DNA of 64,000 bases from assembly GCF_020097835.1 (NCBI RefSeq), contig NZ_CP083666.1, positions 2,790,001-2,854,000 of the forward strand, read 5' to 3'. Below the pieces are notes generated by a model. The model ran no database searches. It was not told where the DNA came from and was given only the letters and a program-made list of their open reading frames with translations. Of this stretch, positions 1 through 64,000 are shown one piece after another. A program made the translations under genes and the position numbers. This stretch comes from Haloprofundus halobius (lineage in GTDB: Archaea > Halobacteriota > Halobacteria > Halobacteriales > Haloferacaceae). How positions within the stretch are numbered: the first letter of the stretch is position 1; every line of letters begins with the position of its first letter.

Positions 1-1665
1 GACGAGCAGGTGTTCGAGCGCTCGCCTCGTGGTCTCGGTGCGCTCGATAGCGAGCACTCCGTCGGTGAGTTCGCCCGCGGAAACGGCGTCGGCGAGGGCT
101 TCGAACTCGTCGACAGAGATGTCGTGCCAGAGGTAGGTGAACTTCGGGTGTAGCGGCGCGTCGTACTCGGTCGCCCACTCCAGCGCCTGCTCGGCGGTCG
201 GCGATTCGAGGTCGACGCGCGGCGAGTCGCGAAGCGCCTGGACGTCAGCGCCGGCGTGGTCGAGATCCTGCACCCACCACTCGGGCGTGTAGGAAGCGGG
301 CGCGAGCGGGTGGTTGTTCTCGACGAACTCGCCGTAGTTGACGAGGTACTCGCCGAGGTCGAGAATCTTCTCGACACCGTTTCTGAGTTCGAGCGCCTCC
401 TCGGGGTCGTCGATGCGCCGAACGTCGCCGTTCGCGAGGCGGACCGTCGGCCCTTCGATGGAGTCGACGGGGACGACGCCGCCGGCTTTGCCGGGACGTT
501 CGGTCTTGATTTGGGTCCCTGTCGCGACGAAGTCGTCGACGATGTGCATCGTCGCCGGGTGGACGCCCGCCGTCGCGAAGCCGTGGTTGCGCGCACGGCC
601 GTATCTGAGCCGGAACCCACCCTCTTCGGACGGGTGGCCGAACACGGGACGGCCCGCAATGAGGTCGCGCAGGAACTTGGTCGCGGGTTCGACGCGCGGC
701 GGGCCGTCGGGGGGGGTAGGATCGACGTCTCCGGTGTCGCTCTCCTCTTCGGCGGCTTCCTCGTCTGCGTCGGCCGCGTCCTCGCGTTCGGCGGCCTCCT
801 CGTTCTCCGTCTTCCCGTCGTCTTTGCCGATGGTGCCGTCGATGAGGTCCTGCAGCCACGGCCAGTCGACTTCGTCGAGTTGGCGGGTGTAGCGCTGAAT
901 CTTCGGCGCTTTCAGCGCGATCCCTTCGGCCATGACGAGACACATCCCGCCGCGGGCGGAGTTGGTGTCGACGCGGTCGAGGTCCCGGTAGCCCGACACC
1001 TCCTCGTCGCCGGTCGCCTCGCCGTCGAGCATGATGGGCATGTTGCGCGCGATGAAGCGCGTCTCCTTGTCCTTCGGCGAGTACTGCAGTCCCGTCTCCT
1101 TGTCGTAGAGGTCGACCTCCTCGACGTAGCGTTCGACCTCGTCGTCGCGGGCTTTGTACTCGTCGAGGCCGATGAGCGTCCGCGTGTAGTCGGCGACGAG
1201 CACGGAGAGCGCCTGCGCCGTCCCGCCCGCGGAGCGAATCGGGCCGGCGTAGTAGACGTTGACGAACTCGGTGCCGTCGTCGTTCGAGAGGATTTCGACG
1301 CGGTCGATGCCCTCGATCGGGGCGGCGACGACGCCCTCGGTGAGGAGGGCGACGGCGGTCCGGACCGCGCCTTCGACCGTTCCTTCTCGGGTGTCGTAGT
1401 CGCCGACGCGGCCCTCCGCGAAGTCCTCCGCGAGCGCGAGGGCGGCTTCCTCGCGGGACATCTGTCCCTCCAGCTCGCGGACGCGCTCGGCGACGCCCTC
1501 GATTTCGAGGATGTTCTCGACGCGGTCGGCCATGTCCTTGGCGACCGGAATCTCCACCTCGGTCCCGGGGTCTCTGCCCTGGTCGCGGGCGGCCTCGGCG
1601 ACCTCGAAAGCCTCGTCGAGTCGGTTCTCGATGCGCGCGAAGTAGCGCTCGTCGTCCGGTCTCAC
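1..1665 (-). CDS. polD2: DNA polymerase D large subunit (DP2), N-terminal part
   Basis: This is the 5' part of the catalytic large subunit of archaeal family-D replicative DNA polymerase, which runs off the left edge; about 555 residues are visible. The protein opens with RPDDERYFARIE and continues with the conserved blocks VYYAGPIRSAGGTAQALSVL and NMPIMLDGEATGDEEVSGYR found in archaeal DP2. A very acidic low-complexity linker occupies roughly residues 280-315, normal for haloarchaeal versions. The start is a GTG one base after the stop of the upstream PPC-domain gene, so the two are probably co-transcribed. The catalytic core and any intein would lie outside the window. The partner small subunit is encoded at 58.9-60.6 kb beside the origin. 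Confidence 0.95.
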   Translation of the reverse strand, partial: MRPDDERYFARIENRLDEAFEVAEAARDQGRDPGTEVEIPVAKDMADRVENILEIEGVAERVRELEGQMSREEAALALAEDFAEGRVGDYDTREGTVEGAVRTAVALLTEGVVAAPIEGIDRVEILSNDDGTEFVNVYYAGPIRSAGGTAQALSVLVADYTRTLIGLDEYKARDDEVERYVEEVDLYDKETGLQYSPKDKETRFIARNMPIMLDGEATGDEEVSGYRDLDRVDTNSARGGMCLVMAEGIALKAPKIQRYTRQLDEVDWPWLQDLIDGTIGKDDGKTENEEAAEREDAADADEEAAEEESDTGDVDPTPPDGPPRVEPATKFLRDLIAGRPVFGHPSEEGGFRLRYGRARNHGFATAGVHPATMHIVDDFVATGTQIKTERPGKAGGVVPVDSIEGPTVRLANGDVRRIDDPEEALELRNGVEKILDLGEYLVNYGEFVENNHPLAPASYTPEWWVQDLDHAGADVQALRDSPRVDLESPTAEQALEWATEYDAPLHPKFTYLWHDISVDEFEALADAVSAGELTDGVLAIERTETTRRALEHLLV

Positions 1666-1666
1666 G

Positions 1667-2086
1667 TTAGAGCCACAGGTCCAGGTCGGTCACGTCGTCG
1701 TGGTCGCGTTCGAGCGATTCGTCGAACGCGCGGAGGTACACCTCGCCGGCGAACACCGTCGCGGCGTTGAGGTGGCCCGCCAGCGCCTGTCCGCTGGGTC
1801 GCGAGAGGACGGCGTGGGTGTGCGCGAACGGTTCGCCGTCGAGCAGCGCGACGTTGCCGACGCAGGCGGCGACCTCCAGCGGTTCGTCGAACTGGACGGA
1901 GCGGTACTCTTTCTCCTCCTGGTCGTAGAACCAGACGTCGGCGTCCTGCACCGCGCCCATCGCGTTGAACCACGCCGAGTCGATTCCCTCGCGCTCGGCG
2001 AACTCCTCGATCTCCTCGCGCCAGTCCGCACCGGTTTCGAGTCGCGCCAGAAACTCCCGACTCGCGTTGACCTCCCGGTAGTTCAT
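1667..2086 (-). CDS. PPC (DUF296) domain protein
   Basis: A 139-residue protein matching the PPC/DUF296 fold, a small beta-rich domain found alone in prokaryotes and fused to AT-hooks in plant DNA-binding proteins. Diagnostic stretches are a glycine-rich AWFNAMGAV and a histidine-rich core FAHTHAVLSRPSGQALAGHL, whose histidines are usual metal ligands in the family. The start MNYREV was chosen because the upstream in-frame residues (MMVPCNEWS) are not family-like. It ends one base before the GTG of polD2. The biological role of single-domain archaeal PPC proteins is unsettled; DNA binding is an inference from family name only. Confidence 0.85.
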   Translation of the reverse strand: MNYREVNASREFLARLETGADWREEIEEFAEREGIDSAWFNAMGAVQDADVWFYDQEEKEYRSVQFDEPLEVAACVGNVALLDGEPFAHTHAVLSRPSGQALAGHLNAATVFAGEVYLRAFDESLERDHDDVTDLDLWL

Positions 2087-2307
2087 GGACCACTCGTTGC
2101 AGGGGACCATCAAAAAGTTCAGTGTTCACGAGGCGGACGACCCGGGCGAACGAGAACCGACGCGAACGAGAGACGAGAACGGGGAGAGGAAGAGAGCGGA
2201 CTGCGAGCGACTACCGAATCGAACGGAGCACCCGGGAGAGGGCGCCATATTTACGAGCGGGTAACAGTATGTTTTTTCACCTTCCTTCACAATTTTCCGG
2301 CCGTCAC

Positions 2308-4209
2308 ATGTCATCAAAACCCCGGTTCGAGCGACGTGCGTTCCTGAAGACGACGGGCGCGCTGCTGGGCGGTACGGCGCTGTCGACGGGCGTCGCCACC
2401 GCGGAGACCGAGACGCTGACGATCCTCTCGTACAACGACGTCCAGAACGCGGCCGCCGAGGACACGACGCTGCCGCGACTGGCGACGCTCGTCGAGCAGC
2501 GACGCGCGGCGGCCGACGGGCCGGTCGTCGTCCTCGGTGCGGGCGACCAGATCGGTCCGCACGCGCTGACGCCGGTGTCGGAGTGGCGCGCCCCCGTCGA
2601 GGTGCTCGCCGTAATCGACCCGGACGCCGACACCGTCGGCAACCACGAGTTCGACTACGGCGTCGACGGGTTCACCGAGGCCGCCGAGGCCTCCTCGTTC
2701 CCGTGGGTCGCGACGAATCTCGTCTACGAGGACAGCGAAGAGCCGATAGCGGGCGCTGAGCGATACGTCGTCGTCGAGCGCGGCGGCGTCCGCGTCGGCG
2801 TTCTCGGCACCATCTATCAGGGACTCGACGGCTCGGTTAGCGACGACCTCGGTGCGGCGGGACTGACCGTCCTCGATCCGGTCGAGACGGTCGACGAGTA
2901 CGAGAACCGACTCCGCGAGGAGGAGGACGTCGACGTCGTCGTCGTGCTCGACCACATCGGCGTCAGGGCCGCCGAGGAACTCGCCGAGTCGACCGACGTC
3001 GACGTCGTGCTCGCGGGCCACGACGAACAGGCGTACGAACCGAGCGTCGTCTCCGGAACGGTCGTCAGCGAGGCCGAGGCGAACGCGAACTACCTGAGCG
3101 AGATTCACCTCACGGTCGAAGACGGCGCGGTCACCGCCGCCGAGGGCGAACTGCTCGAAACCGCGGCGGTCGAGAAGAACGAGCGGGTTTCGGAGATAAT
3201 CAACGAGTACCGCGCGGAGGTCAACCTCGACGAGGTCATCGCCACCACCGAGACCGAACTCGACGCGAGTGCGAACCTGAACTACCACGAGGAGACGGCG
3301 ATAGGGAACCTCGTCACCGACGCGATGCGGGAGAAAGCCGGCGCCGACGTCGCCATCACGAACGCCGGGGGCATCCGCTCGGACGCCTCGTACGGGCCGG
3401 GCGAACTCACCGGCGGCGACGTGTTCAACGTGCTCCCGTTCGACAACACGCTCACGACGCTCGAACTCACGGGCGAGGACCTCGTCGAGACGCTCGCCAG
3501 CCAAGTCGTGACGCTGGAGAGCGAGACGGGTCAGCAGTACGGCGCGGAGGTCAGCCAGCAGGTCAGCGGCGTCCGCTTCGAGTGGGTCGGTCACGAGGGG
3601 AGCGAGCTCGTCCGCGACGTCTACGTCGGCGGCGAACCCGTCGACGCCGACGAGACGTACGCCGTCGCGGTCAACTCCTACATGGCGGGCGGCGGCAGCG
3701 GCTTCCCGCTTTCGGACAAGCCGGTGCTCGACGACACGGGCGAACTGCTCGCCACGACGACCATCGAGTATCTGGAGGAGCGCGGCACCGTCGCACCGAC
3801 CGTCGAGGGACGGATGCAGCGCGTCGACTCGACGTTCGGAAACGAACCCGAGATTCGGGTCGACGGTCGCGGCCGAACCGTCGTTCGCCTCGACAAACCC
3901 GACGACTTCGACGAGGTCGGCGACAGCGCCGACCTGTGGACGAAGACGGGCGAGGCGGTCGAACCCGAAACCGTCGTCGACGCCGGCGAGAGACTGGTCG
4001 TCCGCTTCGACGACGCGGCCGTCGCGGAGGCGGTCGACGACGATGGAGCGGTAGCTCTCGACCTCTACGTCGACTACGACTCCGACGAGTACGAGCGCGT
4101 CTACTTCGACTCCTCGCGGGCGAACGCCGACGTCACCGCGTCGGTGACCGAGCGCGGTCGCAGCAGCGAACGCGGCCGGAGCCAGCGACGGCTGACGCCG
4201 GCGCGATAA
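2308..4209 (+). CDS. Tat-exported 5'-nucleotidase / metallophosphoesterase
   Basis: A 633-residue exported phosphoesterase of the UshA/CpdB type, expected to release phosphate from nucleotides outside the membrane. Residues 1-35 form a twin-arginine signal (RRAFLKTTGALLGG). The N-terminal metallophosphoesterase domain shows GAGD, VGNHEFDYG and LAGHDE; the C-terminal nucleotidase domain shows AIGNLVTDAMR, NAGGIR, LPFDNTL and MAGGGSGFP. A carboxy extension of about 100 residues ends in an Arg/Ser-rich tail. The start was placed at the ATG directly before the Tat motif rather than further upstream. Two metal-site motifs deviate from the textbook ones (NDVQ for NDxH, GHDE for GHxH), so metal preference may differ. 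A TATA-like stretch lies near 2246-2257. Confidence 0.88.
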   Translation: MSSKPRFERRAFLKTTGALLGGTALSTGVATAETETLTILSYNDVQNAAAEDTTLPRLATLVEQRRAAADGPVVVLGAGDQIGPHALTPVSEWRAPVEVLAVIDPDADTVGNHEFDYGVDGFTEAAEASSFPWVATNLVYEDSEEPIAGAERYVVVERGGVRVGVLGTIYQGLDGSVSDDLGAAGLTVLDPVETVDEYENRLREEEDVDVVVVLDHIGVRAAEELAESTDVDVVLAGHDEQAYEPSVVSGTVVSEAEANANYLSEIHLTVEDGAVTAAEGELLETAAVEKNERVSEIINEYRAEVNLDEVIATTETELDASANLNYHEETAIGNLVTDAMREKAGADVAITNAGGIRSDASYGPGELTGGDVFNVLPFDNTLTTLELTGEDLVETLASQVVTLESETGQQYGAEVSQQVSGVRFEWVGHEGSELVRDVYVGGEPVDADETYAVAVNSYMAGGGSGFPLSDKPVLDDTGELLATTTIEYLEERGTVAPTVEGRMQRVDSTFGNEPEIRVDGRGRTVVRLDKPDDFDEVGDSADLWTKTGEAVEPETVVDAGERLVVRFDDAAVAEAVDDDGAVALDLYVDYDSDEYERVYFDSSRANADVTASVTERGRSSERGRSQRRLTPAR

Positions 4210-4316
4210 GCACTCGGCGAGGCGTCGGGGCATCGTTCCGCGAGGGGAGGAGAGACGGCCGCCGAGCTAGCGACGTGAGCGCACTCGAAAAGAAGCGGCG
4301 AGGCAGGAGGTGACGG

Positions 4317-4487
4317 TCAGCACCACTCGGCGAGTACCGGCGCCTCCGCCGTCCGCATCGAAAGCCACGCGTCGTCTCGCGTGATATCCGCGATGATGAG
4401 CTCCGAGCTGCGGGGGGAGGAAGAATCCACCGAGGCCATGACCTCGGCGTCCGGGGCATCGACGGCTGCCGTCGTTTCCGGCGTCAT
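4317..4487 (-). CDS. small haloarchaeal protein (DUF7556-like)
   Basis: A 56-residue acidic protein ending ITRDDAWLSMRTAEAPVLAEWC. I recognise this as one of the short conserved haloarchaeal proteins of unknown function (DUF7556-like pattern, central 'AWLSM'). The start is the ATG giving MTPETTAAVD; upstream in-frame sequence is arginine-rich and unlikely to be translated. It stands alone between the convergent nucleotidase gene and the divergent CBS operon. No enzymatic motif or membrane segment is visible. Confidence 0.65.
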   Translation of the reverse strand: MTPETTAAVDAPDAEVMASVDSSSPRSSELIIADITRDDAWLSMRTAEAPVLAEWC

Positions 4488-4748
4488 GTATGGGATGTCA
4501 TCGCATGGGGTATTAAACACACCGAAACGACAGGCCAGTTGTCCCGTTCCACGGGGGGAGTGTTTCCGGCGTCGGATGGCGCCGAGAGCCGCCCGAGACA
4601 CCGATTTGCCGGGATTGGTCGGTCTCGCCTAGAATAGAAAACGAGTTTACAGGAAGCGAAACGGTATTATTGGAGAACCGACCGGCCGGGAGCGAACGAC
4701 CACCACACCTTCGCAGAGTACAAGAGGTGCGAGAGAGTACGCGAGGCT

Positions 4749-5606
4749 ATGCAAGTCGCCGACGCCATGACGCCCCGCGAGGAGGTCGTGACGGTCGAAC
4801 TCCCAGGTACGCGGGACGACGTACTCGAATATCTCCAGGAGCGCGGTTTCTCCTCCGTTCCGGTCGTCAAACAGGCCGACGACGGCGAGGAGTATCGCGG
4901 TCTCGTCTCCCGTGACGACCTCATCGAACAGCCCGACGAGGACCAGCTCGCCATCCTAATGCGTGAGGTTCCCACGACGACGCCCGACGCCGACCTGACC
5001 GACGTCGCGCGACTGATGCTCCGCGAGGGTGCACGCCGCGTGCCCGTCGTCGAAGAGGGCGGCGCGACGACGCTCGTCGGCATCGTCACCGTCACCGACG
5101 TAGTCCACGCGATCGCCCGCGGCGACGCCGACGGCGAGACCGAAGTCGGCGACCTCGCGGCGACCGACATCAACACGACGTACGTGCAGACGCCGCTGAC
5201 CGTCGCCGAACGAGAGATCTACTACGCGAACGTCCCGTACGCGGTGACGCTCGACGAGGAGGGCAGCATGGCGGGGATCCTCACCGAAGTCGACATCATC
5301 GAGGAGGCCCGCGTCGTCGAGGGCGAGGACGACACCGGCGACTCGATGGCCAACCAGGACGACGAGTGGATGTGGGAAGGCATCAAAGCCATCGGCAAGC
5401 GCTACATCCCGACGCGCAACGTCGAGATCCCGGCCGAACCCACCGCCGAGTTCATGACCGAGGACCTGATCACGCTCTCGCGCCGCCGGACGGCCAAGGA
5501 GGCGGCCCAACAGATGATCACGAACGACATCGAGCAGATTCCGCTGGTCAGCGGCGACGAACTCGTCGGCATCGTCCGCGACGTCAACCTCCTGGAGGCG
5601 CTCTGA
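4749..5606 (+). CDS. four-CBS-domain protein
   Basis: A 285-residue protein made of four tandem CBS motifs (near residues 1-60, 70-120, 140-185 and 225-285), i.e. two Bateman modules. Repeated signatures include FSSVPVV, ARRVPVV, LVGIVTVTDVV and IEQIPLV...LVGIVRDVNLL. CBS pairs typically bind adenosyl ligands (AMP, ATP, SAM) and act as energy or metabolite sensors. It is the first gene of a tight operon: its TGA is one base before the glyS ATG. An AT-rich promoter-like stretch (TTATTGG) lies near 4665-4671. There is no attached effector domain, so it presumably regulates a partner; a link to glycyl-tRNA synthetase is only suggested by position. Confidence 0.9.
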   Translation: MQVADAMTPREEVVTVELPGTRDDVLEYLQERGFSSVPVVKQADDGEEYRGLVSRDDLIEQPDEDQLAILMREVPTTTPDADLTDVARLMLREGARRVPVVEEGGATTLVGIVTVTDVVHAIARGDADGETEVGDLAATDINTTYVQTPLTVAEREIYYANVPYAVTLDEEGSMAGILTEVDIIEEARVVEGEDDTGDSMANQDDEWMWEGIKAIGKRYIPTRNVEIPAEPTAEFMTEDLITLSRRRTAKEAAQQMITNDIEQIPLVSGDELVGIVRDVNLLEAL

Positions 5607-5607
5607 G

Positions 5608-7398
5608 ATGATCGACGCCGAAGCCATCACCGAACTGGCGAAGCGCCGTGGCTTCTTCTTTCTCTCCAGCGAGGCGTACGGCGGCGTCGCCGGCTTCTAC
5701 ACCTTCGGCCCGCAGGGTGCGGCGCTGAAGGCGAACGTCGAGTCCGCGTGGCGCGACCGCTTCACCGTCAAGGAGGGCAACCGCGAGATCGAAGCGCCGA
5801 CCATCATGCCCGAACCGGTCTTCGAGGCGTCGGGCCACCTCGACGGCTTCAACGACATGCTCGTCGAGTGCGCCGCCTGCGGCGAGAGCCACCGCGCCGA
5901 CCACCTCGTCGAGGACGTCACCGACATCGAGGACGCCGAGGCGCTGCCCAACTCTGAGGTCGCAGACCTCATCGCCGATCACGACATCCACTGTCCGAAC
6001 TGCGGCGAACCGCTTTCGGGCCAACCCGTCGAGAACTTCAACCTCATGTTCAGCACCGACATCGGCCCCGGCGGCGACCAACCCGGCTACCTCCGCCCGG
6101 AGACGGCGCAGGGCATCTTCGTCGAGTTCCCGCGGCTGAAGGAGTACGCGCGCAACCAACTGCCGTTCGGCGTCACGCAGATCGGCCGCGCCTACCGCAA
6201 CGAGATCAGCCCCCGAAAGGGCCTCGTCCGCGTTCGCGAGTTCACGCAAGCGGAGTTGGAGCAGTTCATCGACCCCGAGGAGGACGAACCGGACCTCGAC
6301 GCCGTCGCCGACGTGGAGGTCCGCCTCTACCCGGCGACCGAACAGCAGAAGGACGACGGCGGCTATCTGGAGACGACCATCGGCGAGGCCGTCGACGCGG
6401 GCGTCATCGCGAGCGACTGGGTCGCCTACTACCTCGGCATCTCCCAGGAGTGGTACGACCGCGTCGGCGTCGACATGGACCGATTCCGCTTCCGCCAGCA
6501 CCTCTCCGGCGAGCGCGCCCACTACGCCAGCGACTGCTGGGACGCCGAGGCCGAGTTAGGAGGCGACTGGGTCGAGATTGCGGGCTTCGCCTACCGCGGC
6601 GACTACGACCTCTCGAAGCACGGCGAGTACGGCGACGACGACTTCACCGTCTTCAAACAGTACGACGAACCGAAGACGGTCGAGCGTGCCGTCGTCGACC
6701 CCGACATGAGCACGCTCGGGCCGGAGTTCGGCGGTGCGGCCGCCGACATCGCCGACGCGCTCCGCGACCTCGGCGCGCGTAATCCCGACGCGTTCGGCGC
6801 CGACGAGGTGACCGTCGAGGCCGACGGCGAGGAGTACACCGTCTCGACCGACGTGGCGAACTTCCGCGTCGAGGAACAGACCGAATCCGGCGAGCACATC
6901 ACCCCGCACGTCGTCGAACCGTCGTTCGGCGTCGGTCGCACGGTGTACACCGTGCTCGAACACGCCTACCGCGAGGACGAGGTGGCGGGCGAGGAGCGCA
7001 CCTACCTCGCGCTCGAACCCGAAGTCGCGCCGACGTACGTCGGCGTCTTCCCGCTCGTCGGCAACGACGAGCGACTGACCCAGTTGGCTCGGGAACTCGT
7101 CCGCGACGTGCGCGAGGCGGGCCTCTCGGCCGAGTACGACGACTCCGGGAACATTGGCCGCCGCTACCGCCGCAAGGACGAGATCGGCACGCCGTTCTGC
7201 GTCACCGTCGACCGCGACGGCGTCGAGAGCGAGGGAGAGACGACCGTGACAGTGCGCGAGCGCGACACGACCGCCCAGATTCGCCTGCCGGTCGGCGCGC
7301 TCGTCGACGAACTGACCGCGATGCGCGAGGGCCGCAAGACGTTCGACGACCTACTCGACGCGTACGAGCGCGTCGACGCCGGCGCTGCGGAGGCGTGA
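5608..7398 (+). CDS. glyS: glycyl-tRNA synthetase
   Basis: A 596-residue class II synthetase of the alpha-2 (archaeal/eukaryotic) type that charges tRNA-Gly. It has the N-terminal helix TELAKRRGFFF, a four-cysteine zinc-binding insertion (CAACG near residue 90 and CPNCG near residue 130), class II motif 2 (GRAYRNEISPRKGLVRVREF), motif 3 near VVEPSFGVGRTVY, and a C-terminal anticodon-binding domain. Length and start match family members. It is the middle gene of a three-gene operon, one base after the CBS gene and overlapping the next gene by four bases (GTGA). Confidence 0.97.
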   Translation: MIDAEAITELAKRRGFFFLSSEAYGGVAGFYTFGPQGAALKANVESAWRDRFTVKEGNREIEAPTIMPEPVFEASGHLDGFNDMLVECAACGESHRADHLVEDVTDIEDAEALPNSEVADLIADHDIHCPNCGEPLSGQPVENFNLMFSTDIGPGGDQPGYLRPETAQGIFVEFPRLKEYARNQLPFGVTQIGRAYRNEISPRKGLVRVREFTQAELEQFIDPEEDEPDLDAVADVEVRLYPATEQQKDDGGYLETTIGEAVDAGVIASDWVAYYLGISQEWYDRVGVDMDRFRFRQHLSGERAHYASDCWDAEAELGGDWVEIAGFAYRGDYDLSKHGEYGDDDFTVFKQYDEPKTVERAVVDPDMSTLGPEFGGAAADIADALRDLGARNPDAFGADEVTVEADGEEYTVSTDVANFRVEEQTESGEHITPHVVEPSFGVGRTVYTVLEHAYREDEVAGEERTYLALEPEVAPTYVGVFPLVGNDERLTQLARELVRDVREAGLSAEYDDSGNIGRRYRRKDEIGTPFCVTVDRDGVESEGETTVTVRERDTTAQIRLPVGALVDELTAMREGRKTFDDLLDAYERVDAGAAEA

Positions 7399-7988
7399 GC
7401 GAACTCACGCGCCGCGGTGTCCACGCGAGCGGCACCGCCATCCCCGCGCTCTACCTCCTCGACGTCGTCACGTGGCAGCAGTTGGGGTACGTGCTGCTCG
7501 GCCTCTCGGCGCTGGTCTCGGTGCTCGAACTCGTCCGATTAGTCGCCGGCCTCGACTGGTGGGTGTACCGCAATCTGACCCGCGAGTACGAGCAGGAGAA
7601 CGTCGCGGGCTACGCGCTGTACATGTACAGCATGACCGCCGTCGCGTGGCTATTCCCGTGGTTCGTCGCGGTGCCGGGGATGTTGATGCTCACCGTCGGT
7701 GATCCGATTAGTGGGATTTTGGGCAGCAACGAGGCCGGGCGCGCGAAGGAACTCGGCGTGCTCGGCGTCATGTTCCTCGTCTGCTTCGCGCTGGCGGTGC
7801 CCTTTACCACCGGGGCGGCCGAGACCACCCGAGCCGTCGGCCTCGGTGCGGCCGCGGCGGGCGCGGCGGGTGCGACGTTCGCCGACGGCGTCAAGCCGGT
7901 CGTCGCGGGCTACGTCATCGACGACAACCTCTCGATTCCGCCGACGGCGTGCGTCGGTATCGCGGCGGTGCTGTGGCTCGTGGCGTAG
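7395..7988 (+). CDS. dolichol/polyprenol kinase family membrane protein
   Basis: A 197-residue polytopic membrane protein of the dolichol kinase / phytol kinase / CDP-diglyceride synthetase group, with about six hydrophobic segments. The signature VGDPISGILG near residue 100 and GATFADGVKP near residue 155 match the DPxSG and nucleotide-site motifs of CTP-dependent polyprenol kinases. The start is GTG inside the glyS stop (GTGA overlap), indicating translational coupling. In archaea such enzymes could phosphorylate polyprenols for glycosylation or isoprenoid salvage; the exact substrate cannot be read from sequence. Confidence 0.85.
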   Translation: MSELTRRGVHASGTAIPALYLLDVVTWQQLGYVLLGLSALVSVLELVRLVAGLDWWVYRNLTREYEQENVAGYALYMYSMTAVAWLFPWFVAVPGMLMLTVGDPISGILGSNEAGRAKELGVLGVMFLVCFALAVPFTTGAAETTRAVGLGAAAAGAAGATFADGVKPVVAGYVIDDNLSIPPTACVGIAAVLWLVA

Positions 7989-8044
7989 CCGGCGGCGGGC
8001 GCGCCCGCTCCGACGACTGCCTGGTTCGAGCTCCCGCGGCGCGG

Positions 8045-8299
8045 TTACGAGGTCGGCTCCGGGTTCGGCGAGCGGAACACCGCGACGAGCGCCCACATGA
8101 GACCGGCGAGCGCGGACCCCAGCGCCGAGAAACCCACTCCCGTACTGAAGAACGTCCCGCCGTAGACGAGTCCGATCAGCGCCGAGGGGACGCTCGTCCC
8201 GTACGGAACCTGTGCCATCCGGTCGCCGAGCAGCGGCGCGAGGACGACGAGCGAGAAGACGCTTTCGGTGACGAAGACGAACTCTTGCCACGGCATCAT
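8045..8299 (-). CDS. small membrane protein of unknown function
   Basis: An 84-residue protein with two or three hydrophobic segments (VFSLVVLAPLLG, ALIGLVYGGTFFSTGVG, ALAGLMWALVAVF), so a likely integral membrane protein. I do not recognise a named family. Two ATG codons are adjacent (8299 and 8296). The first overlaps by four bases (ATGA) the stop codon of a 14-codon upstream ORF, suggesting the gene is read by translational coupling. It is convergent with the polyprenol kinase gene. Confidence 0.6.
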   Translation of the reverse strand: MMPWQEFVFVTESVFSLVVLAPLLGDRMAQVPYGTSVPSALIGLVYGGTFFSTGVGFSALGSALAGLMWALVAVFRSPNPEPTS

Positions 8300-8340
8300 C
8301 CGACCACCTCCGAGCGTCGCATCCGGAAATACTGTGGCAT
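8296..8340 (-). CDS. candidate leaderless leader peptide MPQYFRMRRSEVVG
   Basis: A 14-codon ORF starts with ATG at 8340. A TATA-like ACTTATTGG lies on the same strand at about 8363-8371, centred 27 bases upstream, the spacing that puts transcription start on this ATG. Its TGA overlaps the first ATG of the 84-residue membrane-protein gene (ATGA). What is seen is the ORF, the spacing and the overlap; that it is translated or regulatory is inference. Confidence 0.4.
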   Translation of the reverse strand: MPQYFRMRRSEVVG

Positions 8341-8588
8341 GGTCCGAAGTAGTCGCGTCGAGCCAATAAGTTTGGTCCTGAAATTTCTAGAGTGAATAAA
8401 TGTGGGTTGGGCGTCCCGAACTGGACCCGGTTCGCCGGTCGCGTGCGTCGGCGTCGACGGGCATCGCCGTTGGAACCGGCGGCACAACACGGTCGCGTCG
8501 AACCGCCGCGGCGGGCGTTCGGAATCCGACCCGCGGGAGGCGGTGCGGGACGGTACTGACTTAGTGCCCGCGTTCAATTCTTCATGGT
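8300..8588. promoter_or_regulatory. divergent intergenic region
   Basis: This 289-base gap separates the minus-strand small membrane gene from the plus-strand antiporter regulator. It holds the minus-strand TATA-like box near 8363-8371, an AT-rich stretch (GAAATTTCTAG, AGTGAATAAATG) at about 8380-8402, and otherwise GC-rich sequence in which longer reading frames on both strands look non-biological (arginine/proline-rich). Confidence 0.4.
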
Positions 8589-9089
8589 ATGACCGTCTAC
8601 GAGAGCGACCTTCCGGGCGTCGGCAAGAAGTTCGAGGTGGAGTTGAACGACGGAAGTCAACTCGTCATCGTCATTCACAACACCGGGAAACGAGAGCTAT
8701 TCCTCCGCGAATCGTCGGACGCAGACTCAGAGAAACTGTTCGAGCTCTCGGACCGCCTCGCCCGACAGGTCGGCACCATCATGGAGGGTGCGTACTTCCA
8801 GCCGATCCGGACCGAGACCATCGACACGGTGCTGTCGGACGAGACGCTCATCGAGTGGGTGAAGCTCACCGCCGCCTCGCCGCTGGTCGGCAAGACGCTC
8901 GCGGAGTCCGAGGTCCGACAGCGAATCGGCGTCTCCGTCGTCGCCGTCCAGCGCGGTGACCAGACCATCTCGAACCCCGGCGCGGAGTTCACGGTTGAGG
9001 AGGGCGACACCCTCGTCGTCATCGGCGGGCAGGACGCGTGTCGGGAGTTCCAGGAGTACGCGACTGCCGGGTCGAGCGCCGACGAATGA
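8589..9089 (+). CDS. KhtT-like TrkA-C (RCK_C) antiporter regulator
   Basis: A 166-residue cytosolic protein with an N-terminal KhtT-type domain (residues 1-72, GVGKKFEVELNDGSQLVIVIHN) and a C-terminal TrkA-C/RCK_C domain (about 80-160, ASPLVGKTLAESEVRQRIGVSVVAV...EEGDTLVVIGG). RCK_C domains bind ligands such as cyclic-di-AMP or nucleotides and gate potassium carriers. The next gene encodes a CPA2 antiporter, the same pairing as Bacillus KhtT-KhtU, so it very likely is the regulatory subunit of a K+ efflux system, relevant to a high-potassium cytoplasm. Confidence 0.88.
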   Translation: MTVYESDLPGVGKKFEVELNDGSQLVIVIHNTGKRELFLRESSDADSEKLFELSDRLARQVGTIMEGAYFQPIRTETIDTVLSDETLIEWVKLTAASPLVGKTLAESEVRQRIGVSVVAVQRGDQTISNPGAEFTVEEGDTLVVIGGQDACREFQEYATAGSSADE

Positions 9090-9151
9090 ACGACGATGCG
9101 TACGTCGCCGAGAGACCGCAAGCGGCGGCTCTCGGCGGAGGTGGCGGCTAG

Positions 9152-10351
9152 ATGGCGGCGATGGAGCTGTGGCAGGTCGGCGTGCTGTTCGTCGGCATCG
9201 CAGTAGCGGGCGCAGTCGCGACGCGCGTCGGCCTCTCGGTGATTCCGCTGTACGTCGTCGTCGGGATGCTCGTCGGCCCGAACGTGCTCGGACGGTACGC
9301 TTCCGAGTTCGCGGTTCCCGCTGGCGACATCGTCACGATACTCGCCGAAATCGGTATCGTCCTCTTGCTCTTCTTTCTCGGGCTGGAGTTCAGCCTCGAC
9401 CGACTGCTGGAGGCCAAGCGGCGTATCACCGTGGCGGGCCTGCTCGATCTCGGCGTCAACTTCCCCGTCGGTGTCGGCCTCGGCCTCCTGTTCGGGTGGA
9501 GCCTACTCGAATCCGTGCTGTTGGGCGGCATCGTCTACATCTCCTCCAGCGCCGTCATCACGAAGTCGCTCATCGACCTCGGCTGGATCGCCAACAGCGA
9601 GAGCGAACCGATGCTGGGGACGCTCGTGTTCGAGGACCTGTTCATCGCCGTCTACCTCGCCGTCGTCGCCGCGCTGGTCGGCGGCAGCGGCGGACTGGAG
9701 ACGGCGGCCGTCGACGTGGGCGTCGCCGTCGCGTTTCTGGGCGTCCTCCTCGCGGGCGTCTGGTTCGGCGGGCCGCTGTTCGAGCGCGTCTTCGACGCGG
9801 ATTCGAGCGAACTGTTCGTGCTCCGCGTGCTGGCGGTGGCGGTGTTCGTCGCCGGCGTCGCGCTCGCCATCGGCGTGAGCGAGGCCGTCGCGGCGTTCTT
9901 CGTCGGCATGGGCTTCTCCAGCACCGACCACGTCGAGCGCATCGAGCGCCTGCTGACGCCCGTCCGCGACATCTTCGCGGCCGTCTTCTTCTTCTACATC
10001 GGCCTCGGCACCGACCCGCTGCTCGTGGCGACGACGGTCGGGATTCTGGCCGTCGCCGTCGTAGCGACGACGCCGACGAAGCTCCTCTCGGGGTTTTACA
10101 GCGGTCGCATCTACGGTCTCGACGACCGGCGGTCGCTCCGCGTCGGTCTCGGGATGGTGACGCGCGGGGAGTTCTCGCTCATCATCGCCACCGTCGCCGC
10201 GACCGGAAACGGTCCGGTGATGACGCAGGTGATTCCGGCGTTCGCCGTCGGTTACGTGCTCGTGATGAGCATCCTCGGGACGGTTCTGATGCAGTACTCG
10301 GAGGTGCTCGAGGGGGTTCTGGCGCGTCGCCGGTCGGAGGCGGCGGGATGA
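9152..10351 (+). CDS. CPA2-type cation:proton antiporter (KhtU/KefB-like)
   Basis: A 399-residue polytopic membrane protein with about 12 hydrophobic segments, of the monovalent cation:proton antiporter-2 family. Typical family blocks are LSVIPLYVVVGMLVGPNVLG, LLLFFLGLEFS and VFEDLFIAVYLAVVA (the ED/D ion-site region). No C-terminal TrkA-N domain is attached; that function is supplied by the KhtT-like protein just upstream. Start chosen at the first ATG of MAAMEL; the ATG nine bases later is equally possible. It is 62 bases downstream of the regulator gene and likely co-transcribed. Confidence 0.9.
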   Translation: MAAMELWQVGVLFVGIAVAGAVATRVGLSVIPLYVVVGMLVGPNVLGRYASEFAVPAGDIVTILAEIGIVLLLFFLGLEFSLDRLLEAKRRITVAGLLDLGVNFPVGVGLGLLFGWSLLESVLLGGIVYISSSAVITKSLIDLGWIANSESEPMLGTLVFEDLFIAVYLAVVAALVGGSGGLETAAVDVGVAVAFLGVLLAGVWFGGPLFERVFDADSSELFVLRVLAVAVFVAGVALAIGVSEAVAAFFVGMGFSSTDHVERIERLLTPVRDIFAAVFFFYIGLGTDPLLVATTVGILAVAVVATTPTKLLSGFYSGRIYGLDDRRSLRVGLGMVTRGEFSLIIATVAATGNGPVMTQVIPAFAVGYVLVMSILGTVLMQYSEVLEGVLARRRSEAAG

Positions 10352-10373
10352 AAAGCGAAACGGCGGTGGAACA

Positions 10374-11282
10374 CTACGACAGTAGTTCCGCCAACAACCC
10401 GTTCTGGGCGTGCAGGCGGTTCTCGGCCTGCTGCCAGACGAGCGAGCGCTCGGATTCGAGCACCTCGTCGGTTATCTCCTCGCCGCGATGGGCGGGGAGA
10501 CAGTGCATCACCTTCGCGTCGGTGGTCGCGAGCAGATCGGAATCGAGCTGGAAGCCGTGGAACACCGCGAGTTTCTCCTCGCGTTCGCCCTCCTGGCCCA
10601 TACTCACCCACACGTCGGTGTACACCACGTCCGCGTCGGCGACGGCGGCTTCGGGGTCGGTCGTCGTCTCCGGCTCCCCGCCGAGTTCTACTGCACGCGA
10701 GAGCACCGCGTCGTCGATACCGTAGCCCTCCGGTGTCGCCACCGTGAGGTCGACACCCGCGAGCGCACAGCCGAGGACGAACGACTGGGCGACGTTGTTG
10801 CCGTCGCCGACCCACGCGACGTCGACGTCGAAGCCGCCGAACGTCTCGCGAATCGTCAGCAGGTCCGCGAGCGTCTGACACGGGTGGGCGTCGTCGGTGA
10901 GGCCGTTGACCACCGGGACGGTGGCGTACTCCGCCAGTTCTTCGAGGTCCGCATGGTCGAACAGCCGAGCCATGATGACGTCGACGTAGCCCGACAGCGC
11001 GCGGGCGGTGTCCTTGACCGGTTCGCCGTGGCCGAGGTGGACGTCGTCGGGGCCGAGGAAGACGGCGTGGCCGCCGAGTTTCGTCATTCCCGTCTCGAAG
11101 GAGACTCTCGTCCGGGTACTCGGCTTCTCGAACAGCATCGCCAGCGTCGCCTGCGGGAACTGCACGTCGTCTTCACCCGCTTTGAGCGCCGCCGCGCGGT
11201 CGAGGACCGCCTCGACCTCCGCGGCCGAGAGGTCGTCGATGTCGAGGACGTTCGTCGTCTCCAGTTCGCTCGCCGCGGCCAT
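10374..11282 (-). CDS. argF: ornithine carbamoyltransferase
   Basis: A 302-residue enzyme converting ornithine and carbamoyl phosphate to citrulline. The carbamoyl-phosphate motif STRTR is at residues 55-59; HPCQTLAD near 130 and HCLPAHRGEE near 270 complete the active site. It is the last gene of the argW-X-C-B-D-E-F operon. The ATG shares one base with the argE stop (TGATG). Longer in-frame readings upstream lie inside argE and are not real protein. Confidence 0.97.
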   Translation of the reverse strand: MAAASELETTNVLDIDDLSAAEVEAVLDRAAALKAGEDDVQFPQATLAMLFEKPSTRTRVSFETGMTKLGGHAVFLGPDDVHLGHGEPVKDTARALSGYVDVIMARLFDHADLEELAEYATVPVVNGLTDDAHPCQTLADLLTIRETFGGFDVDVAWVGDGNNVAQSFVLGCALAGVDLTVATPEGYGIDDAVLSRAVELGGEPETTTDPEAAVADADVVYTDVWVSMGQEGEREEKLAVFHGFQLDSDLLATTDAKVMHCLPAHRGEEITDEVLESERSLVWQQAENRLHAQNGLLAELLS

Positions 11283-12367
11283 CACGCCTCGCCTCCGAGC
11301 GTCTCGGCGACGGTCGTCAGCACCGACACCGACTTGTCGAACTCCGAAAGCGAGAGATGCTCGTTCGGCGCGTGGTCGAGGTCGGAGTCGCCGGGGCCGT
11401 AGGTGACCATCGGACAGTTCCAGACACCCGCGAAGAGGTTCATGTCGCTCGTGCCGGTCTTCCGGAGCAGTCGAGGGTCGCCACCGGTTTGGCGGATGGC
11501 GACGCGGAACGCCCGCGCCACGTCGGTCCGGGGGCTCTCCATGACGGGCGGAATCGGTTCCTGCCAGTGGACGCTCCCGTCGGTGAGTTCGCCCTCGGCG
11601 ACTTCGCGGACGTCCTCGATGGTGAGGCTGGGCGGGACGCGAAACTGCACGTCGACGGTCGCCTCGACGGCGAAGCCGTCCTCGGTGGGACCGCCGTCGA
11701 ACGTGGTGGGCTTGGTCGTCACCGTGTCGAAGACGCCCTCGGACTCCTCGGCCTCGAAGAAATCGGCCACACGAGACCACCAGTCGACCGCCGACTGGAT
11801 GGCGTTGTTCTCCGGGCGCGAGGAGTGGCCGAGTTCGCTCGTGGCAACGTACGTCCCCGCGAGGAAACCGCGGTAGCCGAGCGTGATACCGTCCCAGCCG
11901 CTGGGTTCGCCGTTGACGACGGCGTCGGGTTCGTCGCGGGTTTCGGCGAGGTGGCGCGCGCCGCGCGAGTCGGTCTCCTCGCAGACGACGCCGACGAAGC
12001 TCACGCCGGTCTCGACCGCGGCGGCGGCCATCGCCGCCAGCGGCCCCGTCGCGTCGACGCTGCCGCGGCCCCACAGTTGGGGACCGTCGTCGGCGTCTTT
12101 CACCTCGACCGGCACCTCGCCGGGCACGGTGTCGATGTGCGACGTGAGGAGGACAGAATCGTCGGCGGGCGCGCGAACGTTGCCGACCTCGTCGACCCAC
12201 ACCTCGCGGTCGTGGGTCTCGAAGAACTCGACGAGCACCGCGGCCGCATCGGCCTCGTCGCCCGAAACCGAGGGCGTCGAGACGAGGTCGTACAGCAGTT
12301 GCTTGCCTCCGGTGTCGAGCGCGTCGTGATAGGCTCCGTCGCTCTCGGCGGTGCTGACGGCGTTCAT
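11282..12367 (-). CDS. argE: [ArgW/LysW]-ornithine (lysine) hydrolase
   Basis: A 361-residue M20-family zinc peptidase that releases ornithine (or lysine) from the ArgW/LysW carrier protein. Metal-site motifs are SHIDTVPG near residue 75, the GRGSVDATG block and VVCEETDSRGA, and the C-terminal NLFAGVWNCPMVTYGPGDSDLDHAPNE region. It overlaps argD by four bases and argF by one, so it belongs to the same transcript. In haloarchaea this gene is called argE or lysK; the arginine role is inferred from argF and argG/argH alongside. Confidence 0.93.
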   Translation of the reverse strand: MNAVSTAESDGAYHDALDTGGKQLLYDLVSTPSVSGDEADAAAVLVEFFETHDREVWVDEVGNVRAPADDSVLLTSHIDTVPGEVPVEVKDADDGPQLWGRGSVDATGPLAAMAAAAVETGVSFVGVVCEETDSRGARHLAETRDEPDAVVNGEPSGWDGITLGYRGFLAGTYVATSELGHSSRPENNAIQSAVDWWSRVADFFEAEESEGVFDTVTTKPTTFDGGPTEDGFAVEATVDVQFRVPPSLTIEDVREVAEGELTDGSVHWQEPIPPVMESPRTDVARAFRVAIRQTGGDPRLLRKTGTSDMNLFAGVWNCPMVTYGPGDSDLDHAPNEHLSLSEFDKSVSVLTTVAETLGGEA

Positions 12368-13500
12368 CCGAGCACCTCCGTGAACGCCTCGACGAAACGG
12401 TCGGCGTCGTCCTGTTCGACGATAAGCGGCGGCAGCAGCCTGACGACCGACCGACCCGCGGGCAGCGCCAGAATCTGCTCGGAGAGCGCGAGGTCGCGCA
12501 GGATGCGGTTCGAGCCGCGCTTGACTTCGATGCCGAGCATCAGTCCCTGTCCGCGCACGTCGCGGACGGGCAGGTCGCGCTCCTCGGTCGCGGTTTCGAG
12601 CGACTCGGCGAGGTACGCGCCCACGTCGCCGGCGTGCGTCGGGAGGTCCTCCTCGACGACGATGTCGAGCGTCGCGTTAGCGGCCGCGCAGACGACCGGT
12701 CCACCGGAAAAGGTCGACCCGTGGTCGCCGCACTCCTCGGCAATCCAGTCCGCGCAAAGCGTCGCGCCCAGCGGGAGGCCCGAGGCGATGCCTTTCGCCG
12801 TCGTGAGAATGTCGGGCGTCACGCCCGCGGCCTCGCAGGCCCACAGCGTCCCCGTCCGTCCGACGCCGGTCTGAATCTCGTCGAAGACGAGCGCCGCGCC
12901 CGTCTCCTCGGTTATCTCGCGGGCCGACTGCAGGTAGTCCGTGTCGGCGGGGTGGACGCCGCCTTCGCCCTGGACGGGTTCGAGGAACACTGCCGCCGTG
13001 TCGTCGTCGACGGCGTCGGCCAGTTCCTCGGCGTCGCCGTAGGAGACGAACTCCACGCCCCCGGCAAGCGGCTCGAACGGCTTCTTGTACTTCTGTTTCC
13101 ACGTCATCGCGAGCGCGCCGAGCGTCCGGCCGTGGAACCCGCGCTTCGTGGCGACGATCTTCGAGCGCCCGGTGGCGCTGCGGGCGAACTTCATCGCCGC
13201 CTCGTTGGCCTCGGTACCGGAGTTACAGAGCCAGACGTTCGAGACGTCGCCGGGCGCGAGCGTCGCGAGCTTCTCGTACAGTTCGGTGCGCGCGGCGACG
13301 GGGTACGAGCCCTGCACGTAGAGCAGTTCGCCCGCCTGCTTTTGGACCGCCTCGACGACTTTCGGGTGACAGTGACCCGTCGCGGCGACGGCGTAACTCG
13401 CGCCGAAATCGAGGTACTCGGTGCCGTCCTCGGCGTAGAGGGAGATGCCCTCGCCCGACTGAATCCGGATAGGTTTCTCCGAGAAGACGAAGCCGCTCAC
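12364..13500 (-). CDS. argD: [ArgW/LysW] aminotransferase (acetylornithine aminotransferase type)
   Basis: A 378-residue class-III PLP aminotransferase that aminates the carrier-bound semialdehyde. The PLP lysine lies in TTAKGIASGLPLGA near residue 235; NSGTEANEAAMKFAR and FDEIQTGVGRTG are the other cofactor motifs. The start is a GTG whose last two bases are in the argB stop (GTGA overlap), and the end overlaps argE (ATGA). Homologues are called LysJ/ArgD. Confidence 0.95.
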   Translation of the reverse strand: MSGFVFSEKPIRIQSGEGISLYAEDGTEYLDFGASYAVAATGHCHPKVVEAVQKQAGELLYVQGSYPVAARTELYEKLATLAPGDVSNVWLCNSGTEANEAAMKFARSATGRSKIVATKRGFHGRTLGALAMTWKQKYKKPFEPLAGGVEFVSYGDAEELADAVDDDTAAVFLEPVQGEGGVHPADTDYLQSAREITEETGAALVFDEIQTGVGRTGTLWACEAAGVTPDILTTAKGIASGLPLGATLCADWIAEECGDHGSTFSGGPVVCAAANATLDIVVEEDLPTHAGDVGAYLAESLETATEERDLPVRDVRGQGLMLGIEVKRGSNRILRDLALSEQILALPAGRSVVRLLPPLIVEQDDADRFVEAFTEVLG

Positions 13501-14528
13501 GCGGAGTCACCTCCGAGCGCTGCGTCCGCGACGTCGAGGCCGGGCGCGTCCTCGCCGAGCGCGTCGGGCGTGATGCGCGTCCCCGCGCCGTTGAGCGCCG
13601 CGACGATGGGGTCGTTGACGTTCGCGTCGGAGACGACGACGGCCGACGCGCCGCCGGTCAGCGCCTCCTTGGCCGCCATCACCTTCTTCGTCATGAACCC
13701 CTCGGCGGCGTTTTCTACATCTGTGAGTTCCTCGGGCGTCGCCGCCGAATCGATGCGCGTCGCCTCGTCGTCGGGGTCCTCGTAAATGCCGGAGACGTCG
13801 GTCAGGACGACGAGTTCGGCACCGAGCGCGCCCGCGACGGCGGCGGCCGCGCGGTCGGCGTCGGCGTTGACGGGCGTGACGGAGCCGTCTTTTTCCTTCC
13901 CGAGCATCGGGACCGTGACGACCGGCGTGTAGCCGCCCGTGAGCAGCGTTTCGAGGAGTTGGCCGTTGACGGACTCGATTTTGCCTGAGTGGTCGCCGCG
14001 TTTGATCTTCTTTTTCCCATTTTCGACGACGCGGACGGCCGATTTACGCTTGCCCGTCAGGAGACCGCCGTCGACGCCGGAGAGGCCGACCGCGTCGACG
14101 CCCGCGTTACGAAGCGTCGCCGTCAGATCGGTGTTGACCTTGCCGGGCATCACCATCGAGAACACCTCCATCGCGCGCTCGTCGGTGAAGCGGCCGACGA
14201 CGCCCGACGGCGTCTCGACGTAGGTCGGCTCCTCGCCGAGCGCCTCGAGCGTCTCGTCGACGGCCGTCGAGCCGCCGTGGACGACGACGACTTCCCGTCC
14301 ATTTGCGACGAGGTGCGCTACGTCACTCACCGCGCCCGCGGGGTCGACGGCTTTCGCGCCGCCGACTTTGACGACGACCGGCGGCTGTCGGGCGTCGTCT
14401 CCATCGGTTCGAATCGGGGTGACGCCGCCGTCGGTGTACAGTTGGTCGTCGCCTGTGCCGCAGTCGTTGTCGACGAGCTGCTCGTGGGCCGCGAGCAGGT
14501 CGTCGCGCGTGTAGGTGCTCTGTGTCAT
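13497..14528 (-). CDS. argB: [ArgW/LysW]-glutamate/aminoadipate kinase
   Basis: A 343-residue amino-acid kinase that phosphorylates the side chain of carrier-bound glutamate (or aminoadipate). The kinase fold begins at VVVKVGGAKAVDP near residue 51; VVHGGS, VDGGLLTGKRKSAVR and LTDVSGIYEDP are family blocks. A hydrophilic extension of about 50 residues precedes the fold and no later ATG or GTG would remove it. It overlaps argD by four bases and lies 40 bases downstream of argC. Confidence 0.94.
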   Translation of the reverse strand: MTQSTYTRDDLLAAHEQLVDNDCGTGDDQLYTDGGVTPIRTDGDDARQPPVVVKVGGAKAVDPAGAVSDVAHLVANGREVVVVHGGSTAVDETLEALGEEPTYVETPSGVVGRFTDERAMEVFSMVMPGKVNTDLTATLRNAGVDAVGLSGVDGGLLTGKRKSAVRVVENGKKKIKRGDHSGKIESVNGQLLETLLTGGYTPVVTVPMLGKEKDGSVTPVNADADRAAAAVAGALGAELVVLTDVSGIYEDPDDEATRIDSAATPEELTDVENAAEGFMTKKVMAAKEALTGGASAVVVSDANVNDPIVAALNGAGTRITPDALGEDAPGLDVADAALGGDSA

Positions 14529-14568
14529 CGGTGTGTCTCTGTGGTTCGATTCAGTTCGGTTCGGGGTC

Positions 14569-15606
14569 TCAGGGCGTGCCGACCGGGTGCAGGCCGGTGA
14601 ACTCTAAACCAAGAGTCTCGTCGAGTCCGAGCGCGACGTTCGCCGCGTGGACCGCCTGCCCGGCGGAGCCTTTCATCATGTTGTCGATGGCCGAGAAGAC
14701 GACGAGGCGCTTGTTTCCGGGGTCGACCTCGAAGCCGACCTCGCCGAAGTTCGTCCCGGCGACCGCCTTCGGTTCGGGGTAGCGGTAGACGCCCCCGCCG
14801 CCGGCGACCATGCGCATGAACGGTTCGTCCTCGTAGCTCTCGCGGTACGCTCCCCAGAGGTCGCCCTTCGTGACGGGCGAGTCGGGGAACACGTGACACG
14901 TCGCCGACGCCCCGCGCACCATGTCCACCGCGTGGACGGTGAACGACACCGAGAGACCGAGGAACTGCTCGATCTCGGCCTCGTGACGGTGTCCGGTCGG
15001 CGCGTACGGGCGGACGACGCCCGAGCGCTCGGCGTGCGAGGAGGCTTTGCCGGACGACGCGCCGCCTTCCGAGGAACCGACTTTCACGTCGACGACGACC
15101 TGCTCGTCGCCGGTCAAGATGTCGGCGTCGAACAGCGGTTTCAGGCCGAGAATCGTCGCCGTCGCGTTACAGCCCCCGGCGGCGATGAGGTCCGCACCGG
15201 GGAGTTCGTCGCGCGTCAGTTCGGGCAGCGCGTAGACGGATTTGTCGAGGTACTCGGGCGCGACGTGGCCGTCGTACCACTCGTCGTACTGTTCCTCGCT
15301 CCCGAGGCGGAAGTCCGCCGAGAGGTCGACGACGGTGTCGGCCGCGTCCCGAAACGCGTCGATGTGCTCCATCGAGACGCCGTGGGGCGTCGCCGCGAAC
15401 AGCACGTCGACCGATTCGAGGTCCTCGGGCGAACTGAAACGGAGGTCCAGCTCCCGAAGGTTGGGGTGGACCGAGCCGACGGTCTTGCGGTCGTACTGCC
15501 GACTCGTCGCCTGCGCGACCTCGAACTCGGGGTGGCCCGCGAGCAGGCGCAGCAGTTCGCCGCCGGTGAAGCCCGAGCCGCCGACGACAGTCGCCGAAAG
15601 CGTCAC
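14569..15606 (-). CDS. argC: [ArgW/LysW]-glutamyl/aminoadipyl phosphate reductase
   Basis: A 345-residue NADPH-dependent reductase that makes the carrier-bound semialdehyde. The Rossmann glycine motif VVGGSGFTGGELLRLL is at residues 6-21 and the catalytic cysteine sits in AAGGCNATATILGL near residue 150. The start is a GTG overlapping the argX stop (GTGA), supported by the immediate appearance of the dinucleotide fold. Homologous to ArgC/LysY. Confidence 0.95.
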   Translation of the reverse strand: MTLSATVVGGSGFTGGELLRLLAGHPEFEVAQATSRQYDRKTVGSVHPNLRELDLRFSSPEDLESVDVLFAATPHGVSMEHIDAFRDAADTVVDLSADFRLGSEEQYDEWYDGHVAPEYLDKSVYALPELTRDELPGADLIAAGGCNATATILGLKPLFDADILTGDEQVVVDVKVGSSEGGASSGKASSHAERSGVVRPYAPTGHRHEAEIEQFLGLSVSFTVHAVDMVRGASATCHVFPDSPVTKGDLWGAYRESYEDEPFMRMVAGGGGVYRYPEPKAVAGTNFGEVGFEVDPGNKRLVVFSAIDNMMKGSAGQAVHAANVALGLDETLGLEFTGLHPVGTP

Positions 15607-16475
15607 GCGAGCGCCTCCGCGGCCGTCTTCTCGGCCGCCTTCGATTCCAGCCAGTCGACGACGGTGGCCGGGACGTCGACGTCCGTCGTCCCGTTCAGCG
15701 CCTTGAACTCGACCGTGTGGTTGACTTCGTGGACGGTGTAGGAGTCGCCGGTCTCCATGAGGTCGACGCCGAGGAGTCCGCCGCCGACGGCGTCGCTGGC
15801 CTTCTCGACGAGTTCGAGCGCCTCGTCGTCCAACTCGAATGCTTCGGTCTCGCCGCCTTTCGCGGCGTTGGTGAGCCAGTGTTCGGAGGAACGCGTCATC
15901 GCGGCGACGGGCTCGCCGTCGGTCGCCAGCACGCGGATGTCGCGGCCGGGTTTCTCGACGAACTCCTGGACGTAGAACACCTTGTGTTCGTAGTGGCCCA
16001 AGGTGGCTTTGTGCTCCAAGATCGCTTCGGCGGCGCTTCTGGAGTCGATCTTCGCCATCAGGCGGCCCCACGAGCCGACGACGGGTTTGAGGACGCAGGG
16101 GTAGCCGAACGCCTCGATGGCCTCCATCGCGCTCTCCTTCGTGAACGCGACTTTCGTCTCGGGCGTAGGCACGCCCGCCTCCGCGAGCGCGAGGCTGTTC
16201 TTCGCCTTGTCGGCGCAAATTTCGGCCGTCTCAGGGCTGTTGACGACGGGCACGCCGTAGCTCTCGATGAAACGCGTCGCGTACAGCGAGCGCGAGGTAG
16301 CGAGACAGCGGTCGACGACGACGTCGAGGTCGTCGACGGGCGCGGTGGTGCCGTCGAGACCGAACTGGTGCTTGCGGACGTCGATTTTGGTGACGTCGTG
16401 GCCGCGCTCACGGAGCTCCGAGAGGAGGAGCTTCTCGTCCTTGCGGATGCGCGAGTAGAGTAGTCCTATCTGCAA
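15603..16475 (-). CDS. argX: glutamate (aminoadipate)-[ArgW/LysW] ligase
   Basis: A 290-residue ATP-grasp ligase that attaches glutamate to the C-terminal glutamate of ArgW. It starts QIGLLYSRIRKDEKLL and carries the ATP-grasp blocks CVLKPVVGSWGR, VQEFVEKPGRDIR and VHEVNHTVEFKAL. The start is assigned to a TTG two bases after the argW stop codon, because upstream in-frame sequence belongs to argW and no ATG/GTG is suitably placed. It overlaps argC by four bases. Whether it also accepts aminoadipate cannot be told here. Confidence 0.93.
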   Translation of the reverse strand: MQIGLLYSRIRKDEKLLLSELRERGHDVTKIDVRKHQFGLDGTTAPVDDLDVVVDRCLATSRSLYATRFIESYGVPVVNSPETAEICADKAKNSLALAEAGVPTPETKVAFTKESAMEAIEAFGYPCVLKPVVGSWGRLMAKIDSRSAAEAILEHKATLGHYEHKVFYVQEFVEKPGRDIRVLATDGEPVAAMTRSSEHWLTNAAKGGETEAFELDDEALELVEKASDAVGGGLLGVDLMETGDSYTVHEVNHTVEFKALNGTTDVDVPATVVDWLESKAAEKTAAEALA

Positions 16476-16477
16476 GA

Positions 16478-16648
16478 TTACTCCCCCCAGTCCTCTTCGA
16501 GCTCGGGAGCTCGGTCGAGGACCGGCGGGTTGACGTCGATGACTTCGAGTTCCGCACCGCAGGTGCCGCAGTCGATTATCTCTCCGGTTTCGAGGTCGTC
16601 GGCGAGGTCCAGCGTGGCCCCGCACTCGGCGCATTCTGCTTCGGTCAT
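16478..16648 (-). CDS. argW: ArgW/LysW amino-group carrier protein
   Basis: A 56-residue acidic zinc-ribbon carrier, easily missed because of its size. Two CxxC knuckles (C6/C9 and C27/C30) would bind zinc, and the protein ends with the family hallmark EDWGE, whose terminal glutamate is the attachment point for the biosynthetic intermediate. It is the first gene of the argW-X-C-B-D-E-F operon, with its stop two bases before the argX TTG. A TATA-like GCATTTAAGG lies about 33 bases upstream of the ATG. Confidence 0.96.
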   Translation of the reverse strand: MTEAECAECGATLDLADDLETGEIIDCGTCGAELEVIDVNPPVLDRAPELEEDWGE

Positions 16649-16953
16649 AGTGTACTCACCGCTTGTGGGTTAGCAACCTTAAATGCACCGAAATTGTTTA
16701 TGAAAATTAATGCCGGACTCGTCGCTAAGCGAGTCCAGAGCGTTCGTAACCGCCGTGTTGGAATTCCGTGTCGAGATTCCGAGTGATGTTGTCCCCCGAA
16801 GGGGACGGCGGCGGGAGCGGAGCACCCACGAGCCCTCGGGTTCGGACCGATTTCGGGAGCGGTCGCGGTCGTCGGCCCTTCGTTTGCCGGCATCGCGGGA
16901 GTCGCGGATCCGAGGCTCGCGGTCGTCGGAGTCCGCGGAGTCGTCGCAGGCGC
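16649..16953. other. argH-argW intergenic region with strong hairpin
   Basis: A 305-base gap without a convincing gene. Near argW it is AT-rich and carries the promoter. At 16791-16806 there is a perfect 6-bp stem (GTCCCC/GGGGAC) closed by CGAA, a good candidate for the end structure of the argG-argH transcript or a processing site. The rest is GC-rich without recognised features. Confidence 0.5.
16673..16692 (-). promoter_or_regulatory. argW operon promoter
   Basis: On the minus strand GGTGCATTTAAGG gives a BRE/TATA-like element centred about 33 bases before the argW ATG, predicting a leader of only a few bases. This separates the argW-argF transcript from argG-argH. Confidence 0.5.
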
Positions 16954-18426
16954 TCAGACATAGCTGTCGACCTCCGCCTGCAGTTGTTCGGCTGCTTCGG
17001 CTAGCGCGTCGCGACGCGCGGTGACCGACTCGGCGTCCGCGTCGAAGCGTTCACCAGCTTCGTCGAGTTGTGTCTCGACCGCCGACGCCGCGGGGCCGCC
17101 GAGCGAGTCGCGAGTGGCGACGCTCTCGGCGGGGTCGAGCACGGCTTCGACGGTCTCGCGGTTCACGCGAGTCCAGAGGGACTCCCCTAACACCCCTTCT
17201 GCGGCCGCGTCAAGTTTTGCAGCAGTCGTTGCCGCGTCGTCCTCGTCGTCGATTTCTTCTGCTGCTGCGGCGACGATCTCGTGGGCCGTGCGGAACGGCA
17301 TCCCCGTCGTCGCCAGCGCGTCGGCGACGCCCGTCGCCGTCGAGAAGCCGTCGCCCGCGTCCGCCGCCAGTTCCTCCGTGTTCCACGTCGCGGTGGCGAC
17401 TGCGCCCGCCGCGACGTCCGTCGCGTTGACGACGGCGTCGACGGCGCGGAACGCGTGCGGGTGCGCCAGTTGCAGGTCGCGGTTGTACGCGCGGGGGAGG
17501 CCCTTGAGGTTCGTCAGGAGGCCGGTGAGACCGCCGACCGCGTCGCCCGCGGTGCCGCGGACGAGTTCGAGCGTGTCGGGGTTCTTCTTCTGGGGCATAA
17601 TCGAGGAGGTCGACGAGTAGTCGTCCGAGAGATCGACGTACCCTTTGTTGGCGAAGATGATGAGGTCCTCCGCGAGTCCCGAGATGGTCGTCGCGTGCGT
17701 CGCGAGCGCGCCGAGCGTCTCGGCGAGGAAGTCGCGGGACGAGGAGGCGTCCATCGAATTCCCCAGTACGGAGTCGAAGCTGAGCAGGTCGGCGGTGCGC
17801 TCGCGGTCGATGTCGAACGTCGTGCCCGCGAACGCCGCGCCGCCCAGCGGCGACTGGTTGATACGGCCGTAGGCGTCGAGGAGTCGGGCCGTGTCGCGGG
17901 TGACCGCCGCCTCGTACGACAGTAGGTAGTGGGCAACGCTGACGGGTTGGGCGGGTTGCAGGTGCGTGTAGCCCGGCATCACCGCCTCGGTGTGCTCGGC
18001 CGCGGTTCCCGCGAGCGCTTCGCGCAGCGCGAGCGTCCCCTCGATCGCGTCGAGCACGTCCTCGCGCAGGCGGTAGCGGATGCAGGTCGCCACCTCGTCG
18101 TTGCGACTGCGGGCGGTGTGCATCTTCCCGCCGTCTTCGCCGACGCGCTGGATGACGGCCGCTTCGATGGCCTCGTGGACGTCCTCGCCGCCGGGGAGTT
18201 CGGCGTGTCCCGCATCCTCGACCGATTCGAGGGCGACGAGGATGTCGGCGGCGTCACCGTCGTCGACGATGCCTTGTTCGGCGAGCATCACGACGTGCGC
18301 GCGGTCGACGGCGAGGTCGGCCTCGAAGATGCGTTCGTCGGCCGCGAGGCTGGAGAGGAAGTCGCGGGCGGGACCGCCGCTGAAGCGGTCGCGGCGGATG
18401 ACGTCGCCTGCGGACTCCTCCGTCAT
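16954..18426 (-). CDS. argH: argininosuccinate lyase
   Basis: A 490-residue fumarase/aspartase-superfamily lyase that splits argininosuccinate to arginine and fumarate, the last step of the pathway. The superfamily signature SSIMPQKKNPD is near residues 273-283, and GYTHLQPAQPVS with SRNDEVAT are typical of ArgH. The start follows the argG stop by three bases, so argG-argH form one transcript. Confidence 0.97.
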   Translation of the reverse strand: MTEESAGDVIRRDRFSGGPARDFLSSLAADERIFEADLAVDRAHVVMLAEQGIVDDGDAADILVALESVEDAGHAELPGGEDVHEAIEAAVIQRVGEDGGKMHTARSRNDEVATCIRYRLREDVLDAIEGTLALREALAGTAAEHTEAVMPGYTHLQPAQPVSVAHYLLSYEAAVTRDTARLLDAYGRINQSPLGGAAFAGTTFDIDRERTADLLSFDSVLGNSMDASSSRDFLAETLGALATHATTISGLAEDLIIFANKGYVDLSDDYSSTSSIMPQKKNPDTLELVRGTAGDAVGGLTGLLTNLKGLPRAYNRDLQLAHPHAFRAVDAVVNATDVAAGAVATATWNTEELAADAGDGFSTATGVADALATTGMPFRTAHEIVAAAAEEIDDEDDAATTAAKLDAAAEGVLGESLWTRVNRETVEAVLDPAESVATRDSLGGPAASAVETQLDEAGERFDADAESVTARRDALAEAAEQLQAEVDSYV

Positions 18427-18429
18427 GAG

Positions 18430-19683
18430 TCAGTTGTCCTCTTCGCTCTCGGCGTTGGTCTCGTCGCCCGTCGCGCCACCGTCGGCGGCGAGTTCGGGTT
18501 TCTCGACGTTGTTCGCCACCTCGTTGGCGAGGCGCGACTGGAAGCCGTGGTACTTGGCGACGCCCGTCGCGTCGGCCTGTTCGATGCCGTCGACCGTCTC
18601 GGTGTTGAACGAGGCGGCCGACTCGGAGTACACTGCGTACTCGCTGTCGCGCGCGACCGGGCGGGCCTGGCCGCCCTGGAGTTTGACGGTCACCGTGCCG
18701 GTCACGGTCTGTTGGCTGTCGTCGATGTACGCGTTCAGCGAATCCATTAGCGGGGCGTCGACGAGACCTTCGTAGCCCTTCTGGGCCCACTCGTTGTCGA
18801 TGGTCGTCTTGAAGTCGCGCTCCTCTTTGGTGAGGACGAGCCCTTCGAGCGCCTCGTGCGCGGTGAGCAGGACGGTTGCCGCGGGGTGCTCGTAGTTCTC
18901 ACGTACCTTCAGGCCGAGCATGCGGTCCTCCATCATGTCGGTGCGGCCGACGCCGTACGCGCCCGCGAGGTCGTTGAGGTGCTCGATGAGCGCGAGCGGT
19001 TCATGTTCTTCGCCGTTTACGGCGACCGGATACCCGTTCTCGAACTCGATTTCGACGAGTTCCGTCTCGCTGCCGGGCGCGTCGGTCCACTCGTAGATAT
19101 CTTCGGGTGGGACGTAGTTCGGGTCTTCGAGGTTTCCGCCCTCGATGGAGCGGCTCCAGAGGTTGGTGTCGATGGACCAGACGCCCTCGTTTCCTCCTTC
19201 GACGGGGAGTTCTTTCTCGGCGGCGTACTCCATCTCCCACTCGCGGGTGAGCCCGAGTTCGCGCACGGGGGCGATGACGTCGAGGTCGGAGGCGCGCCAG
19301 ACCGCCTCGAAGCGGAGCTGGTCGTTGCCTTTGCCGGTGCAGCCGTGGGCGATGCCCTCGCAGCCGTGTTCCTTCGCCACGTCGAGGATGGCCTCGGCGA
19401 TGACCGGGCGCGCGAGCGCCGTCCCGAGCGGGTAGCCCTGGTACTCCGCGTTCGCGCGGACGGAGTCGAGACACTGTTCGGCGAACTCGGCTCGCGCGTC
19501 GACGACGTAGTGTTCGAGGTCCAACGCCTCGGCCGTCTCCTCGGCCTCGTCGAACTCCTCCTCGGGTTGGCCGACGTCGACTGTGACGCCGATTACTTCG
19601 TCGTACCCGTACTCCTCTTCGAGGAGCGGGACACATACTGTCGTGTCGAGTCCGCCGCTAAACGCGAGTGCCACGCGTGTCAT
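18430..19683 (-). CDS. argG: argininosuccinate synthase
   Basis: A 417-residue enzyme that joins citrulline and aspartate using ATP. The ATP-pyrophosphatase P-loop SGGLDT is at residues 9-14, and AHGCTGKGNDQ and EGGNLEDPN are strongly conserved ArgG blocks. The acidic C-terminal tail is usual in halophiles. First gene of argG-argH, with a TATA element 28 bases before the ATG, so the mRNA is probably leaderless. Confidence 0.97.
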   Translation of the reverse strand: MTRVALAFSGGLDTTVCVPLLEEEYGYDEVIGVTVDVGQPEEEFDEAEETAEALDLEHYVVDARAEFAEQCLDSVRANAEYQGYPLGTALARPVIAEAILDVAKEHGCEGIAHGCTGKGNDQLRFEAVWRASDLDVIAPVRELGLTREWEMEYAAEKELPVEGGNEGVWSIDTNLWSRSIEGGNLEDPNYVPPEDIYEWTDAPGSETELVEIEFENGYPVAVNGEEHEPLALIEHLNDLAGAYGVGRTDMMEDRMLGLKVRENYEHPAATVLLTAHEALEGLVLTKEERDFKTTIDNEWAQKGYEGLVDAPLMDSLNAYIDDSQQTVTGTVTVKLQGGQARPVARDSEYAVYSESAASFNTETVDGIEQADATGVAKYHGFQSRLANEVANNVEKPELAADGGATGDETNAESEEDN

Positions 19684-19704
19684 TACACCATCGTCGGATA
19701 GTGA

Positions 19705-19742
19705 GGGTATTAAATTCTGTGGTTTAAAGATTGTAATTAAAC
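19705..19742 (-). promoter_or_regulatory. argG-argH promoter region
   Basis: The minus strand carries TTTAATA centred 28 bases before the argG ATG, the position for a leaderless transcript. Two more AT-rich boxes (CTTTAAACC and TTTAATTACAA) lie directly upstream and could be operator or alternative promoter sites for arginine control. Confidence 0.5.
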
Positions 19743-20455
19743 TGGATACTGGACGCTACGCGGCCGAAAGTGGAGAATCTGCACTTGGCAGTTGGGGCAA
19801 AGTGCGACGACGATGAAGGTGAAGTAGAGTAGGGCCTAAAGGCCCGGTCGCGACGCTCGCACGGCTCGGACGGGAGCGACCGGTCCGGCGCGACGAGTGC
19901 GCGTCATTGTCAGAATCGTAGTGGAGGGACGGTATTAAACGCTTTCGGGGCGGCAAGCGTTGCGGGTGGGATCTGGTGTCGACAGAGGGTTGAGAGTGGC
20001 AGGTGAGCGTAATGATACCGACTCCGGGTCGAAGACAGTAAGCGAGATGACATCGTTAGAGTCGAAGACTGCTGCCGAGCGCACCGAGAGACCACACCGC
20101 CTGCCTCGGCCCTCCCCAACCTCGCGGTCGGCACGAGCGCCGACCGCTCCCTCGCACGAGTGGTCGCGCTCACAGAGGAGCGCTCCGGCGCGCGCCGGAG
20201 GGCGGTTCCGTCCGCCCGACAGATGCGCGAGGGACGAGTAGCGCAGGGAGCGAAGTGACCGAGCAACGCAGTCAGTTGGGGAGGGTGAGGCGTCTCGGTG
20301 TGCCCGGAGGTCGCGGTCGTCTCTCTGGGTTCTGTTTCGGTCGTTTCTACTGATTTCTCCTCTGCTCCCAATCGACTGTACCAACGTCTCGAAAGTGACA
20401 CGGAGACACCACGTAGTCCGAGCCTTTTAACTCGATGACGCGCAAGCGGGGAGTA
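19743..20455. other. argG-XPD intergenic region
   Basis: A long gene-free stretch between the divergent argG and XPD-helicase genes. Besides the palindromic element it contains a GGGCC/GGCCC mini-hairpin (19832-19845), an 8-bp inverted repeat CCGGTCGC/GCGACCGG (19844-19879), and the TATA box TTTTAA at 20425-20430 serving the downstream helicase. Reading frames in this stretch are arginine-rich and not credible as proteins. Confidence 0.45.
20105..20290. repeat. hairpin-rich palindromic element (MITE/REP-like)
   Basis: The ends form an inverted repeat CCTCCCCAAC (20111-20120) and GTTGGGGAGG (20275-20284). Inside are three perfect stems: GCGGTCGG/CCGACCGC (20124-20147), an 18-base palindrome CTCCGGCG-CG-CGCCGGAG (20183-20200), and GGGCGG/CCGCCC (20200-20217). 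The pattern of serial hairpins with AGCGAAGTGACCGAG-like text resembles non-coding repeats scattered through haloarchaeal genomes. No protein product is credible here. Confidence 0.5.
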
Positions 20456-22648
20456 GTGGCTGAGACGAACGGACACATGCGGTTCTTCCCGTACGAGGAA
20501 CCGTACCCCAACCAGCAAGCGGCGATGGACGGCATCGCCAACGCGTTCGCGCGCGAACAGGACGTGCTCATCGAGGGCGCACCCGGTACTGGAAAGACGC
20601 TCTCGGCGCTCGTTCCCGCGCTGGAGTTCGCCCGCGAGAACGACAAGACCGTCGTCATCACGACGAACGTCCACCAGCAGATGCGCCAGTTCGTCGAGGA
20701 CGCCCGCGCCATCACACGCACCGAGCCGATTCGGGCCGTGGTGTTCCGCGGGAAAGCGTCGATGTGCCACATCGACGTCGGTTACGAGGAGTGTCAGAGC
20801 CTCCGCGATACGACGCGCTCCGTCGTGGAAAAAGAGGAGGACAGACAGCAGCTCGAACGCCGCCAGGAGCAGTTGCTCGAACAGAGCCGCGGCGGCGACT
20901 CGGGGGCGGCGGAGGCCCGAAGCGCCGTCATGGACGAACTCGACCAGCTCGGCGACGAACTCGAGGACCTCAGCGAGACGAACGTCTGCGAGCACTACTA
21001 CAACAATCTCATCCGAGATAACACGGAGTTCTTCTCGTGGCTGTTCGACGACGTGCGCACGCCCGACGACGTGTACGAGTACGCCGACGAACACCACCTC
21101 TGCGGCTACGAACTCCTGAAGGAGGGGATGGAGGGCGTCGACCTCGTCGTCTGCAACTACCACCACCTGCTCGACCCGATGATCCGCGAGCAGTTCTTCC
21201 GGTGGCTGGACCGCGACCCCGGCGACGTCATCACGGTGTTCGACGAGGCGCACAACATCGAGGGCGCGGCCCGCGACCACGCCAGTCGGACACTCACCGA
21301 GAACACCATCGAGAGCGCGCTCTCGGAACTCGAAGACAGCGACGACTCCCGCACCGCCGCCGCGACGAACGTCTTGGAGGCGTTTCTGGACGCGCTCCGT
21401 CGAACGTACGACGAGAGCTTCGGCTTCGGCGAGCGCGAGCAGGTGGGAGAAAACTGGTCCGACATCGGCATCGCCAACCCGGACCGCCGCGACGACCTGA
21501 CGCTCGAATTCCTGCAGGCGTACGAGGGTCGCGGCATCGACGCGGAGCTGGAACTCGCCATCCAGTTGGGCAAGTCGCTCGACGAGCAGTACGAGCAAGC
21601 CTACAAAGACGGGGAGGCGACGACCAGAAAGGAGTGTCAGACGCTGCAGGCGGCGACGTTTCTCTCCTCGTGGATGGAGGACGGCACCAAACTCGGCCAG
21701 CACCCGATGGTGTCCGTGCGCCGCGATAGCGGCACCGACGAGATTTACGGCCGCGCGGAACTGTACACCTGCATCCCACGCCAGGTGACCGAGTCGCTGT
21801 TCGAGGAGGTCCACGCGAGCGTCCTCATGAGCGCGACGCTCCGCCCCTTCGACGTCACGGAGGACGTCCTCGGCATCGAGAACGCCGTCACCCTCGCCTA
21901 CGGCATGGAGTACCCCGAGGAGAACCGACGTACATTTGCGGTGCAGACGCCCGCGCTGTTCGCCAAGGAGCGCAACGACGAGTCGACCCAGGAGGCCATC
22001 GCGGGCGTGCTCTCGGACGCGATTCGCTTCACGCCGGGCAACACGCTCGTCTTCTTCCCCTCCTACGCCGAAGCCCAGCGCTACTACGAGATGCTGGGCG
22101 GTGGTGGCGGCCTGAGCGGGGCGTCACTCGGTTCGCTGCTGCTCGACGAGGCGGGCACACGAACAGAAGACCTCCGTCAGCGGTTCGTCTCACACGAGAA
22201 CGCGACGCTCTTTACTTCCTTGTGGGGGACGCTCGCCGAGGGCGTGAGCTTCGACGGCGACGACGCCCGGACGGTTCTCGTCGTCGGCGTCCCGTACCCG
22301 CACCTCTCCGAGCGGATGGAGGCGGTCCAAGAGGCGTACGACCGCGCGTACGCCGACAGGGGCCGCGACCCCGGCTGGCGCTACGCCGTCGAGATTCCGA
22401 CGATCCGCAAGACCCGGCAGGCGCTCGGCCGCGTCATTCGCTCGCCCGAGGACTTCGGGGTTCGCGCGCTCGTCGACAAGCGCTACACGTCGGCGAGCGA
22501 CACGATGGGCAAGTACGGCGTCCGCGACACGTTCCCGCCGGAGGAGCGGCGGGAACTCATCGACGTGGGGCCCGAGAAGCTGAAGTTCGCGATGCTGAAC
22601 TTCTACGCCGGTCACGACGCGTACGACGGGGAGCCGCCAGCACCCTAG
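20456..22648 (+). CDS. XPD/Rad3-family Fe-S DNA helicase
   Basis: A superfamily-2 DEAD_2 helicase of about 730 residues, related to XPD/Rad3, likely acting in DNA repair. It shows Walker A GAPGTGKT, the DEAH box (FDEAH), motif VI QALGRVIRSPEDFG, and four cysteines (CHIDVGYEEC, NVCEHYY, HLCGYE) expected to hold a 4Fe-4S cluster. The start is uncertain: a TATA box at 20425-20430 sits 28 bases before the GTG used here (VAETNGHMRFFPYEEP), favouring a leaderless GTG; ATG at 20477 (MRFFPYEEP) is the alternative, while ATG at 20435 is too close to the TATA box. Confidence 0.93.
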   Translation: MAETNGHMRFFPYEEPYPNQQAAMDGIANAFAREQDVLIEGAPGTGKTLSALVPALEFARENDKTVVITTNVHQQMRQFVEDARAITRTEPIRAVVFRGKASMCHIDVGYEECQSLRDTTRSVVEKEEDRQQLERRQEQLLEQSRGGDSGAAEARSAVMDELDQLGDELEDLSETNVCEHYYNNLIRDNTEFFSWLFDDVRTPDDVYEYADEHHLCGYELLKEGMEGVDLVVCNYHHLLDPMIREQFFRWLDRDPGDVITVFDEAHNIEGAARDHASRTLTENTIESALSELEDSDDSRTAAATNVLEAFLDALRRTYDESFGFGEREQVGENWSDIGIANPDRRDDLTLEFLQAYEGRGIDAELELAIQLGKSLDEQYEQAYKDGEATTRKECQTLQAATFLSSWMEDGTKLGQHPMVSVRRDSGTDEIYGRAELYTCIPRQVTESLFEEVHASVLMSATLRPFDVTEDVLGIENAVTLAYGMEYPEENRRTFAVQTPALFAKERNDESTQEAIAGVLSDAIRFTPGNTLVFFPSYAEAQRYYEMLGGGGGLSGASLGSLLLDEAGTRTEDLRQRFVSHENATLFTSLWGTLAEGVSFDGDDARTVLVVGVPYPHLSERMEAVQEAYDRAYADRGRDPGWRYAVEIPTIRKTRQALGRVIRSPEDFGVRALVDKRYTSASDTMGKYGVRDTFPPEERRELIDVGPEKLKFAMLNFYAGHDAYDGEPPAP

Positions 22649-22726
22649 ACACTAATTTAGACCGTCAGGGCGCGTCAGAAGCCGTTTCGGGCGAATGCTT
22701 TTCCGCACTCCATCCCAAGCCGAGAT

Positions 22727-24067
22727 ATGCGAGCGCGACCCCCGGGTCCCCGCGGCGTCCCGCTGTTCGGCAACAGCCAGCAGTACGCGAAAGACCCCTT
22801 CAGCTTCCTGACCGCCTGCGCCGACGCCTACGGCGACGTGGTCCACTTCGACCTCGGCCCGCTGGAGACGTACATGCTCACCAACCCCGACGACATCGAG
22901 ACGGTGTTGGTGAGCGAAGCCGAGAAATACCGTAAGCCGCGGTTTCAGGACGACGCTATCGGCGACCTGCTCGGCGAAGGCTTGCTGTTGAGCGAGGGCG
23001 AGACGTGGCGCGAACAGCGCGAGTTAGCGCAACCGGCGTTCAACATGCAGCGCATCGCTTCGCTCGACGGGACGATAACCGACTACACCGAGGCGATGCT
23101 CGCCGACTGGCGCGACGGCGAGACGCTGAACGTCCAGATAGAGATGGCGCGACTAACGGTCAAAATCATCGTCGAGGCGATGTTCGGTGCGGAGATGCGA
23201 GACGACCGGGTCCAGCGCGTCCAAGAACATCTCGAACCGCTCGGCGCACGCTTCGAACCGAACCCGCGGCGCTTCCTCGTCCCCGACTGGGCACCGACCC
23301 GGGAGAACCGCGAGTACCGCGCGGCCATCGAGGTGCTCGAAGGCATCATCGACGACATTGTCGCCGACCGCCGCGGGACCGAAAACTATCCGCAGCGGAT
23401 GGACCTCCTCTCGGTTCTCATGCGCGCACAGGCGCGCGACGAGCAGACCGACCAGCAACTGCGCGACGAGATGATGACGATGCTGTTGGCGGGTCACGAC
23501 ACTACCGCGCTGACGCTGACGTACGCGTGGTATCTACTCTCGCAGCATCCAGACGTAGAGGAGACGGTTCACGCCGAACTGGACGAAGTGCTCGGCGGCG
23601 ACGCACCCACAGCACGGGACACCCGAAAGATGCGGTACACCGACCAGGTGTTACAGGAGACGATGCGGCTCTACCCGCCGGTGTACACGCTGTTCCGCGA
23701 ACCCCTCGTGGACGTGAAACTCGGCGGCTACAGAGTGCCGGAGGGGTCGGCGGTGATGCTCCCGCAGTGGGCCGTCCATCGCTCGTCGCGCTACTACGAA
23801 AATCCGCTGGAGTTCGACCCCGACCGCTGGACGCCCGCCGAGCGCTCGAAGCGCCCCCGACTCTCCTATTTTCCGTTCGGGGCCGGGCCGCGCCACTGCA
23901 TCGGTAAGCAGTTCTCGATGCTCGAAGCCAAGTTGATTCTCGGGACCGTGGCGCAGGAGTACTCCACGGAGTACGTCGGCGAGGACGACCCGCTCACGCT
24001 ACGCGGGTCGTTGACGATGCACCCGCGGAATCCGATGGAGATGCGACTGCACGCACGGGAGAACTGA
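22727..24067 (+). CDS. cytochrome P450
   Basis: A 446-residue soluble P450 monooxygenase (CYP174-like in appearance). The heme loop FPFGAGPRHCIG places the axial cysteine near residue 391; the oxygen-activation helix AGHDTT is near residue 252, and ETMRLYPP gives the ExxR glutamate and arginine. The N-terminus is proline-rich (RPPGPRGVPLFGN) without a membrane anchor. No redox partner gene is adjacent, so the electron donor and substrate are unknown; haloarchaeal P450s are often guessed to act on carotenoids or lipids. Confidence 0.95.
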   Translation: MRARPPGPRGVPLFGNSQQYAKDPFSFLTACADAYGDVVHFDLGPLETYMLTNPDDIETVLVSEAEKYRKPRFQDDAIGDLLGEGLLLSEGETWREQRELAQPAFNMQRIASLDGTITDYTEAMLADWRDGETLNVQIEMARLTVKIIVEAMFGAEMRDDRVQRVQEHLEPLGARFEPNPRRFLVPDWAPTRENREYRAAIEVLEGIIDDIVADRRGTENYPQRMDLLSVLMRAQARDEQTDQQLRDEMMTMLLAGHDTTALTLTYAWYLLSQHPDVEETVHAELDEVLGGDAPTARDTRKMRYTDQVLQETMRLYPPVYTLFREPLVDVKLGGYRVPEGSAVMLPQWAVHRSSRYYENPLEFDPDRWTPAERSKRPRLSYFPFGAGPRHCIGKQFSMLEAKLILGTVAQEYSTEYVGEDDPLTLRGSLTMHPRNPMEMRLHAREN

Positions 24068-24086
24068 TTACAGACGACGCGAGCGA

Positions 24087-24587
24087 TCACCCCCGAAGCG
24101 GAATCGTCCCGGCGACTTCTCTGTACTCCGCACTCCAGATATCGAGTTCGGAGACGGTCCACGTCACCGGGTCGAACTCGGCGTTTCGGAGCGCGTCAAC
24201 CGCAGCCTGAGAACCGCCGCGAGCGAGCGTCACGTGCGGAACGTACTCGTCCCCCTCCAGTCCCTCGATCGCGCCGAATCGGTCGACGAGGCGCTCGTGA
24301 AGCGCGAGCAGTCCGGAACTGTCGACGGCAAGGTAGACGACGGGGCCGTCGCCGCGGGTCGGCCGCTCGAACGTGTCGATTCCCGCGACGCGCGCCTCGA
24401 ACGCGGGTTCGGTCGCCAGCGGCGTTCTGACCGTCTCGCGGAGGCGGTCGTACGACCGGTTCTCGAACCGTTTGACGACGAGTGTGTGCCGTTCCCGTAC
24501 CTCCTCGAACCGCGTCAACCGCGGGTAGAGATCGGTTGCGAGTCGCTCGACGGCCCCCGGAACGGGGACGTTGAGACTGTAGCTCAT
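24087..24587 (-). CDS. 2'-5' RNA ligase-like (2H) phosphoesterase
   Basis: A 166-residue protein with two HxTx motifs, RHTLVV near residue 33 and PHVTLARG near residue 117, the catalytic pair of the 2H phosphoesterase/LigT superfamily that acts on 2',3'-cyclic phosphates or 2'-5' RNA bonds. Size fits the family. It is three bases downstream of the Tat lipoprotein gene, so the two may share a transcript. Confidence 0.85.
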   Translation of the reverse strand: MSYSLNVPVPGAVERLATDLYPRLTRFEEVRERHTLVVKRFENRSYDRLRETVRTPLATEPAFEARVAGIDTFERPTRGDGPVVYLAVDSSGLLALHERLVDRFGAIEGLEGDEYVPHVTLARGGSQAAVDALRNAEFDPVTWTVSELDIWSAEYREVAGTIPLRG

Positions 24588-24590
24588 CTC

Positions 24591-25397
24591 TCAGGCCCAC
24601 CCCGCCGCCGAGAGCGTCACGCGCCAGTCGGCGCTCCGGTCTGTCGCGGGGATCGTTTCGCCGACGACGCAGAGACCGTTCACCGACTGGACGCCGTCGA
24701 AGCGGCCCTGCCACCCGATTCGGTAGCCGTCCCGCTCGTCGTCGCCCGCGTCGTTCGAGACGCGGGGGCGGAGGCGACCCTCTCGGAGGGGAAAGTCGAC
24801 GCCGAACACGGCGTCGTAGTCGGTATCGCCCGCCGTCGCGACAGACACCGCCTGCGGGCCGTTCATCCGCGCCGTCGGCACGGAGTCGAGCAGTTCGTCC
24901 GACGGTCGGAGGTCGATACCCACGTCGAGGCTCGTGAGCGCGACGCCGACGGAGCGTCCGAGCGCGTCGAGCCACACCGACTCGGTCAACGGCTCGGCCG
25001 CGCACCAGAGCCAGTAGGCGACGTGACGGCGGCCCTCCGTGTCGAATCGCCGGAGGCCGTACCGAGCGACGGCGGCGTCGGCGACGGCGTACTCGTCGTC
25101 GTCGAGCGACGCCCGAAGCGACAGTCGCCACGCGTCCTCGAAGTTGACGTCGGCGGGCGCGTCACCGGCGCCCCAGATACCGCTGTCGCCGTACGTCCGG
25201 GCCATCCGAGAGACGTAGTCGGCGAACGCCCGCTCGTCGAGGCGACGCGACTCGACCGCGAGTGGCTTCGAGCCGGTCGCGCTGGCGACGACGACTGGCG
25301 GAGCGCGAGTCAGACAGCCGACCGGTAGGACGCCGAGCGACCCCAACGCGCCGACTCGGCGGAGGAGCGTCCGGCGGGAGCTAGTCGGTGTCGTCAT
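24591..25397 (-). CDS. Tat-exported lipoprotein of unknown function
   Basis: A 268-residue protein opening with a twin-arginine signal (SRRTLLRRVGALGSLG) and a lipobox VLPVGC that would lipidate Cys28. The mature part is acidic, without a recognised domain; it contains a WLWCAAEPL segment and mixed beta/alpha character. It would be anchored on the outer face of the membrane. Unknown function; the coupled downstream gene is a cytosolic 2H phosphoesterase, so neighbourhood gives no clear clue. Confidence 0.75.
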   Translation of the reverse strand: MTTPTSSRRTLLRRVGALGSLGVLPVGCLTRAPPVVVASATGSKPLAVESRRLDERAFADYVSRMARTYGDSGIWGAGDAPADVNFEDAWRLSLRASLDDDEYAVADAAVARYGLRRFDTEGRRHVAYWLWCAAEPLTESVWLDALGRSVGVALTSLDVGIDLRPSDELLDSVPTARMNGPQAVSVATAGDTDYDAVFGVDFPLREGRLRPRVSNDAGDDERDGYRIGWQGRFDGVQSVNGLCVVGETIPATDRSADWRVTLSAAGWA

Positions 25398-25478
25398 CGG
25401 AGTCGACTACGGGGGCAAACACAAAAACCCGTCAGGTACGACGGTGGGCGACGGCCGCGGCACCGAGCGTCGTCGAGT

Positions 25479-25673
25479 TCAGAGCCGGTCGAAGAACCAG
25501 AGCACGACGAGCACGACGGCGAGGAGCCCGAGCAGGGGCTGAAGCGGGCCAAGGAGGCCGCCGACGATGCCGAGCGTCGTCCCGACGATTTCGAGTACCA
25601 ACCAGACGACGACGAGGACCAACACGACCTTCAGGAGGTCTTCGACGTCGAGTTCCGCGCGGCTACGACTCAT
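25479..25673 (-). CDS. small haloarchaeal membrane protein (DUF7554-like)
   Basis: A 64-residue protein starting MSRSRAELDVEDLLKV, followed by two hydrophobic segments (VVLVLVVVWLVLEIVGTTLG and LLGLLAVVLVVLWFF). This matches small conserved haloarchaeal membrane proteins of unknown function. The start was chosen at the ATG before the acidic amphipathic head; upstream in-frame residues are basic and atypical. Confidence 0.65.
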   Translation of the reverse strand: MSRSRAELDVEDLLKVVLVLVVVWLVLEIVGTTLGIVGGLLGPLQPLLGLLAVVLVVLWFFDRL

Positions 25674-25839
25674 ACACGGACGTGACTGTCCGGTACGCAA
25701 AAATGCTACGGCTACCTCTCGGTTCGTCGATAGTCGGATTCGCGTTCGGCCGATTCTGCAGTCGAAGCGAAGGGGTTTTCGGACGAGAAGGGGTTTCCCG
25801 ACGAGTGACACTTATCTTCGGTGGGTCGCTAGAGACGGT

Positions 25840-26982
25840 ATGGCAAGCCTCTTTCGAGGACTCGGGCGCGCGACGGCGAGAGGTGTCCCCAAACAGTTGT
25901 GGACCGTCCTCTTTCTCGTCGTCGCCGCCTCAGTTGCGCTCGCGTTCGTTCCCATCACACCGGCGAGTATCGTGGGGCTGCTGGTGGTCGCGCTGGCCGT
26001 CGCGACGCTCGTCAGCGCCGTCGAAATCGTGCAGGCGTACGAGAAGCGCGCGCTGACGGTGTTCGGCGAGTACCGAAAACTGCTCGAACCCGGCCTCAAC
26101 ATCGTCCCACCGTTCGTCTCGCGGGCGTACCGCTTCGACATGCGGACGCGCATCATCGACGTGCCTCGACAGGAAGCCATCACGGAGGACAACTCGCCGG
26201 TGACCGCCGACGCCGTCGTCTACATCCGCGTGATGGACGCCAAGAAAGCCTTCCTCGAAGTCGAAGATTACGTCACCGCCACCTCGAACCTCGCGCAGAC
26301 GACGCTTCGCGCCGTGCTCGGCGACATGGAACTCGACGAGACGCTGTCCCGACGCGCCGAGATCAACGCGCGAATCCGCGAGGAACTCGACGAACCCACC
26401 GACGAGTGGGGGATTCGCGTCGAGAGCGTCGAGGTTCGCGAGGTGAAACCGAGCGCCGAGGTCCAGGGGGCGATGGAGCAGCAGACCGCCGCCGAGCGTC
26501 GTCGCCGCGCGATGATTCTCGAAGCCCAGGGAGAACGGCGCAGCGCCGTCGAGCGGGCGGAAGGGGAGAAACAGTCGAACATCATCCGCGCGCAGGGCGA
26601 GAAGCAGAGTCAGATTCTCGAAGCCCAAGGTGACGCCGTCTCGACGGTGTTGCGGGCCCGCGCGGCGGAGTCGATGGGCGAACGCGCAATCATCGACAAG
26701 GGGATGGAGACGCTCAGCCGGATTGGGACGAGTCCGTCGACGACGTTCATCCTTCCGCAGGAACTCACCTCGCTGGTCGGCCGCTACGGCAAGCAGTTGT
26801 CCGGCAGCGACGTGAGCGAGCAGACGCCGAGACTCGACTCGCAGTCGTTCGACGCGGAGACCCGCGAGATGCTCGGTCTCGACGACGTCGAGGAGATTCT
26901 CGACGACACCGGCAACGGTGACCGCGAGCAGATCGTCGAGGTCGTTCCCGAGGGAAGCGAAGTCGAGACCGAGCGGAACTGA
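25840..26982 (+). CDS. SPFH/stomatin-like membrane protein
   Basis: A 380-residue band-7 protein: two N-terminal hydrophobic segments (residues 18-60), an SPFH domain (about 65-230, with VQAYEKRALTVFGEYRKLLEPGLN and DNSPVTADAVVYIRV), a Glu/Arg/Gln-rich coiled coil (about 230-290, EQQTAAERRRRAMILEAQGE) and an acidic tail. Such proteins form large membrane-associated oligomers. The ATG chosen begins MASLFRGLGRA; longer upstream readings lie in the promoter region. No NfeD partner is adjacent. Confidence 0.9.
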   Translation: MASLFRGLGRATARGVPKQLWTVLFLVVAASVALAFVPITPASIVGLLVVALAVATLVSAVEIVQAYEKRALTVFGEYRKLLEPGLNIVPPFVSRAYRFDMRTRIIDVPRQEAITEDNSPVTADAVVYIRVMDAKKAFLEVEDYVTATSNLAQTTLRAVLGDMELDETLSRRAEINARIREELDEPTDEWGIRVESVEVREVKPSAEVQGAMEQQTAAERRRRAMILEAQGERRSAVERAEGEKQSNIIRAQGEKQSQILEAQGDAVSTVLRARAAESMGERAIIDKGMETLSRIGTSPSTTFILPQELTSLVGRYGKQLSGSDVSEQTPRLDSQSFDAETREMLGLDDVEEILDDTGNGDREQIVEVVPEGSEVETERN

Positions 26983-27018
26983 GCACCGAACGGTCACCCA
27001 GATTTTCGCGTCGGACGG

Positions 27019-28011
27019 TTACCAGTCGAGCGAGCCGCCGGACTGGTACTCGGTCACCTGCGTCTCGAAGAAGTTCTTCTCCTTGTTGAGATCGACCTGC
27101 TCGGACATCCACGGGAACGGGTTCTCGGTGTCGAACTCGGCGTTCATCCGGAGTTGCCCGAGGCGGCGGTCGGCGACGTACTGGACGTACTCGGCGAACT
27201 GCTCGGCGCTCATCCCGAACAGGTCGGGCGGGCACGCCTCCTCGGCGTAAATCTGCTCCAGTTCGACCGCCTCGACGACGAGGTCGCGAATCTCGGCGTC
27301 GAACGCGTCGGTCCAGACGCCCGGATTCTCGTCGCGGATGGTGTTGACGAGGTCGACGCCGAAGTTCAGATGCAAGGACTCGTCGCGCATGATGTACTCG
27401 AACTGCTCGCCGACGCCGACCATCTTCCCCTGCCGCTTGAGCGCGAGCATCATCGCGAAGCCCGCGTAGAAGAAGACGCCCTCCATGATGACGTAGAAGC
27501 CGACGAGGTCGCGGAGGAACGCCCGGAGGTCGTCGTCCGTCTCGATGGTGAACGCCGGGTCGTCGACGGCGCGCGTCAGGTCGACGACGAACGCGTCCTT
27601 CTCTTCGATGCTCGGGACGCGGTCGTACATCCCGTAGAGGTACTCCGGGTCGAAACCGAGACTGTCGCAGCAGTAGATGAACGTGTCCGTGTGGATGGCT
27701 TCTTCGTAGGCCTGCCGGAGGAGGTACTGGCGACACTCGGGGGCGGTGACGTAATCGTAGACCGCGAGGACGATGTTGTTCGCCGTCAGCGACTCCGCCG
27801 TCGAGAAGAAGCCGAGGTTCCACTCGACGAGTCGCCGTTCGGCGTCGGTGAGTTCGTCGCCGCGCCACTGGGAGACGTCGTCCTGCATCGGTACCTCCTC
27901 GGGCACCCAGTTGTTCGCGACGCCCGCTTTGTAGTACTCGCGGGCCCAGTCGTACTCAATGGGCAGTATCTTGTTCGGGTCGTGGTGGCTGTCGTCGTTG
28001 AGTATCGGCAT
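27019..28011 (-). CDS. nrdB: ribonucleotide reductase small subunit, Ic-type (Mn/Fe)
   Basis: A 330-residue class I R2 protein that generates the oxidant needed by NrdA. Metal ligands can be read as E73, E104, H107, E177, E211 and H214. The position that holds the radical tyrosine in E. coli (ExxHxxxY) is phenylalanine F111 (EAIHTDTF), and the first ligand is Glu rather than Asp (STAES). Both are hallmarks of Chlamydia-type subclass Ic enzymes that use a Mn(IV)/Fe(III) cofactor. The carboxy end YQSGGSLDW resembles that class. It lies 34 bases after nrdA. Confidence 0.95.
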   Translation of the reverse strand: MPILNDDSHHDPNKILPIEYDWAREYYKAGVANNWVPEEVPMQDDVSQWRGDELTDAERRLVEWNLGFFSTAESLTANNIVLAVYDYVTAPECRQYLLRQAYEEAIHTDTFIYCCDSLGFDPEYLYGMYDRVPSIEEKDAFVVDLTRAVDDPAFTIETDDDLRAFLRDLVGFYVIMEGVFFYAGFAMMLALKRQGKMVGVGEQFEYIMRDESLHLNFGVDLVNTIRDENPGVWTDAFDAEIRDLVVEAVELEQIYAEEACPPDLFGMSAEQFAEYVQYVADRRLGQLRMNAEFDTENPFPWMSEQVDLNKEKNFFETQVTEYQSGGSLDW

Positions 28012-28045
28012 CGGTGTGTAGTGGTGTGTGGATGGTCGGCGGGCG

Positions 28046-30508
28046 TTACTGGCAGGCGTCGCAGGTCGGGTCCTCGACGCTCGGGAGGTCGCACGACTCG
28101 CCGGACTTCCACTCGTCGTCGGCGCGGTCGGCGGCGGCGTCTCCGTCGCCTCCGTCGGCGCCGTCTTCGGACTCGTCGCCGCGCAACTGCGTGTCGTCGT
28201 ACTGGGCCATGTCGAGCGTCGACTTCTCGATCTGGCTCGCGCCGAGGGTCCGCAGGTAGTAGGTCGTCTTCAGGCCGAGTTCCCAGGCGGTCCGGTAGAC
28301 GTCGTCGAGCAGCGTCCCGTCCGTCGAGGGGAAGAACACGTTGTGCGACTGGCTCTGGTCGACCCAGACGGCGCGCTGCGCCGACAGCCGCAGTTGGTGT
28401 CGCGGGTCTATCTCGAAGGCGCTGCGGTGGAGTTCGCGCAACGACGCAGGGATGGCGTCGATCTCCTGAATCGAGCCGTCGTGATACTTGATTCGGTCCA
28501 GAAGTTCGGGTCCCCACAGGTCGCGCTCCTTCAGTTGCTCGACGAGCGTCTCGTTGACGACGGTGAACTCCCCGGACATGTTCGACTTCACGTAGAGGTT
28601 CGAGTAGCGCGGTTCGATGGAGGGCGTCGTCCCGGCGATAGTCGAGATGGTCGCCGTCGGCGCGACGGCCATCGTGTTCGAGTTGCGCATCCCGTGTTCT
28701 GCGACGTGCTCGCGGACGCGCTCCCAGTCGAGCGTCTCGGAGACGTCGACAGGTATCTCGCGGCCGCGTTCCTCCTCCAGGAGTTCGACCGTGTCCTGCG
28801 GGAACAGTCCGCGGTCCCACTTCGACCCCTCGTAGCTGTCGTACGCGCCGCGCTCGCGGGCGAGCCGCGAGGAGCCGAGAATGGCGTGGTACGAGACGAA
28901 CTCCATCGCCTCGTCGGCGAACGCGACGGCGTCCTCGGAGACCATCGAAACGTCGCAGTCGACGAGCGCCTCGTGGAAGCCCATCACGCCGAGGCCGACC
29001 GGGCGGTGGCGGAGGTTCGAGCGCTCGGCCGCGTCGGTCGGGTAGAAGTTCAGGTCGACGACGTTGTCGAGCATCCGCATCGCCGTGTCGACGGTGTCGG
29101 CGAGGCGCTCGCGGTTGAGACTCCCCGAATCGACGTGCCGTGCGAGATTCACCGAACCGAGGTTGCAGACGGCGGTTTCCTCGTCCGACGTGTTGAGCGT
29201 GATCTCGGTACAGAGGTTCGAGGAGTTGACGACGCCCGCGTGGTCCTGCGGCGACCGGACGTTGCAGGCGTCTTTGAACGTGAGCCACGGGTGGCCCGTC
29301 TCGAACAAGCGGGTGAGCATCGTCCGCCAGAGGTCGGCGGCGTCGACGCGCTCGTACTGCCGGAGTTCGCCCGCGTCGGCCTGCCTCTCGTACTCGCGGT
29401 ACAGCTCCTCGAACTCTCGGCCGTACGTCCCGTGGAGTTTGGGAACCTCGTCGGGCGAAAAGAGCGTCCACTGTTCGTCGGCTTCGACGCGCTTCATGAA
29501 GAGGTCCGGAATCCACGCCGCGGTGTTCATGTCGTGGGTGCGGCGGCGCTCGTCGCCCGTGTTGCGTCGGAGGTCGACGAACGCCGGGAAATCCATGTGC
29601 CAGCACTCGAGGTAGGCGCAGGCCGCGCCGCGGCGCTTTCCGGAGCGGTTGATGGCCGCGGTGACGTCGTTCGAAATCTTCAGGAAGGGGACGACGCCCG
29701 TCGACTCGACGCCCGTCGACTCGATGAGCGCGCCCGTCGCGCGGACGTCCGTCCAGTCGTTGCCGAGACCGCCGGACCACTTCGAGAGCTTCGCGTGTTC
29801 GCCGTAGGCGTCGAAGATGTCCTCTAAGTCGTCGTCGACGGTCGTCAGATAGCAGGAGGAGAGCTGCGGGTGGGTCGTCCCGGCGTGAAACAGCGTCGGC
29901 GTCGAGTGGACGAACCGCAGCGTCGACAGCAGTTCGTAGAACTCCTCGGCGCGCTCGGTACGCTCTTCTGGGAGCTCGCGCAGCGCGACACCCATGGCGA
30001 CGCGCATCCAGAACGACTGCGGCAGTTCGAGACGCTCGCCGTCGTTCGTCTGGAGGAAGTACCGTTTTTCGAGCGTCTCCATCGCCATGTAGCCGAACTG
30101 TTCGTCGCGGTCAAGGGCGAGCGTGTCGGCGAGTTCGTCAAGGTCGTAGGCGAGCATGCGCTCGTCGAGCAAGTCCTCGGCGACGCCGCGTTCGATACCC
30201 TCGCGGAACGATTCGCGGTAGGCCGCGTCAAGGTCGTCGCCGCGGCGGTCCGCGCCGAGCAGTCGGCGGTAGTAGCGTCGACGGAACACGTCGGCCGCCG
30301 CGGCGTCGAACGCCGGGTCGCGCTCGGTGCGCGCGGTCAGCACGTCGATAGCCGCCTCGTACGTCTCCTCGACGGACGCGCCGTCGTACAGTTTTCGCTC
30401 AGCGGCGTCGACGAGGCGGTCGACATCGCCGACGGCGTCGCGGTCGCGGCAGGCGTCTTCGAGCACCGAGCGGACGGTCTCTCGCTGTGAGTCGGTAGTT
30501 TGGCTCAT
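28046..30508 (-). CDS. nrdA: ribonucleoside-diphosphate reductase large subunit
   Basis: An 820-residue class I alpha subunit that reduces ribonucleotides for DNA synthesis. The active-site cysteines are visible in LSSCYL (near 219), NLCTEI and AVCNLGSVNL, and a C-terminal redox pair is in CDAC (816/819). The first 80 residues are helical and lack the usual KRDG start of a full ATP-cone, so allosteric activity control may be absent or altered. Followed by nrdB in one operon. An AT-rich TATA-like stretch lies about 140 bases upstream. Confidence 0.96.
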   Translation of the reverse strand: MSQTTDSQRETVRSVLEDACRDRDAVGDVDRLVDAAERKLYDGASVEETYEAAIDVLTARTERDPAFDAAAADVFRRRYYRRLLGADRRGDDLDAAYRESFREGIERGVAEDLLDERMLAYDLDELADTLALDRDEQFGYMAMETLEKRYFLQTNDGERLELPQSFWMRVAMGVALRELPEERTERAEEFYELLSTLRFVHSTPTLFHAGTTHPQLSSCYLTTVDDDLEDIFDAYGEHAKLSKWSGGLGNDWTDVRATGALIESTGVESTGVVPFLKISNDVTAAINRSGKRRGAACAYLECWHMDFPAFVDLRRNTGDERRRTHDMNTAAWIPDLFMKRVEADEQWTLFSPDEVPKLHGTYGREFEELYREYERQADAGELRQYERVDAADLWRTMLTRLFETGHPWLTFKDACNVRSPQDHAGVVNSSNLCTEITLNTSDEETAVCNLGSVNLARHVDSGSLNRERLADTVDTAMRMLDNVVDLNFYPTDAAERSNLRHRPVGLGVMGFHEALVDCDVSMVSEDAVAFADEAMEFVSYHAILGSSRLARERGAYDSYEGSKWDRGLFPQDTVELLEEERGREIPVDVSETLDWERVREHVAEHGMRNSNTMAVAPTATISTIAGTTPSIEPRYSNLYVKSNMSGEFTVVNETLVEQLKERDLWGPELLDRIKYHDGSIQEIDAIPASLRELHRSAFEIDPRHQLRLSAQRAVWVDQSQSHNVFFPSTDGTLLDDVYRTAWELGLKTTYYLRTLGASQIEKSTLDMAQYDDTQLRGDESEDGADGGDGDAAADRADDEWKSGESCDLPSVEDPTCDACQ

Positions 30509-30755
30509 GTGTGGAAGTGGAGAGTTCGACTCCGGGCGGTCGCGTCGCTGGACGGCGTCGCGACTCGCCGGAGAACGGCCGGAACGCCGGATTCGGCGTC
30601 GCCGGCCCGGTCGAACCGTATCGCGTGATGACCGACGGGAGCGGCATAAAGTTTTCCAACGAGGCTTTCAATAGTACAATTTCGTTTGTTTTGAGTGGGC
30701 GGGTCCGCACGAATCCCGGAGAACGACTTTGCGTATCGCCACCGTACCACATGAT

Positions 30756-31247
30756 ATGGAGATCAGACCGGCCAACACGGACGACATCGAGGCGATACAG
30801 CGCGTCGCCCGACTGTCGTGGGAGGCGACGTACCACGACATCCTCAGCGCTGAGACGGTCGAGGAGACGGTGTCGGAGTGGTACTCCGAGGAGACGCTTT
30901 CCGAGGCGCTCGGCAAGCCGGGGACGGCGTTTCTCGTCGCCGAGGGAGACGGCGAGATCGTCGGCTTCTGTCACGGCGTCGTCGAAGCCGAACGGGGCGA
31001 CATCGTCCGCCTCTACGTCGACCCCGACCACTGGCGCGAGGGCGTCGGGTCGGCGCTCTACGAGCGCCTCCGCTCGGACCTCGAAGATTTCAACATGAGC
31101 GAACTGGAGGCTATCGTGCTCGCGGACAACGAGATGGGCAACGAGTTCTACCGCCACCTCGGCTTCGAGAAGGCGGGCGAAGGCGAGGTGACGATGGGCG
31201 GGGAGAGCTACAGAGAGCACGTCTACCGGAAGGGGCTGAAAGCCTGA
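30756..31247 (+). CDS. GNAT-family N-acetyltransferase
   Basis: A 163-residue acetyltransferase starting MEIRPANTDDIEAIQRVAR. The acetyl-CoA loop is VRLYVDPDHWREGVGSALYERL (R/QxxGxG/A version WREGVGS, near residues 92-98), and the C-terminal NEFYRHLGFEKAGEGEV is the typical fifth strand region. The start was set at the ATG before the beta-1 motif rather than 27 bases upstream. Divergent from nrdA; substrate unknown. Confidence 0.85.
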   Translation: MEIRPANTDDIEAIQRVARLSWEATYHDILSAETVEETVSEWYSEETLSEALGKPGTAFLVAEGDGEIVGFCHGVVEAERGDIVRLYVDPDHWREGVGSALYERLRSDLEDFNMSELEAIVLADNEMGNEFYRHLGFEKAGEGEVTMGGESYREHVYRKGLKA

Positions 31248-31271
31248 CGCGCCGAAACCCTGCGAGGGTGC

Positions 31272-33332
31272 TTAGAACTCGGGGTCGGCCTCGGGGGCGA
31301 CGCCGTCGTCCGGGCGGTCCAAATCGAACTCCCGGCGGAGTTCCCGAATCCGGTCGCGGATGTCCGCCGCGAGTTCGAATTCGAGATTGCTCGCCGCCTC
31401 GTCCATCCGGTCTTCGAGTAGTTCGACCTTCCGGGCGGCGTCGTCGGCGTCCTCGACGTCGTCGACCGAAGTATCGGAGGTGTCGGTGTCGCTGCCTGGA
31501 AGACTGGCCTCGCCGACTTCCTTCTGGATCGTCTCGGGCGTATAGCCGTGTTCCTCGTTGAACTCGGTCTGGATCTCGCGGCGGCGCTGGGTCTCTTCGA
31601 TAGCGGCTTCCATCGAGTTCGTCATCTCGTCGGCGTAGAGGACGACCTCGCCGTTGACGTTGCGGGCGGCGCGGCCCATCGTCTGGACGAGCGTCGTCTC
31701 CGAGCGGAGGAACCCTTCCTGGTCGGCGTCGAGAATGGCGACGAGCGACACTTCGGGGATGTCCAACCCTTCGCGGAGGAGGTTGATGCCGACGAGTACG
31801 TCGATGTTGCCGAGTCGCAGGTCGCGGATGAGTTCGTGGCGCTCGAGCGTGTCGGTCTCGTCGTGCATGTACGCCACCTCGACGCCCGCTTCCTCCAGAT
31901 ACTCGGTGAGGTCCTCGGCCATCCGCTTGGTGAGCGTCGTGACGAGCACGCGTTCCTCGCGCTCGATTCTGTCGTCGATGCGGTCCATCAGGTCGTCGAC
32001 CTGTCCGGTCGCCTCCGCGAGTTCGACCTTCGGGTCGACGAGGTGGGTCGGGCGGACGATCTGCTCGACGATCCGCTCGGAGTGTTCGCGCTCGTAGTCG
32101 CTGGGCGTCGCCGAGACGAAGAGGAGGTCGGCGGTCTTCTCTTCGAACTCCTCGAACGTCAGCGGGCGGTTGTCGTAGGCGGTCGGGAGTCGGAAGCCGT
32201 TGCCGACGAGCGAGTCCTTTCTGGATTTGTCGCCCGCGAACTGGCCCTTGATCTGCGGGAGGGTGACGTGGCTCTCGTCGACGACACAGAGGAAGTCGTC
32301 GGGGAAGTAGTCCAAGAGGGTGTACGGCGCTTCGCCCGACTCGCGGTCGGACATGTGTACAGAGTAGTTCTCGATGCCCGAGCAGTAGCCCGTCTCCCGG
32401 AGCATCTCCAGGTCGAACGTCGTGCGCTCCTCGATGCGCTGGGCGGCGACCAAGTCGCCGTTGCGCTCGAAGTAGCGGACGCGCTGCTCCATCAGTTCCT
32501 CTATCTCCTCGGTGGCGCGCTGGAGGCGCTCCTCGGGAATAGAGTAGTGCTCCGCCGGGTGGAAGAGGACGGCGGGTTCCTGGGAGACGACCTCCCCCTG
32601 AAGCGTGTCGATCTTCATCATGCGGTCGACCTCGTCTCCCCAGAACTCCACGCGGACGGCGTAGCGGCCGTACATCGGGAACACCTCGACGGTGTCGCCG
32701 CGCACGCGGAAAGTGCCCTGCGAGAAGTCGACGTCGTTTCGCTCGTAGTTGAGGTCGACGAGTCGCTTCAGCAGTTCGTCGCGGTCGATCTCCTCGCCGA
32801 CCTCCAACTCGAGGGCCATGTCCTTGTAGTTGCGCGGGTCGCCGAGGCCGTAGATGGCCGAGACGGAGGCGACGACGATGACGTCGTCGCGGGTGAGAAG
32901 CGACCGCGTCGCCGAGTGGCGCAGGCGGTCTATCTCCTCGTTGATGGACATGTCCTTGTCGATGTACGTGTCGGTCTGTTCGAGGTACGCCTCCGGTTGG
33001 TAGTAGTCGTAGTAGGAGACGAAGTACTCGACGGCGTTGTCGGGGAACAGATTCCGGAACTCCTCGTACAGTTGGGCGGCGAGCGTCTTGTTGTGCGCGA
33101 GAACGAGCGTCGGTTTCTGGACCGCTTCGATGGTCCACGAGACGGTGTTGGTCTTCCCGCTGCCCGTCACGCCGAGCAGCGTCTGCGTCTCCATTCCCTC
33201 GGCGTAGCCGGACGCCAACTGCTCGATGGCCTCCGGTTGGTCGCCTGCGGGGTCGAACGGCGCGTCGACGCGGAACCGACGGTTTGCCTCCGGCCGGTCG
33301 GGCGACAGCGGTCCGGAGTCGGTGTCACTCAT
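31272..33332 (-). CDS. uvrB: excinuclease ABC subunit B
   Basis: A 686-residue nucleotide excision repair helicase-like protein that verifies DNA damage with UvrA and recruits UvrC. Walker A GVTGSGKT is at residues 54-61, the beta-hairpin region [18 protein letters not shown] follows, DESH marks motif II, and a C-terminal UVR motif ([28 protein letters not shown] pattern) lies near 640-665. Bacterial-type UvrABC is standard in haloarchaea. Full length for the family; uvrA and uvrC are not in the window. Confidence 0.97.
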
Positions 33333-33427
33333 CGGCCGTCGTACGTGGCGGAGCTACTTTACGGGCACGGAGGCGCTCGATTCGGTCGAGTCACTCTGAG
33401 ACACGCGTCGCGCGGGACCCGAATCGG

Positions 33428-34721
33428 CTAGCGCAGACGTTCGGCGAACGTCGGCGTCCAGACGGCTCCGTCGGTGAGCATCTCGCCGCCGCAGCGCCAG
33501 GAATCGGCGTCGTACACGTCGCCCTCGACGTACGGGTAGACGACGAGCGTCGTCGGCGTCGTCCGAAGCGACAGCGGGTAATCGTCGGCGCGGACGAAGC
33601 CGACCGCTCGCATCGTCTCCTCGGGGAACGCGGATCCGAAGGCCGTCAGGAGGTCGGCGTCGGGGTGCTGTTCGACGACGGCGACGAGCAGCGTCCGGAC
33701 CGCGTCCGTGTCGCCCGCATCGGTCCGTCCCGCCGGGAGCACGTCGACGAGTTCGACGCGGTTCTCGCCCACGTCGGCGACGACGGCGGCGACCGGCTCG
33801 CCGTCACGGGCGGCGACGTAGGTTCGGTACGTCTCGCTTTCGTCGCCGAAGCGCCACGCGTAGAACTCGGCGTCGCGGACGGCGCGGACGCCGTCGGCGT
33901 CGGTGCGTTCGGCGAGCGCTCCGAGTCGCTCGGCGGGGACGCCGTCGACCCGGGAGACGGTCAAGTCGTGGTCGACGCCGACGCGGCGGCGCTTCGTTGC
34001 GAAGTAACCGCGGGCGACGCCGCCGCCGAGGCGGCCGAGCGTGCGCCCGAGAACGCCTCCGTCAGCGAGAAACGCACCCGGGTTCCGAACGTAGTGGTAC
34101 GTCGTCGGCGACGCGGTAGCCGAACGTCAACGCGTCGGCGAGGGCGTCTTCGTCTCCGTCGAGGAAATCGAACGCGAAGGCGGATGGCGAGTCGGCGTAT
34201 CGTTCCGCGGCGGCCGCCGAGAGGCGGTCAGCGAGGTCCATCTCCCGGTAGTTGGGGTGGACGAGGATATCGGCAGTTCGGAGAGCAGTCACGACAGTAG
34301 TCCCGACGCGCATTCGGAAGGCGACGGACAGGTGCGCACCGACGAGTTCGCCGTCGCCTTCGGCGACCAGTATCGGCGTCTCGTCCGGGTTGAACGGGTT
34401 GTCGACGAATCGGCGGTCGAACCACGCAGCGTCGGGTCGCTCGTCGGTCACCCGTTCGTACAGCGATCGGAGTTCATCGCGGTCGTCGCGGGCGAAGCGG
34501 CGCAGCGTGAGCTCGGGCGTATCGGCCGCAGTTTCGGCGGCGTGCTCGGCGCTCTCGGCGTCCGGTTCGAGCCTCTCTCCGCCGTCTGTGGTGGTGGTTC
34601 GGGGGGCGTCGGCGGAGTCGGACGGAGCAGTCTCGCCGTCGGTAGAGCGGTTCGCCGCCGCTCGCGACCGGCGCTCGTCACGTTCGTCTGGGTCGTGACT
34701 CTCTTCGCTCGACACGGTCAT
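33428..34721 (-). pseudogene. GNAT acetyltransferase broken by a frameshift
   Basis: Two adjacent reading frames encode parts of one haloarchaeal GNAT protein of about 430 residues. The first part (34721-34062) holds a hydrophilic N-terminal extension of about 65 residues and the acetyltransferase fold (LTLRRFARDDRDELRSLYER, PNYREMDLADRLSAAAAERY). After ADDVP near position 34094 the expected continuation YYVRNPGAFLADGG-like text moves to another frame, which then runs as GRTLGRLGGGVARGYF through VSRVDGVPAERLG to the stop at 33428. One extra base (or two missing) at about 34094 explains it. It is either a true inactivation or an assembly error. Confidence 0.75.
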
Positions 34722-34840
34722 CGCGTAGGCGTTCCGGGAGAGCGAGCATTGTTACTCGCCCCATACTCGGCCGGTAAGTACTGCCAAACGACGCGTGTGT
34801 CGACCGAAGAGCTTTCCCGATACCCGCGCTGGTCAAGCGC

Positions 34841-35110
34841 ATGGGACGAGAACAACTCCAGCGAGCGAGCGAAGAGCTCCGGGAGGCCGCGGAGCTAGCC
34901 GACGACGAACTCCGAGAACGACTACTGAAACAGGCGGATGCGTTCGGCGACCTCGCGAACCGGGAACGAGGCCCCGACCACGGCCGACTCGACAGACATC
35001 TGAACGTCCTTCGGGAGATTGCGGCGCAACTCGATGGGGAGGCGAAAGCACGCGTCAACGCGGCGAGCGAGACCGTCACCGACTATCGGTCCGGCGTCGC
35101 GGGCGTCTGA
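34841..35110 (+). CDS. small helical haloarchaeal protein (DUF7553-like)
   Basis: An 89-residue, charged, almost wholly helical protein (EELREAAELADDELRERLLKQADAFGDLA...RLDRHLNVLREIAAQLDG). This pattern recurs in short haloarchaeal proteins of unknown function. No metal, nucleotide or membrane motif is seen. It is transcribed away from the broken acetyltransferase gene. Confidence 0.65.
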   Translation: MGREQLQRASEELREAAELADDELRERLLKQADAFGDLANRERGPDHGRLDRHLNVLREIAAQLDGEAKARVNAASETVTDYRSGVAGV

Positions 35111-35182
35111 GCGCGCGAGTAACCCCTTCGGTTCACGTGGAGATTCGAGAGCGTCCGCTGGAGAAAACAGTCGGTCCGACGG

Positions 35183-35803
35183 TCAGCAGACGTTCTTCGG
35201 CTTGACACCCATCGATTCGAGCGTCTCGACGTACTGATCGTAGGCGGCCTCGACGACGGCGTCGGCGGCGGCTTGGGCGCGTTCCCACGCCGCGTCGTCG
35301 TCACAGACCGAGTCGAGTAGTTCTGCGGCGCGGTCCAGTTGGTCGTCGTAGTCGTCGCGGATGCTCCGGAAGGCGTCCGCCGAGGAGGTGTCGGCGCTGC
35401 CGACGAAGAAGCCGACCATCTGCCCGGCGAGGCGACTGACGACGAGAGAGCGTGCGAGGAGGCCGGCGACTCGCTCTTCGGTGCGTTCGAAGCCGTCGAG
35501 CGTCTCGTACATCGCCCGGTCGGTGTCGGGGTCGGCCTCGTCGCTCTCGATGGCCGCTCGGTGGTCGGCCTCCGCGTCGGCGACGACCGAGAAGAGGCCG
35601 GCGGCGTCGCCGTCGTCTTCGGTCTCGGCCCACTCCTCGAAGAGGCGGGCGGCCGTCTCCGCCTCGTCGCTGGCGGCGGCTCGAACCGCCGGTGCGTCCA
35701 TCTCGCCGCCGGTGAGCGCGTACAGTGCCTTCGAGGAGCCGAGTCGGGAGAGAGCGGTTTCGTGGTCGTCGCGCAGCGTCTCGATGAGTCGGTTTCCGTT
35801 CAT
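35183..35803 (-). CDS. helical protein, ferritin-like appearance, unknown function
   Basis: A 206-residue acidic, helix-rich protein with ExxH-like positions (RDDHETALSRLG near residue 14; DAEADHRAAIES near residue 77) and a ARSLVVSRLAGQMVGFFVGSAD segment. These resemble rubrerythrin/ferritin-like four-helix proteins, but the ligand pattern is incomplete, so metal binding is not claimed. Conserved-looking in haloarchaea; function unknown. Confidence 0.6.
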   Translation of the reverse strand: MNGNRLIETLRDDHETALSRLGSSKALYALTGGEMDAPAVRAAASDEAETAARLFEEWAETEDDGDAAGLFSVVADAEADHRAAIESDEADPDTDRAMYETLDGFERTEERVAGLLARSLVVSRLAGQMVGFFVGSADTSSADAFRSIRDDYDDQLDRAAELLDSVCDDDAAWERAQAAADAVVEAAYDQYVETLESMGVKPKNVC

Positions 35804-35848
35804 ACGACGACGTACGTGGGTCGGGCGTTTGTAACCTCCGTCATCGTC

Positions 35849-36040
35849 AATTCGCTCGTGGCATCGTCGTCGATTCGTCCGTTCTGCCGCCTGCTCACCC
35901 TTTTGCCGTCGACTCGCTGCGCTGCTGCCTATTCGCTCCTCTGTCGCCGACTCGGCCTTCTGCCGTTGAATCCGTCGTTCTGCCGCCGGTTCACTCGTTC
36001 CACCGTGGGTCCGTTCGTTCCGTCGTCGACTGCTGTCGCA
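35849..36040. repeat. degenerate ~20-bp tandem repeat
   Basis: This gene-free gap carries eight or nine imperfect units of about 19-21 bases with consensus close to CTCGCTCNTTCTGCCGTCGA. Examples begin near 35849 (TTCGCTCGTGGC...), 35872, 35893 and 35970. Units are strongly diverged but keep the TTCTGCCG/CGTCGA pattern. No ORF keeps sensible protein character across it. Confidence 0.5.
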
Positions 36041-36110
36041 TCTCCAGCGCAGACCCGCGCGAACGGTCAGCGAGAGATACAGTTACGGGGGTGGGTAGCA
36101 ACGTGTCACC

Positions 36111-37613
36111 GTGCGCATCTCTACTGCCCTCCGCTCCGGTTTCCGACTCCCGGACCGTCATCCGGTCACAGTCCTCCCGTTTTACCTCCTGACGGCGAGC
36201 GTCGGCGTCGTCGTCCGCGTCCCGCTCTTCGTCGGTGTCGCCGTTGCCGTCGCCGTGCTCTCGTCGACCGGCCGCCTCGACGCGTTCGCCGAGGGGATAC
36301 AGCGGGTCGACTTCGCCGCCATCGACGCTGAGAACCCGACGATACCGCCCGAATTGGGTGAGGCGCTGACGGTGCTCGTGACACCGACGACGGTCGCGGT
36401 GCTCGCGCTGTCCGTATTGGCGTCACTCGTCGTCGGTCTGGTGACGACCGCCGTCGTCCGCGCCGGGACGCTCTCGGCGGTGCTGGCGGCGATAGACGGG
36501 GAGGAACCCACCGTCGGCGGCGTCCGCGGCGCGAGCCGACTGTGGCGACCGTTCGTCGCCTTTCTGCTCCTCCGAAGCGTTCTGTTCGGCGGTCTGTTTC
36601 TGGTAGCGGCCGTCGTCGCAGTCGTGTTGGTGATGGTCACCACCTCAGAGGTGGTGCAGGTGCTTCTGGTCGGCACAGTCGTGCTGGTCGCGCTCGGTTT
36701 CGCGCTCGTCATCGGGCTACTGTTGGCGTTCACCGAGCAGTCGCTCGTCGTCGACGAGGCCGGACTGGTCGGCGCCCTTCGTGCGAGCGTCCGGTTCCCG
36801 TTTCGACGGCCCGTCGACTTCCTCTTCTACGCGCTCGTCGCAGGCGCGGTCCTCGTCGGCAACGGAATCGTCGTCAGCACGGCCGGCGCACTCGGCGTCG
36901 CACAGGCCGGAGCACTACTCTCCGTGCTGGTCGTCTCGCCGATTTTCGACGGGTTCAAAACCTCGCTGTACGCCGAACGTGGACTCTCCGAGCGCGACGA
37001 CGAGCGTGCGTCGTATCGACGGCGGTCCGTCGCGCGCACGCGGGACGGTCTCGGAGCGCTCGGGCGCTTCGTCGTCGAGCATCCGGTGTGGAACCTCGTC
37101 GCGACGCTGGTGCTCGCCGGAAGCATCCTCGCGGGCTACGCCGCGACATCCGGCTACGGGATTCAGATCGGCGCACCGGGCGACGTCGCGGGCGTCTTCG
37201 GCACGTTCCCCCTCAACACGTTCGTCAACATCGCGGCGAACAACTGGCTCGTCGCCGCCGGAAGCGCCTACGGCGGCCTCGCGTTCGGCGTGCCGGCGGC
37301 GGTCAGCCTCGCCGTCAACGGACTGCTCGTCGGCGCGCTCGCGGGCATCTTCGAGTTGACGCCGTTTCTGGCGCTGGTCGCGCCGCACGGCGTCGTCGAA
37401 CTGCCGGGGTTGGTCGTCTCGGGCGCGCTCGGCCTGCATCTCGGCCGCGTCGGCTGGCGCGCGTTCCGCGGCCGGGAGAGTGCGACGTCGGTCGCCGAGC
37501 AACTCCAACACGCGTTCCGGATACTCGTCGGGTTGGCCGTCGTCTTCGTCGTCGCCTCCTTCATCGAGGCGTTTCTCACGCCTCGAATCGCTGCGGTCGT
37601 CCTCGGTGGATGA
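36111..37613 (+). CDS. SpoIIM-like polytopic membrane protein
   Basis: A 500-residue membrane protein with about 12 hydrophobic segments. The N-terminal half (RSGFRLPDRHPVTVLPFYLL) is a haloarchaeal membrane domain; the C-terminal half, from about residue 320, matches stage II sporulation protein M/DUF95 (FPLNTFVNIAANNW, LVAPHGVVELPGLVVSGALGL). In non-sporulating archaea these proteins have no assigned role. Start is a GTG (VRISTALRSGF). Confidence 0.8.
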   Translation: MRISTALRSGFRLPDRHPVTVLPFYLLTASVGVVVRVPLFVGVAVAVAVLSSTGRLDAFAEGIQRVDFAAIDAENPTIPPELGEALTVLVTPTTVAVLALSVLASLVVGLVTTAVVRAGTLSAVLAAIDGEEPTVGGVRGASRLWRPFVAFLLLRSVLFGGLFLVAAVVAVVLVMVTTSEVVQVLLVGTVVLVALGFALVIGLLLAFTEQSLVVDEAGLVGALRASVRFPFRRPVDFLFYALVAGAVLVGNGIVVSTAGALGVAQAGALLSVLVVSPIFDGFKTSLYAERGLSERDDERASYRRRSVARTRDGLGALGRFVVEHPVWNLVATLVLAGSILAGYAATSGYGIQIGAPGDVAGVFGTFPLNTFVNIAANNWLVAAGSAYGGLAFGVPAAVSLAVNGLLVGALAGIFELTPFLALVAPHGVVELPGLVVSGALGLHLGRVGWRAFRGRESATSVAEQLQHAFRILVGLAVVFVVASFIEAFLTPRIAAVVLGG

Positions 37614-37698
37614 GCGCACGACGCTGAGACGTGCGACGGGGTCGAAACGGCTTCGGCGCTCGACCCTCCTCTCTTCCGACATCAGTACGAACGACAGT

Positions 37699-37712
37699 AT
37701 AATTATAGTAAC
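37699..37712 (+). promoter_or_regulatory. candidate promoter of repeat copy A
   Basis: TATAATTATAGTAA is the most AT-rich word in this GC-rich region and lies about 30 bases before the start of copy A, so an archaeal transcript would begin close to the conserved CCTAAC. Confidence 0.4.
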
Positions 37713-37735
37713 CATTCACGCACCGAAGATCGAAA

Positions 37736-37908
37736 CCTAACTTGTTGGGTGGCCGATTTTAGTGGACGTAGCAACTATCAGTAAATGCGAAACGCGACGC
37801 GCCGGACTCGACCCCAGTTCGCGTGCCAACGAACGTAGCCATACCATGCAGTCCCGGTGCACCGCGTTCGACGAGGTATTGCCCTCGTTTCCCCCATCCT
37901 CGACACTA
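37736..37908 (+). repeat. triplicated ncRNA-like element, copy A
   Basis: Begins CCTAACTTGTTGGG, then TTTTAGTGG, GCGAAACGCG, GACGCGCCGGAC, then the conserved stem-loop GTTCG-CGTGCCAA-CGAAC (37817-37834) and the block CCATGCAGTCCCGGTGCACC followed by GCGTTCGACGAGG and CCCCATCCT. Indels relative to the other copies are not multiples of three, and the reading frame of the QFACQRT text in copies B and C meets a stop here, so coding is unlikely. Confidence 0.6.
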
Positions 37909-37988
37909 CACCCCCGAGCGACGCATCTCCACGTCGTACTCCAGTTCTCACCGGGAGCGTCGAGTCCGTCCGACGAACGGCGGGCGTA

Positions 37989-38162
37989 CCTAATTTGTCT
38001 GGCAGAGATGTTTAGTGGATAGGGGGAGTATCGTTGTATGCGAACACGGACACCCCGGACTCAACACAGTTCGCGTGCCAACGAACGTGCCAAAGCCATG
38101 CACCCGGACGCGCCGTGTTTGGCGAGGATTCCGTCCTCCCCATTCTGAAGTCGTTACGCGAG
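37989..38162 (+). repeat. triplicated ncRNA-like element, copy B
   Basis: Diverged copy: CCTAATTTGTCTGG, TTTAGTGGATAG, TGCGAACACGGACACCCCGG, the same stem-loop GTTCG-CGTGCCAA-CGAAC (38069-38086), then AAGCCATGCACCCGGACGCG and TGTTTGGCGAGGATTCCGTC. Both arms of the stem-loop are identical to the other copies although flanks have drifted. Confidence 0.6.
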
Positions 38163-38359
38163 AAGCGACGCGTACCCGGTTCGTCGCCGCTCGCAGCGGA
38201 TACGACGGGCGCGACGAAGGATAACGACGGACGCGACGAAGAGTGACGACTCGTGCGACGAGGGGCGTGACGATGCGCCACCTGCTCCGTGGGGCGGTCC
38301 GTCACGTCGCGTGTTCTGACTCTCAGTTACGAGTTACTGTCTCCGTTTCCGAGCGGAAG

Positions 38360-38540
38360 CCTAACATGTTTGGGAGAGTAGTTTAGTGGGTAGAGATGTA
38401 AGTAGTAAATGCGAAACGCGGAGACGCGCCGGACCTGAATCACAGTTCGCGTGCCAACGAACTAGCCAAGCCATGCAGTCCCGGTGCACCGCGTTCGGCG
38501 AGGAATCGTCCTCGTACCCCCCATCCTTACGCGACTACCC
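38360..38540 (+). repeat. triplicated ncRNA-like element, copy C
   Basis: Copy closest to A: CCTAACATGTTTGGG, GTTTAGTGGGTAGAG, TGCGAAACGCGGAGACGCGC, the stem-loop GTTCG-CGTGCCAA-CGAAC (38445-38462), then CCATGCAGTCCCGGTGCACC, GCGTTCGGCGAGGAATCGTC and CCCCCCATCCTTACGCGA. A GC-rich hairpin follows directly. Confidence 0.6.
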
Positions 38541-38562
38541 GGCGAGCGCGATTGCTCGTCGG
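38539..38562. terminator. hairpin after copy C
   Basis: CCGGCGAGC (38539-38547) pairs with GCTCGTCGG (38554-38562) with one G-T wobble. It lies between copy C and the convergent rhodanese gene and could end transcripts from both sides. Confidence 0.4.
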
Positions 38563-38622
38563 GGAGGTCGTGGTCGCAGAAAAAGTCGAATCGGAGAGCG
38601 GTAGCCGTCGTGGTCGCCGCGC

Positions 38623-39486
38623 TCAGTCGTCGTTGCTGCCGGTCTCGACGGGCGCGCCGACGAGGTTGCCCCACTCGGTCCACGAACCGTCGTAGTTGGT
38701 GACGTTGTCGTAGCCGAGCAGTTCGTGGAGCGCGAACCACGCGATGGAAGAGCGCTCGCCGATGCGGCAGTACGCGATGACGTCCTGGTTGTCGTCGACA
38801 CCCTCGGACTCGTACAGTTCGCGGAGTTCGTCGGCGGACTTGAACGTGCCGTCGTCGTTGACGGTGGCAGCCCACGAGATGTTACGCGCGCCCGGGACGT
38901 GGCCGCCGCGCTGGGCGGTCTCCTGCAGTCCCGGCGGGGCGAGAATCTCGCCGGAGAACTCCTCGGGCGAGCGAACGTCGACGAGCGGCAGACCGCGGCC
39001 GATGGCCTTCTCGACGTCGTCGCGGTACGCGCGGATGGACTCGAACGGACCGCGGGCGGAGTACTCCTGTTCGGGGAACTCCGGGGCCTCGTCGGTGGTC
39101 GGGTAGTCGTTGTCGACCCAGTAGTCACGGCCGCCGTTCATCAGGCGGACGTCCTCGTGGCCGTAGTATTTGAACTGCCAGTACGTGTACGCCGCGAACC
39201 AGTTGGAGTTGTCGCCGTAGAGGACGACCGTGGAGTCCTCGCCGATGCCGTGGGAACCCAGCAGGTCCTCGAAGTCGCCCTTGTCGAGGATGTCGCGGGT
39301 CGTCTGATCCTGCAGTTGCGTCTCCCAGTTGAACCCGATAGCGCCGGGGGCGTGACTCTCGTCGTACGCCTCGGTGTCGACGTCGACTTCCACGAGTCGG
39401 TACTCGGGGTCGTCGCTCTGGAATTCGTCGAGGTGGTCTTCGACCCAGTCCGCCGAGACGAGCACGTCTTTTGCGTAATCTGCCAT
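38623..39486 (-). CDS. thiosulfate sulfurtransferase (two-domain rhodanese)
   Basis: A 287-residue tandem rhodanese that moves sulfane sulfur from thiosulfate to an acceptor. Both domains are present (N-terminal YRLVEVDVDTEAYDESHAPGAIGF; C-terminal GLPLVDVRSPEEFSGEI), and the catalytic cysteine lies in IAYCRIGERSS near residue 240. The start MADYAKDVLVSADWVEDHL was chosen over an ATG 39 bases upstream because family members begin there. It is divergent from a second rhodanese gene. Confidence 0.93.
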   Translation of the reverse strand: MADYAKDVLVSADWVEDHLDEFQSDDPEYRLVEVDVDTEAYDESHAPGAIGFNWETQLQDQTTRDILDKGDFEDLLGSHGIGEDSTVVLYGDNSNWFAAYTYWQFKYYGHEDVRLMNGGRDYWVDNDYPTTDEAPEFPEQEYSARGPFESIRAYRDDVEKAIGRGLPLVDVRSPEEFSGEILAPPGLQETAQRGGHVPGARNISWAATVNDDGTFKSADELRELYESEGVDDNQDVIAYCRIGERSSIAWFALHELLGYDNVTNYDGSWTEWGNLVGAPVETGSNDD

Positions 39487-39717
39487 CGCGTGAACCCCTA
39501 CGTTCTCCGGGAGCATAACCCTCACACCCCCGGCATGTACGGCCGTTCGAGCGGAGTACCGGATAATGTTGCATCATCCACCCCGACCAACGATTTATTA
39601 CGGGGGTGCGCGGGTGACGAATCGGCGAGTACCAGCAACATCTGCTGATAGAAGGGACGGCGGTCAGTCGTGGCCGCGACGACGGAAGCTAAATCCCATC
39701 CGTCCGTAGCCCGCCAC
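39487..39717. promoter_or_regulatory. divergent rhodanese promoter region
   Basis: The 231-base gap between the two rhodanese genes carries AT-rich words (CGATTTATTACGG near 39590-39603 and AGCTAAATCCC near 39688-39697) suitable as promoter elements. The second lies about 25 bases before the ATG of the plus-strand gene. Confidence 0.4.
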
Positions 39718-40554
39718 ATGTACGAAAACGCCGTCGTGAGCGCGTCGTGGCTCGCCGACCGACTCGACGAAGTCCGCGTCGTCGACGTGCGCGACGCGTG
39801 GGAGTTCGACGGGATCGGGCACGTTCCGGGTGCGGTGAGCGTTCCGTTCGATACCTTCCGCAGTAGCGAGATGTCGGAGACGTCTCGTGACGAAGACGGG
39901 GACCCCGTCGGAGCAGGCGACGAGGGGATGTTACCCGGTGAAGAGATGTGGGCCGAGTTGCTCGGGGAGGCGGGCGTCGACAACGACGACCACCTCGTCG
40001 CCTACGACGACACCCACGGTGTCTTCGCGGCCCGCTTTCTCGTGACCGCCGAACTGTACGGCCACGACACCGACCGCCTCCACCTGTTCGACGGCGACTA
40101 CAGCGCGTGGAGCCGAGAGTACGAGACGACGACGGAGACGCCGGGACCGGAGCCGACGACGTACGAGGTCCGACGCCCCGACTCGTCGCCGCTCGTCGGC
40201 TACGAGACGGTCCTCGCCAGCCTCGACGACGACGAGGTGGTCGTCGTCGACACACGTGAACCGGGGGAGTACGAGGAGGGCCACATCCCCGGCGCGGTGC
40301 AACTCGACTGGCGGGAGTTCGTCGACGACGAGACGCGGGGACTGAAACCGGTCGAGGAACTCGAATCGATTCTGGCCGACCACGGCATCGGCGACGACCG
40401 GCGGGTGCTTCTGTACTGCAACACCGCCCGCCGCATCAGCCACACGTACCTCGTACTCCGACACCTCGGATACGAGGACATCGCGTTTTACGAGGGCAGT
40501 CTCACCGAGTGGGAGAGACGCGGCGGCCCCATCGACCGCGAGGACGAGAACTGA
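39718..40554 (+). CDS. thiosulfate sulfurtransferase (two-domain rhodanese), second copy
   Basis: A 278-residue tandem rhodanese divergent from the first. N-terminal domain: VVDVRDAWEFDGIGHVPGAV; C-terminal domain: VVVVDTREPGEYEEGHIPGAV, with the candidate catalytic cysteine in LLYCNTARRIS near residue 233. The loop differs from the CRxG type of its neighbour, so substrate may differ. Start MYENAVVSASWL follows an AT-rich promoter-like word by about 25 bases. Confidence 0.9.
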   Translation: MYENAVVSASWLADRLDEVRVVDVRDAWEFDGIGHVPGAVSVPFDTFRSSEMSETSRDEDGDPVGAGDEGMLPGEEMWAELLGEAGVDNDDHLVAYDDTHGVFAARFLVTAELYGHDTDRLHLFDGDYSAWSREYETTTETPGPEPTTYEVRRPDSSPLVGYETVLASLDDDEVVVVDTREPGEYEEGHIPGAVQLDWREFVDDETRGLKPVEELESILADHGIGDDRRVLLYCNTARRISHTYLVLRHLGYEDIAFYEGSLTEWERRGGPIDREDEN

Positions 40555-40583
40555 GACCGAAGAAGTGATCGAGACGAACCGTA

Positions 40584-40679
40584 CTCAGTACGGCTGAACG
40601 ATGACCCCTCAGTACGGCCGAACGATGGTCCCTCAGTACGGCCGAACGATGGCCCCTCAGTACGACTGAACGATGACCC
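40584..40679. repeat. 24-bp tandem repeat, four units, containing a stop codon
   Basis: Four units of exactly 24 bases (40584, 40608, 40632, 40656) differ at one to four positions. Unit four is the 3' end of the HalOD1 gene including its stop (read on the minus strand). The other three lie downstream in the same frame, so each unit reads eight codons ending in TAC and TGA on the minus strand. Confidence 0.85.
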
Positions 40680-40950
40680 GACCGTCGTCGCACGCGGCGA
40701 CGTGCGAACCGGCGTAGTGAAACTCGATGACGCGGCTGCAGGGTCGACTCAGCAGGTCGAGAGAGTCGTCCAGAATGGCATCGAGCGCGTCGGGGTCGAG
40801 CGACTCGAACAGCGGCGGCAGCGAGAGCGGGTCGACGTTCGTGGCGTCGGCGACGGCCCGGAGGACGGTGTCGCTCGGGCGTTCGCCGCTGTGGCTTCGG
40901 TAGGTTTTCGCGTTCGGCCCGGAAGTGATCAGCGGGGTGGAAGTGGTCAC
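40657..40950 (-). CDS. HalOD1 (halobacterial output domain 1) protein
   Basis: A 97-residue protein made essentially of one HalOD1 domain (DTVLRAVADATNVDPLSLPPLFESLDPDALDAIL ... VIEFHYAGSHVAACDDGRVIV). This haloarchaeal output domain is usually fused to or paired with sensors; function unproven. The start is a GTG (VTTSTPLITSG). The last eight codons and the stop are repeated three times downstream. Confidence 0.85.
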   Translation of the reverse strand: MTTSTPLITSGPNAKTYRSHSGERPSDTVLRAVADATNVDPLSLPPLFESLDPDALDAILDDSLDLLSRPCSRVIEFHYAGSHVAACDDGRVIVQSY

Positions 40951-41023
40951 GACCAGTTGTGGATGCGGATTCTAGAGAATGTATCCTGTGATTATGTAAC
41001 GGCATTTATTACAAAGACGGAAC

Positions 41024-41665
41024 TTACGGTTCGATAAGTACTCGCCGGACCAGATTGCGGTAGCCGCGGCGGAGACGGTCGGCGACCGCCTGGCGACTGA
41101 TACCGAACTCCTCGGCCAACGAATCGAGCGACGCCTCTCGCGGAACGTCGAAGTACCCCCGATGGAACGCGAGCAGGAGCGTCTCTCGCTGCGCGTCGGT
41201 GAGTCCCTCGGACTTCGTTTGCTCTCCGCGGAGTCGCCGCAACTGTCGGAGTTCGAGCTGAATCTCGTGGCTCTCGCAGTAGGCTTGAAACGCCGAGAGG
41301 CAGTCTCGCGTGGGCACTCGGCACTTGAACGTCCACCCGTCGGCCGTGCCCGTCGCGCTGAGAAGCGCGATGTCGAGTCGGGCGAAACCCGCGAGAACCT
41401 CGTCGCCGACGGCGGTCCACCGACTCTGAAACAGCGTTCCCCCGTCGTCGTCGCCGAGGACGTGGACGCTCTCGAAGGCGTCGTGGTTGGCGAGCACGTC
41501 GACGACGAGGTCCTCGTCGGCACCGCTGACTCGGAAGTAGGGAAAGACGTCCGGTCCCGTCGGAATGACGCGAACGAGTTCGATTCTCACGTCGGACGCC
41601 GCCGAGAGAATCGGATGGAAAGGAAGCGCCTCTGTCGGAAGCGAGAATTCGGCGTAGAGAGTCAT
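41024..41665 (-). CDS. Bat-type HTH transcriptional regulator
   Basis: A 213-residue regulator with a helix-turn-helix of the bacterio-opsin activator (HTH_10) type at about residues 155-208 (LTDAQRETLLLAFHRGYFDVPRE...LAEEFGISRQAVADRLRRG). The N-terminal part is the GAF/HTH-associated domain seen in this family. Target genes are unknown; neighbours are the HalOD1 protein and the AI-2E-type permease. A TATTTTG box lies about 37 bases upstream. Confidence 0.88.
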   Translation of the reverse strand: MTLYAEFSLPTEALPFHPILSAASDVRIELVRVIPTGPDVFPYFRVSGADEDLVVDVLANHDAFESVHVLGDDDGGTLFQSRWTAVGDEVLAGFARLDIALLSATGTADGWTFKCRVPTRDCLSAFQAYCESHEIQLELRQLRRLRGEQTKSEGLTDAQRETLLLAFHRGYFDVPREASLDSLAEEFGISRQAVADRLRRGYRNLVRRVLIEP

Positions 41666-41717
41666 TCAGTGTATGGCCTACCGTTTCGTGTTCCTCACAC
41701 AAAATACCACAGCCACA

Positions 41718-42722
41718 TCAATCCGAGTTGTCCGAAAACCGTACGTCTATCTCGGATGAAAGTAACTGAGCGCTCTCCAGAACCAGCGCGACGACGAGCG
41801 GCCCCGCGATGACCCCGATGGCACCGAGGCTCAACAACCCACCGACGAAGCCGACGAAGTAGATACTGCCGGGGAGGTTCGCCGTCCGCTGGGCGAGTCG
41901 CGGACGGATGAGGACGTCCGGGAGAAACGCCACGAAGAACCCGCCGACGACGAAGACGAGGAGCGCGGCGACGGTTTGTCCGAGCGTGAGATGGTAGAGC
42001 GCGAGGAGCAACAGGAGAAGGCTCGGCCCCAACACGGGGACGAACTGCAGCACCGCCGCGACGGTCGCGAGCGCGATCGGAAAGTCGTAGCCGAGAAGCG
42101 CGAAGACGACCACGCCGATGAGAAACGTTCCGACGGCCGTCGCCGCCTGCAGCACGTAGATGGCGAACAGCGTGTCGCGCGCGCGTCGGTCGAGCGCCGT
42201 CGCCACGTCCCGATACGTGTGCGGAACGAGCGTCAGTACCGCGTCCCGCGTCGTTCCCGATCGAAGCAGTAGCGCGAAGACGACAAGCGCGAACACCGAG
42301 AGTTTGACGAGCAGTACCGGCGCGGCGACGACGATATCCCGCGCGAGCGACCGCAGAAGCGAGAGCGCCACCGCCGTCGCCTGATCGAGCGTCACGGTGT
42401 AGCCGTAGCCGAAGAACGCGAGCGTCACCTCGTCGGGGACGATGGCGAGTAACTCGCGAAGCGCGTCGAACCGGAGGACGAGTACGCCGACCAGCGGTGC
42501 CGCGACGACCACGACGCCGAGGAACGCGGCCGCGGTGGCGACGACGCTCGACGTCCACGCCGAGAGGCCGCGGTGCGTCAACTCGTGACGTAGCGGCGAG
42601 AGCAGGTACGCGACCGTCACGGCGAAGAACACCGTCGCCAACACGTCGGCGAGTATCAGCGCCGCCACCGCCGACGAGCCAACGAACAGCGCTCCCAGAA
42701 CGTACCGCCGGTCGAAAGTCAC
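41718..42722 (-). CDS. AI-2E family (PerM-like) transporter
   Basis: A 334-residue membrane protein with about eight hydrophobic segments and family blocks VFFAVTVAYLLSPLRHELTHRGLS, LQFVPVLGPSLLLLLLALY and FFVAFLPDVLIRPRLA. The family includes exporters of signalling molecules and Na+/H+ antiporters, so substrate is not assignable. The start is a GTG (VTFDRRYVLGAL). Divergent from the thiamine operon. Confidence 0.88.
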   Translation of the reverse strand: MTFDRRYVLGALFVGSSAVAALILADVLATVFFAVTVAYLLSPLRHELTHRGLSAWTSSVVATAAAFLGVVVVAAPLVGVLVLRFDALRELLAIVPDEVTLAFFGYGYTVTLDQATAVALSLLRSLARDIVVAAPVLLVKLSVFALVVFALLLRSGTTRDAVLTLVPHTYRDVATALDRRARDTLFAIYVLQAATAVGTFLIGVVVFALLGYDFPIALATVAAVLQFVPVLGPSLLLLLLALYHLTLGQTVAALLVFVVGGFFVAFLPDVLIRPRLAQRTANLPGSIYFVGFVGGLLSLGAIGVIAGPLVVALVLESAQLLSSEIDVRFSDNSD

Positions 42723-42823
42723 GACGGTGATTTCCGTGAAACCGTTAAAGCCGTTTGGGTGGCCGATGACCCCGGTTCGTTCCCTTCGGTGGGTGCTTCC
42801 TCGACGGATGCGGACCGCGACCG

Positions 42824-42841
42824 TTAAATAACACCCGGTGT
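42824..42841 (+). promoter_or_regulatory. thiBPQ leaderless promoter with palindromic operator candidate
   Basis: TTAAATAA (42824-42831) is centred 27 bases before the thiB ATG, as for a leaderless transcript. Directly after it is a perfect palindrome ACACC-C-GGTGT (42831-42841), lying where a bound protein would block RNA polymerase. No TPP riboswitch motifs are seen, so control by a thiamine-responsive repressor is an attractive inference. Confidence 0.5.
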
Positions 42842-42853
42842 AACCACCACGTA

Positions 42854-43996
42854 ATGAACCGACGACGTTTCCTCAAAGCGGCGGGTGCGGCGGGCGTCTC
42901 GGCGTTCGTCGCCGGGTGCAGCGCCGAACCAGTCGATGACGGCGGCGACGAGTCGGGGTCGAACGGGAGCGACCGGACCGGAACCGAGGGCGAGACGGGG
43001 ACGACGACGGGAACGTCGTCGGGTGCCGCGACACTCCGCGTCGCGACGTACTCCGCCTTCGTCGACGCGCCGAGTTCGAGTCCGGGACCGTGGCTCAAAG
43101 AGCAGTTCGAGTCGGAGTTCGACGCCACACTAGAGTGGCAGACCCCGGACAACGAGATAAACTACTTCATCGAGCGCGCCGCCGAGGGCGTCGACATCGA
43201 CGCCGACGCCTACGTCGGACTCGACACGAATATGCTCATCCGCGTCGACGAGAACGTCGACGGAGAGCTGTTCGCGTCCACCGAATCGGGTGAGATCGAG
43301 GGCCGAGACGCGGTGCAGTCCGGACTGGAGTTCGACCCACAGGGCCGCGCGATACCGTACGACACGGGGTACATCAGCCTCGTCTACAACGAGAACGAGG
43401 CGACCGCGCCGGAGACGTTCGACGGCCTGCTGGACCCCGAGTTCGAAGGTGACCTCCTCGCGCAGGACCCCCAGTCGAGCGCGACCGGCCAGGCATTTCT
43501 GCTCCACACCATCCACGCGAAGGGCGAGGACGGCTACCTCGACTACTGGGAGCAGTTGCAGCAAAACGACGTGCGCGTACTCGGGACGTGGGAGGACTCC
43601 TACGCCGCGTACTCGAACGGCGAAGCGCCGATGGTCGTCTCCTACTCGACCGACCAGGTGTTCGCAAACGAGGAGGGCGAGGACCTCAGCGAACACCAGA
43701 TTCGATTCCTGAACGGCGAGGCGTACGCCAACCCCGAGGGGATGGCTCGATTCGCCGACGCTCCGAACGTGGACCTCGCAAACCGGTTCCTCTCGTTCAT
43801 GCTCCGCCCGGAGGTTCAAGCGGAAATCGCCGTCAGAAACGTCGCGTTCCCGGCGATTTCCGACGCACCGCTGCCGGAGGATTTCGCCCAGTACGCCAAG
43901 GAACCCGAGACGCCGGTCACCTTCACTTACGAGGAACTCCAAGGGAACCTCAGTGAGTGGACCGACGCGTGGGCCCGGCAGTTCGTCAGCGACTGA
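42854..43996 (+). CDS. thiB: thiamine ABC transporter substrate-binding lipoprotein
   Basis: A 380-residue extracellular solute-binding protein. It has a Tat signal (NRRRFLKAAGAAGVSAFVAGC) with lipidated Cys22, a low-complexity linker, and a mature domain with thiamine-binding-protein blocks (LRVATYSAFVDAP, FDTGYISLVYNEN-like PYDTGYISLVYNE, SSATGQAFLLHTI, VVSYSTDQVF). It captures thiamine or its phosphates for the permease encoded next, one base downstream. Confidence 0.9.
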   Translation: MNRRRFLKAAGAAGVSAFVAGCSAEPVDDGGDESGSNGSDRTGTEGETGTTTGTSSGAATLRVATYSAFVDAPSSSPGPWLKEQFESEFDATLEWQTPDNEINYFIERAAEGVDIDADAYVGLDTNMLIRVDENVDGELFASTESGEIEGRDAVQSGLEFDPQGRAIPYDTGYISLVYNENEATAPETFDGLLDPEFEGDLLAQDPQSSATGQAFLLHTIHAKGEDGYLDYWEQLQQNDVRVLGTWEDSYAAYSNGEAPMVVSYSTDQVFANEEGEDLSEHQIRFLNGEAYANPEGMARFADAPNVDLANRFLSFMLRPEVQAEIAVRNVAFPAISDAPLPEDFAQYAKEPETPVTFTYEELQGNLSEWTDAWARQFVSD

Positions 43997-43997
43997 C

Positions 43998-45788
43998 GTG
44001 AGCGACGCGACGGCGACCCGAGAAACCGGTTCGGGCGGTGACCCCGGGACGCGAGGGGAGGCCGGGCAGCGACGCGACACGGTCGTCGACTGGCTCGAAT
44101 CTCGCGCACTAACGCTCGTCGCCGCCGCGACCGGCGTCGTGCTCCTCGTTCTGTTCTACTACCCCGTCGCGACGGTGCTCGTCGAGGCGATCGCCGTCGA
44201 CGGCGAACTCACGTTCGCGCCGCTCGCGACGGTGCTCACCTCGCGCTTCTACCTCGTCGAGATTATCGGCTTCACCGCGTATCAGGCCGCGTTGTCGACC
44301 GTCGCAAGCGTCGCGCTCGGGTTACCGGGCGCGTGGGTGCTGTCGCGCTTCGAGTTCCGGGGACGCGAGACGCTTCGCTCGCTGACGATTCTCCCGTTCG
44401 TTCTCCCCTCGATCATGGTCGCCATCGGCTTCGTCGCCACCTTCGGCGCGAACGGGACGCTCAACCGTCTGTTCTCGACGCTCGGACTCGGTTCGGTGAG
44501 TCTGCTCTACACGCTTCCCGCCATCATCGTTGCCCACGCGTTCTACAACGCGCCGCTCGTGACGCGGATGACGACGGCGGCGTGGGAGAGCGTCGACGTG
44601 CGGAGTGTGGAGACGGCGCGGAGTCTCGGCGCGTCGCCCGCGCGGGCGTTTCTCGACGTGGTTCTTCCCCAGTTGCTCCCGGCGATTCTCGTCTCCGCGA
44701 CGCTGACGTTCGTCTTCACCTTCGCCTCCTTCCCCATCGTGCTGGCGCTCGGCGGCCTCCAGTACGCGACCGTCGAGGTGTTCGTCTACTACCGCGTCCA
44801 GCAACTGGCGTACGCCGACGCCGCGGCGCTGGCTGTCGTCGAGACGGCCGTCTCGCTCGGCCTCACCTACGCCTACCTCCGCTACGAGGCCCGCCAACAG
44901 ACCGCCGCGTTCGGCGCGGGTGCACGTCCGGCACCGCGAACGCGACTGATTCCGGCGACGCTTCGGGGGTCGTCCGTGAAAGACACGCTCGCGCGACTCG
45001 CCGTCCTCGGTTACGGCGTCGTCGTCCTGCTTGTGTTCGTCGCGCCCATCGTCAGCATGGTGCTCGCGAGCGTCACCGCACCCGACGGGTCGCTGACGAC
45101 GCGCTACTACGAGTTCCTCGTCCAGCGGCAGGCGACGGCGGCGGCGTTTCAGGTGAAACCGCTTCCTGCTGTTCTCAACTCCCTGTTGTTCGGCGTCGGT
45201 ACGCTGCTTTTGGCACTCCCGATGGGCGTCGTGATGGCGGTGTTGACGACGCGTCGCTACCGCGGTCGGAAGGTGGTCGACGCGCTGGCGATGGCCCCGC
45301 TCGCGGTGAGCGGCATCGTCGTCGGTCTCGGTCTCCTTCGAGGCTTGGTGTTCGGCTTCGAGGCGTTCGGCTACCGGTTTACGGTCGCCGGAGCTATCGC
45401 CATCGTCGCGGCGCACGCGGTGAGCGCGTATCCCTTCGTGACGCGTAACGTCGCGCCGCTGCTCGGGAATCTGGACCCACGGTTGGTGGAATCCGCGCGG
45501 AGCCTCGGCGCGTCGCGGACGCGGGCGCTGTGGGACATCGAACTGCCGCTCGTCGCCGCGGGCGTCGTCGCGGGCGCGGCGTTCGCATTCGCCATCAGCG
45601 TCGGCGAGTTCGACGCGACGGTGATTTTGGCCACCGGGTCGAACAGCTATACGATGCCCGTCGCCGTCGAACGCTATCTCGGTCGTCGCCTCGGACCAGC
45701 GACCGCGATGGGTTGCATTCTGCTGTTCGTCACCAGCCTCAGTTTCGTCGTCATCGAACGCTTCGGTGGGGGGTCCAGCGGTGTCTGA
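43998..45788 (+). CDS. thiP: thiamine ABC transporter permease (fused)
   Basis: A 596-residue permease with two homologous halves and about 12 membrane segments, the ThiP/Fe3+ (FbpB) fused layout. Each half has an EAA-type coupling loop (SVETARSLGASPARAFLDVVLPQLLPAI near residue 210; LVESARSLGASRTRALWDIELPLVAAGV near residue 500). The start is a GTG one base after the thiB stop. It overlaps the ATPase gene by eight bases. Confidence 0.92.
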   Translation: MSDATATRETGSGGDPGTRGEAGQRRDTVVDWLESRALTLVAAATGVVLLVLFYYPVATVLVEAIAVDGELTFAPLATVLTSRFYLVEIIGFTAYQAALSTVASVALGLPGAWVLSRFEFRGRETLRSLTILPFVLPSIMVAIGFVATFGANGTLNRLFSTLGLGSVSLLYTLPAIIVAHAFYNAPLVTRMTTAAWESVDVRSVETARSLGASPARAFLDVVLPQLLPAILVSATLTFVFTFASFPIVLALGGLQYATVEVFVYYRVQQLAYADAAALAVVETAVSLGLTYAYLRYEARQQTAAFGAGARPAPRTRLIPATLRGSSVKDTLARLAVLGYGVVVLLVFVAPIVSMVLASVTAPDGSLTTRYYEFLVQRQATAAAFQVKPLPAVLNSLLFGVGTLLLALPMGVVMAVLTTRRYRGRKVVDALAMAPLAVSGIVVGLGLLRGLVFGFEAFGYRFTVAGAIAIVAAHAVSAYPFVTRNVAPLLGNLDPRLVESARSLGASRTRALWDIELPLVAAGVVAGAAFAFAISVGEFDATVILATGSNSYTMPVAVERYLGRRLGPATAMGCILLFVTSLSFVVIERFGGGSSGV

Positions 45789-46905
45789 GATCGACCTACG
45801 GGGCGTTCGGAAGACGTACGCCGGGACGACGGCACTCGACGACGTGAGCCTCCGCGTCCGCGACGGCGAGTTCTTCACGCTCGTCGGCCCCTCCGGATGC
45901 GGGAAGACGACGACGCTCCGCCTGATCGCGGGGTTCGAGTCGCCGACCGACGGGGCGATTCGGTTCGACGGCGACGACGTCTCGGGCGTGCCGCCCGAAG
46001 ACCGGAACGTCGGCGTCGTGTTCCAGAACTATGCGCTGTTTCCGCACATGAGCGTCGCCGAGAACGTCGGCTACGGACTCCGGTTCGTCGACGGCGAGCC
46101 ACGCCGCGAGCGCGAGAAACGGGTCCCGGAACTGCTGGAACTCGTCGACCTCGCGGGGATGGGAGACCGCGATCCGGCGGAACTCTCGGGGGGCCAGCAG
46201 CAACGCGTCGCTCTCGCCCGCGCGCTCGCGCCGGGGCCGCGTCTCCTCCTTCTGGACGAACCGATGAGCGCCCTCGACGCACGGCTCCGCGAACGCCTCC
46301 GGTTGCAGGTGAAGCGAATCCAGTCGGAGTTGGGCATCACGACGGTGTACGTCACCCACGACCAGGAGGAGGCGCTGGCCGTCTCCGACCGCGTCGCCGT
46401 CATGAACGAGGGACGCGTCGAACAGGTCGGCCCGCCGCGCGAGGTCTACGACCGTCCCGCGACGCGGTTCGTCGCGTCGTTCGTCGGCGACAACAACCTG
46501 TTCGAAGGAGAACTGGTCGACGCAGTCGAGAGTGAGGCAAGTCCACACGAAACGAAGGGGTCGCGACGGCTTCTCGTGCGCGTCGGTGAGACGGTGTTCG
46601 AAGTCGAGGCGACGGCCCCAGCGGAATCGACTCCCGTCGACGCGGCGGCGACCGACTCCCGGTCGGCGCGGTTCGACGGCGGGAGCCTCGCGTTCTGCGT
46701 CCGACCCGAGCTGCTGGTGGTCGGTGGGCGCGAGAACCGGTTCACCGCGACGGTGCGGGAGACGGAGTTTCTCGGCGAGACGACGCGCGCCCACCTCGAC
46801 TGGGACGGCCGAGAGGTGATCGTCCGCGTCTCGGACCCGCCGGCGGCGGGCGAGTCAGTCGCGCTCGGGTTCGATCCGGCGGACGCTCACGTATTCGAGT
46901 GCTGA
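45781..46905 (+). CDS. thiQ: thiamine ABC transporter ATP-binding protein
   Basis: A 374-residue ABC ATPase: Walker A GPSGCGKTT near residue 39, Q-loop FQNYALFPHMSVAENV, signature LSGGQQQRVALARAL, Walker B LLLLDEPMSALD, H-loop VTHDQEEAL, then a C-terminal TOBE domain (about 240-374). The start is GTG at 45781, inside the end of thiP, so translation is coupled. Energises import with ThiB and ThiP. Confidence 0.93.
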   Translation: MSEIDLRGVRKTYAGTTALDDVSLRVRDGEFFTLVGPSGCGKTTTLRLIAGFESPTDGAIRFDGDDVSGVPPEDRNVGVVFQNYALFPHMSVAENVGYGLRFVDGEPRREREKRVPELLELVDLAGMGDRDPAELSGGQQQRVALARALAPGPRLLLLDEPMSALDARLRERLRLQVKRIQSELGITTVYVTHDQEEALAVSDRVAVMNEGRVEQVGPPREVYDRPATRFVASFVGDNNLFEGELVDAVESEASPHETKGSRRLLVRVGETVFEVEATAPAESTPVDAAATDSRSARFDGGSLAFCVRPELLVVGGRENRFTATVRETEFLGETTRAHLDWDGREVIVRVSDPPAAGESVALGFDPADAHVFEC

Positions 46906-47016
46906 AGCGTATCCGGGGATGAACACTCGGGTAGCGGTGACGGTGAGTCCGACCTTTATTCGGCGCGGCGTGGTTCGTTCCCAGGACCGTTCGGGGTGGT
47001 TTCGGGTTTCACGCCT

Positions 47017-47035
47017 GCGAGGCGTTCGGCCTCGC
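47017..47035. terminator. hairpin downstream of thiQ
   Basis: GCGAGGC (47017-47023) and GCCTCGC (47029-47035) form a perfect 7-bp stem with a GTTCG loop, between the thiamine operon and the Rieske gene. It may end the thi transcript or sit in the leader of the next gene, 21 bases before its ATG. Confidence 0.4.
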
Positions 47036-47056
47036 CTCGAACGACGGAGTACTCTG

Positions 47057-48628
47057 ATGGACGACCACGACCAGCACGACACCGACGCCGCAGCATCGAG
47101 AACCGAGCAGTTTCCGGCGGGCGAGCGAACCTCCGTCTGGCTCGATACCTCGCCGACGACGGAGTACGCACCCCTCGACGGCGGCATCGACGTTGACGCC
47201 GCCGTCGTCGGCGGCGGCATCGTCGGTGTGACGGCCGCGCTCCAGATCGCGGAGGCGGGACAGGACGTCGCGCTCGTCGAACGCGACCGGATCCTCGCCG
47301 GGGTCACCGGAAAGACGACGGCGAAGCTCACCTCCCAGCACGGGATTCTCTACGATACCCTCTCGTCCACCGTCGGCGAGCGGAAGACGCGGCAGTACGC
47401 CGAAGCCAACGAGGCCGCCATCGACCACGTAGAGTCGCGCGTCGAAGCGTTGGATATCGACTGTGCGTTCCGACGACTGCCGTCGTACGCCTACGTCAGG
47501 TCGTCGGAACGTCGCTCGGAAGTTCGACGGGAGGTGAACACCGCTCGACGGGTAGGGCTTCCGGCCGATTTCGAGGAGTCGGTTCCGGTCGACGACGAAG
47601 CGGTCGCCGCCGTTCGCTTCGACGACCAAGCGATGTTCCACCCCCGACGGTATCTGCTGGCGCTGGCCGAGACGTTCCTCGACGCGGGCGGGCGCATCTA
47701 CGAGGGGACGCGGGCGCTCGACGTAGACGGCGGCGCGCGTCCGGTGGTCGACACGGACCGCGGCGAGATTCTCGCCGACGACATCGTCCTCGCGACCCAC
47801 TTCCCGGTCCACGACACGGGGGCGTACTTCGCGCGGATGCACCCCAAACGGTCGTACGTCGTCGCCGCGCGCGTCGCCGACCCGCCGGCCGAGGCGATGT
47901 ACTACTACACCGGCGACCAGTACTTCTCGGTTCGGACCCACGACACCGGCGACGAGGTGTTGACGCTCGTCGGCGGGCAGAACCACAAGACCGGGCAAGG
48001 CGGCGATACGAACGAGCGCTACCGGAAGGTCGAGGAGGCGGCGCGCCGCCACTTCGACGTCGAGTCCGTCGAGTACCGCTGGTCGACCCAAGACTACGTT
48101 TCGGTCGACAGAGTACCGTACGTGGGCGCGGTACCGTTCTCCGAGAACGTCTACATGGCCAGCGGCTTCGGCGGGTGGGGGATGACGAACGGGACGGCGG
48201 CGGGACTGTTGCTCGCGGACCTCGTGCGCGGCGAGGAGAACCCGTACACGGAGGTGTACGACCCGAATCGAGTGACGGTCGACCGCACCTCGATTTCGGA
48301 GTTCGCGTCCCAGAACGCGAACGTCGCCAAGGAGTTCGTCGGCGACTGGCTTTCGATGCGGCAGCGCGAGGACCTTCGACGGCTGAATCGGGGCGAGGCG
48401 ACGGTGCTCCGCGAGCGCACGAAACCGGTCGCCGCCTACCGCGACGACGATGGCGAACTACACACCCATTCCGCTGTCTGCCCGCATTTGGACTGCATCG
48501 TCCGCTGGAACGACGCCGAACGGTCGTGGGACTGTCCGTGTCACGGGTCGCGCTTCGGGTACGACGGTCACGTCGTCAACGGCCCGGCCGTCTCGGACCT
48601 GCCGACGCGGAATCTCGACGTCGAGTGA
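47057..48628 (+). CDS. FAD-dependent oxidoreductase with C-terminal Rieske domain
   Basis: A 523-residue fusion. The N-terminal DAO-type FAD domain has the dinucleotide motif AAVVGGGIVGVTAALQIAEAG near residue 49 and GFGGWGMTNGTAAGLLLADL near residue 375. The C-terminal Rieske [2Fe-2S] domain (about 450-523) has CPHLDC and CPCHGSRF as cluster ligands. The arrangement matches a widespread bacterial/archaeal family of uncertain substrate. It is not overlapped with thiQ and probably has its own transcript. Confidence 0.92.
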   Translation: MDDHDQHDTDAAASRTEQFPAGERTSVWLDTSPTTEYAPLDGGIDVDAAVVGGGIVGVTAALQIAEAGQDVALVERDRILAGVTGKTTAKLTSQHGILYDTLSSTVGERKTRQYAEANEAAIDHVESRVEALDIDCAFRRLPSYAYVRSSERRSEVRREVNTARRVGLPADFEESVPVDDEAVAAVRFDDQAMFHPRRYLLALAETFLDAGGRIYEGTRALDVDGGARPVVDTDRGEILADDIVLATHFPVHDTGAYFARMHPKRSYVVAARVADPPAEAMYYYTGDQYFSVRTHDTGDEVLTLVGGQNHKTGQGGDTNERYRKVEEAARRHFDVESVEYRWSTQDYVSVDRVPYVGAVPFSENVYMASGFGGWGMTNGTAAGLLLADLVRGEENPYTEVYDPNRVTVDRTSISEFASQNANVAKEFVGDWLSMRQREDLRRLNRGEATVLRERTKPVAAYRDDDGELHTHSAVCPHLDCIVRWNDAERSWDCPCHGSRFGYDGHVVNGPAVSDLPTRNLDVE

Positions 48629-48698
48629 GGACGGGCCGGCCGGGAACTCCGTAACTCGTCCGGGTGGGCGAGGACAAAGCGGCCGCGGCCGACGGCGG

Positions 48699-49379
48699 TC
48701 AGGCGACGCGAGCGCCCGACATCGTCGCCTGATACGGCGTTGTACCGGGTTCGATGTAGCCGTTGCCGACGAAGTCGACAACGCCGGAGACGGCGTTGCC
48801 GCCGTCACCGAACTGGAGCTGCATCGTCCCCTGAATCAGTTGATAGATGGGCGCGAGGAGCCCGTCGGTCGGCGTCACGCAGTTGAGCAGGCTCGACCGG
48901 GCCGCTGGAAGGCCGAAGAAGTTCCCGTCGAGAGTGACGACGAGAACGCCCGCCGCCTCGTCGGCGTCGACGAACGCGACGTCCAGCGCCGCAATCTCCG
49001 GCGCTGGCGTCGTGTCGATACCGACCGCCTGGTGGACCGCCGTGTTCGTCCCGAACCAGATAGCGCCCGCTTCCGGAGCGCCCGGCGGATTGCCCGAGAA
49101 CAGCCCGACGTCTCGGGCGTTGATTCCGTTCTGGAACGTCACGCCCTAAGGGTCGAACGGCGGAAACAAGGACAACTGCGCCGTCCGGGCGAACGGGCCG
49201 TACTTCGTCGCTCCCTGCATCGTGACCTCGTAGAGCGCCGTCGGCGGGATGACTCCCGTCTGTGCGGCGCTTCGCCCCGTGAGGCTGACACCGAGAATCG
49301 CACCGAGGGCGGTTTTCAGATACGTTCGCCGATTCAGAGACGGAGACACGACTGCCTTCGTCGAACTACTGTGTGACAT
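48699..49379 (-). pseudogene. Tat-exported protein interrupted by an in-frame TAG
   Basis: A 226-codon gene read on the minus strand. It starts MSHSSSTKAVV, has a Tat signal (NRRTYLKTALGAILGVSLTG) and continues to LSLFPPFDP, where codon 78 is TAG (49146-49148). The same frame then continues GVTFQNGINARDVGLFSG and on for a further 149 codons without another stop to 48699. A single C-to-T change (CAG Gln to TAG) explains the break. The product would be an exported protein of unknown function. Alternatives are sequencing error or restart at the GTG two codons later (lacking a signal peptide). Confidence 0.7.
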
Positions 49380-49594
49380 CTTCGCACCTCGTATTGAAGT
49401 GACGCCGTGTCATCACATCATTATTATTCTTATCTGACAAGGTTGTCGCAGAGGAGTGTCAGTATTTCCGTCGGAGACGACGGTCGATTGCGGTTACCAG
49501 CGTCGGCCGGGGCGAAGAAGCGGTGTTGACCGGGTGAAATAGACGAATCGAAGCTGCCGAATCCCCTGGGTGGGCGGCGATGTCGACGCCTCGG

Positions 49595-50275
49595 TTACGG
49601 CACCACACCGACGGTCAGCAGCGTCCCGAACGTCCGGTAGCGTTCGACCATCGCCTCGCGGCTCTCCCAGTTTTCGGTCGGGAACTCCTCGGCCGGCGGA
49701 ATGTCGATGTCGAGGTCCGGCACGTTGTCCTGCTCGGCGACGTGGAACCCGGCGTTCCGGAACGCCTCGCGGTACTCGCTTCGATCCCAGCGGGTCATCT
49801 CGACGCTGATTGACTCCTGCCACTCGTGGCTGTGGACGTTCTCCTCGTAGTAGTTGACCGCGCAGTAGAACGTCCCGCCCGGGCGGAGGACGCGTGCGAG
49901 TTCCGAGAGCGTGTGCTCGGGGTCGGCGGCGTAGTAGAACGCCTCCATCGAGAAGGCGTGGTCGACCGAGTCGTCGGCGAACGGCAGGTCGTCGAAGTCG
50001 GCGACGACGAAGCCGACGCTCGGGTCGTCGGTGTAGCTCCGGGCGTTGCGCGCCATCTCGGGCGAGCCGTCGAGTCCGTAGGCGCGACCTGCGTCCTTCG
50101 TCTCGCGAAGTGCGCGCAGCGCGTAGCCGCTTCCGGTTCCGAGGTCGAGAACGGTGTCGCCCGCTTCGACCGGCAACCGCGCGAGCACGTGTTTCGCGGT
50201 GTGCCAGTGTCGGTCCTCCATTCCCTTGTCGCGGCCGTCGGCCGCCCACGCGTCGAACTCCTCGCGAACGCTCAT
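49595..50275 (-). CDS. SAM-dependent methyltransferase
   Basis: A 226-residue class I methyltransferase. Motif I VLDLGTGSGYALRAL near residue 43, the acidic loop YGLDGSPEMARNAR, motif IV VVADFDDLPFADDSVDHAFSMEAFYY and LRPGGTFYCAVNYYEEN are typical of the UbiE/type-11 group. Substrate not assignable from context. Upstream region 50276-50391 is shared with the divergent DUF2391 gene. Confidence 0.9.
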   Translation of the reverse strand: MSVREEFDAWAADGRDKGMEDRHWHTAKHVLARLPVEAGDTVLDLGTGSGYALRALRETKDAGRAYGLDGSPEMARNARSYTDDPSVGFVVADFDDLPFADDSVDHAFSMEAFYYAADPEHTLSELARVLRPGGTFYCAVNYYEENVHSHEWQESISVEMTRWDRSEYREAFRNAGFHVAEQDNVPDLDIDIPPAEEFPTENWESREAMVERYRTFGTLLTVGVVP

Positions 50276-50391
50276 GGCGGTACGTCGGTCGGGGCGAGTA
50301 AAGTCGGTTCGGAGTCGAGGCGCGGCCGGAGTCTGCTCGCCGGGCCGGACGAACGCGTGACGTTTACGTTCGGCCGCTACGACGGAGCGCC

Positions 50392-50841
50392 ATGGTTCGC
50401 GTCGGACGGCATCGGCGGTTCAAATTGACCGACATCGCACAGCAGGTCGTCGGCGGGTTTCTGCTCGCCGGACCGTTCGTCGTCACCGACGAGGTCTGGG
50501 CGCTCGCCGTCGGCATGGCGTGGTATCAGGCGATGTTGACCGTCGGGATGGTGCTCGCCATCGGTTACGGGACGCTGTACAAAGCCGACGACGACCGCGA
50601 CCCCGACCGCGAAGCGGAAGTGGGCGGCATTCCGCTGCGGTTCGTCTCGCTCATCCTCGTCGCGTACCTCTCGGTGTTCATCCTCGCGCTGTCGTTCGAC
50701 GCCCCGGCGACGCTCATCCCGAACCACGTCGACGCCGCCGAAATCACGTTCCGAACGCAAGTGTACGTCACGCTGAAGGCGACGAGCATCGGCGCGGTGT
50801 TCAGCGTCATCGGCGCGGCGACGGCCGACAGCGTGTTCTGA
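50392..50841 (+). CDS. DUF2391-type integral membrane protein
   Basis: A 149-residue protein with four hydrophobic segments (IAQQVVGGFLLAGPFVV, GMAWYQAMLTVGMVLAIGYG, LRFVSLILVAYLSVFILALSF, ATSIGAVFSVIGAATAD). The VGGFLLAGPFVVTDEVW block is typical of the DUF2391 putative membrane protein family. Function unknown. Confidence 0.75.
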   Translation: MVRVGRHRRFKLTDIAQQVVGGFLLAGPFVVTDEVWALAVGMAWYQAMLTVGMVLAIGYGTLYKADDDRDPDREAEVGGIPLRFVSLILVAYLSVFILALSFDAPATLIPNHVDAAEITFRTQVYVTLKATSIGAVFSVIGAATADSVF

Positions 50842-50934
50842 GGGCCGTCCAGTAGAAGCGGTGGTTTCCGCGATGGAGTCGAGCGCCGAAGCGCCGGCCC
50901 GCATTGTTAAGTCAGTTCGGTTGGTCTCTCCGAT

Positions 50935-51516
50935 ATGGATTACAGCCTCGCCATCGAAAACGCTCCAGACACCGTTCCTGCGGGGACTGGCCTGCTTCTT
51001 CTGCATCCGAGCATCGGCGAGACCGACCGTATCGACACCGACTTTCTGAAGACCGACACCGACTACTTCCTCGTCATCTCGACGCGGACGACCGCCCGCG
51101 AGGTCGAGCAGAAACTCGAACACTACGACGTCGACGAGGCCCGTGCGGTCATCCTCGACACGCTCTCGGTCGAACGCGGCTACTCGCGACGAAAGTCCGA
51201 CCACGTCCACTACGTCTCCTCGCCGGACGACCTCGACGGCATCGTCGCCCAGACCCGCGAGTTCCTCGAAAATCATCCCGGAAAGCTGCGGGTGAGCGTC
51301 GATTCGCTCACCGAGATGGCGTACTACGCCGACGAGGAGGCCGTCTACGAGGCGACGAAGCAACTACTCGGCCTCCTGGCGGAGAACGACGCCGTTGGCA
51401 TCTTCCACCTCTCGAAAGAGGTCCACGACGAAGACGTACAGGAGCGGTTCCGGGCGCTGTTTACGGGCGTCGTCGACCTCGCGGAAGACGGCAGCGTCAG
51501 TTACGAACAGCGGTGA
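50935..51516 (+). CDS. RecA/KaiC-like protein lacking the P-loop (DUF7090-like)
   Basis: A 193-residue soluble protein whose order of elements resembles the RecA/KaiC fold (start GTGLLLLHPSIGETDRID, strand LRVSVDSLTEMAYYADEEAVYEATKQLLG, GIFHLSKEVHDE), but the place of the Walker A GxxxxGKT is occupied by HPSIGE, so ATP hydrolysis is unlikely. Haloarchaea have several such inactive homologues. A GTTAAG box centred 28 bases upstream of the ATG suggests a leaderless transcript. Confidence 0.7.
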   Translation: MDYSLAIENAPDTVPAGTGLLLLHPSIGETDRIDTDFLKTDTDYFLVISTRTTAREVEQKLEHYDVDEARAVILDTLSVERGYSRRKSDHVHYVSSPDDLDGIVAQTREFLENHPGKLRVSVDSLTEMAYYADEEAVYEATKQLLGLLAENDAVGIFHLSKEVHDEDVQERFRALFTGVVDLAEDGSVSYEQR

Positions 51517-51538
51517 CAGAAACCGTCGAGACGCTCGC

Positions 51539-52321
51539 TCACTCGCGAAGTTTCGTGAATGTTTTCTCGGCCCAGCGAACCGCGTAGGCTGCCCCGTGGT
51601 CGCGGTACGCCGTCGTGTCCAACGCCGCGAACGGCGGCGGAAGCTCGATAGCGTGTTTCAACCCCGAACACGCCAGTTCCGTGGCGTCGACGAACGACGT
51701 CTCGCCGCGAGCGACTTCGCCCGGCAGCCCATCGATGCGGCCTTCGAGCCGAGTTCCAGCGTCGAGCCACGCGTCGTACAGTCCGGGGTAGTCGTCGGTC
51801 CAGTCGGCGAATACCTCGCGCGTCTGGACGCCGACCCAGCCGTCGAACAGCGCAGTTGCGATCTGGTAGAGCTCCGCGGGCGACAGCGACACCGCCGCGT
51901 CCAGGTCACGGTAGCGCTCGCCGAAAAAGGGGAGGAACTGTTCGGGCACGCCGAGATGGATCTGGACGAACGCCTCCGCGAAGAGGAAGTCGAGAAACGC
52001 TTCGGGTGTTCCTTCGGCGCGTTTTTTCGCGATGACCGTCGGCGGGGTCGTCTGTCGCGTCCAGACGACGGTGCCGTCGCCGGGCATCCCGATAGTGAAC
52101 GTACCGCCCGCGTATCGCTGGAGCAACACGGGCGAGTCCTCGGGGAGCCACTCGTCGGGGTACGCCGCCGGGTCCAGCGAGTCGACGAGCAGACCGAGGT
52201 CTTCGGCGGCCGCGGGCGGAATCGTCTCGAAGTCCGCGTCGGCGTCGACGACGAGCGTCTCTGGGGCGTACTCGTCTCTGACCGCTCGAAGCTCGCCGTT
52301 GAGCTGTCGCGTTTGGAACAT
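51539..52321 (-). CDS. haloarchaeal protein of unknown function (DUF7089-like)
   Basis: A 260-residue acidic soluble protein, with repeated FLDFLFAEAFVQIHLGVPEQFLPFFGERY and helical segments but no catalytic motif I recognise. It resembles a conserved haloarchaeal family of unknown function. It lies 18 bases downstream of a tiny membrane-peptide gene and is convergent with the KaiC-like gene. Confidence 0.7.
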   Translation of the reverse strand: MFQTRQLNGELRAVRDEYAPETLVVDADADFETIPPAAAEDLGLLVDSLDPAAYPDEWLPEDSPVLLQRYAGGTFTIGMPGDGTVVWTRQTTPPTVIAKKRAEGTPEAFLDFLFAEAFVQIHLGVPEQFLPFFGERYRDLDAAVSLSPAELYQIATALFDGWVGVQTREVFADWTDDYPGLYDAWLDAGTRLEGRIDGLPGEVARGETSFVDATELACSGLKHAIELPPPFAALDTTAYRDHGAAYAVRWAEKTFTKLRE

Positions 52322-52339
52322 CGTTCGGTGGTCGTCGCG

Positions 52340-52429
52340 TCAGCCGAAGACGGTGAACGCGAGGATACTCACGCCGAGTACGACCGAGATGCCAACGGTG
52401 CCGAGAACGATTTTCGTCGCCGTGCTCAT
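52340..52429 (-). CDS. 29-residue single-pass membrane microprotein
   Basis: The ORF reads MSTATKIVLGTVGISVVLG followed by VSILAFTVFG: a short polar head and one hydrophobic segment long enough to span a membrane. It ends 18 bases before the ATG of the 260-residue gene on the same strand, so the two may be co-transcribed. It is too short for standard gene finding. Hydrophobic character and position are the evidence; translation is unproven. Confidence 0.5.
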   Translation of the reverse strand: MSTATKIVLGTVGISVVLGVSILAFTVFG

Positions 52430-52884
52430 GGCGATAGGGTGTCTCCCCGGGCGCTTAAAACGTGTTGAAAGGACGCGGCCCGTCGAGTAACGTCGCGTCC
52501 TGCGTCGGGACGATGCCCGGAGCGCGAACCGCGGAGGGCGTCGTTTCCGGTGGAGTAACCGAGCGAAACGTGATGTGTCGCCGTTCTCAGGGGAGTTGCA
52601 GGCGAAACAGAGGGGGTTGAGCGAGAAGGAAGAGAACACGCTGGGCGGTAGTGAGCCGAGTAGTGACGAGAAGCGCCATCAGACGAGATGATGGCGGTGA
52701 GCGTTCCGAGAGACGAGACGACGGGGAGGAAGTTGAGCAGACGAAACGGGGGAAGGAAGTTGGAGCAGTAAAACGGCGGGGAGAAGGATGGAACAGACGA
52801 AACGGCGGTATGTGGAGCCGTTCGCTCGCGGGCGGCGCGTTTTCGCCGGTGAGCCGCGGGAGAACGAGGCGTTACAGGACGGAA
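52430..52884. other. gene-free region with 28-bp satellite
   Basis: The 455-base gap between the microprotein gene and the 3' end of oapC contains purine-rich sequence. Its right half is a 28-bp tandem repeat, listed separately. The left part (52430-52680) has GGAAGAGAACACG-like purine stretches but no gene. Confidence 0.5.
52682..52820. repeat. degenerate 28-bp tandem repeat
   Basis: Units begin at 52682 (diverged, 30 bases), 52712, 52740, 52768 and 52796 (partial). Three consecutive units are exactly 28 bases. Consensus begins GACGAAACGGCGGGGAGGAA and ends GTTGGAGCA. Strong purine bias on the plus strand. Confidence 0.7.
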
Positions 52885-53748
52885 CTACTGGTCGTCACGG
52901 TTCCACGTCTCGGGAACTTCGATGACGTAGTGACCGTCTTCCTGCAGCGAGATGATGTACGAGTCGCGGTCGTACAGTTCCATCAGATTGAGTTCGTACT
53001 GCCCCGGGCTGACGATTTTGATACTCTCGAACTGCTCGTTGAGTTCTTCGCGAAGCGTCGAGAGGTTCGGCTTCCCGTCGGCTTCGTCGGCCGACTGCGG
53101 CTGTGAGCTGTCGGCGGGAGCCGCACGAGAGATTTCGTCCGGGCTGACCGTTCCGCTCCGGGCGTTCGCCTGCGCGCGGTCTTCACGATTCTCGGCCGTC
53201 GGATTCTCACGACCCTCCGACGGCGCCTCGTCTGAGGACGGGGACCGACCGCGCCGCGGTGATGCGTCGGCGGAGCGCCGTGGTTCGACGGTCACGTCCG
53301 ACTCGTTGGGACTGCGCGACCCGCTGGAAGCGCTCGGTTCGACCGAACCGGGCGACTGACGGCGGTCGGCCGGTTCCCGGGCCGTCGACGGCCACGGCTT
53401 CGGCGAATCCGAACTCGACTCGTCGCCGCCAGAGTGCTCCTGACCGGGCCACGGCCGTCTCGTCTCCGAGTTCGAGCCTCCGGCGTCCGTGTTCGTCGAC
53501 CGCGACTCCGTGCCCGAGGCAGACGACCGAGTGGTCGAGTTCCGATCGGCGTTCGACTGTGTTCTGTCGGCGGCGGCGCTCGTCGCTCCGCCCGACTCGT
53601 CGGGCGTCGGCGGCGTCGACGAGTTCGACGAGCCCGACGACGAGGGACGGAACTGGAACTTGTTGCCGCCGCAGCTCGGGCAGCCCGAGAGCATCTCCTT
53701 GGAGCCGTCTGCGAACGTCTCGCCGCAGTTCGTACACTCGTGCGGCAT
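52885..53748 (-). CDS. oapC: origin-associated Zn-ribbon protein OapC
   Basis: A 287-residue protein with an N-terminal zinc ribbon (C5/C8 and C23/C26, ECTNCGETFADGSKEMLSGCPSC), a long Ser/Glu/Pro-rich low-complexity middle (about 35-225), and a conserved C-terminal domain (LNEQFESIKIVSPGQYELNLMELYDRDSYIISLQEDGHYVIEVP). It is the third gene of the oapA-oapB-oapC set next to the Orc1 origin in haloarchaea. A role in replication is inferred from that conserved position. Confidence 0.88.
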   Translation of the reverse strand: MPHECTNCGETFADGSKEMLSGCPSCGGNKFQFRPSSSGSSNSSTPPTPDESGGATSAAADRTQSNADRNSTTRSSASGTESRSTNTDAGGSNSETRRPWPGQEHSGGDESSSDSPKPWPSTAREPADRRQSPGSVEPSASSGSRSPNESDVTVEPRRSADASPRRGRSPSSDEAPSEGRENPTAENREDRAQANARSGTVSPDEISRAAPADSSQPQSADEADGKPNLSTLREELNEQFESIKIVSPGQYELNLMELYDRDSYIISLQEDGHYVIEVPETWNRDDQ

Positions 53749-53753
53749 ACGAA

Positions 53754-54137
53754 CTACTTCCGTGAGATGAGCGCGCTGATGAGCGTCTCGTCCTTGTGGA
53801 GCGTCTCTATCTGGTTCGCCGGGCCGATGACGGTGAGCTTCTTCGTCGAGTCGCGCCCCATCAGTTTGCCGAGGAACCCGCTGTCGCTGCTCTTGTGCGG
53901 GTACGTCTCGATCTCGATGCCGCTGAAGTTGTCGGGGCTTATCTCGGTCATCGTCACCTCGATGAGCTTCGACTCCTCGTCGGGCGAGAGCCCGTCCTCG
54001 AGGATGACGATCTTCCCGTCGCGGACGCTGTCGAGGATGAGGCGGATCTTCTCCATGCTCCGCATGTTCTCCATCCGCGCGCCGCTGATGAGGTCGATCT
54101 GGATGCCGTCGTGGTCGCCGCGTCTTACTTCGGGCAT
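53754..54137 (-). CDS. oapB: origin-associated protein OapB (DUF2073)
   Basis: A 127-residue DUF2073 protein (GIQIDLISGARMENMRSMEKIRLILDSVRDGKIVILEDGLSPDEE pattern). The ATG giving MPEVRRGDHDG was used because upstream in-frame text belongs to oapA. It starts four bases after the oapA stop and ends five bases before oapC, so the three genes form an operon transcribed away from the origin. Molecular function unknown; RNA binding has been discussed for the wider family. Confidence 0.88.
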   Translation of the reverse strand: MPEVRRGDHDGIQIDLISGARMENMRSMEKIRLILDSVRDGKIVILEDGLSPDEESKLIEVTMTEISPDNFSGIEIETYPHKSSDSGFLGKLMGRDSTKKLTVIGPANQIETLHKDETLISALISRK

Positions 54138-54141
54138 GAGT

Positions 54142-54783
54142 TCACCCGAAGTACTCCGCGATTTTGTCGTACACTTCGTCCATGTTCTCGCCCTCGAGCG
54201 CCGACAGCGGCACCGTCTCGTGCTGCGGGAAGGCGTTGGCAATCTGTTTGACGTTCGAGTCTTCGAGGTCGGTCTTGTTCGCGAAGATGAGCACCGGTAG
54301 CTCACGGCTCTCGATGATGCCGATGAGCATCGTGTTGACCTGCGTGAACGGGTCCTCGGCGCTGTCGAGCACGTAGATGACGCCGTCGACGTCCTCGCGA
54401 AGCCAATGCATCGCCTCGGCGACGCCCTCGGTGGCCTCTCGGGAGCGGCGGACCGCGTCGTCCTTATCGATGTCGTGGTCGAGGAACTCCTTGTAGTCGA
54501 CTTTCGTCGTCACGCCGGGCGTGTCGACGATGTCGATGGTGACCGCGCGGCCGTTGCGCTCGATCTGTACGTTCTCTTTTCGTCGGGCGCGACGCGTCTC
54601 GTGGGGGATGTGGCTCTCGGGGCCGATAGCGTCACCGGTCCAGTCGCGGGCGATACGGTTTGCGAGGGTCGTCTTTCCGGCGTTCGGCGGTCCGTAGATG
54701 CCGATCCGTTTCGGCTCCGAAGCCGAAAACAGCCGGTCGGTGACCCGTGATATGCTGTCTCTGAGTTCTGTGAGCAGTCCCAT
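54142..54783 (-). CDS. oapA: origin-associated Era-like GTPase OapA
   Basis: A 213-residue small GTPase: P-loop GPPNAGKT at residues 31-38, switch/G3 DTPG near residue 85, and G4 NKTD near residue 168. It resembles Era/Obg-type GTPases with a basic linker RRARRKE. The start MGLLTELRD was chosen because a TTAAGT TATA-like box near 54853 predicts a transcript starting downstream of the earlier in-frame ATG at 54840. First gene of oapABC and nearest the origin. Confidence 0.9.
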   Translation of the reverse strand: MGLLTELRDSISRVTDRLFSASEPKRIGIYGPPNAGKTTLANRIARDWTGDAIGPESHIPHETRRARRKENVQIERNGRAVTIDIVDTPGVTTKVDYKEFLDHDIDKDDAVRRSREATEGVAEAMHWLREDVDGVIYVLDSAEDPFTQVNTMLIGIIESRELPVLIFANKTDLEDSNVKQIANAFPQHETVPLSALEGENMDEVYDKIAEYFG

Positions 54784-54972
54784 CCTAGGCTCCTGCACCT
54801 CCGAATACCGCTCGTGGAGGGGCGTGTGCGGGTAGAACATTCCCGGGGTAACTTAAGTACTGCGTCAGACAACGGTCACATTATCCGTACAGTAGTTGCA
54901 AACGAAGACGGATTAGTTCTCGTGCAAGCGAAGGTGAATTGTTTCTCGCGCGTGCGTTGTGGACTGGAGACT

Positions 54973-55020
54973 ACATCGACGTTAGGGGGAGTTGCACCAC
55001 ATCGATGTTAGGGAGAGTTT
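54973..55020. repeat. 22-base direct repeat at the oapA side of the origin
   Basis: Two copies of ACATCGAYGTTAGGGRGAGT begin at 54973 and 54999 (26-base spacing) and differ at about three positions. They lie outside the ORB cluster and upstream of the oapA promoter, so may serve either. Confidence 0.6.
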
Positions 55021-55250
55021 CGTCCCCTTCTCGGCGGATCTCGCTCAGCGTCTCTTGGCCGATTTCACACAGTATTTCTCGGAGTTCATCGATGTCTGTC
55101 GGCGTTCGTTAACGCTTGCATTTCACGAACTGTGGGAAGAGTATGCACACTAGTCTCCGTCTATTCCCCGGTGAGTCTCGTCAGCTATCATCGACCGTGT
55201 TTGGTGAAAACGAATGACCCGTGTGAGCTTATCACACCCTGCCGTAACCC

Positions 55251-55274
55251 CCCACCCCTTCGTTTCGAGTGGAA
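55251..55274 (+). repeat. ORB1 (origin recognition box)
   Basis: C-rich string then TTCGTTTCGAGTGGAA. The exact reverse complement of all 24 bases is ORB2 at 55479-55502. Confidence 0.88.
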
Positions 55275-55277
55275 ACC

Positions 55278-55470
55278 GGACACGAGAGGGAGCGAATTTA
55301 CGCGAGTCAAGGATGTGAGTCGGATTGTAATTATATGAAAGGTGTTATACAGACAAACTAAATAGGGATTAGATGAGATAAACCGTCCACTTACCACTAC
55401 GGACCGAGTACGATTGCAATATACATAAAACCCGCCCATTTACTAATCCTCGTGTGCCCCCGCCCCCTTT
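55278..55470. other. AT-rich duplex unwinding element
   Basis: Between the inverted boxes lies the most AT-rich stretch of the origin, e.g. TTGTAATTATATGAAAGG near 55325 and CAATATACATAAAACC near 55417. Orc1 bound to the flanking boxes would be expected to open this segment. Confidence 0.75.
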
Positions 55471-55478
55471 TGATGTCG

Positions 55479-55502
55479 TTCCACTCGAAACGAAGGGGTG
55501 GG
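55479..55502 (-). repeat. ORB2 (origin recognition box)
   Basis: TTCCACTCGAAACGAAGG followed by GGTGGG; perfect 24-base inverted copy of ORB1. A further G-string (AGGGGTGG) follows directly. Confidence 0.88.
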
Positions 55503-55553
55503 AGGGGTGGCTCTCTTTCGACCGTCCGCTGCCGGTTCCCTAATTCCTCTACT

Positions 55554-55573
55554 CACTCGCTGAAACGGAGGAT
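55554..55573 (-). repeat. degenerate ORB
   Basis: CACTCGCTGAAACGGAGGAT resembles the ORB core with a two-base insertion and A-to-G changes; same orientation as ORB2. Confidence 0.45.
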
Positions 55574-55611
55574 ACCCTGACATCCCACGTCTCGGCACGA
55601 CGGTTGGTGCG

Positions 55612-55632
55612 TCTCCAGTCGAAACGGAGGAG
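55612..55632 (-). repeat. ORB-like box
   Basis: TCTCCAGTCGAAACGGAGGA keeps the TCGAAACG core in the same orientation as ORB2, 110 bases further toward orc1. Confidence 0.65.
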
Positions 55633-56072
55633 TTCCGTTATGGGCTGTTTTCATCACGTAGAGAATATAGAACAGATATATACAGCCCGGCTATAAGGTG
55701 TTTAGGGCTCTGTGTGCCCCTGAAGTTGGTACATTCACCTCTGTGACGGTGTCGACGCTCCCCGACGTCGCCCGAGACGACGGTCGTCTCGTTCACGCGG
55801 GCTCGACTCCACACCACTCGAAGGCTTCGGCTCCGCACACGCTTCGAATCCCGTCGCGAGCGACGACTCGGCTGCGGCAGCGGCGTCCGTGAATCGACGG
55901 ATACGAACGTACAGAGGACGTACTGCACCGAACTCGTCACGAAGCGGTAACTTTTTTGTTCCTCCTCTTCATTCGTTTCTTCTGCATCACCTGGACGCGC
56001 TGCGACGGCCGATGGGTTCGAAATCGCGTTCTCATCGGTTGTACACCTGTATCTGCGTAGTCGCCGCTGCGA

Positions 56073-56092
56073 TTCCAATCGAAACGAAGGGG
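56073..56092 (-). repeat. ORB immediately upstream of orc1
   Basis: TTCCAATCGAAACGAAGGGG matches ORB2 at 18 of 20 positions or better and ends seven bases before the orc1 ATG. Confidence 0.8.
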
Positions 56093-56099
56093 ACTCACG

Positions 56100-57803
56100 A
56101 TGACCGAAGACGACTCACACTCCGACGACGGCGAACGCGCCGACTCAGCATCGGAGCAACGACGACACGCTGGCGGGGAAGAGACGCACGAACCGAGTAC
56201 TGACGCCGAGACGGCCGATCAGACCCCCTCGAGCGGCGACTCCACTGGCGACGAGCGGGACCTCGATTTCGACGGCGGCGACCCCACCGAAGGTGAAGTC
56301 GGTTCCACGAGAAGCGAAGGCGACCGGTCCGACGAGTCCACTCGCGCGGCTTCACAGTCGGCCGAAACGACGAAACCGTCGCGTGCGCTGAGCGATGTCG
56401 CGCTCGACGGCGACGAGAGCGGCCGCGGCCTGTTCGACGACCTGCTCTCCGGGGAACCGATCTTCGAGAACAAGGAGGTGCTCCGTCCCTCCTACACTCC
56501 ACACGAACTCCCCCACCGTACCGACCAGATTAACCAGATGGCGACGATTCTCGTCTCCGCTCTACGAGGGGAGACGCCGTCGAACATCCTCATCTACGGG
56601 AAGACCGGCACCGGAAAGACCGCGAGTGCCAAGTTCGTCAGCCAAGAACTAGAGCGCACCTCCCAGAAGTACGACGTTCCCTGCGAGGTCGAGTACATCA
56701 ACTGCGAGGTGACCGACACCCAGTACCGCGTCCTCGCACAGCTCGCCAACAAGTTCATCGACAAGAACCACGCGGTCATCGACGAGCGACTCCGCTCACT
56801 CGAAACACTGGTCGGACACGCGCGCGAAGACGAGAGTGTTCTCTCGGAGACCGAGTTCGACACCGTCGCCGACGCAGACGCCCGAATCTCGGAGCTCGAA
56901 CGCGACCGAGAGGAGATGGAGACCGTTCCGATGACGGGGTGGCCGACCGACCGCGTCTACTCGACCTTTTTCGACGCCGTCGACTACAACGAGCGCGTCG
57001 TCGTCATCATGCTCGACGAGATCGACAAACTCGTCGAGAAATCCGGCGACGACACGCTGTACAACCTCTCGCGGATGAACTCGGAGTTGGACAACTCGCG
57101 CATCTCCATCATGGGCATCTCCAACGACCTGAAGTTCACCGACTTCCTCGACCCGCGGGTCAAATCCTCGCTCGGCGAGGAGGAGATCGTCTTCCCGCCG
57201 TACGACGCCAACCAACTCCGCGACATCCTCCAGCACCGCGCTGACGTGGCGTTCAAGAGCCACGCGCTCTCCGAACACGTCATTCCCCTCTGTGCTGCGT
57301 TCGCCGCGCAGGAACACGGTGACGCCCGCCGCGCGCTCGACCTTCTCCGGACGGCGGGCGAACTCGCCGAACGCAGCCAGGCCGACGACGTCACGGAGTC
57401 GCACGTCCGGCAAGCACAGGACAAAATCGAACTCGACCGTGTCGTCGAAGTCGTCCGGACGCTCCCGACGCAGAGCAAAATCGTCCTCTTCTCCATCATC
57501 CTCCTCGAGAAGAACGGCGTCCATAACATCAACACCGGCGAGGTGTTCAACATCTACAAACGCCTCTGCGAGGAAATCGACGCCGACATCCTCACACAGC
57601 GCCGCGTCACCGACCTCATCAGCGAACTCGACATGCTCGGTATCGTCAACGCCGTCGTCGTCTCGAAAGGCCGGTACGGTCGCACGAAGGAGATCAGCCT
57701 CTCGGTGCCTATCGACGAAACCGAGGCCGTTCTCCTCTCGGACTCCCGACTCGGCGACATCGAGAACGCCCAACCGTTCGTGCAGGCGCGATTCGACAAC
57801 TGA
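56100..57803 (+). CDS. orc1: Orc1/Cdc6 replication initiator
   Basis: A 567-residue AAA+ initiator that binds the ORBs and loads the MCM helicase. The first 110 residues are an acidic Ser/Thr/Glu-rich low-complexity tail typical of the haloarchaeal main-origin Orc1. Walker A GKTGTGKT is at residues 167-174 and Walker B VVVIMLDEID near residue 305. A winged-helix DNA-binding domain ends the protein (INTGEVFNIYKRLCEEIDADILTQRRVTDLISELDMLGIV). The gene borders its own origin, with an ORB seven bases before the ATG suggesting autoregulation. Confidence 0.96.
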   Translation: MTEDDSHSDDGERADSASEQRRHAGGEETHEPSTDAETADQTPSSGDSTGDERDLDFDGGDPTEGEVGSTRSEGDRSDESTRAASQSAETTKPSRALSDVALDGDESGRGLFDDLLSGEPIFENKEVLRPSYTPHELPHRTDQINQMATILVSALRGETPSNILIYGKTGTGKTASAKFVSQELERTSQKYDVPCEVEYINCEVTDTQYRVLAQLANKFIDKNHAVIDERLRSLETLVGHAREDESVLSETEFDTVADADARISELERDREEMETVPMTGWPTDRVYSTFFDAVDYNERVVVIMLDEIDKLVEKSGDDTLYNLSRMNSELDNSRISIMGISNDLKFTDFLDPRVKSSLGEEEIVFPPYDANQLRDILQHRADVAFKSHALSEHVIPLCAAFAAQEHGDARRALDLLRTAGELAERSQADDVTESHVRQAQDKIELDRVVEVVRTLPTQSKIVLFSIILLEKNGVHNINTGEVFNIYKRLCEEIDADILTQRRVTDLISELDMLGIVNAVVVSKGRYGRTKEISLSVPIDETEAVLLSDSRLGDIENAQPFVQARFDN

Positions 57804-57932
57804 GACCATCCGAACCCCATCGTTTCGACTCCAACTGTCCACCTATCGCGCCCACCATCTATTTTGAGCGGTAGTTCAGTTGCAGTTGAAATGTCGGTGT
57901 GTCACACACCACGTTCCGTCTGAGAGACTCGG

Positions 57933-58829
57933 CTATGCGAGTGTCGCTACGGGCGGTTCGCGGGCCGCCGAACTTGCGCTTCGACCGCTGGGAACTGTGC
58001 TCGGCGAACTCGAAACAACCCCGTTCGGTTCGAGCGAGCGCGACGGAGCGGTTGTCGGCGACACGTCATCGAGCGGTGACACGGCGTCCTCGAAGACGAC
58101 GGTGGTCACAGACGGGCCGGCGTCCGTCGACGCGGGCGTCGTACTCGCGAAGGCGAGGCGGACCCACCCGAGATACGGAACGCGGACCCGTGCGACGCCC
58201 GTTATCCACTCGTCTTTGACGGGTTCGCTGATGCTGCTCGTCTGGTCGTACGTCGGGTTGTTGTCACCCTTCGTGATGTAGGCGTCGTACGGCGCGGGAC
58301 AGAACTGCAGTTCTTCACAGCTGTCGGCGTTGATGTAGTCGGGATTCGCCTTGTCGTACCAGTTTTCGCCCGCCTCGACCCGAAACATCGCCCGGTGGAT
58401 TATTGGTGGTCCCGAGGTGTTGGGGTTGTCGTAGACGATAACCGACCCATACGAGCCGAGCGACCGGTAGTCGGAGGCCTCACCCTCGGTGTACGTTACG
58501 ACGCCCGAGTCGCCGCCGGCCTCGGGTGCGAACCGTCCGGGTTCGGTGATGAGAATGAGGTCGCCTTTCTGCATGTGCGGTTCCATACTTCCGCTCTCGA
58601 CGGCGACCATTGGCGGCCAGACTCCGGCGACGACGAACAGCAGCACGCCGATGGCGACGACGACACCGGCGCTGCTCAACACCTCGCGGAGGAACATGAA
58701 CGGGCCGTCGTCGTCGTGAAGAAATCTGTCGACGACGCCGTCGTCGTGGTCACGTTCGGAGGTGGTGGTAGCGCCCCCGCCGGTCGATTCAGAACTATCG
58801 GAGGGCGGGCGGCTATCTCCGGCACTCAT
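57933..58829 (-). CDS. type I signal peptidase (S26, Sec11-like)
   Basis: A 298-residue membrane protease that removes Sec-type signal peptides. A single hydrophobic segment lies at about residues 51-70; the catalytic serine is S81 in VESGSMEPHMQKGD, the archaeal/ER-type histidine is H145 in PIIHRAMF, and the acidic residue is D189 in ITKGDNN. The N-terminus is low-complexity and the last 60 residues are a Ser/Pro-rich tail. Convergent with orc1 and divergent from polD1, a position conserved near this origin. Confidence 0.9.
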   Translation of the reverse strand: MSAGDSRPPSDSSESTGGGATTTSERDHDDGVVDRFLHDDDGPFMFLREVLSSAGVVVAIGVLLFVVAGVWPPMVAVESGSMEPHMQKGDLILITEPGRFAPEAGGDSGVVTYTEGEASDYRSLGSYGSVIVYDNPNTSGPPIIHRAMFRVEAGENWYDKANPDYINADSCEELQFCPAPYDAYITKGDNNPTYDQTSSISEPVKDEWITGVARVRVPYLGWVRLAFASTTPASTDAGPSVTTVVFEDAVSPLDDVSPTTAPSRSLEPNGVVSSSPSTVPSGRSASSAAREPPVATLA

Positions 58830-58933
58830 TGCCCGTGGCTTCGGACCGTCCGCGTTTCAACTTTCTGGAGCGGTCGCTGGCGTCGGTCACCCGTCTCCGG
58901 CACGCTTTTCTTCCGACCTGCTCATCACAACCT

Positions 58934-60637
58934 GTGCCGCTGGAGACGCCGTCACGCATCGTCAAAGCGCTCGCCAGCCGCGGCTACAACGCCGAGCGAG
59001 AGGCTGTGACGTTACTGGCCAGCGCAGCGAACCCGGCCGAAGCGATGGAACGCGCCGTCGACGAAGCTCCCGACGACGCGCTCAGGCTCACCGTCGACCA
59101 CGTCAGGGCGGTCCTCGACGGCGGGTCGAACGCGGCCGATGCCCCGACGAAGCCGACGGGGGCAGGACTAGCCGACTCGGTGGCGCCGCCGAACCAGACT
59201 GCCGACGCTGCCGACGCCGCCAACGCTGCCGACGCCGCCGACGCCGCCGACCCGTCCGTTTCTACTGGGTCGTCGACGGAGAACTCGCAGACTGCAGCCC
59301 CGTCTCCAGTAGAAACCGGGGGGTCGACACGTGACGCGAAGGTGACGCCCGACGAATCGACGACACTCGACGGGTCGCCGACCCGGCCGTCCGGTGCGGC
59401 GACCGACTCGTCGCACACCCGCGACCCCTCGAAGCGGTCGCTCGACATCGCCAACGACATGACCGGGGCGAGCACCGGAACCGGCGAATACAAGCAGTTC
59501 GTCACGACGTTCCGGGACCGCTACGACCGCCTTTCGAAACTCCTTCGCGGACGCGTCAACCACCGCCCGACGAAGGCTATCGGCGACATGGTCGGCGGGA
59601 GCGAAGTCGACCTTATCGGCCTCGTCAACGACGTTCGTTCGACGGCGAGCGGCCATTGGCTCGTCGAACTGGAGGACACTACGGGGACGTTCCCCTGCCT
59701 CGTGATGAAGGACAAAGGGATCGCCGAGAACGTCGCCGAACTCCTGATGGACGAGTGCGTCGCCATTCAGGGGACGCTCTCGGACGACTCGGGCATCGTC
59801 TTCGTCGACACGCTGCATTTCCCGGACGTGCCGCGGACGTTCAAACCGAAGACGGCCGACAGACACGTCCAAGCGGCGCTCATCTCCGACGTCCACGTCG
59901 GTAGCCAGGAGTTCATGGCCGACGCGTGGCACTCCTTCACCGACTGGCTTCACACCCCCGAAGCCGACCCCGTCGAATACCTGCTCATCGCGGGCGACAT
60001 GGTCGAAGGCGTCGGCGTCTATCCGAATCAGGACGAAGAACTCGACGTGGTCGACATCTACGACCAGTACGAGCGGTTCTCGGAGTATCTGAAGGAGGTG
60101 CCCGGCGACACCGAGATCGTCATGATTCCGGGTAACCACGACGCGGTCCGCCTCGCGGAACCCCAACCCGGTTTCGACGAGGAACTCCGCGACATCATGA
60201 CCGCCCACGACGCCCGCATCACCTCGAATCCCTCGACGGTTACAATCGAAAACGTCTCGGTACTGATGTACCACGGCGTCTCGCTCGACGAGGTCATCGC
60301 CGAACTCCCCGCTGAGAAGGCGAGCTACGACGAACCCCACAAGGCGATGTACCAACTTTTGAAAAAGCGCCACGTCGCGCCGCAGTACGGCGGCCACATG
60401 CGCCTCGCACCCGAGGAGCGCGACTACCTCGTCATCGACGACGTCCCCGAGGTGTTCCACACCGGCCACGTCCACAAACTCGGCTGGGGGAAATACCACA
60501 ACGTGCTGGCCGTCAACTCGGGTTGCTGGCAGGAACAGACGGATTTCCAGAAGAGCGTCAACATCGATCCTGATTCCGGCTACGCGCCGATTCTCGACCT
60601 CGACACGCTGGATATGACGGTGAGAAAGTTCACCTGA
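58934..60637 (+). CDS. polD1: DNA polymerase D small subunit (DP1)
   Basis: A 567-residue small subunit with 3'-5' exonuclease-type metallophosphoesterase domain (ALISDVHVGSQEFMADAWHSF, AGDMVEGVGVYPNQ, IPGNHDAVR, YHGVSLDEVI, HTGHVHKLGWGKYHN), an OB-fold (about 225-310) and an N-terminal helical domain. A long Thr/Ser/Ala-rich linker with a repeated ADAADAANAADAADAAD stretch lies at about residues 75-170. The start was set at GTG (VPLETPSRIVKALASRGYNA), where relatives begin; an upstream reading from 58829 would overlap the signal peptidase start. Confidence 0.95.
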   Translation: MPLETPSRIVKALASRGYNAEREAVTLLASAANPAEAMERAVDEAPDDALRLTVDHVRAVLDGGSNAADAPTKPTGAGLADSVAPPNQTADAADAANAADAADAADPSVSTGSSTENSQTAAPSPVETGGSTRDAKVTPDESTTLDGSPTRPSGAATDSSHTRDPSKRSLDIANDMTGASTGTGEYKQFVTTFRDRYDRLSKLLRGRVNHRPTKAIGDMVGGSEVDLIGLVNDVRSTASGHWLVELEDTTGTFPCLVMKDKGIAENVAELLMDECVAIQGTLSDDSGIVFVDTLHFPDVPRTFKPKTADRHVQAALISDVHVGSQEFMADAWHSFTDWLHTPEADPVEYLLIAGDMVEGVGVYPNQDEELDVVDIYDQYERFSEYLKEVPGDTEIVMIPGNHDAVRLAEPQPGFDEELRDIMTAHDARITSNPSTVTIENVSVLMYHGVSLDEVIAELPAEKASYDEPHKAMYQLLKKRHVAPQYGGHMRLAPEERDYLVIDDVPEVFHTGHVHKLGWGKYHNVLAVNSGCWQEQTDFQKSVNIDPDSGYAPILDLDTLDMTVRKFT

Positions 60638-60696
60638 GGCTTTTGCGCTGCGGGCTGGCGAAGCCAACCCTCGGCAAAAGCTTCACCAAAAGCCTC
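60636..60696. terminator. nested hairpin at the polD1 stop
   Basis: GAGGCTTTTG (60636-60645) pairs with CAAAAGCCTC (60687-60696), and inside it GCTTTTGC/GCAAAAGC and GGCT/AGCC can also pair. The structure starts on the last base pair of the polD1 stop codon and is a plausible transcript end or part of a dispersed repeat. Confidence 0.5.
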
Positions 60697-60770
60697 CTCC
60701 CTCACTTCAGCGCGCTCTGCGCGCTTCCGCTCGGTCGTCGGCCGAAAATCGCTCCGCGATTTTCGAGCAA
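60697..60770. repeat. serial perfect hairpins
   Basis: Two more stems follow: GCGCG/CGCGC (60710-60724) and a 10-bp perfect stem CGAAAATCGC/GCGATTTTCG (60743-60765) with a TCC loop. This kind of text recurs in haloarchaeal intergenic DNA. Confidence 0.45.
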
Positions 60771-61020
60771 TACAGACACGAATACCGCACGGAGACTCTC
60801 CCGACTACGAATACTCGACGGTTATCGACGCTCCAGTATCGATGGCTCTGTTGAACCCCTCTTGATTCGACATTTTCCCCGCTGAAATCGTTAGGCGGGT
60901 GTACGTACCGAACCACTGGAGGATGCCTATCGTGACTGGAAGCTGGTGAAACGTCATCTGTCGCTACTGACCAGTAAAGTTAGATGACCAGTATTTTATC
61001 AGATATACTGGCACGTATCG
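60771..61020. other. gene-free stretch, possible mobile-element remnant
   Basis: The segment has lower GC than its surroundings. GGCTCTGTTGAACCCCTC near 60842 resembles ends of haloarchaeal insertion sequences, but I find no transposase, no matching second end and no target duplication. Its right end contains the AT-rich promoter (AGTATTTTATC near 60991) for the following small gene. Confidence 0.25.
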
Positions 61021-61027
61021 CTATCCG

Positions 61028-61210
61028 ATGGAAGACGGTCAATCGAACGCAGATGAATCGGAGTATCCGAGTCTTCGCCGACTGCAACGAGCGATCCGAC
61101 TTGTCCTAGGTGTGGTCTCTGTCGGCGAGGCACTGGTCGTTGGGCTTACTCCTGGTGGGTGGGACATCATAAGTGGACTGTTCATGGCGCCAAGGGGATT
61201 CTCGGTCTGA
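61028..61210 (+). CDS. small membrane protein, unknown or truncated
   Basis: A 60-residue protein with a charged head (MEDGQSNADESEYPSLRRLQRAIR) and one hydrophobic segment (LVLGVVSVGEALVVGLTPGG), ending GLFMAPRGFSV. A TATTTTA box centred about 30 bases before the ATG supports a leaderless transcript. The abrupt end and lower local GC make it possible that it is the remaining 5' part of a longer gene. Confidence 0.45.
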   Translation: MEDGQSNADESEYPSLRRLQRAIRLVLGVVSVGEALVVGLTPGGWDIISGLFMAPRGFSV

Positions 61211-61252
61211 AGTTTCCGTATAGGGCGTCTCGATGTATCCTCCGGCTCGCCT

Positions 61253-61894
61253 CTACGCGGGAGTTCCCGACCCTCGTAGCAGCGTCGCCACGTCGACCGA
61301 GAACGCCGACTGTCGACCGACAACGCCGAACGAATCCACCCACGGTCCCTCGCCGGACTCGAACCTGAGATCGGAAACGGCTCCGAATACGTCGCCGAAC
61401 GCGCTGCTCACCGCGTCAGCATCCGAGAGACACACTATCACGTTTTCAAGACGTGCTTCGCTGGCTGAACCCAGCGCCGCGACGATATCGCTGGACGAGT
61501 CGTGAATCTCGACGCGGAAGCCCCACGGCGTCATGACGAACGTGCGGCGCTCGTTCGGTCGAACGGACCATCCCCGAGACTCCGCCCGCTCACAGACATC
61601 TTCGGTACTGCGGACGAAGAGTCCAAGATGGTCGAAGTGCGGGCGTCGACCCGGCGCGAGGGTGATGTCCACGGCTCCGTGTCGGTGGACCTGTAGCTTC
61701 GGTCGGAACCTGTCGGGCGCTGGCTTCTCCGGTGTGAGTGAGACACTCTCACCGCCGACGCTCCCGAACCGTCGGTGGAGTGACACCCCCAGTTGCCCGA
61801 GGCGTTCGGCGGCGTCATCGACGTTCGGCGTATTGAAGTGCAGATGAAACAGAGACGGGGGACTCATATCCGACAAGTGACGTGCTTCGGTCAT
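61253..61894 (-). CDS. VOC (glyoxalase-fold) family protein
   Basis: A 213-residue protein with two vicinal-oxygen-chelate repeats; the first contains FHLHFNTPNVDDAAERLGQLGVSLHRRFG and RPHFDHLGLFV, with MTPWGFRVEIHD bearing the last metal ligand. The second half is more diverged. The start is uncertain: MTEARHL is used here, MSPPSLFHLHF 27 bases downstream is an alternative. Reaction unknown. Confidence 0.75.
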   Translation of the reverse strand: MTEARHLSDMSPPSLFHLHFNTPNVDDAAERLGQLGVSLHRRFGSVGGESVSLTPEKPAPDRFRPKLQVHRHGAVDITLAPGRRPHFDHLGLFVRSTEDVCERAESRGWSVRPNERRTFVMTPWGFRVEIHDSSSDIVAALGSASEARLENVIVCLSDADAVSSAFGDVFGAVSDLRFESGEGPWVDSFGVVGRQSAFSVDVATLLRGSGTPA

Positions 61895-61985
61895 AGCGGT
61901 GTCGACTCGATGATACGACGGTGAGCTACGAATACGTGACCTTCGAACCTCTGAGCCCACCGTACGACGGCGTAGTTGTGGTTCG

Positions 61986-62171
61986 CTACTCGAGACACTC
62001 TCGGCGGCAGGCGCGGACTACATCCACACCACCGAAGGCGATGGCTTCGCGCCTGCCTTCGGCGACGAGACTCCGACGCTCGCAGACGTCGCCGTCGAAC
62101 ACGCCGACGTGCCCGTCGGCGACGAGGAACTACCTGACTCCGACGCCGTCTCCGCGAACGCCGACGACTAA
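61986..62171 (+). pseudogene. C-terminal remnant resembling a flavin oxidoreductase
   Basis: An open frame reads LLETLSAAGADYIHTTEGDG then FAPAFGDETPTLADVAVEHADVPV and a short acidic tail to TAA. This resembles the barrel strand region of old-yellow-enzyme-type NADH:flavin oxidoreductases (GADYIHTTE, then DVPV), but there is no start codon or upstream domain. It appears to be a decayed fragment. Its stop overlaps the 3' end of the convergent acetyltransferase gene. Confidence 0.35.
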
Positions 62172-62638
62172 TCGGCGGGCCGAAGTCGGTACCGGACGGT
62201 TCGCTGGCCGTCGAACACCGGCCCCGACTTCTCCTCCTCGAAGCCGACGCGCTCTGCGGCGTCGCGGAGTTCGTCGTCGTCGGCCCCGACGAGTAGCTTC
62301 GTCTCCATCCGCTCGGCCCGGGCGAACCGGAGCGGTTCTTCGAGCAGGCGCTCGACCGCGTCGGCGGTTCCGCCGAACTGCGTGACGTGAACCGTTCGGT
62401 CCCTCGCGTCGTAGCTGACGAAGCCGACGACTGACGCTTCGGTCGTCGCGTCCGGTCGGTCGAGGTCGTTCGCGTCGTGCGCGGCGTCGGCGTCCTCGTT
62501 CGGCCCCGTCTCGGTGCGCGCTTCGATGGCGACGTGGACGGTCCGGTCGTGGACGAGGTTTCGCATCACGTCGGTCGGCGCGTCGGCGATACCGGCGAGG
62601 GCGTCGGCGTCGGCCTCCACCGCGTCGCGTATCTCCAT
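62168..62638 (-). CDS. GNAT-like N-acetyltransferase
   Basis: A 156-residue protein starting MEIRDAVEADADALAGIADAP, with an acidic insertion (NEDADAAHDANDLDRPDATTE), the central strand VVGFVSYDARDRTVHVTQFGG, and the C-terminal DAAERVGFEEEKSGPVFDG. The R/QxxGxG acetyl-CoA loop is weak, so activity is uncertain, but overall pattern is GNAT-like. Divergent from aspartate kinase. Confidence 0.7.
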   Translation of the reverse strand: MEIRDAVEADADALAGIADAPTDVMRNLVHDRTVHVAIEARTETGPNEDADAAHDANDLDRPDATTEASVVGFVSYDARDRTVHVTQFGGTADAVERLLEEPLRFARAERMETKLLVGADDDELRDAAERVGFEEEKSGPVFDGQRTVRYRLRPAD

Positions 62639-62828
62639 ACCGCAGGTTCCGCGGCGTCGCGCTTAAGCCCGTGGGTATCTCTCGCATGCCTCCGTCGACA
62701 TCGCCGCAGCCTGTGCCTGCGGGACCGGCAACCGTTGGGAGAGTGAACACAGTTATGCGTGCTCCACCGCTATCGCTCCCCATGTCTGAGCACCACGGTA
62801 CCGACCGCCCACGAGAGGTGACGCTCGT
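62639..62828. promoter_or_regulatory. divergent GNAT-lysC intergenic region
   Basis: The gap carries AGTTATGC near 62751-62758, centred about 27 bases before an ATG at 62782 that opens an 18-codon ORF. No other element is recognised. Confidence 0.4.
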
Positions 62829-62838
62829 ATGCGAGTAG
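62782..62838 (+). CDS. candidate leader peptide overlapping lysC start
   Basis: The ORF MSEHHGTDRPREVTLVCE starts at the position expected for a leaderless transcript (TATA-like word 27 bases upstream) and ends at TAG 62836-62838. The lysC ATG lies inside it (GTATGCGAGTAG) in another frame. Seen: ORF, spacing, overlap. Inferred: translational coupling or attenuation of aspartate kinase. Confidence 0.4.
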   Translation: MSEHHGTDRPREVTLVCE

Positions 62839-64000
62839 TCGCAAAGTTCGGCGGCACGAGTCTCGGTAGCGGCGACCGCATCAACCGCGCCGCCGACTCC
62901 GTCGCCGCGGCCGTCGAGGAGGGTCACGAGATCGCCGTCGTCGCCAGCGCGATGGGCAACACGACCGACGACTTGCTGGACGAGATTCAGTTCGAAGCCG
63001 ACGACCGCGACCGCGCCGAAATCGTCAGCATGGGCGAACGGACGAGCGTCCGGATGCTGAAGGCCGCCCTGTCGGCCCGCGGGGTCGACGCGCTGTTCGT
63101 CGAACCCGGTAGCGAGGAGTGGCCCATCGTCACGAACGACCTCGGCGAAGTCGACGTCGAGGAGACGAAACGCCGTGCGGCCGACCTCGCTCGAGAACTC
63201 GACGGCGTCGTCCCGGTCATCACCGGCTTTCTCGCCCAGAACCTCGACGGCGAGATAACGACGCTCGGCCGCGGCGGCAGCGACACCAGCGCCGTCATGC
63301 TCGGCAAGTACATGGACGCCGACGAGGTCGTCATCGTCACCGACGTCGAGGGCGTCATGACCGGCGACCCCCGCGTCGTCGAGGGCGCGCGAAACGTCGG
63401 CCGCATCACGGTCGACGAACTCCGGAACCTCTCGTTCCGCGGCGCGGAAGTCGTCGCGCCGAGCGCGCTCAGCTACAAAGACGACCACCTCGCGGTTCGA
63501 GTCGTCCACTACCAACACGGCGACTTGTTAACTGGCGGCACCCAGATCGAGGGACAGTTCCGCAACCTCATCGACCTCCAGGAGACGCAGTTGGCCTGTC
63601 TCACCGTCGCCGGCCGCGCGATTCGCAACCGGCCGGGCATCCTCGCGGACCTCTCGGAGTCGCTGCGGGAGTCCGACATCAACATCGAAGCCGTCGCCAG
63701 CGGGATGGATTCGGTCACCTTCTACGTCGCAACCGAGGTGGCCGAGGAGGCCGAGAGCCTACTGCACGACGCCGTCGTCGCCGACCAGTCGCTCTCCAGC
63801 GTTACTGTCGACGAGGCCATCGCCGTCATCCGTATCACCGGCGGCGAACTCCCGAACCAACCGGGCATCATCCGCGGCATCGTCTCGCCGCTGGCCGAGG
63901 CGGGCATCAACATCCACGACCTCATCACGAGCGCCACCTCCGTCGCCGTCTTCGTCGACTGGGAGGACCGCGAACGGACGCTCGAAATCGTCCAGCAGGG
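62829..64000 (+). CDS. lysC: aspartate kinase (3' end beyond window)
   Basis: The visible 390 residues are nearly the whole enzyme, which phosphorylates aspartate at the entry to lysine, threonine and methionine synthesis. It starts MRVVAKFGGTSLGSGDRINRAA, has GFLAQNLDGEITTLGRGGSDTSAVMLG and TDVEGVMTGDPRVV in the kinase domain, and two C-terminal ACT domains (LACLTVAGRAIRNRPGILADL; AVIRITGGELPNQPGIIRGI) for feedback control. The stop codon is outside the window. Confidence 0.95.
   Translation, partial: MRVVAKFGGTSLGSGDRINRAADSVAAAVEEGHEIAVVASAMGNTTDDLLDEIQFEADDRDRAEIVSMGERTSVRMLKAALSARGVDALFVEPGSEEWPIVTNDLGEVDVEETKRRAADLARELDGVVPVITGFLAQNLDGEITTLGRGGSDTSAVMLGKYMDADEVVIVTDVEGVMTGDPRVVEGARNVGRITVDELRNLSFRGAEVVAPSALSYKDDHLAVRVVHYQHGDLLTGGTQIEGQFRNLIDLQETQLACLTVAGRAIRNRPGILADLSESLRESDINIEAVASGMDSVTFYVATEVAEEAESLLHDAVVADQSLSSVTVDEAIAVIRITGGELPNQPGIIRGIVSPLAEAGINIHDLITSATSVAVFVDWEDRERTLEIVQQ

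Follow-up and report, generated by a model that had tools for sequence, protein, structure and literature searches.

Three copies of one element beside a rhodanese gene

The window, as the analysed DNA is called here, is a 64,000-nucleotide stretch of the Haloprofundus halobius genome (contig NZ_CP083666.1). It carries, in order, a gene for a SpoIIM-domain membrane protein, three copies of a short element, a convergent rhodanese gene, a second rhodanese gene, a gene for a HalOD1 protein and a gene for a Bat/HTH_10 regulator. This gene order is found in 5/5 genomes of the genus. An earlier note on this DNA had described three diverged copies with a set of shared motifs, all of which were found where it had put them. 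The sequence CAGTTCGCGTGCCAACGAAC occurs with 0 mismatches at 37815, 38067 and 38443, where 0.05 chance matches are expected at ≤3 mismatches. Its 18-nt core has no fourth site in the 3.95-Mb genome, even with 2 mismatches. The suggestion of a dispersed repeat gives way to a single tandem locus per genome. Each copy would constitute an independent unit, comprising an activator palindrome, a TATA box, an RNA of ~110 nt and a terminator-like hairpin with a pyrimidine tract. The features are as follows, with the evidence for each in brackets.

37735..37749, + strand: copy 1 activator-like palindrome ACCTAACTTGTTGGG (15-copy promoter alignment, 22 nt from CCT to TATA)
37758..37765, + strand: copy 1 TATA-box candidate TTTAGTGG (identity 0.91 over 15 copies; 27 nt before the RNA start)
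37785..37895, + strand: copy 1 predicted sRNA (covariance model match, 108.7 bits)
37815..37834, + strand: copy 1 invariant P3 hairpin CAGTTCG-CGTGCCAA-CGAAC (conservation, fold)
37836..37850, + strand: copy 1 conserved single-stranded stretch TAGCCATACCATGCA (conservation)
37871..37888, + strand: copy 1 terminator-like hairpin P4, then pyrimidine tract (fold)
37988..38002, + strand: copy 2 activator-like palindrome ACCTAATTTGTCTGG (spacing, promoter alignment)
38011..38018, + strand: copy 2 TATA-box candidate TTTAGTGG (spacing, promoter alignment)
38038..38146, + strand: copy 2 predicted sRNA, AACACG/CGTGTT variant of P1 (covariance model, 86.5 bits; own clade 100/98)
38067..38086, + strand: copy 2 invariant P3 hairpin (conservation, fold)
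38087..38102, + strand: copy 2 conserved single-stranded stretch GTGCCAAAGCCATGCA (conservation)
38121..38139, + strand: copy 2 terminator-like hairpin P4 (fold)
38359..38373, + strand: copy 3 activator-like palindrome GCCTAACATGTTTGG (spacing, promoter alignment, genus pattern search)
38382..38389, + strand: copy 3 TATA-box candidate TTTAGTGG (spacing, promoter alignment)
38409..38522, + strand: copy 3 predicted sRNA (covariance model match, 115.2 bits)
38443..38462, + strand: copy 3 invariant P3 hairpin (conservation, fold)
38463..38477, + strand: copy 3 conserved single-stranded stretch TAGCCAAGCCATGCA (conservation)
38498..38515, + strand: copy 3 terminator-like hairpin P4 (fold)
41024..41665, - strand: Bat-domain + HTH_10 regulator gene, inferred candidate activator (Pfam BAT 3.1e-18, HTH_10 2.7e-18; adjacency in five genomes)

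A rigid promoter-like block precedes each predicted RNA

Because 15 copies exist across the genus, the promoter, RNA and terminator-like parts can be separated from sequence alone. The distance from the palindrome (CCT) to TTTAGT is exactly 22 nt in 15/15 copies and that from TTTAGT to the RNA start, (A)YGCG, exactly 27 nt, again in 15/15, giving a block without indels over 49 nt (22 + 27). Mean pairwise identity among the 15 copies is highest, at 0.91, in TTTAGTGG and reaches 0.75 in the palindrome (15 nt) and 0.74 from where the RNA starts; it falls to 0.41 in the 8-nt spacer and 0.44 in the 19 nt that follow TTTAGTGG, and further upstream it is 0.26, which is chance level. Since the spacing is fixed while the spacer bases drift, the block reads as a promoter. 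Haloarchaeal promoters carry a TATA box of the TTWT type (PMC4983044). The palindrome has the consensus RCCTAAYNTRTTNGG, followed by 8 bp and then TTTAGT in all 15 copies; single copies deviate from the consensus at 1-2 positions of the right half-site.

The elements had been thought to keep the same spacing over 170 bases, which is exact in the promoter, whereas 3' of ATGCG indels are frequent, RNA-like, and the distance from start to hairpin ranges from 29 to 35 nt. Likewise, the view of each copy as ncRNA-like throughout holds for the 3' part, while the first ~50 bases (CCTAAY-TTGT and TTTAGTGG), about one third of each copy, read as promoter. What appear to be a rhodopsin-type activator palindrome with its TATA box and a terminator-like 3' hairpin had been overlooked.

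Fold and conservation of the predicted RNA

The predicted fold has helices P1 to P4. P1 pairs AACGCG with CGCGTT, or AACACG with CGTGTT in every copy-2 member, and P2 pairs GCRCCGGAC with GTCCCGGTGC and is altered in copy 2. P3, formed by AGTTCG and CGAACT around the loop CGTGCCAA, is invariant in 15/15 copies. P4 (CGAGGC/GCCTCG) is followed by a pyrimidine tract and is terminator-like; the 3' tract is C/U-rich, with no clean U-run. The GCGAGG block listed in the earlier note is present, though as the 5' arm of this hairpin. A conserved single-stranded stretch, AGCCAAGCCATGCA, lies between P3 and the terminator-like hairpin. With the rigid palindrome/TATA block at one end and the hairpin with its pyrimidine tract at the other, each RNA has, by sequence, a candidate promoter and terminator of its own.

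Standard pairs fill 90.5% of pair cells in the model alignment, compared with 28-42% after shifting the partners by 1-3 columns; this alignment was fitted to the model, and a MAFFT alignment gives a nearly equal 90.0%. Both sides have changed at five pairs, including a G-C to A-U change in P1 across the whole copy-2 clade and changes in P4. The P1 change is probably a single event inherited by five sequences, and P3 yields no covariation because it is invariant. Overall, covariation is genuine though limited in extent. Folded singly, the sequences are no more stable than their shuffled versions (z -0.26 to -1.24). Conservation is highest in the loop of P3 and in the unpaired AGCCAAGCCATGCA; such a concentration in loop and single-stranded positions would be expected of interaction surfaces, for which both are candidates. 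The RNA fold is conserved without a conserved reading frame, as in a small RNA; selection on RNA structure rather than on protein, as proposed earlier, agrees with a fold that is kept despite indels.

Distribution, synteny and age

In a DNA search of 118 relatives, the four other genus genomes each had three copies, and no credible match appeared elsewhere. The covariance model R1 was built from the 15 copies (three each from five Haloprofundus-group genomes). In 391 genomes of the class it returned 15 matches, three per genus member, at E 3e-12 or better, and nothing outside the five genus members at E≤0.1. Such a search had been suggested in the earlier note; it yields homologues and modest compensatory change, all within one genus. 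A laxer R1 search of 40 genomes of the family gave only 24-27 bit matches in three genomes, which are probably chance. When 84,980 GTDB species were scanned with a pattern, in a set that may omit the window's own record, the triple turned up in Haloprofundus marisrubri. Five single pattern matches in unrelated bacteria were rejected as chance because they are lone copies of a loose pattern. Rfam 15 has 0 window matches at gathering score (best sub-threshold 11-15 bits, E 4-8), in line with the earlier statement that no named RNA family fits. Among the genomes searched, the RNA thus appears to be confined to Haloprofundus.

The order SpoIIM-rhodanese-rhodanese is also found in sister genera, where the gap after SpoIIM is short (from about 47 nt) or filled with unrelated sequence or ORFs. 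In that gap the covariance model, with filters off, reaches ≤17 bits, which is chance level, and inspection of the intergenic sequence revealed no copy. Because it holds unrelated sequence and ORFs in other genera, the SpoIIM-rhodanese gap appears to be a site prone to gaining new genes. Its contents at four loci of other genera include a CoA-binding-like ORF and pilin-like ORFs with threonine/valine-rich N-termini.

The tree of the 15 copies sorts by position: copy 2 forms one clade (100/98) and copy 3 another (90/97), and copy 1 is paraphyletic on weak branches. The copies are orthologous by position, and the triplication is therefore older than the species split of the genus. All three copies have been retained since then in five of five examined species. 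Each genome holds several paralogues, each with its own promoter block and a common conserved motif, as is found in sibling sRNA families.

A functional tie to the sulfurtransferase genes, also raised in the earlier note, is not borne out: the closest of these genes runs convergently, and in sister genera the sulfurtransferases occur without the RNA. A link of the RNAs to sulfur metabolism was rejected, with nothing but adjacency in its favor.

Likeness to rhodopsin promoters and a candidate activator

The activator consensus of the bacteriorhodopsin regulon, reportedly described by Baliga and DasSarma in 1999, is ACCcnactagTTnGG. As a test of this consensus, ACCYNACTAGTTNGG was sought in 292 haloarchaeal genomes and found at 34 sites, versus 10 for a reversed control. 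Three of the 34 sites precede a rhodopsin gene (PF01036, 3e-53 to 1e-67), each 56-57 nt ahead of a start codon. At these three genes, which come from other haloarchaea, a TTTA/TTTG element (TTTRNN) begins 14-16 bp past the palindrome centre; at the sRNAs it begins 16 bp past it. The activator sequence of the bop regulon (PMC1447603) is, like the palindrome described here, 15 nt long and imperfectly palindromic, with ACC and TTnGG at opposite ends, and is placed directly upstream of a non-standard TTTA-type TATA box at near-identical spacing. The two differ at the centre, which is ACTAG there and AAYNTR in the sRNA palindromes, and in what follows, since the bop-regulon sequence drives rhodopsin genes while the sRNA palindrome precedes predicted non-coding RNAs. 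The consensus of the 15 copies contains an ACC-N7-TTNGG palindrome a short way upstream of a TATA box, the arrangement of a Bat-regulon promoter, and none of the sRNA copies matches ACCYNACTAGTTNGG, with its exact UAS core ACTAG.

Across the genus, the pattern RCC-N2-A-N4-TTNGG-N8-TTTA occurs at 11 sites, 10 of them at sRNAs, and a reversed control gives 0. At the eleventh, in G004, 54 nt separate the site from the start codon downstream, which belongs to a gene for a secreted, subtilisin-like protein (family assigned by eye), and this distance lends independent support to an RNA start ~50 nt past the start of the palindrome. Another activator of comparable layout is GvpE, whose half-sites are AACCA..TGGTT. 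The GvpE element of gas-vesicle promoters (PMC4390858) has inverted half-sites 4 unimportant nt apart, lies by the BRE and depends critically on spacing; it differs in being 20 nt long with another half-site sequence, and GvpE is leucine-zipper-like.

A Bat-domain/HTH_10 gene lies 2.5 kb from the cassette in 5/5 genomes, with 76-83% identity. The best match to this regulator (41024-41665) in other genera has 39-42% identity, and orthologues are found in the genus only. Its adjacency can only suggest a link because the genome has at least 22 Bat/HTH_10-like matches. The gene is the natural candidate for the activator of the sRNA promoters. A rhodopsin gene is present in only one of the five genus genomes. 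No rhodopsin gene was found in G000, the genome with these at least 22 Bat/HTH_10 matches.

Proposed function and alternative readings

We moderately favor the explanation that the locus is a cassette of three sibling trans-acting sRNA genes switched on by a Bat-type regulator; an sRNA family, one of the identities offered in the earlier note, is the likely one. A dimer of a Bat/HTH_10 regulator, most likely the product of 41024-41665, would bind the palindrome, which lies just ahead of a weak TATA box, and recruit TBP/TFB. In the folded transcript a P1/P2 stem would present P3, the invariant hairpin with loop CGUGCCAA, along with the unpaired AGCCAAGCCAUGCA. These two invariant surfaces would be the working part, most likely pairing with target mRNAs in trans, and the three promoters could provide dosage and/or slightly differing inputs.

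The transcripts might instead bind a protein, serving as a sponge or RNP scaffold, with the loop CGUGCCAA and the GCCAA/CCAUGCA motifs as the points of contact. A search of the five genomes for extended complementarity to the conserved stretch gave fewer sites than the control, and antisense targets in the 18-kb neighbourhoods did not rise above shuffled queries. Protein binding is therefore a serious rival, and a protein contact that is sequence-specific is suggested by P3, which with its loop never varies in the 15 copies, not even in any of its five strict G-C/A-U pairs. The strictly conserved positions are largely unpaired, which fits antisense pairing too, and we know of no archaeal protein partner with a motif of the P3-loop kind; on balance we regard protein binding as doubtful.

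An element acting as DNA, whether a dispersed regulatory repeat, a recombination site or the end of a mobile element, would explain repeated copies with palindromic motifs and a cassette that is missing at the same site in sister genera. It is very unlikely given one fixed site with three position-orthologous copies, the lack of copies elsewhere in the genome and on plasmids, phages and viral contigs, and a fold and promoter/RNA boundary that suit transcription.

The reading of each copy as a leaderless gene for a small protein, with the ATG of ATGCGAAACGCG as start codon, is close to refuted. This ATG, 27 nt past the TATA box, sits where a leaderless start would be expected, and in Haloferax 72% of coding transcripts lack a leader (PMC4983044). 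It is, however, replaced by ACG or CTG in 5/15 copies, the frame from start to invariant hairpin takes all three values, and the predicted peptides stop after 9 to over 80 residues. A homologous protein in one frame across the copies, the outcome that would have spoken against an RNA, is absent, as start codon and frame are both unconserved.

Mimicry of tRNA-Leu through UAGCCAAGCC, a 10-nt stretch within 37836-37850 and 38463-38477 (copies 1/3-type RNAs) that equals the D-arm of tRNA-Leu(GAG) and tRNA-Leu(UAG) in all five genomes, is hardly credible: chance alone should yield ~0.3 or more shared 10-mers when ~110 nt are compared with every tRNA of a genome, the identity is interrupted in copy 2, the fold is not tRNA-like and ARAGORN finds 0 tRNA/tmRNA genes in the window.

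Known small-RNA systems and significance

The sRNA cassette would represent a new family of RNAs whose functional kind is known and whose promoter is unusual. The Haloferax volcanii sRNA132, found only in Haloferax, regulates phosphate genes (PMC6560208). Compared by description, and with no relation in sequence claimed, sRNA132 (~140 nt) and the predicted Haloprofundus RNAs are alike in being intergenic, haloarchaeal, restricted to one genus and located at a conserved site between two protein genes; sRNA132 has its own promoter, and each Haloprofundus copy a candidate one. sRNA132 is a single gene with two stems, a pyrimidine linker and a phosphate role, whereas Haloprofundus has three tandem paralogues with one long-stem/hairpin core. 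Similar in organization are Listeria LhrC1-5 and Neisseria NgncR_162/163 (PMC4211561), near-copies of one sRNA with conserved loop or single-stranded motifs and a common regulator site before each copy. These have bacterial promoters and regulators, known targets and no homology to the Haloprofundus RNAs.

Paralogous sRNA families with one promoter design are well known in bacteria, and a limited literature search found no archaeal case. It is possible, if speculative, that a genus-specific triplicated sRNA family is the main output of a Bat-type factor in mostly rhodopsin-less organisms, a light/oxygen-type module having been rewired onto regulatory RNAs. For the Bat/HTH_10 proteins, of which a haloarchaeal genome encodes tens, mostly unstudied, the locus would supply a concrete candidate for a DNA site and a target. 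With its three RNA genes and a single regulator nearby, the set is small and deletable, and lends itself to asking what turns archaeal sRNAs on, what lies behind their triplication and how an sRNA family is born in a conserved neighbourhood.

Other palindromes in the genus

At G004:C1:312921-312947 (L190), ACCTAACTGATTAGG, 8 bp and TTTA precede the gene for a seemingly secreted subtilisin-type protease, and a second Bat-type palindrome lies 4.5 kb from this layout, at 308351. A further perfect match, to CCTAAYNTRTTNGG, is found in L114 around 1501-1514 (G000:C1:777144-777157) and at the orthologous places in G001-G004. It has no TATA box at an sRNA-like distance. This site adjoins rtcB, just past a gene end, and is conserved with the nearby intergenic sequence in all five genomes.

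Follow-up and report, generated by a model that had tools for sequence, protein, structure and literature searches.

Why does the 3' end of a gene, its stop codon included, recur three more times in the spacer beyond it? The window (the whole stretch of haloarchaeal chromosome that was analysed, 64,000 nucleotides long) presents this question at the end of a gene for a HalOD1 protein, where the repeated stops might be a safeguard against readthrough, part of an RNA element or the residue of a duplication. Two genes that run towards each other enclose the repeat:

40657 to 40950, minus strand: stand-alone HalOD1 gene of 97 amino acids, with a GTG start and a TGA stop at 40657-40659 (open reading frame, Pfam PF18545 and orthologues in four congeners).
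39718 to 40554, plus strand: convergent gene for a two-domain rhodanese (sulfurtransferase), with Pfam PF00581 in two stretches.

The HalOD1 protein passes the curated cut-off of PF18545 with 62.4 bits against 26.3. A second resemblance, to the NCBIfam model DdfA (disk-determining factor), reaches 64.4 bits and falls slightly short of the cut-off of 70. The rhodanese start at 39718 is the choice of the gene caller, the longest open reading frame beginning at 39670, and 29 bases separate the stop of this gene from the array.

The tandem array lies at 40584-40679, with a period of 24, 4.0 copies, 90% matches, no indels and a TRF score of 150, the highest of the 29 rows in the window. In a control set of 100 sequences generated from the window by an order-1 Markov model, the TRF score reaches a maximum of 89, so that these head-to-tail copies exceed chance and the array qualifies as a tandem repeat (minisatellite). 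A 20-base degenerate core pattern has four matches in the window, all of them inside the array and with no mismatches, where 0.01 matches would be expected at up to two mismatches. Elsewhere in the window, positions 52711-52805 hold an imperfect array of 28-bp units in 3.4 copies (score 95), in a stretch that has no predicted gene.

Beginning in the gene end, the array extends over 73 of the 102 bases that separate the HalOD1 gene from the convergent rhodanese gene. Its four units are as follows:

40656 to 40679, minus strand: unit 1, the ancestral copy, made of the HalOD1 gene end and stop and like the gene end in the four orthologues.
40632 to 40655, minus strand: unit 2, derived, three transitions from unit 1, with an in-frame TGA at 40633-40635.
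40608 to 40631, minus strand: unit 3, derived, four transitions from unit 1 and one from unit 2, with an in-frame TGA at 40609-40611.
40584 to 40607, minus strand: unit 4, derived, one transition from unit 1, with an in-frame TGA at 40585-40587.

On the minus strand the gene copy reads GGGTCATCGTTCAGTCGTACTGAG, and the units that come after it read GGGCCATCGTTCGGCCGTACTGAG, GGACCATCGTTCGGCCGTACTGAG and GGGTCATCGTTCAGCCGTACTGAG. Unit 1 encodes the last codons of the HalOD1 protein (VIVQSY) together with the TGA stop, and the extra TGAs stand in the HalOD1 frame at codons +8, +16 and +24, with the next in-frame stop at +242. The sequence-only reading had described a 24-base tandem repeat of the HalOD1 3' end including its stop, with three units past the true stop in the same frame, and both descriptions hold; that the units might prove to be unrelated sequence rather than duplicates is contradicted by the relatives, which are without them, and by the units themselves, which are clearly copies of each other. 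The best unit boundary (GGGTC...TGAG) is out of codon register, and in that phase only four positions vary, all by transitions. The differences between the units order as a chain, unit 1 to unit 4 to unit 2 to unit 3, with two further changes shared by units 2 and 3. Judged from the letters of the units, this chain is the pattern that stepwise duplication and decay would leave.

The ordered differences also bear on whether the array is real, as tandem arrays are places where copy number goes wrong in assembly. A chimeric repeat or a wrong number of copies is nevertheless of negligible probability here: an artefact would hardly produce units that differ in an orderly way, and the assembly has 99.7% completeness in five contigs. 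At 96 bp, the array is shorter than the usual read length.

Comparison of homologous loci, which the sequence-only reading had proposed as a check, places the array in a single lineage. It is absent from the same syntenic site in all four congeneric genomes (G001-G004), in which the flanks are conserved and the HalOD1 gene is kept together with the regulator gene upstream of it and the surrounding rhodanese genes (the convergent rhodanese gene of G003 was missed by the gene caller, but its translation is present). The HalOD1 orthologues in these congeners share 63-80% identity, terminate in VQSY, VQSH, VQSH and VQPH, and stop with TGA in three cases and TAA in G001. The gene end of G002, whose HalOD1 protein is the most similar among the congeners (80%), shares the 13 bases CAGTCGTACTGAG. 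Since the gene end is alike in four congeners and the array is found in none of them, the ancestral part is the gene end, to which the present lineage has added units 2-4. These two results support the earlier proposal of replication slippage, or of another mechanism of tandem duplication. Eight of nine neighbouring genes have a G002 orthologue, from which they differ at 22-32% of fourfold sites, and the divergence between units, at 1-4 of 24 bases, would be consistent with an array younger than the split from the congeners.

Beyond this site, a scan of named genomes gave one locus, in Haloprofundus marisrubri SB9. A dispersed or mobile repeat was considered and rejected, with a single match in the 3.95-Mb genome of the window at E ≤ 0.001. 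At the relaxed threshold of E ≤ 10, each of the five genomes of the genus yields short, weak matches, and the best match outside the array is the orthologous gene end in G002 (E 0.0136). The same spacer region of G001 contains an unrelated and independent array of 21-bp units (L004 1380-1478), situated at the 3' end of the rhodanese gene, where it gives the protein an acidic, ESD-rich C-terminal tail; TRF also renders this array as 42-bp units that extend past the stop of that gene.

Could the extra stops have been retained for their own sake? The array had been read as multiple backup stops, which is literally true for any ribosome that reads through the first one. As a function, in which a leaky HalOD1 TGA gains from spare in-frame stops and selection therefore keeps the array, the proposal is very unlikely. 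It would draw on the three in-frame TGAs with the long open frame behind them, and on a second array of the same genome (L078, 18-bp units in three copies) that likewise repeats the stop of a gene in frame. However, in the orthologous HalOD1 genes the frame next meets a stop after 75, 240, 222 and 38 codons, so that a nearby second stop is not conserved. Nor is an in-frame excess of downstream stops, as expected of a fail-safe, seen among 454 predicted genes sampled from the genome of the window: an in-frame stop follows within eight codons in 49 of them, against 54 and 62 for frames +1 and +2. Given just four substitutions in the 72 derived bases, the survival of all three extra stops is itself expected by chance, with a probability of about 0.6. 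For eubacteria, Ho and Hurst 2019 (PMC6764699) report no evidence that additional stops are selected, and the word 'archaea' is absent from their main text.

Selection for in-frame stops should also favour periods divisible by three. Our survey of arrays scoring at least 60 covered 2.06 Mb and 1832 predicted genes in five haloarchaeal genomes, with genes and starts from our own simple codon-usage caller, whose starts are less certain than its stops. It comprises 164 distinct arrays, of which 103 lie wholly within genes and 61 touch non-coding DNA. Within the latter set, a gene stop falls inside 11 arrays, against 11.3 expected by random placement, and the number of stop-holding arrays is thus at the chance level, which speaks against retention of backup stops. 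A predicted start codon falls inside only 3 of the same 61 arrays, against 11.9 expected, subject to the uncertainty of the start calls.

The distribution among genomes is uneven. Three congeneric genomes have 11 stop-holding arrays against 8.1 expected (Poisson 0.19), with 6 against 3.9 in the genome of the window, while two more distant genomes have none against 3.1 expected. All three start-holding arrays belong to G059, one of the distant genomes; in the three congeneric genomes 8.6 would be expected and none occurs. The count of 6 for the genome of the window, rather than 7, reflects the setting aside of one array without any non-coding base (L080 10422-10493). An enrichment at stops that the count from this genome alone had seemed to give (7 stop-holding and no start-holding arrays of 54) was gone once random placement served as control and four genomes were added. 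Convergent spacers were likewise considered as a hotspot and show no clear difference, at 2.05, 1.82 and 1.54 arrays per 10 kb for convergent, divergent and codirectional spacers (14, 16 and 28 arrays, respectively).

As a positive control, the period is divisible by three in 98 of the 103 arrays inside genes. Among the stop-holding arrays this holds for 4 of 11 (the three classes of period number 4, 3 and 4), which again argues against selected stops, although 11 arrays form a basis from which a weak preference could escape. The other 50 arrays that touch non-coding DNA include 26 with such a period, more than one third (p 0.007), an excess that probably stems from some coding arrays or missed genes in the non-coding set; even in comparison with these 50, the stop-holding arrays have no detectable frame preference. 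At least one further in-frame stop is contained in 7 of the 11 stop-holding arrays, of which only three, namely the array of the window, L078 and L120, repeat it along with the unit.

Two of the surveyed arrays may be described individually. In L078 5918-5971 (G000:C1:1285918-1285971), a perfect array of three 18-bp units includes the TGA of a predicted gene, with in-frame copies of it at codons 6 and 12, and the perfection of the units suggests a recent event. The top-scoring stop-holding array of the survey is L122 6087-6241 (G004), in which 56-bp units in 2.8 copies, with 94% matches, span the stop of a predicted gene.

A special property of HalOD1 genes was considered as well and rejected, as the array of the window is the only one to span the stop among 58 distinct HalOD1 loci, from a family with 123 matches in the five genomes of the genus alone. 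Arrays scoring at least 60 occur between 60 bases before and 260 bases after the stop at 4 of the 58 loci, and three of these four are the same orthologous locus as that of the window. Two arrays also follow closely on the stop of a different HalOD1 gene (L045 1745-1962, G001), one of 20-bp units in 2.8 copies and one of 22-bp units in 4.7 copies.

The position of the array, occupying most of a spacer into which two genes converge, invites a further explanation, namely that it is a 3'-UTR or terminator element whose repeated motif or hairpin ends or stabilizes one or both of the convergent transcripts. One structure at the far end of the array might serve such a role:

40577 to 40595, minus strand: short hairpin in the minimum-energy fold, in which the end of unit 4 and the flanking bases form eight pairs, with the loop spanning the last TGA.

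In Haloferax volcanii, the part of the literature drawn on here describes hairpins upstream of 503 mapped termination sites, but gives a T stretch as the intergenic termination motif (PMC7237163). At the present locus, a hairpin followed by a T-run occurs on neither strand between 40400 and 41100, as judged by the bacterial consensus, which has limited weight in archaea. Perfect hairpins with 6-bp arms are common in non-coding DNA, at 2.3 per kb, and that at 40577-40595 is not unusual. The folding energies of the two strands are not unusual either (z -0.88 for the minus strand, with 46 of 200 shuffles as good, and z -1.35 for the other, with 24 of 200), and a structured RNA is rejected on these values against shuffled sequence. 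Four congeners also do without the array. Taken as a whole, there is no indication of a terminator or RNA function of the array, and we regard an element of this kind as improbable. Still a little less credible is a role of the expanded 3' end in the convergent HalOD1/rhodanese pair itself, through which overlapping transcripts would pair and tune the level of HalOD1; if true, this would make the unit number a species-specific rheostat.

We therefore favour, with a probability of roughly nine in ten, a species-specific tandem duplication at the gene end, produced by replication slippage or unequal exchange and neutral in effect, and regard it as an unexceptional case of a known type of event. 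Through one of these processes, acting between short repeats, the 24 bases around the HalOD1 stop were probably copied into the convergent spacer, and further rounds of duplication would have given the four units. The step of slippage or exchange and the neutrality of its outcome are what we infer from the arrangement of the units and from the relatives; in the match string, no microhomology was identified at the edges of the array. The HalOD1 protein is unchanged, its complete coding sequence and own stop being retained in the first copy. As 3' DNA that is not translated, the extra units would then be almost exempt from selection and would now be diverging. Their in-frame stops would be a by-product, arising where a stop-bearing segment was copied with a period that happened to be 24 and thus divisible by three. 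Since a duplication that spans the stop leaves the protein intact, any length is tolerated, and such tolerance would fit both the occurrence of stop arrays of any period at about the frequency of chance and the smaller number of arrays at starts.

The array is of little importance in itself, and the survey is its useful by-product. With arrays at stops occurring at the chance level in the five haloarchaea sampled, arrays at starts rarer and arrays in coding sequence in frame, a gene end with repeated stops can be read as neutral debris unless shown otherwise.

A search by titles and abstract openings returned no report of the present array in the literature. Intergenic minisatellites or VNTR loci of prokaryotes consist of head-to-tail units of about 20-30 bp, and their presence differs between related genomes; the array shares with them both the short head-to-tail units and a presence that differs between related genomes. 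Fail-safe additional stops, as treated in PMC6764699, likewise consist of further stops that follow the primary one in frame, but they are claimed where selection favours them, and the array shows no such sign. A further comparison is offered by the tandem repeats of Borg elements, which the part of the Borg study drawn on here (PMC9879509) describes as recently formed and as arising independently. According to the same part of that study, the unit length is divisible by three in all arrays within open reading frames and in only 14-38% of intergenic arrays, and an array can begin in the end of an open reading frame and run into the spacer. The array in the window likewise starts in a gene end and continues into the spacer. 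However, whereas the Borg arrays, as described there, are perfect, A-enriched and pervasive, the present one is imperfect and G+C-rich, and consists of four units in a haloarchaeal chromosome.
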